From: Micractinium sp. NFX-FRZ
Lineage: Eukaryota > Chlorophyta > Trebouxiophyceae > Chlorellales > Chlorellaceae
Reading direction: 5' to 3'
Assembly (NCBI GenBank): GCA_029339195.1
Contig: JAPTJF010000083.1
Span: 103,012-167,011 of the forward strand
DNA length: 64,000 bases
Shown here in pieces: positions 1 through 64,000 of the stretch. The notes under the pieces are model-generated. The model ran no database searches. It was not told the origin of the DNA and saw only the letters and a program-made list of their open reading frames with translations. Position numbers and translations under genes: made by a program. How positions within the stretch are numbered: position 1 is the first letter of the stretch; each line of letters begins with the position of its first letter.

Positions 1-59
1 CGACGCCCGCCTGCTTCCCCTCGCTCAATCCCCCTTGCACCCCTCCTGCCACCCAGCAG

Positions 60-186
60 GTGGGACTTCAAGACGGGCAACCAGCTGAAGCTGGTGCAGA
101 AGAAGGTGTGGCGGCGGTGCGACACCAAGACACAGTCCTGGACTGCCAACAGCAAGTGGCAGTACCGCAACTTCACGATGTGCTAA
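60..186 (+). CDS. 3' terminal exon of a Cys-containing protein, 5' part outside the window
   Basis: Only the last exon is present. It follows a pyrimidine-rich stretch and a CAG acceptor at 57-59, with base 60 completing a split codon, and runs 41 codons to TAA at 184-186. The peptide is basic and aromatic (WDFKTGNQLKL near its start, KWQYRNFTMC at its end). I do not recognise the family. The adjacent gene is an expansin-like wall protein, and the W/K/C-rich composition would fit a secreted protein, but that is inference. Decayed pieces with a similar SDGKW signature follow downstream at 239-328 and 770-907, which supports this being the true gene end and the later pieces being copies. Confidence 0.55.
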
Positions 187-238
187 CCTGGCCACACCTG
201 AGGGAAGGGATGCACTGCCAAACACGCACTTCTGGGCC

Positions 239-328
239 TCCTCCGATGGCAAATGGAAGTATTGCACTGCTGACCACCTGCAGCGCTGCGCCACCGGCAT
301 GCATCACCGTGGCCTGCACAGATTTTGA
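239..328 (+). pseudogene. Decayed copy of a Cys-rich terminal segment (SDGKWKYC)
   Basis: An open segment with SDGKWKYC ends at TGA 326-328. It lies 50 bases after the stop of the preceding exon and resembles that exon's KWQY end. It has no clear acceptor of its own. It is read as a tandem, decayed copy rather than a separate gene. Confidence 0.35.
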
Positions 329-358
329 AGGTATCGCTATGTATACATAGCGATACCT
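329..358. repeat. Perfect 30-bp palindrome
   Basis: Bases 329-358 equal their own reverse complement, with no spacer and the centre between 343 and 344 (core TATGTATACATA). It is AT-rich in a GC-rich region and lies just past a decayed coding copy. It could extrude as a cruciform or be a dimeric protein site. Function unknown. Confidence 0.9.
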
Positions 359-447
359 ACGTAGCTAACTTACTAATCGGGTATCGCACTGTTGACGTTA
401 TGCTGACCACCGACCTGCATCATCCCGGGACTCCACAGCAACTGATA

Positions 448-474
448 TTCAAGGTTAATACCCATAACCTTGAA
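448..474. repeat. Hairpin with 10-bp perfect arms
   Basis: TTCAAGGTTA at 448-457 pairs perfectly with TAACCTTGAA at 465-474 around a 7-base loop. The surroundings are unusually AT-rich. It may be a transcript-end structure or a remnant of a small inverted-repeat element. Confidence 0.75.
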
Positions 475-769
475 ATTTTCTGACCACAGAAGAGGCATGG
501 ACATGATTAACAACAAACTCGACCATATTAACAGCCTGCGACCCTGCTCTAAGTGCACTCACCCACCCTCCAGCTCACCCCGCTCAACTCTGGCCCCTCC
601 TCTGTGCCCCACATGGGTCAGGGATCCACTTCCAAAACCATTTACGTATACACCCTATGTAATATGACCACGCCCTCACACAAATCAAACCCACAGCCCG
701 TGGGTCGGCTAGGGAGCCCCAAGCCATTGACAGCCGCACCCGCTGCGCCTGCTGTGGTATCCTCGTCAG

Positions 770-907
770 CCTTGGTGCCACCCCGCCACGTGCGCCCGTT
801 TCAAGCAAACCCGCCAGCGCAAGTGTATGTTTCGCGTGCACTTCGCTTGCGGTCCTCACAGACAGCAGTTGTGCGCTGGTTCTGATGGGAAGTGGGTTTT
901 TTACTAG
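770..907 (+). pseudogene. Second decayed Cys-rich terminal copy (CAGSDGKWVFY)
   Basis: The frame through TGC at 791 reads a Cys-rich stretch (CARFKQTRQRKC, HFACGPHRQQLCAGSDGKW) and stops at TAG 905-907. It shares SDGKW plus an aromatic with 239-328. Cys spacing suggests real protein ancestry, but no start or upstream exon is visible. It may be the last exon of an unresolved gene instead of a relic. Confidence 0.35.
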
Positions 908-1502
908 GCGTTTGATGGTGCCACATGGGAGATGCTTTGGCTCAGGGGGAGTGGTGCACATGGCACAGGAGGTGGGGGTGGGAGGATGGGGCGCAAGAGA
1001 TGATATGATGGGTGTGAGCTTGTGTGATGTGAATGGGGTGGGTAGGAGGGCGGCGGGTGTTGCATTTAAAGCGGAGCAACAGGGGTGGCGCGACTGGGGC
1101 TTGGCCCGGCAAAAGAATATGTACGAAGAAGAGGTTAGGGAAGTGAGGGAGGGAGGTAGCAAGGGATACGGGGGCTGAGGGAGCTGCTGACTGGGGGGCC
1201 AAGAGTTATTGGTGACCGCATTGGGCAGCCGTCCCGGAAACGGTTTCATGAACTGGCGCTGAGCGATGCAGCATACGAGAGGCTGGGCTGGGCGTCGCCG
1301 CCAGCCGCAGCCCACTGGCCACCTGTGCAGTGCGCTAGGATTAAGACTCTTCTCTTAATAAGAATTAAGACTCTATTCTTAATAAGAGTCCACAAGCTAG
1401 CTGGCCCCCAAGTGCAGGGGAAGCTGGAGGCACGCAGTAACACCTGCTGCGCCAAGCATCTGCTTCTTTCTTTATTGATGCCTTCTTCTTCTTCTTCTTG
1501 CC
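908..1502. other. Intergenic stretch between Cys-rich relics and the expansin-like stop
   Basis: G-rich, low-complexity sequence with no supported gene. A 243-codon reading frame on the minus strand has proline/serine-rich shadow composition and no splice or family support. The end of the stretch holds the AT-rich tandem hairpin at 1339-1390, about 110 bases downstream of the expansin-like stop. Confidence 0.5.
1339..1390. repeat. Tandem AT-rich repeat with hairpin potential
   Basis: Two near-identical units of about 23 bases, each containing TTAAGACTCT then CTTAATAAG, lie side by side. The second unit forms a small stem (GACTCT with AGAGTC). It is in the 3' flank of the minus-strand expansin-like gene. 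A similar GACTC hairpin lies upstream of that gene at 4283-4315. Confidence 0.7.
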
Positions 1503-4240
1503 CTAAAACTGTATGGGCAGCTCCTGCCCCCACCATATGTCGGTCAGCTGCATCGTCCTCACGTTGCCCCGGTCGCTGGTGATGGCCAGCGTGTGACCCA
1601 GCCCCTTGTTGAACAGGCCCTCGTGCACCCAGAAGCCCCACCTGCAATGCAAGGAATGGGAGGCAAAGGGGCGAACAGAGCCGACATGTCAAGACCAGCT
1701 GCAGCACACACGTGTTCACGCTGCCCAGAGTGATGCCACCGCCACACGCTGCGCCGCCTGCTGTGCCCCGCTGCAACCCGCCCCACACTGCCCACCCTGC
1801 ACAACGCACTGACCACAGCGGGCGCATCGGCTGCCAGAGCCCTTCTGCATGGCGCCGGATGGCATTACTAGGCCATCAGTCTACACTGTTCCAGTCCCGC
1901 CCATCACCTGTCCAGCTTTCAAGCTGCCTTGCTGTTGATGAAAACATGATCATAGGTTCTACTGAGCTTGCTGAGGCGGGGTTGCACAATAACCCAACAC
2001 CAGCTTGCTCACCCCCGGCCCCGCCACCCTCACGCCTCCAGCTTCAGCGCCTCCCTGTTGATGGAACCATTGAGGCAGGTCCGGCCCACCTTTTGCAGGG
2101 GAGCATGCACCAAGACCTGACGCTGTCCCCCACCCTTCCACCCTCCCTCTCCCCACACACGCGCCCCCTCACGTGTCCAGCTTGAGCGCCTTGCCGTTGA
2201 TGGACACCTTGGCGATGGGCTCTGCGCTGTTGTACAGGAAGATGGCCTGCCAGTACTTGTTGCCGTCCTTCACCTTGGGCTCCAGCTGCACTCAAGAGGA
2301 GGGGGGCCAGCTCGGCTTTCGTGTTGAGGGTGAGGAAGGGGGGGATGGGAGAGGGCCATTGTCTCGTTGCGTTCCGTCCCCTTGGGGCTGTTTAAAGGGA
2401 TTTAGAGGCCGGTTTAGAGGGGCTGTTTGAAGGGGATGCCCCCCTGGAACAGCAGCTTGCGTGCGGTGAGGGGCCGCCCCAGCACTGCCTTGTTTATACA
2501 TCGCTCTGCCCCTTATCTGGCAACCGCCCCCCCCACCCTCCCCGCCGCCAGCGGCCCCCACCTTGATGCCCCCCTGGAACAGGGGTTTGCAGGAGGTGAA
2601 TGACCACTCGATGGCCACCCGGTCGGGCGGCAGCCCCGTCATCTCCAAAAAGGCGGGGTCGGAAAAGTCGATGTCCCCACGCTTGCAGGTGGGGCACCTG
2701 GGGGGGGGATTGAGGGTTGTGTGTGTGTGTGTGCGGGGGGGGGGGGGACCCAGGGGAAGGGCTGATAAATCACTGGTCCATGCAGTGCGCCCCCTCGCCT
2801 CCCCCAGCCCCCCTGGCCCCCTCTGGAAACCAGGACTACATGTTTGCATGCACCGTGGCAGCACTCACTGGTCGATGAAGTGCACCGCCACCCACTTCCC
2901 CCGGACTTTGCAGCGCGGGTCCACGCAGCGCGCCATGGCGCACTTGCCGCACTGCAGGCCGCCCTCCCACTGCAGCGGGGGAGGCCGAAAGGCCGTGGCA
3001 CATTGGAGGGTGGGTTGGGAAGCACTGGAGTTGGGCTAACTCACTGCGCCTGCCGGTTGCCACGCCATGAGTGGCAGCATAGCCTAGATGGCAGCATAAG
3101 CCCCACTAGATGCCCAGCCTCCCAGCCAACAATCAACCCCCGCCCCCCGACTCTTCCCGCCCACACAACCCGCCCGCCCACCCACCATTTGGATGTTGAT
3201 GGCGGCAAAGTAGACCTTCTGCCAGGGGGACAGCCCCTGCCATGGGTAGGCGCACGAAAAGATGAGGCTGGAGGCCGGCTTGGCATAGCTGGTGCCCTGT
3301 GCCCTGAACAACGTGCCAATCGGCGTGAGGCCGCCGCTGGCGCCGGGAGGCGGACTGGCGCGCACGACGGGCGGCGGCGGGCTGAGCCACACGGTCGGCG
3401 GCGGCGGGCTGGGGCTGGGCCAAACGGTGGGCGGGGCCGGGCTGAGCACGGGGGGAGGCGGGGGGCTGCGCATGGGTAGCGGCGGGGGGCTGAGCTTGGG
3501 CGGTGGGGGGCTGGGGCTCAGCTTGGGCGGGTGCGGCGGCGGTGGTGGGCTCAGGCTGGTTTTGGGAGGCGGCGGTGGCGGCGGCGGCCTCCGCACGAGC
3601 GGTGGGGAGCGCTTTGGGGGCGGGGGGCTGGGGCGCAGGGACGGCGGTGGCGGGCTGGGCGAGGTCTGCGCTCCAGCTGGGTTGCTGCACACCCACGTCC
3701 CGCCCATGGGCCGGGTCCGCCTGTATCCCACGTGACTGCAGGCACCAGGACATGAAGGGTGAATGGGTGGAGGGATGCTTTGTTTCAAGGTTGCCACAAG
3801 CCAGGTTGAGATGGCAATGAATGACATGCAGGGCACCACCATGCACCACCAGAGTGGCCTGGCGGTTGAATGTGTGCCCAAGCCGCTGGGCTGAATAGAG
3901 AGGGCAGCCAGCGGGGCTCACCACAGCATGCACCCAGATCTCTCGGTGCAGACTTTGCAGTTTGGCACCAGAGACTCGCAATCGCTTGTTAGGCCGGCCT
4001 CAACCTGTCCTGCAACTAGAGATGGTGGGGAGCGGCGGCACGGGCGGCGGCGGTGAGCCGAGGACGAGGGCTGCTGCGGCGGCTCTGCCCGTGATCGCAA
4101 GTCTGTAGAGGCGATCGCGAAGCCGGATGGCGGATTGGAGACCGCAGCAACTGCGGGCATGCACATCTGGGCCGCGCACCGAAAGTTGACGCCCAGAGCG
4201 CCAGGGCCACAGCCCACAGCGCTGCGTTCCACGCCCTCAT
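1503..4240 (-). CDS. Expansin-like secreted wall protein with Cys-rich and proline-rich N-terminal regions
   Basis: Exons (minus): 4240-4180, 4102-3922, 3735-3186, 2969-2869, 2697-2562, 2285-2173, 1641-1503; 426 aa, all phases closing. Residues 1-20 are a signal peptide (MRAWNAALWAVALALWAS). A Cys-rich module follows (CKVCTERSGCMLC, then HVGY across a splice), then a SPPPP-rich linker at about 110-225. A double-psi beta-barrel with CGKCAMARC, CPTC and GDIDFS follows, the last holding the Asp conserved in expansins. The end resembles the second expansin domain (KYWQAIFLYN, WWGQELPIQF). Expansins loosen walls without hydrolysis. The Pro-rich linker recalls algal hydroxyproline-rich glycoproteins. 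The 77-nt first intron is the least certain part. Decayed exon copies lie in the introns. Confidence 0.8.
1908..2080 (-). repeat. Two decayed copies of the exon edge at 2173 (echoes)
   Basis: The sequence around the donor of exon 2285-2173 (plus strand GTCCAGCTTGAGCGCC, then GTTGATGGA) recurs at about 2036-2080 and, more degraded, at 1908-1968. Both lie inside the following intron. Neither keeps an open, in-frame exon. Confidence 0.7.
2435..2471 (-). repeat. Echo of the exon edge at 2562
   Basis: GATGCCCCCCTGGAACAG occurs at 2435 and again at 2565, where it encodes the end of the GDIDFS exon next to its donor. The copy lies about 130 bases into the downstream intron. Confidence 0.75.
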
Positions 4241-4685
4241 GGCTAAGAGCTAGGTGCCGCAGAGTTCTATACTAAAATTCAAGACTCGATCTTGACTCGA
4301 CTTCAAGATAGAGTCGGCGGCCACTCGTCAAACCCGCCCAGGTGCCTGTAAGCAGCCGCAGATCCATGAAACAGGTGGTGGGTTGGCCTTCAATTTGCGC
4401 CCCGCGGCCAGTTCCCCCCATCCGCCAAACCCACTGCTGAGCTGGCGCCCCCGCCGGCTTCCCTCCCACCTTGCGCCCACCCCGTTGGTGCTTCTCACGA
4501 CGCTTGCAAAGAAACCGCGTGCAGCTCATAACAGGGCACGGCAGGCGCTACAATCACCGAAACCGGGATACACAGCCGTGGCGCGCAGCCGGCCCTACGT
4601 TGTCAGCTGTTGTCCGTGACCTCAGGCTTCCAAGAGTTCTGCCAGCACCTCAGCGGGGCTCCTCCCCGCCTCTCTCTCCAGCACT
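4241..4685. other. Intergenic: expansin-like 5' flank and phosphatase 3' flank, with hairpin
   Basis: No gene is seen. Both neighbours are on the minus strand, so this holds the promoter of the expansin-like gene and the 3' end of the phosphatase. At 4283-4315 arms of 13 bases (GACTCGATCTTGA and TCAAGATAGAGTC, 12 of 13 pairing) flank a 7-base loop, 43 bases upstream of the expansin-like ATG. Confidence 0.55.
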
Positions 4686-7600
4686 TCAACCAGCTTGTCC
4701 TTCAGACGGCTGGCGGCTGAACTCGTCACAGTGGCAGATGAGCTGGTGCATCTCCTTCTGCTGCTGGCTGCGGGGGCGGAAGAGGGAGGGGGGATGCAGG
4801 TGGGGGCCGGTTGGTGGGGGTGGGTTGCGAGAGTACCGGCACAAAAGGCAAGCAAGCGAGTGGGCAGCCCCTGCCACAGAATGCCGGACGCAGGGCGCAG
4901 CTCCTGCGCCGGCGGCGGTCACAAACAAATGGCGCCAGCTGCCAGTCCTGGCTGATCACCGCCACGCTGCTGCTCAGCCAGCAAGTGTGTAAGGTAGGCA
5001 GGCAGGGAGGGCGGGCTTTCAGAGCCCTGGCACGTCAGAGCGGAGGCCCTGCCCTCCCAGCCCACCTGTGGTGCTGCACAACCTTGGTGCCATCCTCCTG
5101 CCTGATCCACGTCGTGCTGCAGCAGGGCACAGGCAGGGGGGGCAAGGTAGGGAAGGGAGTCCAGGTGGCGCCAGAGGGCTCCCCTCCTGAGTGCAGTGCT
5201 TTCTCACGCTGCACATCACACCACCGCCTGCTCTCACATCGGCACACTCACACACACACAACCACACACACGCCGCCCATCTGCTACAAGCCCGCTCTCA
5301 CCTCTCTGAGGTGTCTTGCCCCATGCGCAGCTCGATGACGCGGGCGCCGCGCAGCCAGCCCTCGGGGGGCCCGTACCCGCCGTACCCGCTCTTGCGCCCG
5401 TAGGCCAGCCTGCGCGGGTGGCGATGCGGTTCAGCTGCTTTGGCACATGTGAGGGGAGGGCCAGGGAAGTGTTGCAGGAGCAAAGCGCGTGGCATGGCAT
5501 TACGCTTGCTGCGTGCTCTGCGCCCCCAGCGCACCCGCCCATGTGAGCCAAGTGCTGCCTCTCGTGCCTCCCAGCATGCCCTCGATTATTTCCTCTCTCA
5601 AAGTTCGTCTTTTTTGTGGTTGTTGTGGAAAGAAGAACCTGGTTATGCTCCCAGCAGCACACACAGTCTCTCACCTCACGCCGTCCATCATCCCTAGATA
5701 GTCGTTGTTGTGGTCGTGCTGCAGTGTTGGAGAGGTGGGAGGACAGACACATCGTTGTTACAGCTTGCAGGTACTGTGCTCACGGCCTTGCGTCACCCCC
5801 ATGTACTCATTGTTGTGGTGTGGCGTGCTGCAAGGTGGGGTGACGCACGACGTGGAGTTGTTGAATGGAGGGGCGTCGCAGCAGCGGGCGCGGCAGGCGA
5901 CAAGCCAAACGGGCTGTACCAACAGCGGCAGGCGCCGGTTTCTGCGCCATGCCGTTTGCCACCCTTTCCCCTGCCCCGCCCGCCACTCACTCCTGAGTAG
6001 ATTGCATTCATGCCGATCGCCCTGCACGGCAGGCACGCCGCGCAAGCAGTGTGTGTGGGGAAAGCAATTGCATAAGGCACAGGGAATGCAGCGGATGGTG
6101 CCGCTGCGTCGCTCTGCTCATGGCCCAGAGAGAGCGCAGCTGCAGGGGATTGTGAGGGCATGTGCATGGAAGCATGCAGAAGACATGTGCACAGCCTGGG
6201 TCGGCACCAGCTGCGGCGGCCAGCCCACCAGCCAGCCTACCTACAGAGCCACCTGCCAACTGCCAGCATGGCAACAAAGTGACTAGAGTGGAGGGGACTC
6301 GAAACTAGATGCTGCATCTCACCGGGCTAAGCTGAACAGTCCAGTGTCCCGTGCAGAGCAGGCCACATCCTCCTGCTTCCGCCCCACCGTGGGCACATCC
6401 GCCCACACCTCCGTGAACTGAGGCGAGGGGTCATGGGGTGGGGCGGGAAGGGCGGGTCGGTCAGGACGGGGCGGGGCTGCAGGGGTGGCCATGCAGCCTT
6501 GGCAAGCTTGCCAAGCAGGAGTTTGTGCGCAAAGGGCGGGGCAGGACACACACGCGGGGTATTGGGCTGGTGCCAGCAGCAGGGCGCATGCGGCAGCATG
6601 CACTCGGGCGCATGCGGCAGGGCAGGCACCTGGGGTATGGGGATGTGGACAAAGGCGAGGGATGGCGCCCGGGGGAGGCTGTGGGCGGTGCCGTTGAGCC
6701 AGGCCAGGGTGTCGTCGGCCACGCAGCCCCTGCAATGCAGGCAGCAAGGACATGTGAACATTAGATGCAGCAATGCGGTATGTGAGTCTGGCAGTGGCCA
6801 GCCCAGCCAAGCCAGACTGTGTGAGGCCAGAAAGCCCCGCAGGCACGAGAGCGAGGGCCGCGGTCGAAGGGATGAGAAGTGGCAGCAGGAGCAGCACAGA
6901 GAGCTGCGGGGTGCCCATTCTCACAAATGAATGAGCCTCTCCCTTTGCAGCCGCCCAGCCCACACACCGCCCAGCCTTGCCTCTGCTCACTGCGCCGCAA
7001 CGTTGCACCGCCTCCACCCACCACACTCCAACCCGCCAAACACATGCACAGCCCCTACGCCTGCGCCTCACCAGCCAAACATGAGCGGCGGGCAGGTGCG
7101 GTCCATTGAATCCAGCAGCCACACACGGGCAGCAGGCCCGTCCCCTCCCGCCGCCGCACCACTACTGCCGCCACCTCTACCGCCGCCCCTGCTGCCGCTG
7201 CTGCTAGCACCGCCGCTGCCGCCAGCTGGCATGCCACCAGCTGTCAGCGGCGGGTGCACGTCGAGCCAGTAGTTGCTGGCGCCTGTGGCGGCGGCGGGCC
7301 CCTGCCGGGTGAGGCCCCAGGGCCCGCCGGTGCGCACGGCCAAGTCAATGACCTCCCGCCGGGTGAGGGGGCCCTCAGCGCTGCATCGGGGGCGCAGAGC
7401 GTGCGGGCGGGAGTGAGGTGGGCAGGTGGGCAGAGCGGAAGGAGGGAGGGTGGGTTGGTGGGCGAGAGGGCAGGCGCCAGTGGGCAGGCCCCACCGGCAA
7501 AGCTTCCCGGGTGCCCATGCATGTGCACCTTTCCTTTGTGCTCTCCCATATTAGAGCATACCCCCCTTTGTATGCTCTCCCCTTTGTATGCTCTCCCATC

Positions 7601-8626
7601 TTTCTTAGCTTCTCCGCTCACTCGTGATTCCCCAGGATGATGGCCCAAGGGTAGCCCGCCGCTCTGACGGGAGCGGTGAGCTGGTCCCAGCGCTCCTGCC
7701 ACCAGCGCGGGCGGACGCAGGCGTCGCCGCCCGGCGGGTCGGTGCTGCCGCGCCGGCACACCCAACCACTCACGAGGTCACCACTAAAGACAACCAGGTC
7801 TGGCTCCTCGGCTGCTAGCAGGGTGCGCTGCACCTGCAGGGGTGTTGCCGATGAGCAGGGCCAGGGAGGGCGGGGCAGGGCAGGGCAGGGCAGGGTGGGG
7901 TCAGGGTGGCGGGACGACGGCGGGGCCTGCAGGGTGGATGGGTTGTTGGGATGGGGATGCCACACCGGCGCCACCCGTGGGCAATGGCAGGTTGTGCTCT
8001 GGTTGAGGTCCTTGCGAGCCTTACACGCCTTGCAGGTACAGCAAGCGATGGCATGGCCTCAATGGTGCACTGCAACCAGCGAGCAGCATGCACGTGCGGG
8101 CGTGCCGCCGGCGCTCGCCAGCACGCCAGCGAGCGGCAGGCATGCAGGAGGGGCCTGATGCCCCACGCACCTCGTTGCTCATGTCGTCCAGCGTGGCGTT
8201 CATCTCCCCGTAATGGATGTCCGTGATCTGCGGGGGGGGGGGCGGGGGGGGGGGGGGCATCCAGGGGAAGGTGGTCAGAAGAAGCGTCGCGCAGCAAGGG
8301 CTAAAACGGGTCTAGAACGGGTCGTGGGGAGAGCAGGCACTTGGCACACCACGCGGGTGCCGCCGCACAAGTGGGAGATTCATCATCCCCTTGCGATCAT
8401 GTCTAGCAACCTGCAGGTCTGTGTAATGGGGTGTGCCCTGCCCCACCTGCAGAATTTTAAAAGTCCCGTCGGGTCGGAAACGCAGGCGCCCGTCGTTGGC
8501 GGCGCTGCCCCCTCCCGCCGACAGGCTGCCGCCCGCCTTGCCGTCTCGGCGCTGCAGGCTGCTCACGCACACGCCGCCGATCATTAGCACTGCCAACATC
8601 CCACGCAGCCCGATGAAGAGCTTCAT
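4686..8626 (-). CDS. Purple acid phosphatase-type metallophosphatase (plant PAP16/28/29 group)
   Basis: Exons (minus): 8626-8447, 8227-8171, 7833-7622, 7380-7072, 6729-6630, 6417-6323, 6021-5991, 5718-5675, 5409-5302, 5116-5066, 4767-4686; 422 aa. The N-terminus is a signal peptide or anchor (MKLFIGLRGMLAVLMIGG). Two-metal motifs appear in order: DIHYGE, VVFSGDLVSGW, GNHD across a splice, AFVHIPIP, and GHDHNNDY across a splice. The GRKSGYGGYGPPEGW segment near the C-terminus is typical of this subgroup. Such enzymes hydrolyse phosphate monoesters, often secreted or vacuolar and induced by phosphate lack; that regulation is family knowledge. The exon ending at 7072 carries a Gly/Ser-rich insert of about 35 residues. 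The C-terminal tail CHCDEF is unusual. Confidence 0.88.
4919..4980 (-). repeat. Echo of phosphatase exon 5116-5066
   Basis: The segment resembles the exon encoding TTWIRQEDGTKVV, with small gaps. Shared blocks include CTGATC, CACG, TGCTGC and CACAA. It lies in the last intron. Similarity is moderate, so the call is tentative. Confidence 0.45.
5777..5835 (-). repeat. Echo of the phosphatase HDHNNDY exon with both splice edges
   Basis: Read on the minus strand the copy has TTGCAG acceptor, CACGCCACACCACAACAATGA, and then a GTGAGC donor. This matches the real 44-nt exon at 5718-5675 with its CTGCAG and GTGAGA edges. An internal stop and indels make it non-functional. It lies upstream of the real exon in the same intron. 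Confidence 0.8.
7566..7596. repeat. Short tandem duplication in a phosphatase intron
   Basis: TTTGTATGCTCTCCC occurs twice in a row within the intron between exons 7833-7622 and 7380-7072. It is an intronic copy-number change with no coding content. Confidence 0.8.
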
Positions 8627-9073
8627 GGTGCCCGGTGTGAGGCAAAATTTAGGCAGGGCGCCTCCAGGGTGAGTTATCCGGCTGCCGCTACTGCAGGCTG
8701 ACACCGACCAGAGGGGCAGAGCAGGCAGGCAGTCAGGGCATGAGTCCAAAGGGAAAGGAAAAGGTTGCAGTTTTGGCGCCCAGTGCGCTGGCGATTGCAG
8801 GGTTTGATCGGTGGTTCTCTACCGACGTTTTGTTATCGCCAACAACTCCTCATTGAGAACGAGGCTCTTTCAGCAACCCTGGGGGGGAGGAGCGCTCAAG
8901 AGGCGCTATCGACGGGCGGGCGCCAGAAACCTCGGCACCTGCAGCCCGGCACTCATTGAGAGCAGCATATAACATCGCTCAAACTCTGTGGGGCAGCCCC
9001 GACAGCTGGAGCCGCTCTGCTTGAGCAGGCGCCGCCGCCGCCCCGCTACCGCTGCCACCCGGGCCCCTTCACA
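8627..9073. promoter_or_regulatory. Divergent intergenic region between phosphatase and BTB-Kelch genes
   Basis: This 447-base stretch separates two start codons pointing apart, so it should hold both promoters. A TATA-like CATATAA at 8966-8972 lies about 100 bases before the Kelch ATG. No other element is convincing. Confidence 0.45.
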
Positions 9074-12000
9074 ATGCTCACGGCGCACGAGGAGGCCAGC
9101 CCAGCTGCTGAGCTGCGTGCGCAGATGGATGCGGACAGCTCCCTCTATGCACTCTGGCTGGACGGTGCTCTAGTTGACGCCGAGCTCGTGGCGGCAGATG
9201 GCGTCACCGTGGCGGCACACAAGTGAGCGCAGGGCTCTGGCAGGGGAGGGCATGGAGAGGCGAGGTGCAGGTCTGGGCATGTGGTGTCAGGGTGTGGTTT
9301 GCTGCGGGAGCCCGCCCTCCAGATTCTAATCACATGCATGCGGTGCAACCGCAGCAGGGACTGTGCCGGCTGCAGGGCCCGGGCCAGCTTTTCTGGTCAC
9401 CTGGCAGGCAGAAAAGCCTCCTGGCCCAGCCGGCCTTCTTCCTCACTCGTTCTTGCACTGCCTTGTGCCCATCCCGCAGGGTGGTGCTGGCGGCGGCGTC
9501 TCGCTTCTTTCGCGCGCTCTTCACCGGGGCCTGGCAGCAGCAGCAGCAGCAGCAGCAAGCTGCTGGCGGCCCTCCCGGCCTGCAGCGGGTCGCGCTCACC
9601 GGCGTGGACGGCGCAAGCCTGCAGCTGCTGCTGCACGCAATCTACTCCAGGCGGCTGCCGCTGACGGCAGAGGGGGCGGCGGAGGAGGCTGCGCTGCTGC
9701 TGGGGGCGGCCAACTATCTCGAGGTGGGTGCGGGCGCAGGGTGAGGTTTTTCGGTGGGAACAATGTAGGGGTGGTGTGAAGTGGGAAGTGTAGGGGTGGC
9801 TGAGGGCGGGCAAGCATGTTGCGGTGCGGGTGGGGAAGGGCCGCGCCAGGCCGGACAGGGATCAATGGACCGGCCAGCCCTTCGATGCGCGACGTGCCCT
9901 CAGAGCTGTTGCCATGGCCTCAACTACGTGCCCCTGCTGCTCTCCCCCACCCCCCCGGCCCGCAGGTGCTGCCAGTGAAAACCGCCTGCTGCCAGTTCCT
10001 GCGCGGCCAGCTGTGCCTGGAGAGCGTGGCGCAGACGCTGGCGCTGGCGGCGGCACACGACTGCGCAGAGCTGCTGGCGGATGCGGTGGGTGCCGCTGCA
10101 CTGCGCTGTGCTGTGCTGCGCTGTGCTGTGCTGCGCTGTGCTGTGTGCTACGCTGGGACTGCGCAGAGCTGTGGAATGGGTGTGTGGGGCGGTGCAAGAA
10201 TGGGGTGTGCCCGTACTGTGGTCGCTGCTGCTCACCCTTCCAACCATGGGTGGCCATGCTGCGCTGTGCCTGTGCCTGCGCTGTGGTCCGGCTGCGCACA
10301 TTTGAGTCCCCGTGCCCTCACGAACCACCCGTGCATTGCACCCACCTCCCCCCCCCCTGCAGTCCCGCTTCTTTGAGGGCCACTTCATCCAGCTTCTCAA
10401 GTGCGAGGAAGCTGCCGCCAGCCTGGCGGTACTGCCCCCCGACCTCCTGCGCCAGCTGCTCAGCAGCGATGGGCTGAACTTGGGGTCAGAACTGGATGTG
10501 GCTCGAGCAGCGCTCCTGTGGGCCGCCGCCGACCCGCTGCAGCGCACTCCGCTGCTGCCCGAGCTGCTGCCGGCGGCGCGCATGCCGCCCCGCAGGCTGC
10601 TGGATGAGGCAGCTGCCAGCGGCCTGCTCGGGGCAGACAGCGTGGCAGCGCTGCTGCTGCCGGTGACGGCGGCGGCGGCGCACCAACCCCAGTCGCCCCC
10701 CGGGCAGCGCGCAGAGCCGTCGTTTTTTGGCAGCTTCTTCGCCCAGCGGCGGCAGCAGCAGGCGCAGCAGCAGCAGCAGCAGCAGCATTGCCAGTACCCT
10801 GCGCCTCCGCCCACGCCACCTCAGCCGGGGCTGGAGCGAGGGGAGCTCGGCCGGGCATTTGAAGCCGCCTGCCAGCAGTTGCACAGCAACCAGTGGGCTG
10901 CTGCGGCAGCTGCAGCAGCTGCGGGAGACGTGGGGGCGGAGGCGGCGCTCACAGTGTTCCGCCCCCGTCTCAGCAGCCCCACAGGCCTGCTGATGGCTGG
11001 CGGACTGGACGACGGCTGGCGGCCGCTGAGGTGAGAGCATGCGCTGCAGGCTAGGCGTGCCTGGCAGTGCCTGCATGTCTGTGTGCCTGGCTGCAGCCTG
11101 CACAGTTGTGTGTGCCTGCCGGGCCTTGGTGCGCCTCGCGATCCGCCCACAAGCCTGCCGCCCTCCATCCCTTCCTCCATCTGCCGGTGTGTCGGCCATT
11201 CCCTGCACTCCCTGCACCCCTTCTTCCTCCCTCCCTCCTCCCTGCCCACCGCACCCACTCACCTGAATTCAATAACCTTGACGCCTCCCCTTCAGAACCG
11301 TGGAGCTGTATGATGCGCACCAAGACTGCTGGTCCCCCGGCCCCCTGATGCCCGCCCCCCTCAGCTTCTCGGCAGCTGCCATGCTGGGCGGGCAGACGCT
11401 GGTGGTGGAGGGCGCCGCCCACTCCCCGCACGTCCTGTCGTTCGACCGCCAGGGCCGGCGCTGGGCGCAGCGCGCGAGCGTGCTCACGCCGCGGGTCAAC
11501 ATGGCGGTGGCGGCGCTGGAGGGGCAGCTGTTTGTTCTGGTGAGCGGGGGGCAGCCAGGGACAGTTGGGGAAGGGGGCGCCAGCGCTAGAGGGTCGGTCG
11601 GGTGTGCTGGGGGTTGGGGCGGCAGGGGCCAAAGGCTGGGAAGGTGTATGATGGCAGCCCTAGGACGAGCGCTGCCAGCCGTCCACCTGACTGCCCCCGC
11701 CCGCCCCGCCCCCACCTGCCCCCGCTCCTACACTCGCCGGCTGTCGCCCTCCCCTTCCTTTGCAGGGCGGCCGCGCGGGGGTGGGCAAGGGGGCAGCTGT
11801 TCTACACGAGGTCGAGGTTTTTGACCCGCTGACTGACAGCTGGCAGACGGCGCCACGCATGGGCGCCCCTCGAACCTCGCTGGCGGCCGCGCCGCTGGGC
11901 GGACGCCTGTATGCTGTGGGCGGCCAGGACAACCGCAGCACGCACGCTTCGTGCGAAGTGTTTGAGCCGGGGGCGGGGCGCTGGGTGCCGCTGGCGGGGC

Positions 12001-13061
12001 GCATGCAGCAGGCGCGCAAGTACCTGGGGCTGGCGGTGGCGGCGGGTGAGTGGGTGCGGATAGGGTTGGGAGGGCGCGGTGCAGGCTTGAACGGGGCGGT
12101 CCGCATGCGGTGGCACATTGCTGCTTACCTTGGCGTGTGGGCAAGGCGCATGCACTTTCTTAGAACATGCTGCTTGCCCATGAGTGTTGGCATCACCCAC
12201 TCATCACCATGACATCACCACCAACCACCTGCAGGCCGGCTGATCGCGGTGGGCGGCATGACGGGCGCGCGCATGCGGCTGCACAGCGCCGAGGCGTTTG
12301 ACCCCCGCGAGGGGCGCTGGGCGCCGCTGCCCCCCATGTCTGTGGCGCGCTCCTCGGCGGGCGCTGCGGCCCTGCACGACAGCGTGTTTGTGGTGGGAGG
12401 CAACGTGGGGCAGGAGATTAACGAGGTGAGTGGCCGTGGGTGTGGTGGTGGGCGTGGGGGAAGGCGTGGGAGGGGGCGTGCTCACGGCGGAGGGCACTTG
12501 GTTGAATGTCTATGGCTCGATCCGTAGCAGGTGCCATGGCTGTACATGTCAGGTGTGTCTGTGTTGGGAGGCACTGTGGGGCAGTGGAGGGTGCGAAGGG
12601 GTGCGTGATGGAGGGACGGCAGGGCATGTGGGGATGGCGCGCAGTGTGGCAAGGAATTAGTCCGGTAAGGGCACCCAGTGCATAATGCCTGCGTTTGGAC
12701 ACCGCTGGCGCCAGCGCATGTGGCGGCACTGCTGCTGCGCTGTGAAGCCCTGCATGGCTGCAATTGATGACGATGACGATGATCTGAGGCTGATGGGAGG
12801 GTTGTGAGCCACTGCCACTGCCCAGGCCACCCGCTGCCTGTCCAGCTGAAACAGCCTTTGCGGCTCATAAAAGCACACCACACGACCTCGATGCAACCCT
12901 TGGGCTCACCACCACAACCCAACCCTGGCTCCCCTGCCCCCTTCCCCTTCCCCCCACAGAACTACGCCGGCGTGGAGGCCTGGGTGCCTGCGGCGGGGCG
13001 CTGGCGCCGCTGCGCGCCCATCTCCCACGGCCGGTCCGGCCTGTCGGTTGCCCCCTTTTGA
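9074..13061 (+). CDS. BTB-BACK-Kelch protein (KLHL-type, probable Cullin-3 substrate adaptor)
   Basis: Exons: 9074-9222, 9480-9723, 9966-10085, 10363-11030, 11296-11539, 11766-12045, 12235-12425, 12960-13061; 665 aa, every phase consistent. Residues about 25-130 form a BTB/POZ fold (LVDAELVAADGVTVAAHK, then VVLAAASRFFRALF). A BACK region follows (SRFFEGHFIQLLKCEEAA). After a Gln-rich linker come about five Kelch blades, seen as repeated VEVFDP, GGRLYAVGG, RLIAVGG and VFVVGG with GRW signatures. Proteins of this architecture recruit substrates to Cullin-3 ubiquitin ligases; the substrate cannot be read here. One Kelch-like segment near 400 lacks a clean GG doublet. The intron at 10086-10362 carries a CTGTG-type satellite. 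Confidence 0.92.
10099..10150. repeat. Intronic GCTGTGCT satellite
   Basis: Alternating GCTGTGCT and GCTGCGCT units follow the donor of a BTB-Kelch exon. The same pentamer family occurs in introns of five other genes in this window. Confidence 0.8.
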
Positions 13062-13626
13062 GCGCAAGTCGCCTGAGACTCCAAGGCTGGCCGGCGACGC
13101 GTGGCCTCGCTCCTCTTGCCAGCCACACACATTGGTTGACGCAACTTAAAGCTCCCGATGCTCTCCGTGTATTTTAAAGTGCCATGCCAACGCCGAGGCA
13201 CCGGTAACTTGCATGATCCTGCCCTGTGCCCTCATCCTGCCTAGGTTTTGTATGACGCCGCCATTGTAACTTGTGTAGGATTGCCGCTTGCTGTGCTCCC
13301 GGCTTCCCCTTAGGGCATGTTGCCGCACGTAGCCACCGTTGCGCCGCCTCGCGTCCCTGTCGACTCATTTGTGTTGTTCTAGGCTCTACGCCGTTTTTGG
13401 CAGCTTGTAGTGTCCCTGAGGTTTGTTGCTTTCGGCTTTTGTAATACTGTGCCCTCAGACTGATCCTGGCAGATCCTCACATTTGCCACCAACCGGGCAC
13501 GCTGCCGGTGCTGTGCCTCCCGCCGCCAGGTGTAGCTGAATCAAAATCCGCGCATCGCCCCGCGGTCCTGCCGCATCCCCCCGCCTCCACGAACCCACGT
13601 CCTTCAATTTTACCTGCCGCTTGGGC
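13062..13626. other. BTB-Kelch 3' flank and HU-like gene 5' flank
   Basis: No gene is seen. TGTAA, the usual polyadenylation signal of green algae, occurs at 13265-13269 and 13440-13444, so the Kelch transcript probably ends near 13.3 or 13.46 kb. The rest would serve the HU-like gene. Confidence 0.5.
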
Positions 13627-14611
13627 ATGGCCGGTCTGCTGAAGAACGCTATGATGCGCCTCTCCGCCATCACCCGGCTCTCCGGCACTCCTGTGCCCGT
13701 GGCGGCACGATCGGCGTCCCCCCGGGCCGTGGCGACCGCAGCACGGGCTGTGCTCGGCAAGAAGGACTTGGTGGCAGCGGTGGCGCAGAAGGCTGAGCTA
13801 GACAAGGCGGAGGCGGAGAAGGCGGTGAACACGGTGCTGGAGACGATCATGGAGACGGTGACCAGCGGTGAGAGAGCGAGGGAGGGTGCTTGCCGAGAGG
13901 GTGATCACGCTTGCGCGGCGGACCAGCAGACCTTGATGTGCTTGAATAAGAATGGCAAGGGCTCTGGGATGTGTGGGCACTGCGCCCGACATCGCCATGT
14001 TGCTACCGGCCCAAGCCCGCCGCCGCCGGCCGCCCTACCTCACAACCTGGCCGCTCGTCTGCCCGCCGCTGCCGGCACCCCGCTTGCAGGCGACAAGGTG
14101 CAGGTGGTGGGCTTTGGCACCTTTGAGGCGCGGGTGCGGGCAGCGCGCAAGGGGCGCAACCCCTCCACCGGTGCTGAGCTGGACATCCCGGAGACCACGG
14201 TGCCCGCCTTCAGCGCAGGTGGGTGCTGCACGCACGCATCATGCATGCAGAGTTGTGTGTGCAAGGGAAGGAGGGTTGCGAGAAACATGGTTAGTATTGG
14301 TGCTGTGGGGAGAGGCCTGACAACATGCTGTGGGTTCATTTGTGCGTGGCGCAGAGGTGGCAAAGAGTTGGGCCAATGGTTTCTCTCCTGCCCTGGCACC
14401 GCTGCTGGTCATGCTTGGTGCACACCCTGCGTCATCGCTATGCCAGCACTGCTTCAGCTCTGTGCCTTGCCGACCTACGTGTGGCGTGTGCGGCGCTTGC
14501 ACTGTTGGCCCGCGCCGAGCGCTGACGCCATTTGGGTTCAACCGCCCCCTCTGGCTTCCTCCTGCAGGCAAGGTGTTCAAGCAGCGCGTGAAGGAGGGGC
14601 ACAAGCACTGA
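13627..14611 (+). CDS. HU/IHF-type bacterial histone-like DNA-binding protein, probably organellar
   Basis: Exons: 13627-13867, 14090-14218, 14568-14611; 137 aa. About 45 N-terminal residues are rich in Ala, Arg and Ser and lack acids, as in a transit peptide. The HU fold follows: [23 protein letters not shown], then [22 protein letters not shown] with the flexible-arm motif, and a short basic C-terminal helix ([11 protein letters not shown]). HU proteins bend and compact DNA. In algae nuclear-encoded HU commonly packages plastid nucleoids, so plastid location is likely but inferred; mitochondria are possible. The gene has three spliced exons and normal codon use, so it is a settled nuclear gene rather than bacterial contamination. 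Confidence 0.9.
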
Positions 14612-15664
14612 GCGAGCATGCATATGGCGGGCAGCCGATAGGCCAGTAGGCCAGCCGTGCGCATGCCCCCGGGATGACAGACATGTGGCATGTGAGGCCC
14701 AGGGGCTGCCTCAAGACCCGCGCGGCAGCGGCATTACTTCACTACTGTAGCGGGGTTGTGTGCCGCCGCCTGGCGGGCACCACGTGTGATGCCGGCGCCT
14801 GCCTGGCGCATCACGCACGCTCATGCTGGCGCCTGGACGCCCCACGCTCCTCCTTGCCCGCTTGCCCTCCCAGCCCTCTTTCAAGTTGGCCCCATGGCCA
14901 CGTTTCCTTGGCTTTGCTGTACATATCGAGCAACCGCCGTGGTGCCAGGCGGGCGGCGCCACCGCTGCTGAGCAGCGGCCCTGCCCGCCCGTGAGCTGCA
15001 CTGGTCGCGCTGTCTCTCTCTGCCTTCTGCTCACAGTCCCCCCGACCCTCCCCCGCTGCTGCTCTTTGCCGCTGTCCTCAAGTGTCCCTCTGAACTGCTG
15101 GCACTGTCAATATTGGGCTCCCGAACCAGGTGCCTGGGCAGCATCGAGCTTGCTGCCAAGGGGAGCGGGCTGCGGCGGTTGCCGTCAACCACCTTCGGTT
15201 TAGAGGCCGGCACTAGCAATTGAGCGCGGCAGAGGTAGGCAGCATCTACCTGCACATCCTTTCTTCCCCAGCTGTCATCATGCACGCCTGCCCAACCGCA
15301 CCACTTGCCTGTGAACGGCCACACTGCACAGCATGGCCAGCTGCAAGGGGAAGCCAGCGGGCGGTGGGGCGACGCTTGAACAGCGCAGCTACAAGCGGCA
15401 AGGGAGCATGCAGCAGCCTATGCAGAAGCCTGATGCCCGCCTCAATTGCTGCATGGCGGCTGGGGCGAGCTGCAACCCGGAGGCACCTGCCCCCTTTGCA
15501 AATGTGCAGCTTCTCACGTCCCTTCCCTGCTGGCTGCTGGGCATCTGCCACCCCGGCCAACATCTTCATCTCCCGGTTCACCATTCTGCACTCGTCCTCA
15601 ATTGCTCTCCCGCTCATAGCCGCCATATTGCAATCTTTATCAGGCAAAACCGACCCCCACCGCC
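14612..15664. other. Intergenic between HU-like gene and Cys-rich secreted protein gene
   Basis: About 1 kb with no supported gene. Reading frames on both strands (for example a 180-codon minus frame at 15246-15788) have no family signal or splice logic and overlap the next gene's first exon. It probably holds a 3' UTR and a promoter. Confidence 0.5.
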
Positions 15665-16734
15665 ATGCTGAGGGCACCCCTCGCGTTCGCAGCGCTCCTG
15701 CTGCTTCTGGCCGCGAGCTGCGATGCCGTTGGTACCAAGCGCCGCGTCCTGCTACACGTGAGCACCGGGCGGGGTGTATTTCGGGCACTGCAGTAGCTTG
15801 TCACATGACCGAGTGGTTTTGTCGGTGCAAAACCGACTTGGGTTTGACTCCCTTGATAGCGTGGCCAGCTCCCCGCGATGTATCGAGCCGCAGGGTTGAT
15901 GTGGGGCGGTTGCCCCCTTCTCCGCCGGCTGCCGCTCCCTAGTAAGGACCACTCCAGCGCCGCCACCCACCGCGTCCTCACTGCCTGCAGGCAAAGAATT
16001 CCAAGGCCTCTGATGCCGCCACCCGCCTGCACGCCATGTAAGTCGCCTTTTGAAGCCAAAGGGGATGCACTTGTTGCTGCCCAGTCTGGCCCACCCACCC
16101 CCACCCGGCCATCTCCCCACCCACCAATGCTTGCCACTCAGCTGCCGCCCGCACACACCAGTGCCTATACCTTGGTGCCTCACCACCCCCACCGTGACCC
16201 CTCCTGGACCCACCGCCCTGCCACCCCGCTGCAGCCGCCGCCAGCTGCTGCACACGCAGCAGCACACCCCGGAGGACGACGGCGTGCCAACCGACCCCCT
16301 GACCGACCCCACAGACCCTACCACAGATCCAGAGATGCCCGAGGGGGTGGCCGCCTGCACCCTGGCCACAGCAGAGCCCTCCCCTGCAGAGCCGACCTGC
16401 CCGGAAGGGGCCGAGGCTGTGCTGGACCCCGGGAGCGGCGTGTACAGGTGGGCGGATGCGGGCGGGTGTGAGGGCAAAACTGGTGACACAGAGCAGACAC
16501 ACACATGCATGATTCCGTAGTGCCAACTGCGCGCCTCCCCGATGTACTCACTAGATGCGAGGCAAGGTGGCCATGCAGATGTAGCGGGGACGCAGGCGGG
16601 CAGGCGGGGGGGCGATCAGGTTGGTTGGCTATGCACACACAACTGATGGCGAGGCCGCCTTCTGCCTGGTTACCGGCACACTCCTCCTGGCCGGCTCACC
16701 GGCCCTCCCTCCCTGCCTCCCTCCCTCCCTGCCT

Positions 16735-16767
<33 letters not shown>

Positions 16768-18768
16768 CCGCCCACGCAGCTGCATGTCCGACTGCTCTGT
16801 GCTCAACCGGCCCAACCGTGGCCTCACCTACGAACCAAACGCTGACGGCACCAAGTGCCTGCCTGTCTGCCCCAGCGGCCAGGTGCAAGCCGCCTCTGAC
16901 AGCGACAGCGTCCTCTGCGCCCTGTGAGTCACACACTCTACTACTCTGCGCACGTGCCACTGGCTGTGCTGGCACCAGTAGTTGCGCACTGCTCTAATGC
17001 CGTTGCGCCGCCTCCCAGCGCCACCTCGCTCCCTGCTTCGTGTGCTCAGGCCTGCGCCCCAGGCATGCATGGCTGGCACGTCTGCTGGCGACATGTGCCC
17101 AGCAGTGACCAGGGACTATAGCCGCCGGCCTCGATCCCCGCCTTCATTTCCCAGCCACCTCCACACCTCACCTTGTAGCCCGCGCTGCCCTCTGCACCCC
17201 CCTCTCCCAAATGTCCGATCCCCAGGTGCACCGCCGGCTACACATACGTTGCTGCCAAGGGCGCCTGCTTCCAGACCTGCGGCGGCGATGGGGCCATGAA
17301 GGGCCTCACGGCGCGCTACGACCAGCTGTCGCCGCCGGTGAGAAGGAACTGGAAACACTGCTGCCTGGGAGTTATTTAAGCAAGGGCCTGACTGGCCAAG
17401 CCATCCAACTGTCGTGCGCTGAAGGGGAAAGTAAGCTTACTGTCAATGGCATTTTATTCGTGGTCACACAGCATGGGGGCTGCCGGAAAAAAGCAAGCTG
17501 CAGGAAGGGCGGGAGTGGAGTGCAGGGGGTGCTGAATAGGGGCGCTCAGTGGTGCCTGGCAGGCAGGCTGCCGCAGACTGCCCAGGTTGTTTTGGAGGGG
17601 GGAAGCCAGGCAGCAGGCAGGCAGGCAGGCAGGCAACCAGGCACATGGAACCTACGGAGCATGTCGTGATTGAAGTACCACCCTTGCCTGGACCGCAGCT
17701 GAGCCCGCCGTCCCGCCTTGCTCCCTCCCTGACACCCACACCCCACGCTCCCTCCCTGACACCCACACCCCACGCTCCCTTCTCACCTCCCACCCACCTT
17801 CTGCAGCGCTGCTCCGCCCCCTGCCCCCGCTTCTTCCCCCGCCAGCGCTCCTTCTCCACCTGCGCCAACACCGCCGGCCGCACCACCCCGCGCGCCAGCG
17901 CCGTGCGCGCGTCGGCGCCGGCCCGCAGGCGGGAGCTGGCGGCGGTGCCCCGCCCCTCCGTCCCGCTGGACTGCCCCGAGGGTGAGGCGCAGGCATTGCA
18001 AAGCCCATGCAATCGAAATCAAGCACTGGCTCCTAGTAGGGCTTTTCCCAGGGGGTGGGCACCAAGGGTCTGGAGGACGCGACCGGCCTCCTATCTATAA
18101 CAGTTTGTGACTGAGCTCGTTCCCCTCATTGCCCCACTACAGGCACCACGGGTCTGGAAGATGAGAACGGCCTGCTGAACTGCTACACCTGCGAGGGCGA
18201 GGGGCATGTGCTGACACAGGACGGCAACGGGTACGCCATGTGCGCCCCAGACGCCTGCCTGCCCGGCTTCACACGCTGCGGCACCTACTGCTGGTGAGGA
18301 GCAGGCGGCGAGGGGTGGATAAGAAGGTCTGGCCGGGCTAAAAAGGGAAGTATGCATCTGGTTTCCTTTCCTCCTCCCGGCTTAACACGCTGCGCCACCT
18401 ACTGCTGGTGAGCAGAGGGCAGGGCGGTCTGCTTGCAATGCCTCCGAATACATGTGCCCCTCCCACGACCTGTCCTGTCTCCTACCAACTCCGCAGGAAC
18501 AACATTGTTGGCCAACGGCATGGCCTGCGGAACAAGTCACGAGCTGCCACCCACCCACCCTCCCATCCATACAGTCCCCCCGCTTTGCCGGGAAGGTTGC
18601 AGAGCACCCCTCCCGATGTGCATCCCTCGCCCCTGCTGCAGGAACGATGTGCTAGGCGATGGCGTGGGCTTCTGGGACGAGTCATACTGCGCCGCCTTCT
18701 TTGACACCGTGGCAACATGCATGCCAGACTGCGAGACGGTCACCGCCCGCCGCCGCCGCCGGCACTGA
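15665..18768 (+). CDS. Secreted Cys-rich protein of unknown function
   Basis: Exons: 15665-15757, 15991-16037, 16235-16447, 16780-16923, 17226-17337, 17807-17981, 18143-18293, 18642-18768; 353 aa, phases closing. Residues 1-22 are a strong signal peptide ([19 protein letters not shown]). A Thr/Pro/Asp-rich segment follows (TDPLTDPTDPTTDPE). Then come several Cys-rich blocks: CMSDCSVLNRPNRG, CLPVCPSG, CTAGYTYV, CFQTCGGDG, RCSAPCPRFFP, CYTCEGEGH, CAPDACLPGFTRCGTYCW and CMPDCETV. The tail is RRRRR. The Cys pairs and Gly resemble EGF-like or furin-like repeats, but no standard spacing fits, so I assign no family. A wall or extracellular matrix role is inference. Two exon edges have decayed copies in the introns. 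Confidence 0.8.
18057..18093 (+). repeat. Echo of the start of exon 18143-18293
   Basis: GCACCAAGGGTCTGGAGGAC at 18059 matches GCACCACGGGTCTGGAAGAT at the exon start 84 bases downstream. The copy lacks a clean acceptor and is not in the coding path. Confidence 0.85.
18378..18545 (+). repeat. Echoes of both exon edges of intron 18294-18641
   Basis: TTAACACGCTGCGCCACCTA at about 18381 repeats the end of the upstream exon, including its TGCTGGTGAG donor. GCAGGAACAACATTGTTGGC at about 18495 repeats the acceptor and start of the downstream exon. One intron therefore contains a copy of each of its own borders. Confidence 0.85.
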
Positions 18769-19796
18769 GCGGCGGTGCGCGCTGCCGGCATGAGCGTGCA
18801 ATGGCGGGGTGAGCGCGCGCGCCTCTTGCATCGTCTGCAGATGATGGCCTCTCTCGCCCCCCGCCCGCCCCTGCCTGCCTGAGCCGTCACCCCCAACCGG
18901 TGTGCAGGGCAGCGCTGCTGCCAGCAAAGTTGTGCCCAGCTGGCAGCAGCACCCCCTCCCAAGGCGCCATTATGCATTCTCGACGGCACACCCGCTGCCC
19001 GCCTTCTTTCTTTCTTGCGCTGTTCACCAAGCCCTTGCATGCAACACCAGCTTTCGACCCTGCACGAATCGAGCCACACATGCTCTAGCACCCCTCTTTG
19101 CATGAAACCCTTCTGCGCACACATCACAAAGTGTATGACCACTCACACTGATCCATGCCATGCACCACCCACCTGTAGCTGATGTCCCCTCCGCCCTGTC
19201 CCTCATCTTCAGCCCCTCTTCTTGCCAATGCTGCGGTCACCTGGCTGACATGCCGCCGCTTCCCCCTTTTTGTTTTCTCCCCCGCACCCCTGCCTAACCT
19301 CTAAATTTGCTACTTTCATGATGATCAAATCATCAACAACCTTGGTTTATGTGCGTGCACCTTGTGCCTGCACGCCGCATGCCCCTGCCCTGCACCACAC
19401 CGCAGTGCTTCCAGGACATCACAGATTTTGAGTTTGCCAGCCTCACCCCAAACCAACGTTAATCAAATGCACACACACCGCGGGTCCCGCTATTCAGTTC
19501 ATCCTTCTCATGCACCACTCCTGCACTCAGCTCTTGCCGTTCACCCGAGCAACACAGGCAAACATTATCGCACGCCCTGCCGCTGAGTACCATCTTCACC
19601 ACCCTGCCACTCCCCCAACCTTGCACCCGCTTGCTTTGTGTGAGTCAGTTCAAGGCGCATTTGCGCCTATGGTAACCACAACGAGAACAGAGGCAAGCAA
19701 AGATGGCGCACACCCTTGCATGCACACGCGAGCAGGGCAGGTGCAGCTCTGCATTCAGGCTGTGCTACAACCACGCGGTGCATGCTGTGCACAGGT
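18769..19796. other. Convergent intergenic region
   Basis: About 1 kb between two stop codons that face each other. It is pyrimidine-rich with AT-richer patches near 19.3 kb. No gene, RNA or clear polyadenylation signal is recognised. Confidence 0.5.
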
Positions 19797-22700
19797 TCAG
19801 GCAATGCCCAGCAGGCCCAGCAGCTCGTCCACCTCAGCATCATTGTCCCCTTGCTGCTGCTGCTGCTGCTGCTGTGCCTCTGACTGCTGCTCCCAGGCTG
19901 GCACATGCACCTGACTCGGTTGCTGCTCCCATGCCGGCACGTGGAGCTGGCCTGCCTGCTGATCCTCCCATGCCGCAGTGTGGAGCACCTGGCCTGCCTG
20001 CTGATCCTCCCATGCCGCAGTGTGGAGCACCTGGCCTGCCTGCTGATCCTCCCATGCCGCAGGCGCATGCTGCTCACTCTCTCGCTTGCGCTCCCAGGGT
20101 GGCCGTGCATGATCCGCCCATGACTGTGCCTGTGCCTGGGGCACCGCCAGCTCTGCCGGCTGCCACGTGGCGGCTGGCTGCTGCAGGGCCGTGTGCTGCT
20201 GCAGCAGCAGCTGCTGCTGCTGCTGCTCCCACATCGGCTGCCGGACAGCCTGCACCTCAGGCTGCAACCCCCAGTGCTGTGTGCCCTCCCACAGAGACCT
20301 GTGCCCCTCCGACCCCGGCTGGGAGGGCGGCGCTGCTGGCTGCACAGGCGTCTGCGGCCCCACAGCCTGCTGCTGCTGCTGCTGCTGCTCGTGCTGGGCC
20401 TCCGGCTGCCCCCACGCGCCCTGCTCGCCCTGCTGCCGCCACTGCTGCTGCAGCTGCTCCTGCTGCAGGCGCAGGGCGGCCGCCAGGCCGGCGGCATAGC
20501 CGGCGCCGAAATCTGGGATGCCGTCATCTTCAGGCTGCTCCGAGGGCAGCGCTGCAGGTGCTGCTGCTTCTGGTCCAATGGCCGAGAAAGAGGACTCAAA
20601 GAGGTGTGAGGCGGGCGCCTGCAAAGGGAGGGGCAGGGGGAGAGCAGGAAGGGTCGTGAGCGGACAGTGCAAAGGCCTGCGGGCCACCCAAGCGAGCGAT
20701 GTCCGGAAGGGATGGGCCATGTGCTTGCAGCGAGGGAGGGGGCCAGGACAGGCAGGGCAACAGGAGTGAGACACGGGCAGGCAAGTGCGATGCAGACCGA
20801 ATTCCAGACGCAAGCTATGCGGCAGGCACCGGCGTGGCGAGGCGTGGCAGGCCGGCCGGCCGGCAGGCAGGCTGGCAGGGCAGGCTTATGGCAGGCACGG
20901 CCTGCAGGCAAGCAGGCAGGCATGCAGGCAGGCGTACCGGGGGCAGCAAAGAGCTGCTGTCGCGCCATGCCACCTCCCCAGCTGCGCCGCCGCCGCCGCC
21001 GCCAAAGTCGTGTGCATAGCTTGCGGGTTGCCCAGCAGCAGCAGCAGCCACCTGTGCAGCCTCTGCCAGGCTGGCAGCTATCGCCGCACGCAGTGATGCA
21101 TCCTCATCCGAATCCTCCCCCTCGTTCTGGAACCCAGGCCCACCACCCGCAGGCTCTGTTGCAGGCAAATTCTCAGCTGCTTGCGCCAGGCTGGTCGAGC
21201 TGCCTGCGGCTGCACCCAGTTCGGGCCAGGCGTCTTCTTGGGCAGGATCAGGAGGCGCTGGTGCTGCTGCTGCTGCTGCCGCGGCTGCTCCGGCGGTTGC
21301 TGCTGCCGCTGCTGCTGCTGCTGCTGCTGATGATGCTGATGACGGTTCCTCATACCAGCCTGGGATCTCGCGTGGCGCTTCTCTTCTCAGGCTGCCCAAC
21401 CCACCGCCGCTGCTGCTGCTTCTGAACACGGCGCCCAAGACGCTGCCGGGCGCTGGTACGCGGCTTCCGCTTGCACTGGCAGCCTTGCCACTGCTTCCGC
21501 TGTTGCTGCTCCAGGCTGCACCGGCGCCGACGCTTGCGCGTGCCGCAGCGGCCGCTGCCCGCAACTGCTGCAGCTGCTGCTGCTTGGCCTCCCTGGCCGC
21601 CGCCTCCCTGGCCTCTGCACTTTCCTTGACGCTGCTGCTTCTGCTTGCCAAGCCGCCGCCGCCGCTGGCGCTCCCCATGCCGCTGCCCCCGCTCAGGCTG
21701 CGGGCAGGCGCTGTTGCGGGCTTGGCAGGCGCTGGCGCCGGCGCTGCTGCCGACGCCTTGGCCGGTTGCTTGGCTGCCTTCTGGGCCGGCGCTGGTGCCG
21801 GCTTGGGCGGGGGTGCCGCTGCTGTCACAGCAGGCAGCGGGTCTGCAGGCTTCTGGGGTCTGACCAGTTCCGCTTCAATCAGCAGCCCGGTGCAGTCAAA
21901 GTTTGGGCACTTTTGGGGCTTGCGCTGCACCACCCTGTTTTGTGCAAACAAGTCCTGGGGCCGGTTGCGGGCAATGTTCTGCAGGGCAGGGGCGACCGGG
22001 GCAGCGGGGGAGGGAGAGGGCAGGGCAGGGGGACAGGGTTACGGCAGGCCGAGAGGAGCCCCGGGGGGTGGGGTTTGAAGCGAGGTCCGGCGGGCATGCA
22101 AGCTGAGAAGCCGCAGGAGAGGGGGGAGGGGGGGCGGCAGGAGCAGCATCGAATCGGGGTCACCTCACTGAATGCCTCTCTGCATTCTGTCCGCACTACA
22201 AGGGATTGCTGTTTTGGGCAGCGACAAACACAGAAGCAAAGCACCCAGCAAACCCGCCTCACCTTGCCCTTCTCCATTGCCTTGGAGCTGCTGTTCTGGC
22301 AGCGCATCAGCTGCAGCAAGAAAGTGGATGCGGAACAAAAGGTGTGCTGGTCATATGGCCTTGTAGCTGCTGTTCCGATAGCGCATCTGCTGCAGTGTGA
22401 CGGTGGATGCACAAGTGGGCCATAAGAGGGCAGTGTGACATTAGATGCAACAGAGGACACAAGAGGGCCGTAGTTCAGACAGTCACAGAACGAGCACAGG
22501 CAAGGGAAAAGCCACCCTCAACAATAGCACAGTTGCAGGTGGTGCTGCTCATGCGGTTCTCTGCCCTGCTGAGCCTGCTGAGCCTGCTGAGCCTGCTGGG
22601 ACCGCCCCGTCCACCCCGCCGGGTCATGCTCACCTTCTCACAGTAGTTTGCCACGCAGTCGAAGTGGAAGGGCTTGTTGCCGCACGTCGAGCAGGTGCCT

Positions 22701-23257
22701 GCAAGAAACAGAGCGGCAGCCAACAGCGAGTCACACACAGATCGTGACAGCCCCAGCCATGCAACGACCAAGAGGAAGATTTCGCAGTTCCGGGCTTACG
22801 GGGGCCCAGGTGGCAGGCACCGCTGCGAGCTGCAGGCCAATCGAAACGCCCGCCCACGCTCCCGCCTGCCCCTTGCGCCCGCAGCAACCCGCCCCCAATT
22901 GGGCCGTGTGATCTCTCACCACTGATGTAGCCTTCCTTCACGTCTCGGTTGACCTCGTCTCCACACAGCCCACAGGCATCTGAGCTGCTCTTGGCTGCTT
23001 GAGGGGCAGGGGAGGCAGCGAGCGGCGGGCGGGTGAGCGGGCGCGGTGATGCGCTGCTTCGAGTTGCGCATTGGCTGTGGGCTGGAGCGAGCAGGCAACC
23101 GTTCTGGAGCATTCAGGGGGTGTGCGCAACGTTGCACCTGCCCTTATCCAAGCTCACTGCACCAAGAGTACAAGCAGCGTGGCGGGAGGCACTTCTCACC
23201 TGCGCCGCCGCCACCCGGCCCGGCCCAGCCCTTGCCGTGGGCCTTGGGGAACGGCAT
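19797..23257 (-). CDS. RING-like zinc-finger protein with long Gln/Ala-rich tail
   Basis: Exons (minus): 23257-23200, 22994-22920, 22698-22634, 21978-20974, 20618-19797; 674 aa. Residues about 20-100 hold ordered Cys/His pairs: CGLCGDEV, then CSTCGNKPFHFDCVANYC, then QKCPNFDCTG. This looks like a RING or related cross-brace zinc finger, possibly a ubiquitin ligase, though the spacing is not canonical. Most of the rest is low complexity: Lys/Pro/Ala-rich, poly-Ala, acidic DAWPELG and EDSDEDASLRAAIAASLAEA, the latter like a ubiquitin-interacting motif. A Gln-rich end carries tandem AAWEDQQAGQ repeats and finishes VDELLGLLGIA. It diverges from the TOUGH-like gene with 421 bases between starts. 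Confidence 0.72.
19890..20075 (-). repeat. Coding tandem repeat, AWEDQQAGQ units
   Basis: Within the zinc-finger protein, three near-identical 14-residue units (AAWEDQQAGQVLHT) are followed by two shorter AWEQQ variants. The 42-base DNA units are nearly identical, which points to recent expansion. Confidence 0.9.
22277..22415 (-). repeat. Intronic tandem duplication of about 85 bases
   Basis: CTTGGAGCTGCTGTTCTGGC with a following GCGCATCAGCTGCAG recurs about 85 bases on as CTTGTAGCTGCTGTTCCGAT and GCGCATCTGCTGCAG. It lies in the intron between exons 22698-22634 and 21978-20974. It does not match a neighbouring exon. Confidence 0.75.
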
Positions 23258-23678
23258 CGTTCCTGCGGCTGCCAGCCAATCTCGGTAAGACTCCTTGCAG
23301 TGCGCAGAGCCTGATCGGTCCGCGGAGGCGGCCCGGGCGAGAGAGTTGGCAAGAGTTCGGCTCGCAGCAGCTCGCGGGGCTACCTTGGCTGGATGTGTAG
23401 AGCCTGGGATCGCACAGATTGTTTGATTGTGCACAAGGTTGATGTTCTCACGCTGTTTTGGCTGAGGGTGCCTGCTGGGGTGCTGCGGTGGGGGCGTGGC
23501 ATACAGTCGCGCCCATTGTTTCGCGATTGTCAATCACCCGACATTCAGCAGGGCTGCAGCAGGGGGGGTGCGCCCGTGCAGCCTCTCGATCATTTGTTGA
23601 GCAGCACTGGCTGCCTCCGGCACTCTTATGTGGTAACGGAACGATTCCTGGCGATCCCCCGAGTGACAAGGAGTCGGA
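23258..23678. promoter_or_regulatory. Bidirectional promoter region, zinc-finger and TOUGH-like genes
   Basis: This 421-base stretch lies between divergent start codons. It is less GC-rich than the genes, and no TATA box or known element is evident. Shared control of the two genes is possible but inferred. Confidence 0.4.
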
Positions 23679-26600
23679 ATGACGGAGGTGCAGGACGATG
23701 AGGAGGACTTCTGCTTCTGGGGCACCCCTGTGGAGGAGGAGGTTGAGACTCGAGCCGGGCAACATCGGAAGGAGGTCAAGGACGCGGCAGCAACGCGGGC
23801 GTTGCCGCTGCACAAGCAGGTAGGGCCTGCCGCCGCCGCCGCCACCGCCGCTGCCGCCTGCCGCCACTGCCGTCGCTTGCCTGTGCACCGCGGGCTTTGC
23901 CTGGGCGACATGGCAGTGATCTCTACCATCTACTGTTGAATCGGCTGTCAGCAGCTGCCTCTGAACGTCGCGATTGCTGCCGCCTCCGCCGCCGCTGTGG
24001 ACACACACGTGCACGCGTGCGCCCAACACCCCGCCTCTTGCAGGAGGTGACGGATGAGCAGGGGCGGCGGCGCTTCCACGGTGCCTTCACAGGCGGATAC
24101 AGCGCCGGCTACTTCAACACAGGTGGGATGCCAGGGCAGCTGACGCTGGGTGGGTGCAGGGCACCTCAGCGCTTGTGTGGGCACAGAGCCGGATGGAACT
24201 AAAAGCGGGTGGTGGGCCAGGTATTGCGTGTGGTGGCAGGACAGGTGCGTGCAGCACGCCGGCCGCCAGGCTCCCCCCCGAGTTGCTGGGAGCTGGTCGC
24301 AGCAGTACTAATCACTGCATTCAGGCACTCTGTCGCTGTCCCCCCGCCCACTTGCGCTTGTGGGTGCTCACTCCTTCCTGACGCTTTGCCCTGTGGGCGT
24401 GCAGTGGGCAGCAAGGAGGGGTGGCAGCCCTCCGAGTTCCGCAGCAGCCGCGAGGCGCGGGCGGCGGTGCAGCAGAGCGTGGAGCAGTTTCTGGATGAGG
24501 ATGAGCTGGAGGACCTCCGGAAGACAAACCTGCAGGTGGGGCGCACTTGTGGGACGCATTTGTGCGACGGACAGAAATGTGTTGAGCAGTGTCTGGATGA
24601 GGATGAGTTGCAGGAACTGAGGAAGGCTAAAGGTCAGGTGGGGCGGGGCGGGTGAAACGGGCTGGGGCGCGGTGGCGCGGTGCAGCAGGGGGCGAACCTG
24701 CTGGGAGTTTTGGGGGGGGGGGGGGGGGGCAAGACACTGGGCAGCGCAGACCCCGCCAAGGAGTCTCCTACGTATGGTAACACTTGCTGGCGGCACCACT
24801 GACTCTGACTGCACCAAATGTCAATGTTCTGTCTTCCCTTCTTTTGCTGCAGACGACACACGAATATGACACGTTTGGGAGCACCGCCGCTGAGCTGGCG
24901 CGGCGTGCAGCCGCCGACGCCGCGGCCGAGCGCCCCTCAGGTGCGCCCCCGCCGGCAGCTGCAACCTGCGCTCCCAGCAAAGCACTGCCCGCACATGGCC
25001 CGCACGCAAAACACCTTTCAACTCCCTTGCCTCCTCTGCCACGTGTGTCTCTTCTCATGCTAAGTGCAGCCAATTCCAGCTGATGCCAGGGAAGGATGAT
25101 ACGTCACATTCCTGTAGTTCCCTCAACTCCATTTGTTGTGTTCCCTTTGTTCACTGCAGCCATCCCCGGTCTGATGCCCGAGGAAATGGTGGCCCCCGTG
25201 GCCGACAGCGTGGGCATACGGCTCCTGCAGAAGATGGGCTGGCGCCAGGGCAAGGGCATCGGTGAGCGCAGCAGGTTTAGACACACACACACACAGAGGT
25301 GCTGCTTGTGGGACAGGCGGACGTGCTGTGGGTAGCCGCATGAAGCGGGGCGCCAGGGCAAGGGCAGCGGAGAGCGCAGGGTGTGCAGGGCATGCTGCCT
25401 GCCTGCCTGCCTGCCTGTTAGCGAGATGCGTGCAGCAGGTTGGTGCCAGGGGAAGCGCGGCGGTTTGGGGCACAGGGCGCCTGGGCGTCCTCTTGACCGA
25501 TGGCTAGGGTGGCTACTTGCAGGCGTGGTTCGCCTTTGTGCCAATCATTTTTGTGCCAACCTGCCCCCCTGCAGGCGTGGGCGGCGATGCGCCGACCGCG
25601 GCGGACGAGGAGGCAGAGGAGGCCGGCGCAACGGCGGCGGCGGCAGGGGGAGCGGACGGGGCTGCGCCGCGCCCGCGCCGCCGCTGGGGGCAGCACGCTG
25701 CGGTGGCAGCCGACAACACGCAGCTCTATTTGCTGGCCCCCAAGACGGACATGCACGGTCTGGGGCATGACCCGTTCAAGGGGGCGGAGGACTTCCGGAG
25801 GATCAAGGAGGCGGCGCGGGAGGCGGGCCGCCCGGGTGGCGCCAGCGAGGCGGGACAGAAGCGGCGGCGGGGGATCGCGTTTGGCTCTGGTGGGTGGCTG
25901 GGGCAGGGGCTAGGGTCAATTGGACTGGGCTGCGCAGGGCAGGGTGGGGAGGGGTGGGCAGGGCAGGCAGGGCCCAACAGGCCGGGCCTGGCTGAGCAGG
26001 GCGGGGTGGTGTGTGGGCGGCCATGGAACGAGGGCCAGTCGTGCCCTGACACTGCTACACGCCTGCGCCCCTGTCTCTCATCCCTTCGTATACCGTGCCT
26101 GCCTGCCTACCTGCCTGCCTGCCTGCATGCTCTCCAACCGCGCTGCACGACACCTGTGGACACCATGCCTGCCGCTGCCCAGAAACGCGGTTGTTCCACC
26201 TTTTACCTGCAGCCAGCGCACACATCCATGTTGCACTTCTTTCTCTCTGACGCATTGTGCCTGCAGGCGTGCTGGATGAGGATGACGCCTACGGCATCAT
26301 GGAGGATTACGTGACACATGACGATGTGGAGGGCTACGAAGGTGAGTAGTCCCTTCCTGCCCACGCCTGCTTGCCACCTGCCCCCCGAGCCCTCCTTCGT
26401 TGCCAAGCGCCTCGCGGGAACACAGTTGTGACCGACAGCCTGCAATCTATGTTTGGCTCCCGACCCGCATCCGTCGCGCCACCCCTGCCCCTCATAAGCA
26501 GGCACGATTGATGACGACGGGCTGCCACGTCAGCGGGGGCCCACGGTGAAGAAAGGCGGGCTGGGCGACCGCCTGGCGCGGAAGGGGTACAGCTTTGAAA

Positions 26601-29600
26601 TCACGGTGAGCTCCCCGCTGCCATGCTGTGCGGTTTACGCCTTGCTTGATGCCATTGTGGGGGCTCAGTATGTCTTCCGGTGTTTTATGCGTTGCTTCTT
26701 GCCAGTGTGGAGGCAAAATGCCACGCCTTGCAGTCGGTGAAACAATTCCTGTGCTCGCCCCTGCTGCAGGAGGAGGAGGAGGAGGAGGGCCAGGGCGCGC
26801 TGGGCTGGCACCCCGCCCACCCGCACCGCCAGCAGCAGTACGCGCTGCCGGGACGGGATCCCGCGCTCATGCTGCAGAGCAGGGTGAGCCCAGCATGATC
26901 CAGCCCAGGCTCTTACAGCGCTTCACATTACAATCGCATGGCAACGCCTCGCCTCACCCAGTGGCACTCAAGCCTGGGTCTGCGCTGCTGTGCACAGTGG
27001 GACCCACCCGCCCCGCCCGCCAGTAGGGGAAGCACGTGCAGAGCAGCCTCACACCTGGAAGATCGTGCATGTGACGTTCTTCCGCTTGGTTTGTCTTCTT
27101 CGTTTGGCGTCTCACATCTCCTCCCCACTCTGGCCCCACTCACCCGCGACCCTGCAGGAGCAGCAGGTGAAGAACAGCCTCATTCCCGGCTTTGTGCGCG
27201 CCACCATCACCCTCACGCTCACCTACTTCCCGCCGCCCAGGCTGCCCCCCGGCTACGTGCCCGTGCACCGACCCAGCAGGGAGGCAGAGGCGGCGCTGCC
27301 GGCAGGTGAGGTGGCACGGGGTGGGGCCGCTGAGGGCAGGGCGGCGGGTACGGTGGGTGCGTGGGGTGGGGGCAGGTGGCGGGTGGGCGGGGTGGGCGGG
27401 GCCTGCCTGCCGGTGGGCGCACTATACTGGGACAGGAGGAGGTGGGCAGTTGCGTGAGCAACCGAGCGTGCTGCCCCGGCTCAGCGCCGAGCTCAACCCC
27501 GCCTGTAGGACCCCCTGCCCTGCAGCCACACATTCGGCTCGGCCAGGCACAGCCTGTGCTTGCAGGCGGCTGTCGCCAGGGGGCTCTCCCTTTGCACTAC
27601 CCCTGCCCAAGGGCTGGTCTTATCTAGATTAGCCTGCAGAGTTGGACGCCACCGTTACTCCCGTTGGGGGCCTGCAGGCAGCGCCAAGTGTGGCCACCGC
27701 CTCAGCAGGCCGACACTTCAGCTTCAAGCCGGAAGCTGCCGCCGCCTGCCCCAACCCAGCCCTGCCTGTCTGCCTCTCTCTCCCCCTGTCCCTTGCAGGC
27801 AACGCCAAGTTTGCGCCTCCCCAGGCCGACCCGCCTGCGGATGCTGATCTGCGGCAGGCGATAGACAGCTTGGCATTCTTCGTGGCACGCAATGGTGCGG
27901 GGGTGGGGGCAACGGCAGCCGTGCAACGAGGACGAGCGTCTAGCTCCTCATTCTCCCAACATGCGCTGGTTTCAATGTCAGAAAACTGACTGACCTCCAC
28001 TTGTTTCGTTGCCCCTTCTGCCCTGTGCATCTGCAGGCCTGATATTTGAGAACATGGCGCGGCAGCGGCAGCAGAAGGAGGGGCGCTGGGCCTTCCTGAG
28101 CGGTGGCGACGGCGCAGCCTACTACCGCTGGAAGGTGAGGCCTCGTCTTATTATTCGCATCGTGCATTGCCTACAAAGCTGTCTCTGTTGCGTTCAAAAG
28201 TGCCGCTTGCAGTGCGGCTGCTGCCGCCCGCCTTCAGTGTCCCCCTTCAGCGCATGCCAACGAGAAGCCTGCCCGTGCCGCCCTGTCTGAACCCTCCCTC
28301 GCTCAATCACACTGTGTCCATGTAGCCAGCTTGTCCCCCGCTCCCCCAGGCAGGCCCTCCCCCTATGCTGCAGCTCCATATGACCCTTGCCACTCTTTCC
28401 TTCACTCGCACCATTTCGCCAGCTTGTTCCCCAAAGCCCGGTTGTTGCAGGTCCACTCCCTGCTAGGGCCCCACATGACCCTCCCTCCCTCCCTCCCTGG
28501 CTTTCACCATGTACTGCTGCCGACCCTTTCACCGCTCCCCCTGCAGGTCCACTCTCTGCGCAGCATCATCCAACCACAGCAGCAGCAGCAGCAGCAGCGC
28601 CGCCAGCAGCAGCGCCCCATCGGGCAGCGCTCGGCGCCCCTGTCGGCAGACGAGCGCGGGGCGCTGCTTGGCGAGCAACCCCTGGCGGTCTCGGCAGCCG
28701 CCGGCTGGGCGGCGGGGGCTGTGGGAGCCACTGCCGCAGCGGCAGCTGCGCCAGCGGGGCAGGGGCCAGGGGCGGGGCAGGACCTGCGGAAGCACTTGCT
28801 GCAGGTCGCCTCCAGCGACCGGCAGCGCCTGCAGGGCCTGTTGAGCCGCAACTTTGTGTCGGCAGAATCACAAGACATGCTGCAGCCAGGTGGCGAGGCC
28901 GCTGCTGTGGTGGGGCTGCGGCCGGGCGCGCCGGCGCAGCCGCCGCGGCCGCTGGTGGGCCCGGTGGGCGCCAAGGTTGTGACGGAGGCTGACCTGGCGC
29001 GCGCGGGTGACACGTCAGCGGCACAGGCTGCTGGGCCTGGGGGCGGCCTGGCGCTGCGGCCAGCCGCCGGCGCGGCAGGAGAGCCGCAGGCAGGGCAGCA
29101 GCAGCAGCGCCGCCTGCCGGTGAGGCGCAGCGAGGAGTGGCGCCCGGCAGCGCTGCTGTGCAAGCGGTTCAATGTGCCAGACCCGTACCACGGCCGTCCG
29201 GCAGAGCTGCAGGTTGGTGCTGTGCTGGGCTGGGCTGTGTGGTGCTGCCACTGTGCTGCGCTGTTCTTCTGCACTGTGCTTCGCTGCTCTGATGAGTCAG
29301 GGCGCGGTGCGCTGCACTGGTGTAGGGGTATCGCTGTCTGGGTTCGTCCTCGGAGGCTGCCGACCAGCTGCTGGCCATGCTTGCCCCCCATCCTGCCATG
29401 CCTGCTCAAATCACAGCCCTGCCCTCACCTGCCCACTCACGCTGCTTGAATTCCGCCTGCCTGCACTTGCCTGCACTGCCTGTACATTGCACCGCAGATG
29501 TCCCGCTTCAAGACCGACCACCTGGCGCTGCCCGACACAGCTGCTGCCGTGGCCGCCAGCCTGAACGCCGTGCCAGCTGGCGCGCAGGACTTCCTGCTGC

Positions 29601-30958
29601 CCCCCTCGGTGGCAGCCGCCCTGGCCGAGGCAGAAGCCAAGCAGCAGCTGCAGGCGATGCAGGCAGGGGCAGTACCTGCAGTACCAGCAGCAGCAGCGGC
29701 GCAGCCGGCGCAGGATGCCTCGGGTGCAGCAGATGCCTTCCTTAGCTCGCTTTCCGACATGCTGGGAGGCGGCGGCGGCGAGGCAGCGGCAGCAGGGGCA
29801 GCAGGGGCAGCAGCAGGGGCGATGCCAGGCGGGCCGGGTGCAGAGGCTGCGCCGCCGCTGCCGCCGGGGCCGCCTCCGATGACGGAAGAGGAGGAGGAGG
29901 AGGCAGCGGCTGAGCGGCCGGTGGATTTGTTCAAGGCGATTTTCGAGGATTCGGATGAGGAAGACGAGGAGCAGGTAGGGGGGAGGCTTATGAGCGCTTT
30001 CTTGCCGCCCGGCTGCTTGCTTGGCGCCAGCCGTTGGGTCAAGTGTTGCCGGCGCCCTGCAAAGTGCACCTGTGTGTTCAGGCGCACCCGCTCTGCTCTT
30101 GCCCGCCTGCCCTTTCACGTGGGGCTGGCATGATTGCCTGGTGGCCTGCCAGCTGCCTGGGCTGCACGCCGCTGCTTTGCATTGCAATCCGCTCTTGCGC
30201 GCTCAACCGCCGCCCCCATTGCCCAGGGCGCTGACGCGGATACTGCCGCCGCCGCGGTGCAGGCGGCCGACGCCACCGCGCACCAGCAGCAGGCGGAGCA
30301 GCAGCTTGAGGGAGGGCCGCTGGCGAGTGCTCAGCAGGCGCAGCAGCAAGGCAGCCTCATTTTAGTCGATGACGATCGCGGCAGGGCCCAGCAGCAGGCG
30401 CAGCCGCCTGCCTATTATCCTCGGCAGCAGCAGCAGCAGCAGCAGCGGGGGCATGAGGCAACCACGTTTGGGTTTGCTAAGCTGCGGGACGGCCCCGCTG
30501 CCATGCCAGGAGCGGCAGCGGCATCGGCGGGAAGGCCTGCGGCACCAGCAGCGGCGGCAGCAGCAGCGGCGACAGCAGCAGCGGCAGCCAGCATAGACGA
30601 TGCGTTGAAGCAGCGGGTGCAGGATGCGCTGCGGGCGCTGAAGAAGGACAAGAAGGAGAAGAAGGAGAAGCGGGGCAGGTGTGTGCCGTGCCGCGCTGTG
30701 CTGTGCTGTGCTGCTGCGCTGTGCCATGCTGTGCTCATCTGCTCCTGTCTCCTGTCCCGTCTCCTCGTTCACCGTGCCCTGTCCCGCCCTGTCCCCCGCA
30801 GCCGCAAGAAGGAGAAGAAGGCAAAGCGCAAGGGCAGCAGCAAGGAGAAGGAGAAGAGCAGGAAGCGGCAGAAGAAGGAGGGGAAGAGCAAGCGGCGGCG
30901 CGGCGGCAGCGCCAGCGGCAGCAGCGGCAGCAGCAGCTCGGGCAGCGACAGCGATTGA
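23679..30958 (+). CDS. TOUGH/GPATCH1-like G-patch and SURP RNA-processing protein
   Basis: Sixteen exons: 23679-23819, 24044-24122, 24405-24535, 24853-24940, 25160-25261, 25575-25889, 26267-26341, 26502-26605, 26770-26883, 27158-27305, 27799-27894, 28037-28134, 28547-29212, 29498-29974, 30227-30678, 30802-30958; 1080 aa. The N-terminal domain shared by GPATCH1 and plant TOUGH is clear: [47 protein letters not shown]-patch follows at about 158-190 ([18 protein letters not shown]). A SURP motif lies at about 440-490 ([27 protein letters not shown]). The C-terminus has the acidic [14 protein letters not shown], then Lys-rich and Ser/Asp tails. Relatives act in the nucleus in splicing and, in plants, microRNA processing. 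Confidence 0.93.
24571..24645 (+). repeat. Echo of the [10 protein letters not shown] exon end with donor
   Basis: GTCTGGATGAGGATGAGTTG in the intron repeats the end of exon 24405-24535 (CTGGATGAGGATGAGCTG) about 110 bases downstream, including the CAGGTGGGGC donor. It reads [10 protein letters not shown] but has no acceptor. Confidence 0.9.
25340..25380 (+). repeat. Echo of the G-patch exon end
   Basis: GGCGCCAGGGCAAGGGCAGC repeats GGCGCCAGGGCAAGGGCATC, which encodes the WRQGKGI end of exon 25160-25261, about 110 bases on. The copied donor has changed to GAGAGCGC. Confidence 0.85.
26628..26725 (+). repeat. Intronic tandem duplication in the TOUGH-like gene
   Basis: GGTTTACGCCTTGCTTGATG with CATTGTGGGGGC recurs about 50 bases later as GTTTTATGCGTTGCTTCTTG with CAGTGTGGAGGC. 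The units are diverged and non-coding. Confidence 0.65.
27669..27715 (+). repeat. Echo of the start of exon 27799-27894
   Basis: CCTGCAGGCAGCGCCAAGTG, with CAGGCCGACA after a gap, repeats CCTTGCAGGCAACGCCAAGT and CAGGCCGACC of the real acceptor and exon start 125 bases downstream. The CAG acceptor is retained, so mis-splicing here is conceivable. Confidence 0.85.
28441..28470 (+). repeat. Echo of the acceptor and start of exon 28547-29212
   Basis: GTTGCAGGTCCACTCCCTGC precedes the real CCTGCAGGTCCACTCTCTGC by 97 bases. The copy soon meets TAG in the same frame, so use of this acceptor would truncate the protein. Confidence 0.85.
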
Positions 30959-31811
30959 CGCCGGGCACGGCACTCGAGGACGCACAGCACTGGGCCACTG
31001 TGCCGCACTGTGCTGGGCCTGGCTGTAGCTCAGGACCCCACGTTTTTGCTGCCCGGTTACACTCCCTCTAATGTTGTATCTAATGTTGCGCACTTGCCTC
31101 CCAGTCAGGTGCTGAAGATTCACAGCGAAATGTGGGGAGGGCACTCAGTAGGCTGCTTTCTGGGCCTCGCTCCTGTCCCGCCTTTCCGTGCATCACCCGC
31201 AGGCTGCCGTGGGCTGGAACTTTAGGCAGCACCCACACAGTGCGCACTAGGCCAGCCCACCTAGCATGCCCTGAATGCGAGGGAAATGCTGCACGCTTCA
31301 AATCATTCGGGAGCTCTGCCGCGTTATTGCGCCAGCCAATGATAGTAGGTAGCAAGTGGGTCTGCTTCCCACCGGCGGGGCATCCAACCCCTGGGGGAAG
31401 GAGCAGGGCAGGCACACAGGCGGCGCACCCCATGGGCTTCCCCTTCTCCACCACACCAGCGGCAGCACTTTACAGCTTCAGAGCTGCTATTCATGATGCA
31501 AACAGGCACCTTGACGCTGGCCCGTGGGTTCCCCTGCGGGTTCTGCTGGACGCATGCCCTGCCACAGTCACCGGCGCCCAGCGGCAGCCAAGATGGCAGC
31601 TGGCCACGCAGCCCCAGATACTCCGGAACTCGCCTCCCCGCCGCGTTTATCTGTTCAGCTATACGATCCATCCTGGTTCACCAGGCAAAACGCTGCCACG
31701 GTCTCGCTTAGGCCAGTACCACACTCCTGCCGCGTCAGCACTCCCCCGATCCTCCCGAGGCCTCCCAGCTGCGCTACTGGGTGCCAGAGTTCCGGGAGAA
31801 CATCCTGGAGG
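30959..31811. other. Intergenic between TOUGH-like and glyoxal oxidase-like genes
   Basis: About 850 bases with no supported gene. Long reading frames here have no family content and run across the next signal-peptide exon. The stretch holds the 3' UTR of the upstream gene and the promoter of the next. Confidence 0.5.
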
Positions 31812-34800
31812 ATGGCAGTCTGGACGGCAACAGTCCTGCTAGCGCTGGCTGCGCTTTGCGCGACACCAGCGCACCTTCAAGTTGCTGGGCGCCCGCACGC
31901 AGGCTCGCGGCAATCGGACCGCACAGCCAGCAGCCAAATTCTGGTGAGATCACAGCTATTGGCGCCTCGGGGAGCGTGGCTCGCCTCCAATTACACCTGT
32001 GTGGCGGGTGCGGCGCCGGCAGTGCGCGTGCGCAGTGGCCCCTTTGGCATGGGGAGACAATGCCCTGCGGGGTTGTTCTTACCGCCTCAAGGCGCTTTCC
32101 ATACTGCCTGTGCCTGGCTCCAACACAAGATCGAAGTTGCACCTGCACAGGGTGCAGCCATGTGAAGGCCCCCGTCCTATTTCACCCCTGCCAGCCTGTC
32201 TCACCACGCCCCCACCTACCCGCCGCAGGCTGATGGGCGGAGGCGCCTCCTGGCCGACCCCGGCAATTGGACAGACCCCGGCGCCACCTACGTGCCCCAG
32301 GGCGGCCCCGGTGGGTGCTGCCCGTGACGTGTTTATTCACAGCTGATACGCGCCAGCTGGCGCCCAGCGTGCCCCCGAACCGCCGAGCTGACAGAACTCG
32401 TGTTGTGGCGCGCACCCGCCCCTGACCTCTCGCCCAATCTCGCTGCTGATCTTGCCCCCTGCCCACCTGCCCTCCTACCCACCCCTTCTGATCCTCTCCT
32501 GCCTGCCGACCCTCCCTGTAACAACCCCCCGCCCCATGCAGGCTCCTGGGAGGCGGGCGGCTCCACCGGCATCATCATGATCCATGCCAACCTCATGAAG
32601 GAGGGGGACATTGTGGCGTGGGCGGTGAGTCGATCCATCTGGTGACATCCGCCACGTCATCAGTACGTTCATTATTACGTGCGCATCAGCCCGCGCCTGG
32701 GCAGAGCGCGTGCTTTGAGGCCACGTGGCCAGCAGGTCTCGTGGAAACGGAAAGCAGGGAAGGGGGCATCGCGGTTGGGGGGGCGACCGGCACACGGGCC
32801 GCACGCAAGCGCCGCGCCAGTCACGCAGTGTGAGCCAGTCGTGGCAGCCATGCCGGCGCATGTATAGGCACAAGACAGATCTGGGTTCTATCAGTCCCCA
32901 AAGCGTGTAGCATCCCCCCACCCTCCAGCCGCTCCCTGGCAAGCCTCAGGCCTCAGGCCAGGCCTCAGGAAATTCCTGCCCTGTGTCATCCCATCCCATA
33001 CACGGATGCAGGGCCGCAACCAAGGGTACCAGCAGTACAGCTCTGCTGTGTACAGCCCTGCAACCAAGTCGGCGGTACAGCTGCTGGGCGAGTGCGGTAT
33101 CCACGACTGCTACAACGCCTTCTGCGCAGGCGCGGGGGCGTGAGGGCAGGGGTGGGCGGGCGCCTGCTGTGGACGTGGTCACTGCGGACGGCCTTCCCGC
33201 CTGTTTGAGGAGGCATGCTGAGCTCATGCTGTGGTTCACTCTCTCCACCTCCCCCCTGCAGGCCACGTGGTCACTGCGGACGACCGTGTGCTGATCTTTG
33301 GGGGGCACGCCGACAAGGTGCAGTGGTTCCGCTCCTACAGCCACGCCAACCAGAGCGTGTGGTCCACCCAAATGAGCTCCGGGCGCTGGTACCCAGGTGC
33401 GCTGATGTGTTTGAATTCAATTGGACGGGTTTGTCATCCAGTCGGTGTCATCAGGCATCAGCCCTGTGCACGCCTGCCAGGCATGGGTAACAGTGTTACC
33501 CACGTGCATTACGGCTTGCAGCACCCCGGTGTGCTAAACCACGCTAATGCAGGGGTGTTGCGGGGTGTTGTGGACCTCGGTTTGGCGGGCAGACAGTGTC
33601 ATTTCAGCATCAGCCCAGCGCGCCTGTGGCTCACATGCAGGAGCTGCAAGCTCCTGTTGCTCCAAGTTGGGGGAGCTGGTGCTCGTGTGGTTCAATCCAT
33701 CAACCAAACAACTTTGTGTGCCAAGCCTCTGTGCGGACCTGGAGCCAGAACTCACGCTGCTGGTGGCGGGAGATTGGGCGGGCGCATGAACACTGCACTA
33801 CCCTGTAGCAACACTACTTTCTACCTGCAATCCACCTGATCCTCCCGCCTCGCCTCAACCCGCCTCCCCCGCCTGCCCTCCCCGCCCGCCCACAGGCCAA
33901 GCCACGCTGCCCGACGGGCGCATTCTGACGGTGGGGGGTATCCTGGACAGCGGGAAGGCGGGGTACCATGCGGAGGACGAGCATGACAAGGACAACCCAA
34001 CTTATGAGGTGTTCGACCCAGCCACCGGGTGAGCTGCGCTGCCTTGAGGGTATCACGGACAGTGGGCGAGGGGGAGTGGACCAACTTGCGCTTGCGCATG
34101 CTGACCTGCCGTTGCTGGCCTGGCTCGACATGGCGTCTGCACGTCTTGCAGTGGGCCAAGGGAACACATGCACAGCCAACCTGCTGCTGTGATGGCTGCT
34201 TTGTATCACGCCTGCAGGTCGTTTAGCGGCGACAAAGACGACATGTATGACCAGCTCTACGACGCCTTCCCCATCCACACCTACCCGCACGTGCACCTCA
34301 TGCCCGACGGCGGCGTGGCCGTGTCCGCCGGCAAGTCGCTGGTGAGTGATTATTGAGGGCAGCCTCTCCTGTGCAGGCCCCAAAGCCGCCCGGCTGTGCA
34401 TGCTTCACGACGGAACGCTGCAAACACTAGACTAGACTGTGCAGGCCGTGAAGAAGACGGCGGGACTGGCACCGCCTAACGGGAACTGAACACAACGGCG
34501 GTTGGGCTGAGCCGGGAGCGCCCCCACCTGCCCCTTTCACCCCTCTCTCTGTAGGTCAAGTACACGCGCACAGGGACAGACACCTTCAGCAAGGCCTTTG
34601 CCTATGAGTCCCGCCCCGGCCCGCCTTGGTCCTACCCCCAAACAGGTGCGATTCGAGGGCACTCTCACACAGAGAGGCCCCTCTCACTCAGGGACCTTGT
34701 AGTGTCTTCCCCGGCAGCCAGCGACCATGTGCGGCTGCTGCCCAGGCACCCGCGCTTGCAGCGCGGATGGCCCGCCGCCTGGGACCACGCTGCACCCTGC

Positions 34801-37792
34801 TGTCCCCACTCCCCGCTTCTGAGACAACCAACACACTTGATTTTGCTGCCCTCCCCTGGCCCTCCCGCACCGCAGGCGTGGGCACCCTCCTGCCCCTGCA
34901 CCCTCCGTACGACAAGCTCTACTTCCTGGCAGCCGGCGGCACCTCCACAGACCGCGCCAAGATCGGCACCCCCGCCTCGGACGAAGCACAAGTGATCGAG
35001 GTGCGGTTGAGCGCGGGAGGGTGGGGCAGGCAGTGTGGTCAGCGAAGCCACCGCTGGTGCTGCGCTGGCATGGCATGGCGGCGCTAACCTGTCCTGCGCT
35101 GAACGTTGGGCGCAGCCTGTCACCACTGTCGGTATGCATGACTGTAGCAAAGGGTGGGCTCAGCAGGCGCGGCAGGTGAAGGACCTGGGGCAGGGTGGGC
35201 GGGTGGGTGGGCGGGCGGGGTGGGTGGGTTGCATACAATCTACGCCTGCCCGTATCACAAGGGGGCCCTCCTATGGTACTGCAGCTGACGGCCGGGGAGG
35301 GCGCCACCTGGGAGGACGTGGGCCCCATGCCCTACCCCCGCGTGATGGGCGACGCCATCATCCTGTGCGACGGCACCATCGGCATGTTTGGGGGGGCCGC
35401 CGTGGGCATCGCGGTGAGCGCTGCTGCTGTGCTGTGCTGTGCTGTGCTGTGCTGTGCTGTGCTGTGCTGTGCTGTGCTGTGCAGGGCAGGGCAGGGCAGG
35501 GCAGTGCCTGTGCCTGTGCCGTGCCGTGCGGTGCCGTGCCATGCCGTGCCGTGCCATGCTGGGCTTTGCTGTGCTGTGCTGCTCTGTGCTGTGCTGTGCT
35601 GCTCTGTGCTGTGCTGTGCTGCCCACCGCCTGCAAGCCACCCCACTGGCGCCCACCTGCCCCGCCAGCCAGACAGCCGCCCCGCCTTTCGCGTGCGCTCC
35701 CCACCCAGCTGCCCGCCTGCCCTGGCATCCACCTGCCTTGTCGCAACACGCTGGCTGCCACATGGAATCAGCGGATGGATCCTGACTGCGTGCACAGGTG
35801 GAAAGAGAGCACGGGCTTCGTGCTCAAGCACAGCTCTGCCGTGCCCATGCCCATGCTGTCGCATCTCGCTCGCACTGCAACAAACCTTGGCCGTGCGATT
35901 AAGTGGTTGCAGGGGTGGAACCCTGAGAGCATGGAGTATGAGTTCAAGGATGGCACCAGCTGGTGGTGCGGGGAGGAGAAGTGCAGCAAGGCGGAGGAGC
36001 CGCTGTATGAGCCCACCCTGTTCGACCCTGCCACAGGTGCAGCGTGTGTGGAGGCCAGGGCGCAGCCTTGTGCCCGCCTTGTGCCCGGCAAGAACTGCGT
36101 CGGGGAGTGGCTGGAGTGTGTGTGATGATGAGGGGGGCGATACGGCATGTAGGCCACTGCAGGCAGCTGCAGGCTGCGGCCCTCAGCCCCCAAATTCAGC
36201 CAGGCGGGGGCCGCCCCCCTGCCAACCTCTCCCGCTGACCCCCACCTGCCCAGCCTGCTTCCCTCCCCTGTGCAGGCCAGTGGTCTGAGAAGGGCAGCCT
36301 GGCAGAGCCGATGCGCCCCCGCCTCTACCACTCCGTCTCTATCCTCCTACCCGACTGCAAGGCGAGTGCGCTGGCAGCTTCCCTTGCCGGCTTGGTGGGT
36401 TGAGGACAGGATGTAGAGGGGGCGCCTTCTGCCTGCTTCCCGCGGCTTGCTCCAACGCTGCGCCCTTTGCCGCTGCCCTCCCCCAAACTTGTCCTACGCC
36501 CCTGTCCACGCCATGCAGGCCGTGGCCGGCCCCAGCGTGACGTGACCTGGCACCATCATCTCGCCTGATCCATCTCACCTGCATGAACCCTCCCTCTTCC
36601 TCCCGGCCCCACGCCATGCAGGTCATGCTGGCCGGCTCCGACGTGACGTGGGACCAGACCGCCGAAATCTGGTCGCCGCCCTACTTCAGCCTGGGCCCCC
36701 AGCCCGTCATCACAGCCGCCCCCTCTGCCATGACCCCCGGCGATGAGCTGGCGCTCAACTACACCTCTGCCGACCCCGTCACCCGGGCAATCATGATCCG
36801 AAATGGAGCTGTCACACACTCCATGGCTTTTGGTGAGCATCCACGCTTGCTGGCATCCCGAGGCCCTCTGATCTGCTCAAAATCTTGCACGTCTTGCCAA
36901 CACTGAATCACATGTTGTAGGATGGTGACGACTGGTGCACGTGCTGTCTGCTCGGGAGCTCAAAATGGGCCTGCACCTGCCGCTGCCTGCCTGCTGTGCC
37001 TGCTGAGCCCCAGCCAGCGTCCATCCCTCACAGATGCCAGTCAGCCTGCCCACCCCAAACCGCTCGCCCACCTGCCCACCTGCCTCCCACACACTTGTTG
37101 TTCAGCCTGCTCACCTGCTTGCCAGCCAAGCCCCATGCCCGACCTCACCCCCTGCTCCTGCTGTTGGGCCCTTTCCTTCTCTTCTGCAGATGCCCGTGCC
37201 CTCTGGCTTACGATTACCTCCAATGAGGGCGGCACCCTGAAGCTGCAGACTCCTGTCAGCGGCGCCGTGCTGCCTCCTGGCCTGTGAGCACTGTGCTTTC
37301 CTGCTCTTCTTGCGTTTCTTCGCCTGCGGCCAGCACCTAGTCCCCGCACCTGTGACGTCCTCCACCTGCCCTGCCCCTGCCCTGCTGCCCTGCCATAGCA
37401 GCATCTCTCCTGTGTCCCCCTGAGCTCGATGCCTGTGCATGTACATGGCTGCTGCCGCCGCCGCTGCTGCTGCTGCCATTGCTGCTGCCGCCGCCGCTGC
37501 TGCTGCGGCCATTGCTGCTGCCGCCGCCGCTGCTGCTGCTGCCATTGCTGCTGCCGCCGCTGCTGCTGCTGCTGCCATTGCTGCTGCTGCCATTGCTGCT
37601 GCTGCAGCTGCTGCCGCTGCTTGCCAGCGCCTTGTCCCCACCTACCGGACCCTGGCAATGAGATCGCCTCTGCCCCCGCACTCAGACCGGGCCCGCGCTG
37701 TGCTCCCGGCATGCAGGTACATGCTGGTCATCTTGTCCGACAAGGGCGTCCCCAGCGCCTCAAAAATCCTGTCTGTCAACCCAGCGTCCTGA
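31812..37792 (+). CDS. Glyoxal oxidase-like copper radical oxidase, secreted
   Basis: Fifteen exons: 31812-31943, 32229-32310, 32542-32624, 33012-33129, 33262-33396, 33896-34028, 34218-34341, 34555-34645, 34876-35000, 35285-35413, 35913-36036, 36276-36361, 36622-36832, 37190-37283, 37717-37792; 580 aa. Residues 1-23 form a signal peptide (MAVWTATVLLALAALCA). The seven-blade propeller and C-terminal galactose oxidase-like domain are recognisable. Expected copper and radical ligands are present: a Cys near 137 (YNAFCAG), Tyr182 in SSGRWYPG, Tyr443-His444 in RPRLYHS, and His520 in VTHSMAF. Such enzymes oxidise aldehydes or primary alcohols and release hydrogen peroxide outside the cell. Two introns, after 33129 and after 36361, use GC donors. 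The 35 kb and 37.5 kb introns hold satellites. Confidence 0.9.
33169..33193 (+). repeat. Echo of the HVVTADD exon start
   Basis: GACGTGGTCACTGCGGACGG repeats CACGTGGTCACTGCGGACGA of exon 33262-33396, 97 bases upstream in the same intron. It lacks an acceptor. Confidence 0.85.
35425..35627. repeat. Large intronic CTGTG satellite
   Basis: About 200 bases of GCTGT pentamers run with inner GGGCA and GTGCC blocks and a partial restart. It begins right after the donor of glyoxal oxidase exon 35285-35413. It gives long spurious reading frames on both strands. Confidence 0.95.
35798..35846 (+). repeat. Possible echo of the exon starting at 35913
   Basis: An acceptor-like CACAG is followed by GTGGAAAGAGAGCACGGGCT, moderately similar to the start of exon 35913-36036 (GTGGAACCCTGAGAGCATGG). 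Alignment needs a gap, so this is a weaker example. Confidence 0.45.
36513..36550 (+). repeat. Echo of the exon starting at 36622
   Basis: CCATGCAGGCCGTGGCCGGC, then GCGTGACGTGACC, repeats CCATGCAGGTCATGCTGGCC and ACGTGACGTGGGACC 108 bases downstream. An acceptor is kept, but TGA soon appears in the copied frame. Confidence 0.85.
37447..37620. repeat. 33-bp GCC/GCT minisatellite in a glyoxal oxidase intron
   Basis: Units of 33 bases, built from GCTGCTGCC, GCCGCCGCT, GCTGCTGCT and GCCATT, repeat about five times with losses. It fills part of the last intron and encodes only spurious poly-Ala and poly-Cys frames. Confidence 0.9.
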
Positions 37793-38872
37793 GCCGCAGA
37801 CCAGACCAGGCCACGTACCGGCAGTGCAGGCCCCCCACAGATACAACGTGCTGACAGCGATGGCCAAGTAACAAGTCGACGTCCACCAGGCAGCCGCTGC
37901 CCACAAGCGGTGCCTCCTCTGCATCAACAGCACCATTTATTGTTATAGCGTCCTTTTGTTTGCGCCGTGTGCCCACCTGCATGCGGCCCCTGCGCCGCCA
38001 GCATGCCAGCTTCTGAAGCAGAGGCTACCCTAGCGTAGTACACATGCGGTACTACATGTGCTCAAGTAACTCCCCACCTACGCCCACCCGCCCCCTCACC
38101 TCCTGACCTACCCTCACTCTTCACTATTCCCAGCCATTGCGCGGAGCTTTACAGCGGCCTTCTACCAAATCTTGCGACAGTATCTCCTGTATTTCCCGAC
38201 CCCGCAAATCCCCCCCTCCATACTTCATTACGTTCGCCAAGTTTACACGTGTGCTCCGCTAATATGCCCCTGCGCCACCCCTGCACTGCATGGCATGAAA
38301 GCCTGCCACCATTGATGGCTGAGCCTCTTGGAGCGTGCATGTTTTCCGTCTCAAGTTGGTGTGATACTATGTTACGATAATGATGATGATTCAGTGTGAT
38401 GACGATCTGTTGAAGGCGTGTCGATCTGTTGAAGGCGTGTCTCTGACTGGGATGCTGCGGTTACATCTGAGACGATCCAAGCTGGGAGCGTTGCGGCAGG
38501 GCCCCTCGCACCGTTTGAAAGTAGAATTTTATGTCAAAGCTCGTGGTGCTTGTGCAAGGCAAGATGGACGAGTGGGTGATGGTTGCCAAAGACCAACTCC
38601 TTGCTTCCTCCTGCTTGTGTGCCACTTGCCCTGGTGTGGGTATTGATGGCCACTTTTGACGGCAGCTCCGCCGCCGCCATGTCAGCGCGCCTGCTGCGAG
38701 GTGCCTCTGCGCGCGTGCATGCTTGCTCATACGCCCCGCACATGCACCCAATTCATACCGATACGCTCACTGCTTTTCTCTAAGCCACAGAGGAGGGGCC
38801 CGAGTTGCAAACGCAAAAGCGAGCGCGGAACTGCATCTCTTTCCGGCTCCATATCGTTTCTGAGCTGCCAAT
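37793..38872. other. Intergenic between glyoxal oxidase-like gene and RPF2
   Basis: About 1.1 kb with no gene seen, AT-richer than the surroundings near 38.0-38.6 kb. A 19-base unit (CGATCTGTTGAAGGCGTGT) is exactly duplicated at 38403-38421 and 38422-38440. The end is the RPF2 promoter. Confidence 0.55.
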
Positions 38873-41666
38873 ATGGTGGCGCCAACGGAGCCGCAGACAA
38901 CGCTCATCAAGCCGCGCACCAAAGCGGGCAAGCGAGTGCTCGAGAAGCGGGCGCCCAAACTGGTGCGGCACGGCGTTCGCTGGAGTGCCGGGGGCGCAGC
39001 CGGCCGGCCGCAGCGTGCCGCGACGGGCCATGTTGCACATGCATGCTGCCAGCGGCGGCGGCTCCGCCTGCCGCCGCCGCCTGCTCACTCGCACCTGCAT
39101 CTCTTCTCCCTTGGCCAGGTGGAGGACCCGAAGCGGGCGCTGCTGGCTTATGGCAACAAGACGAGCCAGATCATCAAGGATGTTATGACAGACCTGCAGA
39201 AACTCAAGGGGGTGGGTGCCCGCACGCCTCGCTGGCTGCCTGCCTGCTCCTGGCTGCTGCTGCACTGGGCAGGCTGTGCTGGCAAGAGCACGCAGCAGGA
39301 CAAGGAGGTACCGGCGGCGCACTGCTGATGCCAACGTGTTGGATGGTGGTGTTGCACCGGCGAATGCTGCTAGCCCTGTCTTTAGACTGCCGCCACTGCG
39401 TGCTTGCCTGCCCCTGGCCACCATGCTGACCTGCCCGCCCCGACGTCCTCTCCACCCCAGCTCCCTCCCATGCAACATGCAGCACAAGCCCCTCCCGTGC
39501 TCCGTCAGTCCTTCTCTGTTCTCTTCTTTCCGTGCAGACCGACGTCAACGCCGTCGAGTTGGGTTGCCGCACCAACTCTCAAGCAAGGCGCCCGCTTGAC
39601 TCGCACCTGTCATTTTGTGCCCTCGCTTGCTGTGGTGTGCAGATCGACGCCGTCAAGTTCAGCCGCACCAACTCACACAGGAATCTTGCTTGGCTGGTAC
39701 CTGTTGATGCTTACATCCATCATTGCGTGCCCTTTTTTGTGTTGCTTCCTAACAGATCGACGCCATCAAGTTCACCCGCACCAACTCCGACATGCGGCCC
39801 TTTGAGGCGGGCGGCGAGGCAGGGCTGGAGATGCACTGCGGCCGCCAGAACTGCTCGCTGTTTGCGCTGGGCAGCCACCAGAAGAAGCGGCCGCACAACC
39901 TCATCCTTGGACGCCTGTTCGACTTCCGGCTGTACGACATGGTCGAGTTTGGGGTGGCGGCGTACCGCGGGGTGCAGGCCTTTGGCGGCGGCGCGGCGCT
40001 GGCGCAGCTGGGCAACAAGGTGGGTGTCATGAAGGGGTGTCAGTCAGGAGTGGGGAGTTGTATGTTTGTCTAGGGGAGGGCTGGGTACTTGTTGTGTGGG
40101 AGGCGCAGCGCTGTCGCAGCTGGGCAACAAGGTGGGGCGGTGGTGGGAAGCGGGGGGAGTGAGGGAGGCGGTGTAGCGAGAACTGCTCCCCTGCTCCCCT
40201 GCAGCCCTGCTGTTGTTTGTGGTTTGCGTCGGTGAGGCGTACCCGCCCCCCATACTTCCCTCAACACGCTTGCCTCCCTCCCCTCCCCGCGTGCCTGCAG
40301 CCCTCTTTTGTGTTTGTGGGCGACGTCTTTGAGAGCGACCCCGCCATGCGGCAAGTGAAGAGCCTGCTACTAGACTACTTCCGCGGCCGACAGGTGAGGC
40401 GGGGGCCGGAGTTGCTTCCGGTGGGGCGGGGCTGTACAATCTCCAAGGGACCACACCGCTGCACATGTAAATTTGCGTCCGGCACGCTTCCCTGCATTCC
40501 TGTGCCCCCGTCCCTCTGCTCGTTGGCCCTCCTCTGCACATGAAACGGGCTTGGATGCAACGCAGGCGGAGAGCGTTGAACTGCAGGCTTGGATTTGCGG
40601 TTGTGACCCTGCCGTGAGCTCATGTACGCACCCTCCTTCCCTCCCTGCCCGCCACACCAAACCACCCACCACAGGTGGAGAGCATCAACCTGGCTGGGCT
40701 GGACCGAGTGATGTTTGTGACGCAGCACCCGCTGAGCAAGCACGTGCTGCTGCGGCAGTACACCGTGAAGTACAAGAAGAGCGGTGCGTGTGCTGCGCCT
40801 CCCGCTGCGCTGCGCTGCGCTGTGCTGTGCTTTCTGCTGCTGTCCGGGCGGTCGGCCGGGGGCTGATCCCTGCCCTTGGAGGTGATCCTTCACACTTACG
40901 GCCCGCCGTGCCCACCGTTGTATAGCACACAGCCCCGCCCTCTGCTGCAACACCCGCCCCCCCTGCAGGCACGCGCGTGCCCCGCACCGAGCTCACAGAG
41001 ATGGGCCCCTCCCTGGACCTGGAGGTGCGGCGCAGCAGGCAGCCGCCGCCGGATCTGGAGAAGGAGGCGTGCAAGCAGCCCAAGGTTGATCGGAAGAAGG
41101 TGGGTGCTGGTCGAACAGAGAGGAAGGGAAGGCAGGCAGGAAGAGGGCAGGGGGTGCATGTGGGAAGATCTGGGGAGCGAGGCGTCGGGCAGGCCAAGCT
41201 GGAGAGAGGAGAAGGCGGGTGCTGGTGGGAAGGTGCGGGTGCGAGAGACAAGAGGATGCCCTGGCGCATTCTGGCGGGCGCTGCAGGCAGTGATGGATAA
41301 GGCGGGAAGATGGTGGCAAGGTGTGGGTGTGACACGAGGATGCGCTGGCACATTCTGGCGGGCGCTACTGCGCACCTGCTGCCGGGCCGGGCCGCCTGTG
41401 TGCAAGCTCCCAGCTCCCTCACCCCGCTTGCCCGCTTTGCTCCGTCGCTTGTGTTGCAGCAAAAGAACGTGGGCAGCGATGTGCTGGAGGGCAAGGTGGG
41501 GCGCATCTACATGCCCAAGCAGGATGTGGACGGCATGGCGCTGGCAAAGCCAAAGGGCCTCAAACGCGAGCGCCGCGCGGCAGCGGCAGATGCGGCGGCA
41601 GCGAAGAAGCAGCGGCCAGCAGCGGCAGCGGATGCAGGCGGCGGCGGCGACGAGGGCAGCGACTGA
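38873..41666 (+). CDS. RPF2: RPF2-like Brix-domain ribosome production factor
   Basis: Exons: 38873-38962, 39119-39211, 39756-40019, 40301-40393, 40675-40783, 40969-41099, 41460-41666; 328 aa, close to yeast and human RPF2 length. The N-terminus has KPRTKAGKRVLEKRAPKL, then EDPKRALLAYGNKTSQIIKD. The Brix core has FTRTNSDMRPFEAGGE, CSLFALGSHQKKRPHNLILG and LYDMVEFGV. The C-terminal part has TELTEMGPSLDLEVRR and a Lys/Ala-rich tail. RPF2 acts with RRS1 in the nucleolus to load the 5S RNP into the pre-60S particle. Three copies of the exon-3 start lie in tandem; only the third continues as a full exon. Confidence 0.95.
39535..39690 (+). repeat. Two upstream echoes of the RPF2 exon-3 start
   Basis: GTGCAGACCGACGTCAACGC at 39533 and GTGCAGATCGACGCCGTCAA at about 39638 both repeat the real ACAGATCGACGCCATCAAGT at 39752, with CGCACCAACTC retained in each. 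Copies are about 105 and 110 bases apart and both keep CAG acceptors. The second reads IDAVKFSRTNS, then diverges with no donor. Confidence 0.95.
40099..40136 (+). repeat. Echo of the end of RPF2 exon 3 with donor
   Basis: GGAGGCGCAGCGCTGTCGCA, then GCTGGGCAACAAGGTGGGG, repeats the real exon end GCTGGGCAACAAGGTGGG at 40006-40023 about 115 bases on. The GT donor is intact. Confidence 0.9.
40561..40600 (+). repeat. Echo of the RPF2 exon-5 start
   Basis: CGCAGGCGGAGAGCGTTGAA repeats CACAGGTGGAGAGCATCAAC, the acceptor and start of exon 40675-40783, 112 bases upstream. The copy keeps a CAG acceptor. Confidence 0.85.
41120..41370 (+). repeat. Intronic tandem duplication in RPF2
   Basis: GCGCATTCTGGCGGGCGCTG near 41265 and GGCACATTCTGGCGGGCGCT near 41347 are parts of diverged units of roughly 80 bases. 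They fill the last intron. No match to an RPF2 exon was noticed. Confidence 0.7.
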
Positions 41667-41973
41667 GGCCGGTGATGTGCCTGCAGTAGCAGCGGCGCGA
41701 TGCAGGGAGCGGCGGCAGCCACGGGCGGCGGCACCTGCACGGCAGTGGGGCTGTACCTGAGCGCCCCTCTACTGCTGCAGTTCAGTCCCTGCAAGCGTTC
41801 CCAAGTATCACCAAAGATCCAATTTGCCAGTGTGGGGCCCCTCGTGGAATGTGAGGTGGCGGAAATCCGCAGCACCGGGGGTCTGGGTGGAAGGGAAGTC
41901 GTCAACCTGCGCGCTTTGCGCCACTGCCTCATTCGACATCCTCTAGGTTTGTGAGCATCGAGGCAGAGAGCAA
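41667..41973. other. Intergenic between RPF2 and the acyl-CoA synthetase gene
   Basis: Only 307 bases separate the RPF2 stop from the next ATG on the same strand. No TATA box or TGTAA is evident. The 3' end of one transcript and the promoter of the next must share this space. Confidence 0.5.
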
Positions 41974-44900
41974 ATGACGAAGGCGAAGGCGCAGAAAAAC
42001 TACCTGGCGGAGGTGGCACCGCCGCAGGCCGCGACGGACGGCAAGAAGGCATGCGGGCCGGAGTACAGGTGAGGGGATTGCTGGCAGCAGGAGGAGTGCA
42101 AGGCGCTTGCGATCGATGGCCAGTGGCAGCGGCAGGGGAGGTCTGGCGCACTGGCCAGCCTCTCAGCCTCCCCAGGCCTCTCGCCCCCCAGGCTCCGCAG
42201 CGATCACCGCCACAAGCTGAATGCGTGCCGCAGCAAGCAGCCGGGCAGGCCCCGCTGCTCCCGCCGCTGGTCCCGCCACTACCCCCGCCTCTGCTCCGCA
42301 CGCTCGGCCGCTCCAACGCTCTGCGCCACGCCCGCTGCCGCAGGGCCGCCATCGCCAAGGATGGCCCGCCCGCCATCCCCTATGGCTCGCTCTACGAGAT
42401 GTTCCAGGCCTCTGTTGAGAAGTACCCAAACAACAACTGCCTGGGGCACCGCGAGGGCGCGGGGTACGCGTGGCGCACCTACAAGCAGACGTCTGAGGAG
42501 ACGGCAGCCATCGGCTCGGCGCTGGTCAAGAGCGGGCTTCAGCCGCACGGGCGCGTGGGCATCTACGGCGCCAACAGCCCAGAGTGGATGATTGGCATGC
42601 AGGCAAGTGGGTGCTGCCCGGCCGCCTGGAATCCAGGAATTTGCCGGCCTTGGTCCGATCCCACGGTGCTCTGCTCCTGTGCTGGCCAGCCGCTCGGCAT
42701 CCCAAGCAGGCTGTTGCCACACAGGGCACTCAGCTTGCCATGGTGCAAGAGTATCCTGGGGGTTGCTGCATTGCCTTGAAAAGGTTGCGTGTGGCAGTTG
42801 GACGTGCTGCGACGGGCCGCGGATTGTCGACGCACCCATGCCCTGCACCTCCCCACTGGCCTCGCCCCCCGCGAGCCCGCATTCGCCAGATACTTGTACT
42901 GCCTCCCCCCAAGCACGCAAAGCAGCACATTCTTACACCCCCCCCCGCCCTCACACCTGCGCCCCTTGCTGCCTGCAGGCCTGCAACCGCCAGAACCTGT
43001 ATTGCGTGCCGCTGTACGACTCCCTGGGCGAGCACGCCATCGAGTACATTGTCAAGCACTCCGAGTCGACCTGCGTCTTCACCCAGAGCGAGAAGTTTGG
43101 CACCCTGGTGCAGGCGCTGCCCAATGTGCGTATGCTTGAGTGTGTTGTTCGCTGCGGGTGGCGTGATTGGTGGAGGTCAGAGCCAAAGAGTTTGGCACGC
43201 TGGAGCAGGCGCTGCCCAACGTGCGTGATGGTTTGGAGTGCATTGGCCGGTCCCAGCCTGGGGGCACTGTAGTGGGTAAGGCAAAGCGAGAAGATGTTTG
43301 GCGCGAGCCACAAATGGGTGCCTTGTGAGGCGTTGGGATTACCACCCAGCCCAGGGCCGCTCTGGCAGCTGCATGCTGGTATGTGGACGCAGCAGCTGCT
43401 CACATCTGCGCCGCCTCAGCCCCCGTGGCCGCCCTGTTCCGCTGTCACACGTCCATGGTCCGGTGACTGTGGTGTGCCGGCAATGGAGACAGGGACTCTC
43501 GTAGCATTCTTTCCCTTACCAGTTCTCCACCCTTCACCAATGCAGGTGGACGGCCTGGTGAAGACTGTGGTGTACTGGGGCAAGGGCGATGCCGCCGCGA
43601 CCGAGGTGGGTTGGTGGGTGGGTGGGAGCAAGGGAGGGGGCGGTATGGAGCTGCTGAGGCACTCCATTCACAGTCCGTGCTGGTGTGTCGCCGGCAAGCC
43701 TGAGCACCTTTCGTCGCTGAGGTCTGTGCTGCCACCCTGGCTGGCCCTCTTTTCACCACCCTGTGTTGCATGCCGCCCAGGCTGCGCAGGCGGCACAGGC
43801 TGCTCCTCCCAGGTCTCCTTTCACTCATATTTCTGCACAACCATGGATGCCTTTCCTCACAACCACACTGTGCAGGCTGCCAAGGCCGCGGGCTGCACCG
43901 TCTACTCTTACGAGGAGTTCCTGCAGCTGGGGCGCGACAACCCCGCACCTGCATGTGAGCCAGCTGCAGCAAGGCAGCTGCCGCCGCGCAGTGCCTGCAG
44001 TGCGCTGCCCGCGTGCCGTCGAGGCCGGCCGCTCGCCGGGCAGGCGATGACCAGCAGCTGCCCCTGTGCCGGAGCCAGCCAGGGGGGCCAAGGGGGGCCA
44101 AGAGAGTTGCGGCTGCTAAGCCACGTGCCTGCGTGCACACTCAGCCTCGCTGAGCTCCCTGCTCCCGGGTCTCTCCCCTCAACCCTTTCTGCCCGCCTGG
44201 CACCCCACCCCTGCCCTTCCTTGCCCTGCAGCTCCCCCCAAGCCTGAGGACCTCTGCACCATCATGTGTGAGTGGGAGATGCATGCATGCATGCATGTGA
44301 AGGTTGTGCCTAGCATTGCCTCCTTGGATTGTACCGCTTTGGGGGCACCTTGCTGTGGGTGGATGCGGCTTTTGAAAACCGTGCGTTTCGGGTGTTAGTC
44401 TCCACCATGTGTGCCAGCCTTCCCGCTCTGCATGGGCAGCCTAAACCAAAGCTGCAGAGCAAATACCTGCAGGCCTGCAGAGCTGCGCCTCTGCAGCACT
44501 GGTGTCGGCACTGCGTGCCTGCTCTAACATGCCCCTGCTTGCCCCCCTGTCGCTCGCCTGCAGACACCAGCGGCACCACTGGCGACCCCAAGGTGAGATG
44601 GCAGCCCTCGCCAGCATCTGAAGCACCATGCAGCTTTCCAGCTTTCCGAGCAGCACAGCAATCGGCAGACAGCCTCTGGGGCAGGCAGGCAGACCTGCAA
44701 CTCAAGGCAGAACGGAGCAGCTTGGCTGCCACCTGCCAGCAGGCAGCTCGTCGGCAGCCCTCCGCCACCCGTGCTGTTCCCCCCCCCACGCCCCCCTGTG
44801 CACGCGCACATACCCTGCCTGCCTGCCCATGGCTCATGGCCCAGCGCTGCTGCCCGTCGGCGCGCGTGCATTGCCAGCCATGCCCGCCCACCCGCCCGGC

Positions 44901-47900
44901 CGGCCTCAGCTGCCGCTGCCCGCCCACTGCGCCCCGCGCTGCCGCCGGCGCCCGCGCCCGCGCCCGCCCACTCTGCCTGCCCACTGTGCCCGCCCACGTG
45001 CCCGCCCTGCAGGGCGTCATGCTGAGCCATGAGAATGTCATGGCCGCCATCATCACCCTGCAAACCTTTACGGCCGCTTACATGGGGGAGGGGGAGGACT
45101 CCATGGGGGAAGACGATGCCTTCCTCTCCTTCCTGCCCATGGCCCACATCTTTGACAGGCGGGTAGTGGCGGGGCACCCACACCCCTGCCTGTCGCTGCC
45201 CACTGCCGCGCCGCCCACCCCCGCGCTGCCCCGCGTGCTGCCCCGCCCTGCCCTGCTGTTGCGGCGCCGCCTGTCCGCAGGGGGTGCAACTCACGCATGG
45301 CATGGTGCTGGCAACCATTGCCTCCAAGCTTGATTTCCTCGACTCGGTGGCACCGGGATCAAAGGGGCTGGGCCCACAGGACTGCTTCGTCTCGTTCCTC
45401 CCCCTCGCCCACATCTACGACCGGTACTTTCACAACCGCTGCCTGCCATTTACTTGCCCAGCGCTGCACACATATACACCTCTTCCCGTCGTGCTTCTAG
45501 CCCATGCCCGCGTCGGCTTGCATCATCTGCACTGGGCCTGCCGGCCCACCCACTGCCTCCCCCACCCCGCCACGCCACACCCAGTGGCGGCCGCCCCTGC
45601 CCCGCCACGCTCCTGCCCCTCCCCGGGAAACGTGACCGTTTCGTCGCCATAAACGCGCCACGCACACAGCCGGCAGCGGTGCAGCCTTCCAGCTGCCAGC
45701 TCCCGTGCCCCTCAAGCTTGCTCCCCATGCATGGCTCGGGAGCTGGCAGCTGAAAGGCGCCCCCAAATCTTTGTGCTGCTCAATCCCTCTCTCCCCCAAA
45801 CCAGGGTGTGGAGATCTCGCACAAGGCGGTGGTGTCCACCGCCCTCTCCCTGGTGCATTTCCTGGACGCCCACAAAGTGCACCTGGACCAGAGCGACAGC
45901 CTGCTCTCCTTCCTCCCGTTGGCACACATTTTCGACAGGCGGGCGCCCCCCTGCCCTGCTTTGATTTTGTTTTCACATGCTCTGTGCCCCTCTTCTGCTG
46001 CACCCCAGACGGGAGGAGGCCCTCTTTTCTGCTGGTCCGCCCCCGCTCCGCCACGCCCCACGCCACAGCCCACAAATGCGCCTGCCACTCACCGCACTGC
46101 GCACCCAAAGCGCCGGCCCTGACAGCACACACCTGGCAACGCCCCCACACCTGCATTTCTTCTTCTTTCGGTCACGCCAGCTCGCAAGCAGGCCTCCGGC
46201 CCACCGTACGTCGCTGCCCCGCCCACGTACCGTCCGCCCACCCCTGCTGCCTTTACTGCCCTTGCTGCCCCTGCTCTCTTTAACCTCCCTACCTCTTTCC
46301 CTGACTTTGCGTCGCCCCCTGGCCCCCCTGCCTGGCACCTGTACCGCCCGCCTGTACTGCAGGGCTGCCGAGGAGCTGTTCCTGCACCTGGGCGCCTCCA
46401 TTGGCTACTGGCGGGGCGACATCAAGGGGCTCATGGACGACATTGGTGGGTGGGGTCATGGGCGGGACGTCGGGAATTGGGTGGGCAAGTTGAGATGCAC
46501 TGGGATGGTTGGGCCTGCGCTGACAGTCTGGGTTCGGTGCCGACAGGAAGCCGACCGAAACAGGGTTTTTACTGCAGTTGACAGCGCGTGGAGGCGACAT
46601 CAGAGTCGCCTGGTTGAGGGCAGTCATGGGTGGCAGATGTGGCGCAGGCGCACCCCTTTCGTGCCCCCACACCGCTGCATGTCCGCCCGCTGCCGTGCAA
46701 CTCCTGCAGGCGCGCTGCGCCCCACCATGTTCTGCGGCGTGCCCCGCGTCTTCGACCGCATCTACTCCGGCGTCATGCTTAAGGTGGGCTGCCCGCTAGT
46801 ACTGCCTTGTACTGCCTGATTGATGGGTCGTCCCGCCTGGGGCTGAGGCTCTGGGGTGGTGTTTTGTGGTCAAGGCCTGGCAGGCACAGGAAGCGTGCAC
46901 GCGTGCCAGCCGTGTTGAGTGTGCAGTGAGCACCGAGGGCAGCGCTCGTGAATCGCGGCTCTGTGCAACCGCGGCTGCACCCTGGTCTTCTGCATGTGTC
47001 CACATCAACGTTTGGGGCTGTTCAAATGGGGGGCTGCCTGCGTTACTGACCTTCTGCACATGCCCCAATGTGTGCACCCTGCGCAGGTCAGCGAGGGCAG
47101 CTTCATCAAGAAGTCCCTCTTCAACTGGGGCTACCAGCGCAAGCTGCACTTCCTGGGCAAGGGCTACGCATACGACAAGGTGCGCGGCGCCGCCTGCTGT
47201 GGGCGGTATTGCTTAGGCTGGTGGCAATGCAGAGTGCGACTGGGCACATCGCACGCCCGGCCTCATGCCAGTCTCCCACCTCCCCCAGCTGCTCCTTCTG
47301 AACCCTCTCCCTGCTCGGTGTGCTCCAACTTGCGCCGCTCACTCCAAGACAAGCTGGTCCCTCTTTTTAAGGCGGGTCATCCCTCTACTCTCACTCACAC
47401 ACACACCCTATTTTCTCGCCCTCTCTGTGCGCAGGCCGCCCCCTTCTTTGACAAGCTGGTGTTCTCCAAGATCAAGGAGAAGCTGGGCGGGCGCGTGAAG
47501 CTGGTGGTGTCGGGTGAGCACATCGGGCGGGCATAGTGGGGGTTGGGGGCGTAAACGGGGGCCGACTGGGGGGCAGGACCACAGCCGGGGCCGGCCAGGA
47601 CGGGTGCGTCCCGTGCGGTTGGTGGCTCGGGGGTTGTGTGGGTCTGTAGGGTGCCATCGCGGCCTCCGTATGCAGCTGCCTTGCTGCCGCCTCCTTGATC
47701 CCCTCCCACACGTGGGGGTGCCCCTTCCTCTCCCTCCCGCCCCGCCCTGCTGGGGCGTCACTTGGGAGGTCTCCACGCTGTGGCCCTAAATATGCTGTCC
47801 TGTGCCTCCCCATCTCCCTGCTGCCAGGTGGCGCCCCGCTGGCACGCCACGTGGAGGACTTCCTGAAGGTCACCATGTGCTGCCGCGTGGTGCAGGTGAG

Positions 47901-50900
47901 CTGGCGGCCGGCCGAGGGCACTGCAAGCCGGGGTGGACGCAGATCTGCGCTGCCGTGTGATGAGCTGGCCAGGCTATGCTCCGACCTGGCCCGCTGACCC
48001 GGCGTTGCTGTCCTGGCTGTTCCTGCAGGGCTACGGCCTCACCGAGACCTGCGCTGCCTCCTTCATCGCGGTGCCCGATGAGTCGGTGCGTGGCCTGGCC
48101 TCATACTTTTTGTTGTGCTTGCCTTGATAGTGCGGTGTCGTTTGCTTCCCTGGCCGCTTGCTGATGAGTCGCACCGTCTTGGTTGCGGTTGGGCTTTGGT
48201 CAGACACCGCGCGGCGTTCCGCGCTTGCGTGTCTGGCTGGTTCACTCCGCCTAGTCTGCTGCTGGCAGAGGTGCCAGGCGAATGGAAACAGTTTCAAAGT
48301 AAAACTGGCCTGTCAGCGGATGCAGCAAGCTCAGCCTGGGATATGTTATGTGCGCCGCCAACACACTCAGCTGCGCGCCTTCCCGCCTTGCGCCTACCTC
48401 CCCCTGCAGGAGCACGCCGGCACTGTGGGCCCGCCCCAGCCGGTGCTGTCCTTCAAGCTGGAGGCAGTGCCCGAGATGAACTACGACCCCATGGCCAACC
48501 CGCCCCGGTGAGCAGGACGCTGACGTGGCAGTCAGGGGCATGTGGGTTCCGGGTTGGAGCGGTGCCTGCAATGAATGCCAACCCCATAGCCGAATCCCCC
48601 CGGTGAGCGGGATGCTGACGTGGCAGTCAGGGGCATGTGGGTGCTGATGTGAAGCGGTGCTTGAGATGAATTACGCCCCCACAGCCGACCCGCTGCTGCG
48701 GCTGGGATGCTGACGTGGCGGCGGAGGAAGCACGGCTGATGTGTCTCCCGCTGCCGCACGTGCTCCGTGCGCTGACCCCTGCTGCACGCCCCGTGTGCTT
48801 CCTGTTCCCCTGCAGGGGCGAGGTGGTGGTGAAGGGGCCCTCTGTGTTCTCCGGCTACTACAAGGCAGAGGTGGGTGGGATGGGGCGACAGAGAGGTGTT
48901 AGGCAGGCTGATGGAGGTGGGCTCAACATGATGTTCGCTGGCGTGGACGGCGGCTGCCCCCAAGCCCCCCTGCCACTTCCACACACGGCCTACCTCAACC
49001 GGGCCCCCTTGATCTGTGTCCACCAACCGCTGCAGGACAAGACTGAGGAGGTGCTGGAGAAGGACGGGTGGTTCCACCCGCCTCTTACCTCGTTCACACC
49101 TCAAACGGTCACTCATATCCCCCTCCCCCCGCCCCCTCCGCCCACAACCGCTGCAGGACAAGACTGAGGAGGTGCTGGAGAAGGATGGGTGGTTCCACAC
49201 CGGCGACATTGGGGAGATCACGCCCACCGGCGCCCTGCGCATCATCGACCGCATGAAGAACATCTTCAAGCTCAGCCAGGGTGAGCCCCCTGCTTCACAC
49301 GTGCATGCTTTTGTTGTCGAGCAGTAGGACGGGTGCATCACCAACCACCACTGCTTGCAGCTCAGCTCAGCCAGGGTGGGTGGCTGTGGGTTGGGCACGA
49401 TGCCACGAGTGGTTTGTGTGTCTGTGCGCCGCGCCGCCTGCTGCACGGCACGCCCTGCAGCCTGCCTGCCCAACCATGCTGTCCCTTCTGCAGCACGCCT
49501 GCCCCCCTCTCTCTTCTTGTTCAAAAGCCAAGGTACAATGGTGTGCGTTTCTTTGATTGGTGTGCCCCTTCACCTCCCCCCCCCCCGCCCGCCCCCCCTG
49601 CAGGCGAGTACATTGCTGTTGAGAAGGTGGAGGGCATCTACAAGATGAACTCGGCGGTGGAGCAGGTGGGGTGCGGGTGGTGGTGGGTGAACAGGGGTGC
49701 ATGGAAGCAGGCAGGGAAAATGGGGGGGGGGGGGGTGGGAGGGGCGAGGCGTGAGGAGGAGAGCACCGGCCCAGGGGGCTGGGTCGCAGCGGCGGGGGGT
49801 GTTGTGGTGAGTCAGAGCCACACACCGGACAGTGCTCTGTATCATGTGCCTTCCCCTTGTCTTCGCCTCGCTGGCAGTCACGCTGGCCTGGCACTGAGCA
49901 CTTCTTGCTCTTCCCTTCTCCCTCCTTCTCCCCGCTGCCCCCAGATCTGGGTGTACGGCAACTCGTATGAGAGCCAGCTGGTGGCGGTGGTGGTGCCCAC
50001 GCACGCCAAGCTGCAGGTGGGCTAGGGCGGGCGGGGGCGGGGGGGGGGGGAGGATGGTCAGGGAGTAGGCAGCCGTGCAGCCTGCTAGGAGGGGCGTGGG
50101 ACCAGCTTGTACACGCGACGCGCGACGCGTTGCAACCGGGGCCACGGGGCAGCCTGCCAACAGCGCGCGGCTGCGGTGTGCGCCGCGGGTGGGAGGCTGG
50201 GTCTCACTCCTCGTGCTTGCCAACCTCGCTGCCGCCGCTCCTTTTGCCTGCAGGCTCTCGCGGCCCATGTTGGCGTGAAGGGCAGCGATGAGGAGCTGTG
50301 CCGCGACGAGAAGGTGGGCGTGTCGGTGGGGGCAGGATGTGGCGCGGGTGGCTGCCTCGTGTGTTGGGGCGTAGAGCCGCACCGCACCGGGATGGCGGCT
50401 GCCCGTGCGCCGCGAGGGTCGCGTGTTTGCATGGGTTGGTGTGGTCAGCGACGAGGAGCTGTGCTGCTGTGAGACAGGTCGCCATGGAGACGACACATGC
50501 GTGTCTTGTGCCCTTGCACGTGTACGTACACCTTGAGAGCAACAACATGACCCAGCACGACACAACGCATCTCCCCCTGTGTGTGTGCAGGTGAAGAAGG
50601 AGCTGCTGGCGCAGCTGACCACCACCGCCAAGGAGGGCAAGCTCAAGGTGTGTTGGTGTTGGGGGGGAGGGCGGGGCGGACCCGCGGGGGCTGCAGCACC
50701 AAATGAGCACCCCCTCAGCAGCAGTGCGACGCCCGCCTCTAGGGGGCTGCTGCGCGGCACAGCCCCGTCGCCCCCGACGCCGTGATGCGGCTCGCCGGCC
50801 CGTTGATCCACTCCATGCACCACGACAGCTTATGGTCTTGCCTTTGAGCGTGTGCCGGTGGGCGCATGCTCGTCCCTCCTCCTTCGCCCGCCCGCCATGC

Positions 50901-51331
50901 TTGCGGACAGCTCCCCCCGCCGTGCGCACTCCCCTGCTGCAGGGCGTTGAGATGGTGCACACGCTCTACCTGCAGCCCCCCACCTAACCAGTGCACCTGC
51001 TCCTCATCCCTGTTCCTGTGTTCCCTGGCCATATCGCCCACCTTCCCCTGCTGCAGGGCATTGAAATGGTGCACACGTTTTATCTGCAGCCCCCCAGCCA
51101 CCTGGGGAGAACGACCTGCTTAACCGCTTGCCTGGCTGCTGTGTGCCCCTTCCCCTGCTGCAGGGCTTTGAGATGGTGCGCGCCCTGTACCTGGAATCGC
51201 CCAACCACCTGTTCAGCGTGGAGAACGACCTGCTGACGCCCACCTTCAAGCTGAAGCGGGCGCCGCTGCAGAAGCGGTACCAGGGCGAGATCGACGCCAT
51301 GTACGCCGCGCTCAAGGCGGCGGCCAAGTGA
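41974..51331 (+). CDS. Long-chain acyl-CoA synthetase (plant LACS type) with a triplicated exon
   Basis: Constitutive exons: 41974-42068, 42344-42602, 42979-43125, 43546-43605, 43876-43954, 44232-44267, 44564-44592, [one of 45013-45158, 45281-45423, 45805-45938], 46363-46445, 46710-46783, 47087-47179, 47435-47513, 47828-47895, 48029-48085, 48410-48507, 48816-48870, 49157-49280, 49604-49665, 49945-50016, 50254-50313, 50591-50647, 51164-51331. With the third alternative the product is 662 aa. It activates fatty acids to acyl-CoA with ATP. Motifs: [10 protein letters not shown] (P-loop, about 226-235), [52 protein letters not shown] and [10 protein letters not shown]. Intron 42603 uses a GC donor. 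No clear peroxisomal signal ends the protein (AAAK). The chloroplast or ER location is open. Confidence 0.93.
43186..43231 (+). repeat. Echo of LACS exon-3 end with donor
   Basis: GAGTTTGGCACGCTGGAGCA and GCGCTGCCCAACGTGCGTG repeat the exon end (AAGTTTGGCACCCTGGTGCA, GCGCTGCCCAATGTGCGTA) about 100 bases later. The GTGCGT donor is kept. Confidence 0.9.
44564..44592 (+). other. 29-nt microexon encoding the LACS P-loop
   Basis: This exon encodes TSGTTGDPK, with its first Tyr split across the splice. It carries most of the nucleotide-binding loop of the enzyme and ends in phase 0, directly before the three alternative exons. Confidence 0.85.
45013..45158 (+). other. LACS alternative exon A
   Basis: 146 nt, opened by CCTGCAG and closed by a GC donor (GACAG then GCGGGT). 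It reads [16 protein letters not shown] and ends [12 protein letters not shown] plus AG. It starts in phase 0 and ends in phase 2, as B and C do. It carries an insertion of four residues ([10 protein letters not shown] region) relative to C. Confidence 0.8.
45281..45423 (+). other. LACS alternative exon B
   Basis: 143 nt, opened by GTCCGCAG and closed by a GT donor (GACCG then GTACTT). It reads [20 protein letters not shown] and ends [13 protein letters not shown] plus CG. Joining to exon 46363 gives Arg, as with A and C. It is three residues longer than C and the only one of the three with a GT donor. Confidence 0.8.
45805..45938 (+). other. LACS alternative exon C
   Basis: 134 nt, opened by AACCAG and closed by a GC donor (GACAG then GCGGGC). 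It reads [20 protein letters not shown] and ends [12 protein letters not shown] plus AG. Its length (44 codons plus 2 nt) fits the usual plant LACS spacing, so it may be the ancestral form. Confidence 0.8.
48460..48720 (+). repeat. Tandem array made from the end of LACS exon 15
   Basis: The end of exon 48410-48507 with its donor and following intron recurs twice, with a period of about 95 bases. GAGATGAACTACGACCCCAT, GCAATGAATGCCAACCCCAT and GAGATGAATTACGCCCCCAC mark the three units. GCTGACGTGGCAGTCAGGGG links them. The second unit keeps a CCCCGGTGAGCGG donor. Confidence 0.95.
49022..49080 (+). repeat. Near-identical echo of the [16 protein letters not shown] exon start
   Basis: ACCGCTGCAGGACAAGACTG and about 45 following bases match the real acceptor and start of exon 49157-49280 with one substitution, 121 bases upstream. 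Identity then stops abruptly. This is the youngest echo in the window and its acceptor is intact. Confidence 0.95.
50932..51125 (+). repeat. Two upstream copies of the LACS terminal-exon start
   Basis: CTGCTGCAGGGCGTTGAGAT (exon-like from 50943) and CTGCTGCAGGGCATTGAAAT (from 51057) precede the real CTGCTGCAGGGCTTTGAGAT (51164). They read [14 protein letters not shown] then stop, and [16 protein letters not shown] then a shifted tail. Both keep good acceptors in the right phase, so they could act as alternative last exons. Confidence 0.9.
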
Positions 51332-52414
51332 GCGCCGCCGCTGCCGGCGTGGCCGTCGCGCAGGAGCGGTGCCGGGGCGGAGATTGCGTGCCATGAAGGC
51401 CCGCGCTGAAGGCAGCTAAATGAGCGGTGCCGCACGCAGTTTCGCTGGCAGCCCTTTCACCGGTCCTGTGCACGGGGCCTGTGATGAGCGGCCACCTTCA
51501 AGCTGACTAAACGATGGGCCGCAGTACAAGCTGCCACCCAGCCTGCGCCAGCCAGCCTGGTTTGCTTCCCAGCCGCTGGGCACCCGCCCCCTGCTTTGCC
51601 CCCGCCCGCCCCCGCCAGATCAGACGGAAGCAAGTCAGGACCCACCCAGCTCAGCACTTGAGCCCAGGCCACGGGGCTCTCGCTTTTATTCTCTCCTCCC
51701 GCTGACCTGCACTGCGTTTTGTTCCTCTCACTTTGCACTTCCCATTTCACCTCCTGCCCCCTTCCGTTCAGCAAGCCATATCCGTATGCGCCTCCCCCCA
51801 TGCCCCACCCACCTCTGTTTGGGTGCTCGCCCCCCAGCCATCTCATCAGAAGAACATCGTACACCCTTCCCCTCCCCCTCTGTCACTGCTTTCCATTGCG
51901 CGCTCGTCTCCTCCAGCCGGGCCGCCCCATCCCCACCCTCAACAGTACCCCGTGTGTGTTTGCCCTGTACAGCCCGCAGTGCCCCCCTGTATGTGCGTCC
52001 CCCTGTGTAAAGCGGTGCTAAGGTTGACCTTGGGTTACCGTTCATGGGATTGATGTGCCAGCGAAAGGCAGCTCAGGGCTGGATGCGTACGTATGTGTGC
52101 ATTGATCAGAAAGGAGGCCCCGCATGGACATGCAACGGCCACGTCCTTCACGACTCTGCGTCCCATTTTTCTGACCCCAGTGCCCACAAGGGAGCAAGCA
52201 CCTCCAGACGTTCCCCTCGCTGCTGCTCGACTGGGCCCGTCGCTCGAGGAAATCACAGCAGGCCCGCTGTTTAGAAAAAAACGCTGTGCAGAGCATTGGG
52301 TCCCGTGGGAATGGCGCCCCCTGGGGGGCCCAGGCCCTGCTGCTCAAGGAAGCGGCGCTGCTGCGCTGGTGCCCCAAGCCACGGGGCCTGCCAGAAGCCA
52401 GGTGGCACGCCACG
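51332..52414. other. LACS 3' UTR with terminal-exon copies; convergent with the EF-hand gene
   Basis: About 1.1 kb between facing stop codons. The first 190 bases contain degraded copies of the last LACS exon: 51366-51430 repeats its final codons and stop, and 51487-51520 repeats CACCTTCAAGCTGA. TGTAA at 52006-52010 is a good polyadenylation signal, giving a 3' UTR near 680 bases. The end at 52336-52380 holds an echo of the EF-hand gene's last exon. Confidence 0.65.
52336..52380 (-). repeat. Echo of the last exon end of the EF-hand membrane protein
   Basis: On the minus strand GCAGCAGCGCCGCTTCCTTG, then AGCAG, repeats GCAGCAGCGCAGCTTCCTGA and GCAG at the end of exon 52585-52415. It lies just past the stop codon. 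Confidence 0.75.
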
Positions 52415-55400
52415 TCACCTGCTCAGGAAGCTGCGCTGCTGCATCATGAAGCGGGAGGTGGGCGGGCGGTGCAGCTCGGCCGCCAGGTGCCAGTGCCGCC
52501 GGTGCCGCATGTGCACAGCGGGCAGGTGGGCACGCACGATGCGCTGCAGGCGGTGCCAGACGGGGCGCATGGACGAGTAGAACACCTGCACACGGTCGCC
52601 AAACAGCGGGGGGGCGGGGTATGTGGCTGAGATGAGCGGAACCAACAGCAGCCCACACACCGCACCCGCCCAAACACGGCCATGGCAACCCCACAAGGAA
52701 GGAAGCAGGACAGCGAGCCTCCTGCCTGGCCGCACACCTCAAAGCTGATGTGGCCGTCGCTAGATTCGTCCTCCACGATGCTCAGCAGCTCGGTGGCCAG
52801 CGGCTGCTGCCGCCCCCAATGGAAAAGCAGGAGGCGCAGGGAGGCGCGCGTCAGGCGGCCGGTGCCGTCCACATCCAAGGCGGCAAAAGCGATGCGGGCC
52901 TGCGGCAAGCCAAGTCAGAGGGATTCATGCATCAAATGGCAGCTGGCGCGGGGAGGCGCATGTCAGGAGACCGCTGCTGTCCACGTGCAGCGAGGCAGCA
53001 GCGGAGAGGGGTGATGGGAGGAAAGGAAGGCAAGAAAGAGCAATCCAAAGTGTGACCCATGCATCCTCCACAGGCCCTTCTCGCACCACAGCAGGCATGC
53101 TGCACTGACTACCCCTGTACGTGTTTTGCCGGCAGGGGCAGTGGGTGCAGCGCTTGCTCTACTTGTGTCCACCCACAACACCTGCTTGCCTGCACCTCCT
53201 CGTCGTCTCTCATCAGTGCGTTGAGTGCCTGTTGGAACTCCCGGGTGGGCAGGTGCACCACGGGCCAGGCAGCCACGGCGGCCGCCGCGCCGGGCCCGTG
53301 GCCATAGGCCACTTTGCGCGAGTTGCAGCGCAGCAGGGGCTGGGCCTGCAGCACCACCTGCAGGCGTGCTCGGGTGAAGGTCGGAGGCGGGCTGGATCAG
53401 GCCTTGGCCACGCGGCTGCCCCTTCCCCCCACCCCCCACTCCTGCTCCAGCCGCGCCACCCCCCAAGGGGCCTGGCGCCTCTGCCCCGCCCACTGCACGC
53501 ATGCGATCCACCCGCACGCCCCCCTGCCATCCCTCCCCTCTCAGCTCGCCTCCACGCATCTCTGGGCGGCGCCTCCCTCCAAGCCCAGCCCCGTCAGCAG
53601 CGGCCGGCACTTCTCCACAAACCCGCTGCTCTCCCGGCCCAGCGGGGACCAGAGGGCAGTGGCCGCCAGCGAAGCAAGAAAGACCGCCATGGCTGCCAGG
53701 TTGGCGGCGGGGCCTGCAGGTTGGGCAGGGGGCGGGGCGGGGGGTACCACAGTTGCTTGCGAACTCAGACTGAGCAGGGTGCATGTGCATGCAGCCTGGT
53801 GGATGGATGGATGGATGGGCTCGATGGAAGTAAGGAAGGATGGATGGATGCAAATTGGATTCATCCCGATGCCCCTTCCCCTTGCCCTGGGAGCAAGTAC
53901 ACACACAGTGCAGGGCGCACATGCACGTGAGCACCGGCACGCAGGTGGGGAGGGGCTGGCCCAACTGTGGGTCAACTCGGGGTCATTGGGAAGCAGACCA
54001 CCCTCAGGCCTCACAGCAGCCACTCCGTGCTGCCACACACACACACATGGGCGCTCTGCCAGAACAGGCAGCGCCGCTGTGCCTCCCCACCCCCCGCCGG
54101 CTCACCCATCACCGGGAAGCAGACCAAGCCGGCCAGCATGACTGCCACAGTGTACTCGTAGCCACTGAACAGCCCGGTGAGCATCCAGATGCCGAAGAAG
54201 GCCCTCACATAAGAGAAGACTGCGGGGGAGGGGGCAAGGGTCAGATGTGGGGGGAGGCAGCAGTCATGCCACTGGGGGCCTGCAAGGACAGAAGGGGGAC
54301 GAGAAGGTAGCGCTTGCTTGCTGGAGGGGCAGGGCGGGCAGTGCCGTGCATGGGCCCGCAGGCAGGCAGGCACAGGGTGCCTTGGGGAGCTGCAGTGCAT
54401 GCTGTGCTTCCACGGAGAAGCATTCACACCAGCACCCTCTGCTGCCATCGGCCCCACAGGGCGCCACCCCGTCACTAAAGCCGCATGGGGGCTCACATGA
54501 GCGGCGCCCGCACCAACCCTTCCTGCTGGGCCCCCCCCGATCAACAACGGATCAACAACTATACAGGCGACCCCGAATAGCTCACTGGAGTGAATGACAA
54601 AGAGCTGCAGGCTGATCGTGAGGCTGAGCGGGCGCACCGCCAGGCGGACCGCTAGAAGCAGCTTGCACCCAGCAGCCATGGCGTAGCCTGGCACCATCAG
54701 GGCGGGAACCCCAAACAGCGCTCGCATCTGCACAAAACAGGTCAGGGCATGCACAGCTCCCAGCAGCGCCTGCAGGCAGGCAGCGTGGCAGGGGGCGACA
54801 GAGGGCGGCGGCAGCGGGGTGGGTGCGGCATTCTGCTGGCAACACTGAAGCTGGGCAGTGCGCACACAGCGCCCAGCAGCGCTGCCAGGCGGGCAGGCAG
54901 AGGGCGCACTGCGGGGTGGGAACGAGGCAGCGGCAGTGGGGCTGGTGGGGCCCGCTGCCAGCATGGCTGGTCAACGGGTGCAGCATGCCCAGCAGCACCC
55001 GCAGGCAGGCGGCTGGCACATGGCAGGCCCGCCCATCAGGGTGGTCCAGCAGGAAGGCTAGGGGCCTCAAGCAACGCAAGTGCCACTTGGCGCCCTTTGT
55101 AGCAGTCAGGGCAGGCACAGCAGGCACAGCAGGCACAGCAGGCACAGCAGTGCTTCATGAGGTCAAGGCGGGCGCCCCTCCCGGCATTCACCAGCTAGGC
55201 GGGCCAATGCGCAAGCCGGCCACAGAGGTTGGTTCTGTTGACCCATGAGAGGCGGGAAGCGTGCGACGTGCATTTGGGCGGGGGGGAGGTGAGGGGGTGC
55301 TGGCACGCACCTGGAGGTATGAGGCCGCCAGCAGGCACCCCATGGTGGGGCACAGCATGCGCAGCATGGCGGCAAAGATCTCTAGGCCCCCCGCCGCCAC

Positions 55401-56675
55401 GTGGATGGTCACAGCCAAGCGCCTCTTCCAATTGGCCAGGAACTTGGGGTGCACCTGCGGCGAGGGCGGGGCAGGGCGGCCAAAGTCGACACAAGGGCTT
55501 GGCCAAGGGCCAACCTCCTGGGTGGCCTCGCGCTCGTGCTGTCAACTCAATGCTCTTAGTGAGGTGCTCTCCTGAATCGTGACTGGGCGTGTTGCGCCGG
55601 AGCAGGGTCGCTGCAGTACAATGGCGGGACAGCACCTGGCGCGCCTCAAGCATGCACCGCGCACGCTCGGCGCGCAGCTCAAAGCAGACGCGTGTGGCGG
55701 CACAGCCTTCCAACCTCCTCCTGAAAGCTGCATGCCCAGCGGCGCACGACCTCCAACAGAGCTGACACAGGCGGGGACCAAAGGACCGTCCCCAGCACCA
55801 CGCCGCGTCACTGGCACATGTCATGTCGATCTATTGTTGTTTGTGTGTGTGAGGCACAAGTGCAGCACAATAATCGCGCCGAGCGCACCATTATGACGTC
55901 GCCGGCGTAGCCCCACAGCACCCAGAAGTCCAGCACAGCTCCAACCCCCGCCAGCAGCAAAAGCTGCGTGTTGGGTGCTGCGCCGCCGCCGTCATCCGCG
56001 GTGAACGCCAGCAGCGGCATGCTGGTGCCAGCCGTTGAGAGCTGCGGCGAGGCAAGGGCCAGCGTGTGCTATCTGGTGTGGGCATGGGGTGGCACATGGG
56101 AGTGGGGAGCGAGCTTCTCCGGTCTGAGGATGTTGAGGGGCTCTGTGGCGGCGGTGGCGTTGGCAGGATGGCGGCGGCGGCACCCGCAGGCAGACGATGG
56201 CGGCGGCAGTAGCTGCAGCTATTCAAAAATGCCGGAACTCTAGCCATTTGCAAAGCGGGAGCCACTGGGAAGGCAAGAAGCAGGAAGACGCTGAGCTGCA
56301 CGTGCGTGCACCGGGGCTCCCGCCAAGGGGCCCCACTCACCGCTTGCGCTTTCTGCGAGCTGACTTCCACGACTTGCGAGCTGATTGAGTGCGTGGGGCC
56401 CCAGGGGACGCTATCTATGTCTTCAGCAAGGGGCGAGAGGGGGACGGGCAGAGCGCTTGCAGTGCACTGCCCCTCAGGACCGCGGTGAGCACTGCGGGCC
56501 TTTTAGGGGTGGGGCAGTGTTGGGGCTTCGGTGGATACTGAGGAAGACATACCGATCCTCTCACATCTGGTGTCTCTGTGTCTGCCCTTGTTGAGCACTG
56601 GTGCCAGAACCACACATTATCTGAGAATACTGCAATCTTCCTGACAGCTTCCTGGCACACATTTCGGCCTTGCAT
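52415..56675 (-). CDS. Multipass membrane protein with C-terminal EF-hand, family unknown
   Basis: Exons (minus): 56675-56553, 56466-56341, 56041-55889, 55454-55311, 54727-54586, 54219-54106, 53713-53556, 53357-53196, 52899-52738, 52585-52415; 484 aa. The first two exons are tentative; a shorter start is Met at 56020. About six or seven hydrophobic segments follow: LLLLAGVGAVLDFWVLWGY, LAVTIHVAAGGLEIFAAML, ALMVPGYAMAAGCKLLLAV, YVRAFFGIWMLTGLFSG, YTVAVMLAGLVCFPVM and LAAMAVFLASLAATALW. A cytosolic tail has one EF-hand loop (DVDGTGRLTRAS) and a second degenerate one (DESSDGHISFE). Calcium-regulated transport or signalling is inference; I do not recognise the family. A GC donor six bases after 53196 would add VQ. 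Confidence 0.7.
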
Positions 56676-56754
56676 CGATCACTCGAAGGTTGGCGGCGCC
56701 GCACAGGCCGCAGGCTCGGAGGGAGCCAAGCGCTTCTACTGCTCCCGCAGTACT

Positions 56755-59700
56755 ATGGCGCGCCCGGGCCCACCCGCTCCCTGCCTCGAGTTTTCAGAGC
56801 TCACCTTCACCGTTAAGCAGAAGGGAGGGAGGAAGACGCTACTGCAAGGCGCCAGCGGGCACTGCCGCGGCGGCCTGACGGCGGTGGCAGGCCCCTCGGG
56901 CAGCGGCAAGACGACTCTGGTGCGCCCAGCCCCCTGCAGCTGCAAGGGCATGCATCGATGATATCAATGCCCTGAAGCTCGTTTAAAGCACGAGCGTCCC
57001 CAACCCACATGCCGTACCCAACCCACATGCACTGCCCTGCCGTCTGGCTAGGCCCGGGCCTGCTGCCGCCCCGCCACCCCGCACCCCGAACCAGTCCCAA
57101 CCCACCGCCGCTGCTCTGCAACCGCCACCCCATCCACCCCGACCGTGTCTTCCATCCAAATCCCGCTACCGTGCAGCTTGATGTGCTGGCGGGCGACCAT
57201 TTTGGGGGGCGAGTGGAGGGGAGGATCACGGTGGATGGGCAGGATCTGGACCTGTGGAACGCCACACATCCTGCAGCTTACGTCATGCAGCACGTGAGAA
57301 GCGGGCAGCTGCTGAGAACCCAGGCACTTTGGCAGCAGGCTGGGGGGTTGATCAGAGGCGGGTGGGGACCGTTCATGGATGCACGCATTCATGCACGCAT
57401 TGGGACGGCGGGAAGCTTGGCCCGCCGCATCTTTATCGCAAGATTCATTGCGGGTAAAAAGATGTAAAGCAAAAACAAGCAAGCAAGCCGCAACGTGCAG
57501 CATGTGCTGCAGGCTTGCGCGCCCACCTGCCCACCCGCCTGCCTGCCTGCCTGTCTGGCTTCCCACCCACCAGCCTGCCCCCCCGCGCCCTGCCCGCTGC
57601 TCCTGGTGCGCAGGATGTGCTGCCTGTGTTGGAGACGCCGCGGGAGGCTCTGCTGACGGCAGCGCTGCTGCGCCTGCCACCTGGCATGCCACGTCAGCGC
57701 AAGGTGGCGCTGGTGGACGAGCTACTGCAGGTCCTGGTGCGTGCCTGCTGCCCAGCCCATAGCGCGGCTGCAGACTTCCTACCTCGCCTGTCCCACACTG
57801 TGCCATTCCGTTGTGCCTGTATGTCCTGCCGCTGCCCCGCCCCGCGGCCTCCGCGGGCCTCCTCCTGCCCAGGGCGGCGGCAGCAGCAGCGGCACAAGCA
57901 CCCGAGCAACGTGGTTGGTGCACCCCTTCGCCTCTGCGGCTGCCCTTGTGGCGTCGTGTGGACATTGCGACCGCAGTGCCCAGGCAGTGCAGATCTGTGC
58001 TTGCCCTCACCCCAGTGCGGGCTCTCATCCCTTGTGCCCTGCACGCCACTGAGCGCACCAGATACCTCACAGCCCATCTCTCCCACTTGTGCTGCGGCCC
58101 TGCACTGCAGGACCTCACCTCCTGCGCCAACCTCATGATAGGGGACAGCTCAGAGGGCCTGCGGGGGCTGAGCGGCGGGCAGCGGCGGCGGGTCACAAGT
58201 GAGGCAGCGCTTGCGCAGCATCCGAGCAGCACCCGCTGAACCCTTGGTGGGGGAGAGAGACGGAATGACCCTTGGTGGGAGAGAGCGACGGGATCGGCGG
58301 CCGGTCCGCAGGCCCCACGCACCCGCCACCCACCTGTCGGCCTGCCCTGAGTGTGTACTGCCCATGCCTGCCAAGCCTACAGTAGTGTGCTTCATGTGCC
58401 ACCTGTCGTGCGCCACCTGTCTTGCGCCACCTGTCGTGCGCCACCTGTCGTGTGCCACCTGTCGTGCTCTGCAGTTGGCATCGAGCTGGTCAAGAACCCT
58501 AGCCTGGTGCTGCTGGACGAGCCTCTGTCAGGCAAGCCGAGTTGTGCAGCGGCGGCACTGCCCTGGACCACATGTGGCGCTATGCTGCGCTATGCTGCGA
58601 GTCGGGCATCTCTGACATCAAGCGGCTGGCAAGCCAAGGCACAGCGCGCTGCTGCGGGCTGCCTCTTACCCAGACTGTGCCTCGCCGATGCACGTGCACG
58701 CCCGCCTCTGTGCAGGTGCAGCATTGTGGTTCATCCCCCACCCCCACCCACCTCTCCCCACTCACCACCACAACCTGCCACCTGCCTCCCTCCCCTGCCT
58801 CCCTCCCTCCCGCAGGGCTGGACTCCGAGATGAGCGAGTCCGTGGCCGCCTGCCTCTCCCGGCTGGCGCAGGCGGGCAAAACAGTGGTCATGTCGGTCCA
58901 CCAGGCTAGCGGGTGAGTGGGGTGCAGCCACGAGGGGTGTGGCTGTATGTGTGTGTAGATGTGTGTAGTAGGCTGTGTGGATGTGGGTGTGGGTGGGTGG
59001 GGGGGGGGGGGGCTGCACACCCGCTGAGTGGTATGTGGCGGCAGCAGACTGGCAGCAGGAGCAGGCGTGGCCCGCGGTGCAGGCCAGGCGGGAGAGGAGG
59101 AAGGGCCATGGATGCTTTGTTGGTGGTGGGAACCAACAGAGGTGTATGGGTAGCCGTGGCGGGGACATGCAGCCTGATGAGTGCACACCCAAACCTGCAC
59201 TTCTGCTGCGCTCGCACCGGCCCAGTGGGCCCCTTGATCACCCAACTCGTCCCCTCATTGTGTGTGTGTGTGCTTTGTTATGCCGCAGGACGGTGCAGGG
59301 GTACATCGACGGCCTGATCCTGATGGCGGCAGGGCGCGTGGCCTTCTGTGGCCGTTACTCAGACGGCCCCGCCTTCCTGCAATCCCTGGGCCACCAGTGA
59401 GTCAATTACACATTAAAAACTCAATTCAATTAGTATCAATTACCGTGGGCAGGCGGCGTGCGAGGGGGGCAGGCGGCTCGCCTGAGGTTTGTGCAGTACC
59501 GGGGGTGTGCTGCTGCGTGCGCGGCTGCAGTGCAGTGTGCGAGGTTGCCCCAGCACCTGCATTGGAGAGGCGGAGCATCGATGGACGGTGCGGCATGCTG
59601 TGTGCTCAAACCGCTGGTGCCTCCACACTGCCGGGCATTGTGCCGCCCCCGCCCCTGCCCTTGGTCGCCCGTGCCGCAGCGCCCGGCCATCCCGGTCAGC

Positions 59701-62700
59701 ATGCAAGCATGCCCGTGTGCAACGGCAGCTGCAGGCCGCTCCCCACCCAATGCCAGAACCCCTCTGCCGCCAGGCTGGCAGCAGCGCACGCATGCGCAGC
59801 TCAACAGCCTGTTTGTGTGCCACGCCATCTGTTCCGCAGCCCGCTCCCAACCCAGAGCCCCTCTGAGTTCATGCTGGCCGTGCTGAGCAGCCCCGAAGAT
59901 GGAGCCCAGGCCGCCGCTGCCTATGCACAGCTGGAGCGCTCTGCGTCAGCCGGCGGTGCGGGCTGCGAGGCGGCTGCCTCTTCTGACAGCCTGAAGCTGG
60001 CCAAAGCCAGCTCCAGCGCACCAGATTTGGAGGCCGGCGGGCCCGGGCAGCACCAGGTGCGGCTTGGGGCCACCCGGACAGCATGCTCAGCAGGCATGTC
60101 CCTTGCTGTGAGCCAGCTTGGGACCGCCCAGGTGGGACCATCCATCAGCTGCACGCGCGCTCATTCCAAGGGCGCCCCTCTGCCCTGTTTCCCTTTTCTG
60201 CCCCGGCAGGCAAGCGCCTTGAGCACCTCAGCGCCTCACGTGGGGCAGCTGCAGAGCTCGGCCTCTGGTGCAGGCCCCGGCGCCGTCCTGCATCGCAGCA
60301 GCAGTGTGCTGCGGCAGGCGGCGGTGGCCGCGCCGCTCTGGCAGCAGACGTGGGTGCTGACCTGCCGCAACTTCCGGTGGATGTGGCGCCAGCGGGCCAC
60401 CACACTGTCGCTCCTGCTCACCTCCCTGTGCTCTGGCACTCTCATTGGTGAGTTGGCAGTGAGTGGGCACGGCACGGCACGGCACAGCACAGCATAGCAC
60501 AGCACAGCATGGTAGAGCACACCGCATGGCAGGGTGGGTCGCTGGCGCCGTGCTCCGGAATGCTCGTCGGTCGGGTGGCACAGCACAGCACAGCACAGCA
60601 TGGCCGGGTGGATGGCTGGGCTTCAACAAAACCGCCAGAGTGCAGGCAGCGCTAGCGCCGATGGATGGTGTGTGGACACCACCCTGCGGCTGCTGCTGCT
60701 GCTTTCCACGCTGTGCTCCGGGAGCTTCACTGGTGACCCAGCAGCAGCGTCGGCCGGGTGGCCGGGCACCTTGACCGCTCATTCGTGCACGGAGTCCCAC
60801 TTCTTTCTTCATAGATTGTTTGATGATTTCTGTGTGTGCTCCCACAGGCCTCATCTTTTACGACGTGGGGGATGACCTGGAGGGAGGCGCGCACGACCGC
60901 GCCGCCCTGCTGTGGATGATCGCAACAATGGCCATCTTCTTCTACTCGAACCTGGCGGTTGTGGGTGGGTGGGTGGGTGGGTGGGACGTGCACCCCATTC
61001 CATAGGATCCTTCACGTTGCCTTCAGGTCCCACCGCCCCCCACCCCGCTCACCACACCCCGCCTGCCTGCCAATCTAGCGGCTGGTGCACACATGTGCTG
61101 TGCTCGCCAGCTTTGCTGGAACCCAACACCCGCGCCTGCCCTGCACACGCAGGCTGGCAGCGCGACCGCCAGCTGGTGCGGCGCGAGTACGGCACCCGCC
61201 TCTACGGCATGCTGCCCTTCTTCCTGGCACGCTGCATCCGTTGGGGCGCCTTCATCCCCCTCCTCTCAACAGCCTTCCACGTCTACTACTTCCTCGCCCA
61301 GCTCCAGGCAAGTCGAAGAAAGAAACACTGCCAATTCAATAATTCTAATAACAACGACACTACTTCGTTGGTTGCCGGCTACGACAGCTTGCCGCCGCCC
61401 CTCCACCACCCTCCACGTCCCCCCCGCACAATTCCAGGCGGGCAAAGCTCGAAACTTGATATGCGCCTCTGCTAGCAGTGCCCCCGGTGGTTGCCGGCTG
61501 CCCGGCTGCCTCAAGTGCACCCTTGCCCGCCTGTGCCGGGGCCCGCTGTCCATCCATGGTTTGTGTCAAGCACTGCCGCCCACTGCCGCTTGCAGTTTAC
61601 TGCCGCCAAGTTTTTCATCAACTTCGGCTGCACAATACTCACCGGCTACACCGCCTGTGAGTGAGCCGGGTGCTGCACCCGGCTGGGCACTGGGATCCAA
61701 GAATGGCAGGGACAACCCCCTTGCATGCACCCCCTGCCTGCCCGCCTGGCTATGATGTGCCACCCGGGCAGCACGCTTCCTTGCACGGTGCGAAGTGCAG
61801 TGGAACTGGGGGTGCCTTGCACTGATGCCTGCGCACATCTCCCTGCCTTCACCTCCCAACGCATGTCCTGCGCCGGATGCCCTGGACGCAGTGCTTGCTG
61901 TGCTGCCGCCCAACATACCTGCCACTACATTTGCCCCAACTAGAGACTGCTAGCAACCCTTGTTTGCAAGTGCAGACCTGATGGGCACTGTGATTGCTGT
62001 GCTGGCGCCCAGTGGCCCGGCAGCTGTGGGCATCCAGTCGGCGGTGGGCGTCGTGCTGGTCTGCTCCAACGGCTTCCTGTCCCGAGACCTGCCCATCTAC
62101 CTGCGCTGGCTGCAGCAGGCCTCCTTTCTGACCTACAGTGAGCAGGGGGCAGGGAGGCAGACGCAACGGATGGGGCGCCCGGGATCGATTCAGAGTCGTT
62201 GTACCTCAAGCACCACGGAGCCAGCAGGCATGAAGAGGCAGGAAAGAAGGGGGGGGAGGCGGAACCGAGGATGGGTGGTGGCGGTGCGGAGGGAGGACGG
62301 GAGGCGTGTGAAGAAAGCGCAAGGAGGGACGGGACGGATGGGCTTGCACCCTGCGACGGCTGGTCACGCTGCCGCGTGGTGGGTTATGTGGGTGCACCCC
62401 CGCCAGCTTGTACAGCCTGCGGCAATCAGGCCCGCCTGCTCACGTGAGCAAGCACTTCCTGGTAGCCTGGTTGCGCTGGCCCAAGAGGCGAGGCAGGGCA
62501 GCAACTGTCCTCCTTGCGCACCCTGCGATCTCTTGCAACTGAAGTGGCACATGCTGGGTGCTTGTCACAGCGCTAACCACCTGCCCTCTGAGCACGCCCT
62601 GCACCTTATCGTTGCAATGCAGCTTACACTGCCTTCATTCTGAACCAGTTTGGCGGCTTGGTGCTGTGGAGCGGCGGCAAGTCGGTGACGTTTGAAGGGC

Positions 62701-62837
62701 CGCCCCCTGGGCTCCCCCTGCCCCATGCCGATTGGGGGCTGGGTGCCAACGTGGCTATGCTGGCAGGCATATGCGGCTGCTTCTGCCTCGCTGCCCTTCT
62801 GTCCCTGTGGCTCATGGCAAGGTTGAGGCGTCTGTAG
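56755..62837 (+). CDS. Half-size ABCG (WBC-type) transporter
   Basis: Fourteen exons: 56755-56919, 57177-57293, 57614-57736, 58111-58198, 58475-58531, 58816-58912, 59289-59396, 59840-60056, 60210-60447, 60848-60964, 61153-61307, 61596-61656, 61976-62137, 62623-62837; 639 aa. Nucleotide-binding domain: Walker A GPSGSGKT at 46-53, signature LSGGQRRRV near 155, Walker B LVLLDEP with Glu180, and H-loop MSVHQASG. A Ser-rich linker at about 255-390 precedes the membrane domain. That domain has WVLTCRNFRWMWRQR, GLIFYDVG, REYGTRLYGMLPFFLARC and a final helix LLSLWLMARLRRL. ABCG half-transporters dimerise and export lipids, waxes or sterols; the substrate is unknown here. Introns after 58531 and 61307 have GC donors. 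An in-frame ATG at 56578 is an alternative start. Confidence 0.93.
58394..58468. repeat. 14-bp minisatellite next to an ABCG acceptor
   Basis: Five to six units of GTGCGCCACCTGTC with small changes end only about ten bases before the CTCTGCAG acceptor of exon 58475-58531. The tract may provide or alter the branch and polypyrimidine region. Confidence 0.9.
59397..59445. repeat. AT-rich TCAATTA patch at an ABCG donor
   Basis: Right after the GTGAGT donor the sequence turns strongly AT-rich with repeated TCAATTA motifs, against a GC-rich background. A smaller AT-rich patch occurs after the GC donor at 61308. Confidence 0.7.
60466..60602. repeat. CAGCA/CGGCA satellite in an ABCG intron
   Basis: GGCAC and AGCAC pentamers fill two blocks (about 60466-60515 and 60577-60602). 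This is the CTGTG family of the other genes seen in the opposite orientation. Confidence 0.85.
60663..60735 (+). repeat. Echo of the ABCG exon end at 60447
   Basis: GACACCACCCTGCGGCTGCT, then CACGCTGTGCTCCGGGAGCT and a TGGTGA donor, repeats the end of exon 60210-60447 (CACCACACTGTCGCTCCTGC, CTCCCTGTGCTCTGGCACTC, TTGGTGA) about 280 bases downstream. It is the longest-range echo seen. Confidence 0.85.
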
Positions 62838-64000
62838 CGACAGGCTGCCTTCGCCACTGCTGCTGCCCCGAGCTGGGTGCGTGCAGCCGCTGGCCCAACC
62901 TGCTGCCCCAGCGGTGCCCGCCATAAGTACCTGCCACTCATTTTTCTTTGCCGCAACCCCTACTAAATGTAACAACAACCAGGTGTAAGTTCTGAAGGCA
63001 CCCACAGGCAGCTAGTGTGCCGCAGCGAGCCTCCAGCCGCAGGGAGCAGTGTGCATGGGCGCCCTGCTCATTGCCAGCTCAATCCACCTGTCCGGCGGCC
63101 GCGATTTCAATTACATTGACTGCCAGCATAGACTCCCTCCCACCCCAAAGCGTGGGGGACCTGCTGGCCTTGCACAGTCCCCCCCTCCCCTCGGCTGCAT
63201 GCGCCCCACAAAGGAGTGCTTTGCCGACCACACACATGTGTGTTTCATTGTTTGTTGCCCCCCTGAACCCCTGTGCCCCCGAACCCTCATCCCCCCTGTT
63301 GAGCCCAGCCACTGTACCCACCCCTGCATGCCTATTTGTGACGATGAGCACGATCCACACATTCGCGAGCCTTGAGGGCAGGCACCGCCCCCTCCTGAGA
63401 CCTCAGGATAGGTGCAGGGCTTGCCCGAAGGGGTGCGCCCCAGCCATCCCCATCCCTCCCTGCCCCGCTGCATCCTCTGCATCCCCCGCCGCTGCACATC
63501 CCTGTGCCTGCACCCTATCCTTCTGATAGGCGGCCGCGGCGTGGCCTCCGGCACCGCCTCGGGGCCTCAGAACTGCTGGCACGTGGTTCCCAAAGCAGAG
63601 AGCTAAGGCGCTGGCCGACTGAGACCAGTTGCGCGGCGGGCCTGGCCTTCTGGCCGCCCTCTAGAGAGTTAAACAAGAACAGGCAGGGTCCAGCGGATCT
63701 AAAAATGCAAACACAGCCCCGTTCGGCCCCTTTCTTTGTAGTCGAGGTACAAGATGTACATGCAGGCCAACCGCAAGAAAGCGTCAGCATGCTTTCTTGG
63801 CCGTCACAGCCTGCATTTCGGGCCGGAATGGCCCTCGGCTGGCCTGGGCGCAGCCCGGTGGCACACAGTTTTGCAGCCACCTGCCTGTTCTCGAAAACGC
63901 GCGCGGCAACAGCACCACATTTTCTTCGTTTGTAGCCAGAGCAGGGCAAGTAGCCTAGCGCCGCGGAGCGCCGTGCCGTGCGATCTCTCGCCCTATTTGC
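62838..64000. other. ABCG 3' flank and terminal stretch without a supported gene
   Basis: TGTAA at 62968-62972 marks the probable ABCG transcript end. The remaining 1 kb has no recognisable exon, RNA or repeat. Reading frames near 63.5-63.95 kb on both strands overlap and lack family signal. The last bases may be the promoter of a gene outside the window. Confidence 0.5.

Follow-up and report, generated by a model that had tools for sequence, protein, structure and literature searches.

A tandem trio of gate exons in a long-chain acyl-CoA synthetase gene of a Micractinium alga: a candidate mutually exclusive exon cluster

Results

A LACS gene with three complete copies of one exon

We observed three tandem, homologous and intact copies of a single exon in a long-chain acyl-CoA synthetase (LACS) gene of Micractinium sp. 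NFX-FRZ. On balance, we favour the reading that an ancient tandem duplication of the exon encoding the predicted fatty-acid gate gave rise to these copies, here termed A, B and C, and that all three have been kept as a mutually exclusive cluster. A candidate cluster of this kind had been proposed in an earlier note; the proposal is well supported by the anatomy of the locus and by the retention of more than one copy in relatives, whereas for the use of more than one copy in the Micractinium alga, the regulation of the choice and its effect on the enzyme we infer rather than observe.

The window, that is, the whole stretch of 64,000 nucleotides analysed here, belongs to a genome of 66 Mb in 838 contigs. 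Its gene at 41974-51331 is predicted to encode a plant-type (LACS4-like) long-chain acyl-CoA synthetase of a Chlorellaceae alga. Among the best 120 of 7963 library matches, the first is from Micractinium tetrahymenae (86% identity), followed at 84% by a contig whose initial portion equals a C. variabilis protein, at 82% by M. conductrix and at 81% by Chlorella vulgaris. The protein of M. conductrix, which bears the name 'long chain acyl-synthetase 4-like', shows its 82% identity across 100% of the 632-aa query. Moreover, the AMP-binding domain PF00501 matches inside the gene, and the P-loop is present. The gene models begin within exon 2 and extend to the stop codon; exon 1 and the first part of exon 2 are provisional. 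The features on which the analysis is based are as follows (the slash marks the exon border).

41974..51331, + strand: modelled LACS gene, with a single gate exon among the 22 exons of each mRNA
44564..44592, + strand: P-loop exon, ATP-binding, 29 nt, P-loop segment of 10 residues, donor AAG/GTGAGA; upstream partner of A, B and C
45013..45158, + strand: gate exon copy A, 146 nt, F-gate, GC donor CAG/GCGGGT
45281..45423, + strand: gate exon copy B, 143 nt, F-gate, weak GT donor CCG/GTACTT
45805..45938, + strand: gate exon copy C, 134 nt, F-gate, GC donor CAG/GCGGGC, weak acceptor
46363..46445, + strand: constitutive exon, common downstream partner of A, B and C

The coordinates, lengths and phases, the GV..H starts and the AHI[FY]DR ends were all found as previously described, and the homology of the three copies is upheld by protein comparison and by matching borders. 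Each copy begins in phase 0 and ends in phase 2, and every length equals 2 modulo 3. Similar lengths (here 146, 143 and 134 nt, a difference of up to 20 aa being allowed), shared phases and compatible splice sites (here GC, weak GT and GC donors with AG acceptors) are expected of mutually exclusive exons, and A, B and C agree with all of these. All carry the gate motif D-x4-F-LP[LM]AH; its core, [F/Y]-LP-x-x-H, is found in 119 of 121 library proteins, the 121 places comprising 98 with Y and 23 with F.

When the copies were compared by tblastn in the 64-kb window, E values between them ranged from 2e-9 to 3e-8, and identities were 21/48, 20/45 and 21/45. Outside the cluster, the next place (query B) reached an E value of 0.018 and covered part of the exon only. 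A fourth or decayed copy was not found in the window by this search, in which the other matches at E <= 1 were few, short and scattered. The G+C content of A, B and C at the three codon positions (57-67, 31-42 and 79-89%) resembles coding sequence, the constitutive exons giving 59-62, 38-47 and 88-93%.

The intact reading frames had been taken as an argument for selection. This part of the argument was modified: 69-72% of intron stretches of equal length are likewise open in one frame, so that open frames alone are weak evidence and were not taken as proof. What stands, and is strong, is the combination of homology, borders, coding-like codons and the copies present in relatives.

The LACS gene contains five further families of short tandem duplications, each of exon parts, with spacings of 95-163 nt, which indicates that duplication is frequent in this gene. 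Among all its tandem duplicates, A, B and C are the only complete exons.

43094-43226, 48464-48748, 49024-49198, 50280-50474 and 50927-51211: partial tandem duplication families in the LACS gene

The duplicate pair 49024/49145 is near-identical (98%) and looks recent. At 50943-50987, an extra copy of the start of the last exon ends in a stop and may provide an alternative truncated end.

Related algae keep more than one copy

Relatives were represented by proteins and open reading frames (ORFs) rather than genomes, taken from the best 120 of 7963 matches and from region searches with individual copies. The region search with B matched two proteins, both A-type, and that with C matched 11, among them P0005, P0006 and P0124, which begin with or carry A. 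Among the matches listed, four of the five named Chlorella and Micractinium models showing the exon have the A form, C. ohadii being the exception, which fits a default exon; the A form is also present in the cDNA-like C. variabilis contig P0005.

The ORF P0124, which comes from an M. conductrix-like contig with a maximum length of 26,878 bases, appears to contain A, then a probable B and finally a clear C. Its first 43 residues are identical to the A exon annotated in M. conductrix, and a 28-residue stretch close to its end also agrees with that species. Read in a shifted frame, C is compatible at 39 of 45 residues, as compared with 21 at the next place and a maximum of 26 in 20,000 shuffles. 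The B place follows about 117 bases past A and agrees with the head of B at 14/20 residues (13 at the C place) and with its tail at 17/22 (15 at the C place). The fit is weak, with an ungapped match over the full length of 26/48 versus 25 near the C place and a shuffle control that covered C only. A stop is not forced, though some codons could be stops.

In the C. variabilis gene model P0010, A is followed by part of a second copy, 22 residues long; it agrees with B at 11/22, with C at 12/22 and with A at 8/22 and is not assignable to a type. For Nannochloris, P0009 holds copy 1 and copy 2 with one additional residue between them, whereas P0011 holds copy 1; their contigs are equal in length, and the two proteins are identical apart from copy 2. 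Copy 1 has an F-gate and copy 2 a Y-gate. P0013 comprises one partial and one full copy. The question whether related algae keep all three copies, raised in the earlier note, is answered in part: A and a clear C, with a probable B, lie in the M. conductrix-like ORF, whereas C. variabilis and Nannochloris have two copies.

B- and C-like forms likewise occur singly. By alignment score, the B copy of the window comes nearest to the C. ohadii exon and Nannochloris copy 2, both with a Y-gate, and its C copy is closest to the cDNA-like contig P0012 (2510 bases), Helicosporidium and Auxenochlorella, all of which are C-like. The C. ohadii model P0008 is B-like with a Y-gate, and the 1780-base cDNA-like contig P0014 is C-like with an F-gate, although by a narrow lead (58.5 bits to C versus 52.8 to B). 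P0008 and P0014 share 213/232 residues upstream of the exon, 27/45 within it and 238/244 downstream when the poorly aligning last residues of P0014 are excluded; with these residues included, identity outside the exon is 455/488. The two sequences probably come from two close species, and the pair suggests that both copies were present in a recent common ancestor rather than that one species uses both. P0005, P0012 and P0014 presumably represent spliced RNA, since their contigs are too short for a gene of about 9 kb. Two different single-copy forms from one genome were not found among the library proteins of relatives. Viral contigs yielded three pattern matches and no relative.

The copies appear to predate the species split

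A tree was built on 22 exon sequences, none of them human. Forcing A, B and C of the window into one clade made the tree 43.1 log units worse (p-AU 0.0056), and this topology was rejected. Trees in which the A-type or the B-type exons were held together were not rejected (p-AU 0.68 and 0.64, respectively); both were better than the free tree, the free search being not exhaustive. Supports in the exon tree are low, with zero branches at the starred support level. The three copies of the window thus look older than the species split. The exon following the P-loop exon would have been duplicated in tandem long ago, prior to the split of several Chlorellaceae lineages, and the three diverged copies would then have been retained.

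Splice sites point to A as the probable default exon

Splice sites were scored with tables built from the constitutive sites of the same gene, a procedure that flatters the constitutive scores. Of the 19 constitutive donors, 18 are GT (7.06-11.93) and the nineteenth is GC (1.67). The gate exon donors score 5.46 (A), 5.10 (C) and -1.76 (B), and the acceptors 11.44 (A), 8.71 (B) and 4.52 (C), with a constitutive range of 7.92-16.05. The lowest donor score in the gene is that of B and the lowest acceptor score that of C, so one or both of these copies may be rarely used. Hence, A looks like the default exon, and B and C may need help.

A hairpin lies in the intron between B and C.

45684..45758, + strand: hairpin with 26-nt arms between B and C, its end 46 nt upstream of C

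The hairpin scores 29, compared with 26 for the best of 30 shuffles. In a search for one docking site able to pair with a selector site near each exon, this local hairpin alone beat the 30 shuffles. It could hide or loop out part of the intron and is a possible regulator of C. A second place of the hairpin was not found in the genome by a search that skips very common words. A long-range pair of 18 nt (44744-44761/46361-46378; score 21) fell below the top score of 2 of the 30 shuffles and was set aside. Steric exclusion by an inter-copy intron too short for splicing was also considered; the lengths of the A-B intron (122 nt) and the B-C intron (381 nt) speak against it. A constitutive intron of 133 nt exists in the gene model.

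The splice scores also bear on an alternative that we consider unlikely, yet serious: A could be the sole working exon, with B and C being old intact duplicates that are rarely or never spliced in the alga. The acceptor of A is the best of the three, A is the form carried by four of the five named Chlorella and Micractinium models, B and C hold the weakest sites of the gene, and the five partial duplication families show that duplicates arise here often. However, relatives carry B- and C-like forms in full-length proteins or in cDNA-like contigs, and the copies seem to have arisen before the species split. Moreover, all three keep a coding-like codon composition, whereas the other duplicates of the gene are fragments.

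Only single use keeps the reading frame open with the modelled splice sites

In the mutually exclusive reading, splicing would place one copy between the P-loop exon and exon 46363. LACS models that begin in exon 2, extend to the stop codon and include a single copy (A, B or C) contain 0 stops and give 632, 631 and 628 aa, respectively. In contrast, the model with no copy contains 8 stops, A+B, A+C and B+C contain 11 each, and A+B+C contains 8. The claim that single use alone yields an open enzyme is thus confirmed for the modelled splice sites, as none, pairs and all three break the frame. Other combinations of these splice sites would shift the frame and be lost via premature stops. Frame together with mRNA decay is the best supported means by which use of a single copy may be enforced. 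Exons with a length not divisible by three are included in 377 human clusters (60%), according to extracts of PMC5740500.

The frame rule depends on the GC donors of A and C, which the earlier note does not mention. According to part of PMC3033335, GC-AG introns make up 7.7% of the introns in Chlorella, the third highest share of 61 species. In the cDNA-like C. variabilis contig P0005, DR is followed immediately by AAEEL; the DR-P-V-H read-through seen in P0010 would imply a GC donor in C. variabilis also. A further GC donor is present at 42602 (CAG/GCAAGT) within the same LACS gene model. With an alternative GT located 4 bases beyond the GC donor of A, A alone breaks the frame, whereas A+B (681 aa) and A+C (678 aa) are open; when donors were scored with the tables of the gene, this GT did not score above 0.

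The frameshifts and stops that follow whenever A+B, A+C, B+C or A+B+C are joined would also be expected if B and C were poison exons, which, spliced in after A, shift the frame and lower the enzyme level by mRNA decay. We regard this as improbable: a poison exon does not need a conserved protein sequence, yet B and C keep the gate motif, and B- and C-like forms lie within long open proteins of relatives. Still less probable is an enzyme with a doubled gate segment, made by joining two copies in frame through a shifted donor, as the open A+B and A+C models and Nannochloris P0009 might indicate; the shifted GT lacks a positive score, a doubled beta-alpha-beta unit would be unlikely to fold there, P0009 may be an annotation product, and P0005 joins DR straight to AAEEL.

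The exon corresponds to one structural unit ending in the gate

An AlphaFold2 model of P0005 has a mean pLDDT of 90.3; in it, the exon comprises residues 234-278 and forms one structural unit, consisting of a strand (234-238), a helix (239-255), a second strand (265-268) and the gate loop; within the block 271-280, pLDDT falls to 76. Foldseek searches with this model returned carboxylic acid reductases first and luciferases next, with Thermus 1ult at rank 34. As modelled, the exon is a beta-alpha-beta unit that ends in the fatty-acid gate (D-x4-F-LP[LM]AH-I-[FY]-D).

PMC1543647 and PMC2868784 describe mutually exclusive exons in the gate region of mammalian ACSL1 and ACSL6. For human ACSL6 with oleate, PMC2868784 reports that the F-gate form has about 10-fold the activity of the Y-gate form, that a form without gate is inactive, and that residues other than 319 also matter. 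This precedent for the same region strengthens the suggestion, made before, that gate variants may tune activity: by analogy with the F/Y gate exons of human ACSL6, the alternative algal forms would alter gating, rate or substrate preference.

Discussion

Alternative splicing of gate exons, which the earlier note does not mention, is already known from mammalian ACSL1 and ACSL6, and the candidate three-copy cluster of the alga would be an addition to it. The earlier note knew of no described algal LACS exon cluster, and none appeared among the papers listed in searches of the open-licence literature. The mammalian and algal systems share the enzyme family, the region after the P-loop, the gate motif D-x4-(F/Y)-LPLAH and alternative homologous exons, and the Nannochloris gene, like human ACSL6, holds one F and one Y copy. 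In contrast, the human gate exons comprise 26 residues in two copies, whereas those of the alga comprise 45-49 residues with other borders in three copies, all of them F-gate in the window. Judging from these different exon borders, the algal cluster probably arose independently of the mammalian one. It is conceivable, and we put it forward tentatively, that a green algal lineage evolved, independently of mammals, a three-way spliced gate switch that has been kept in Chlorella, Micractinium and Nannochloris and retunes lipid metabolism according to conditions.

As far as extracts of PMC3228551, PMC5740500 and PMC9741552 go, mutually exclusive tandem duplicated exons generally resemble A, B and C in similar length, phases and borders, in homology and in breaking the frame if combined; these cases are mainly from animal genes, whereas the algal cluster is known from genomic sequence. 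Closer in lineage is cyn23 of the green alga Volvox carteri, for which part of PMC4378016 describes two alternative exons, both of 106 nt. Unlike the LACS cluster, known from sequence, this cyclophilin-related gene has two copies and was tested by RT-PCR.

If the copies were used in turn, gate swapping by splicing would have arisen twice in very distant lineages, and the gate segment would stand out as a point at which the enzyme is naturally tuned. The relatives of Chlorella are oil-producing algae, and isoforms used in turn would be direct levers on lipid make-up. In addition, a single scaffold with three natural gate variants would make it possible to test how LACS select their substrates.

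The cluster also carries a warning, as it is represented by one copy or garbled in several of the gene models that the library has for these algae. P0055 (Micractinium sp. CCAP 211/92), P0010 and P0013 are broken, read through or doubled at this position, and annotation at the exon cluster is therefore unreliable. A motif search covering 7.5-8 kb around each of five other acyl-CoA-synthetase-like places of the genome (L021-L025) gave at most one gate match per place and zero in L022 and L025. In L021, a paralogous LACS gene has one gate segment after Q (3344-3478), with the same left border by sequence (Q/GVILTH...AHIYGR).
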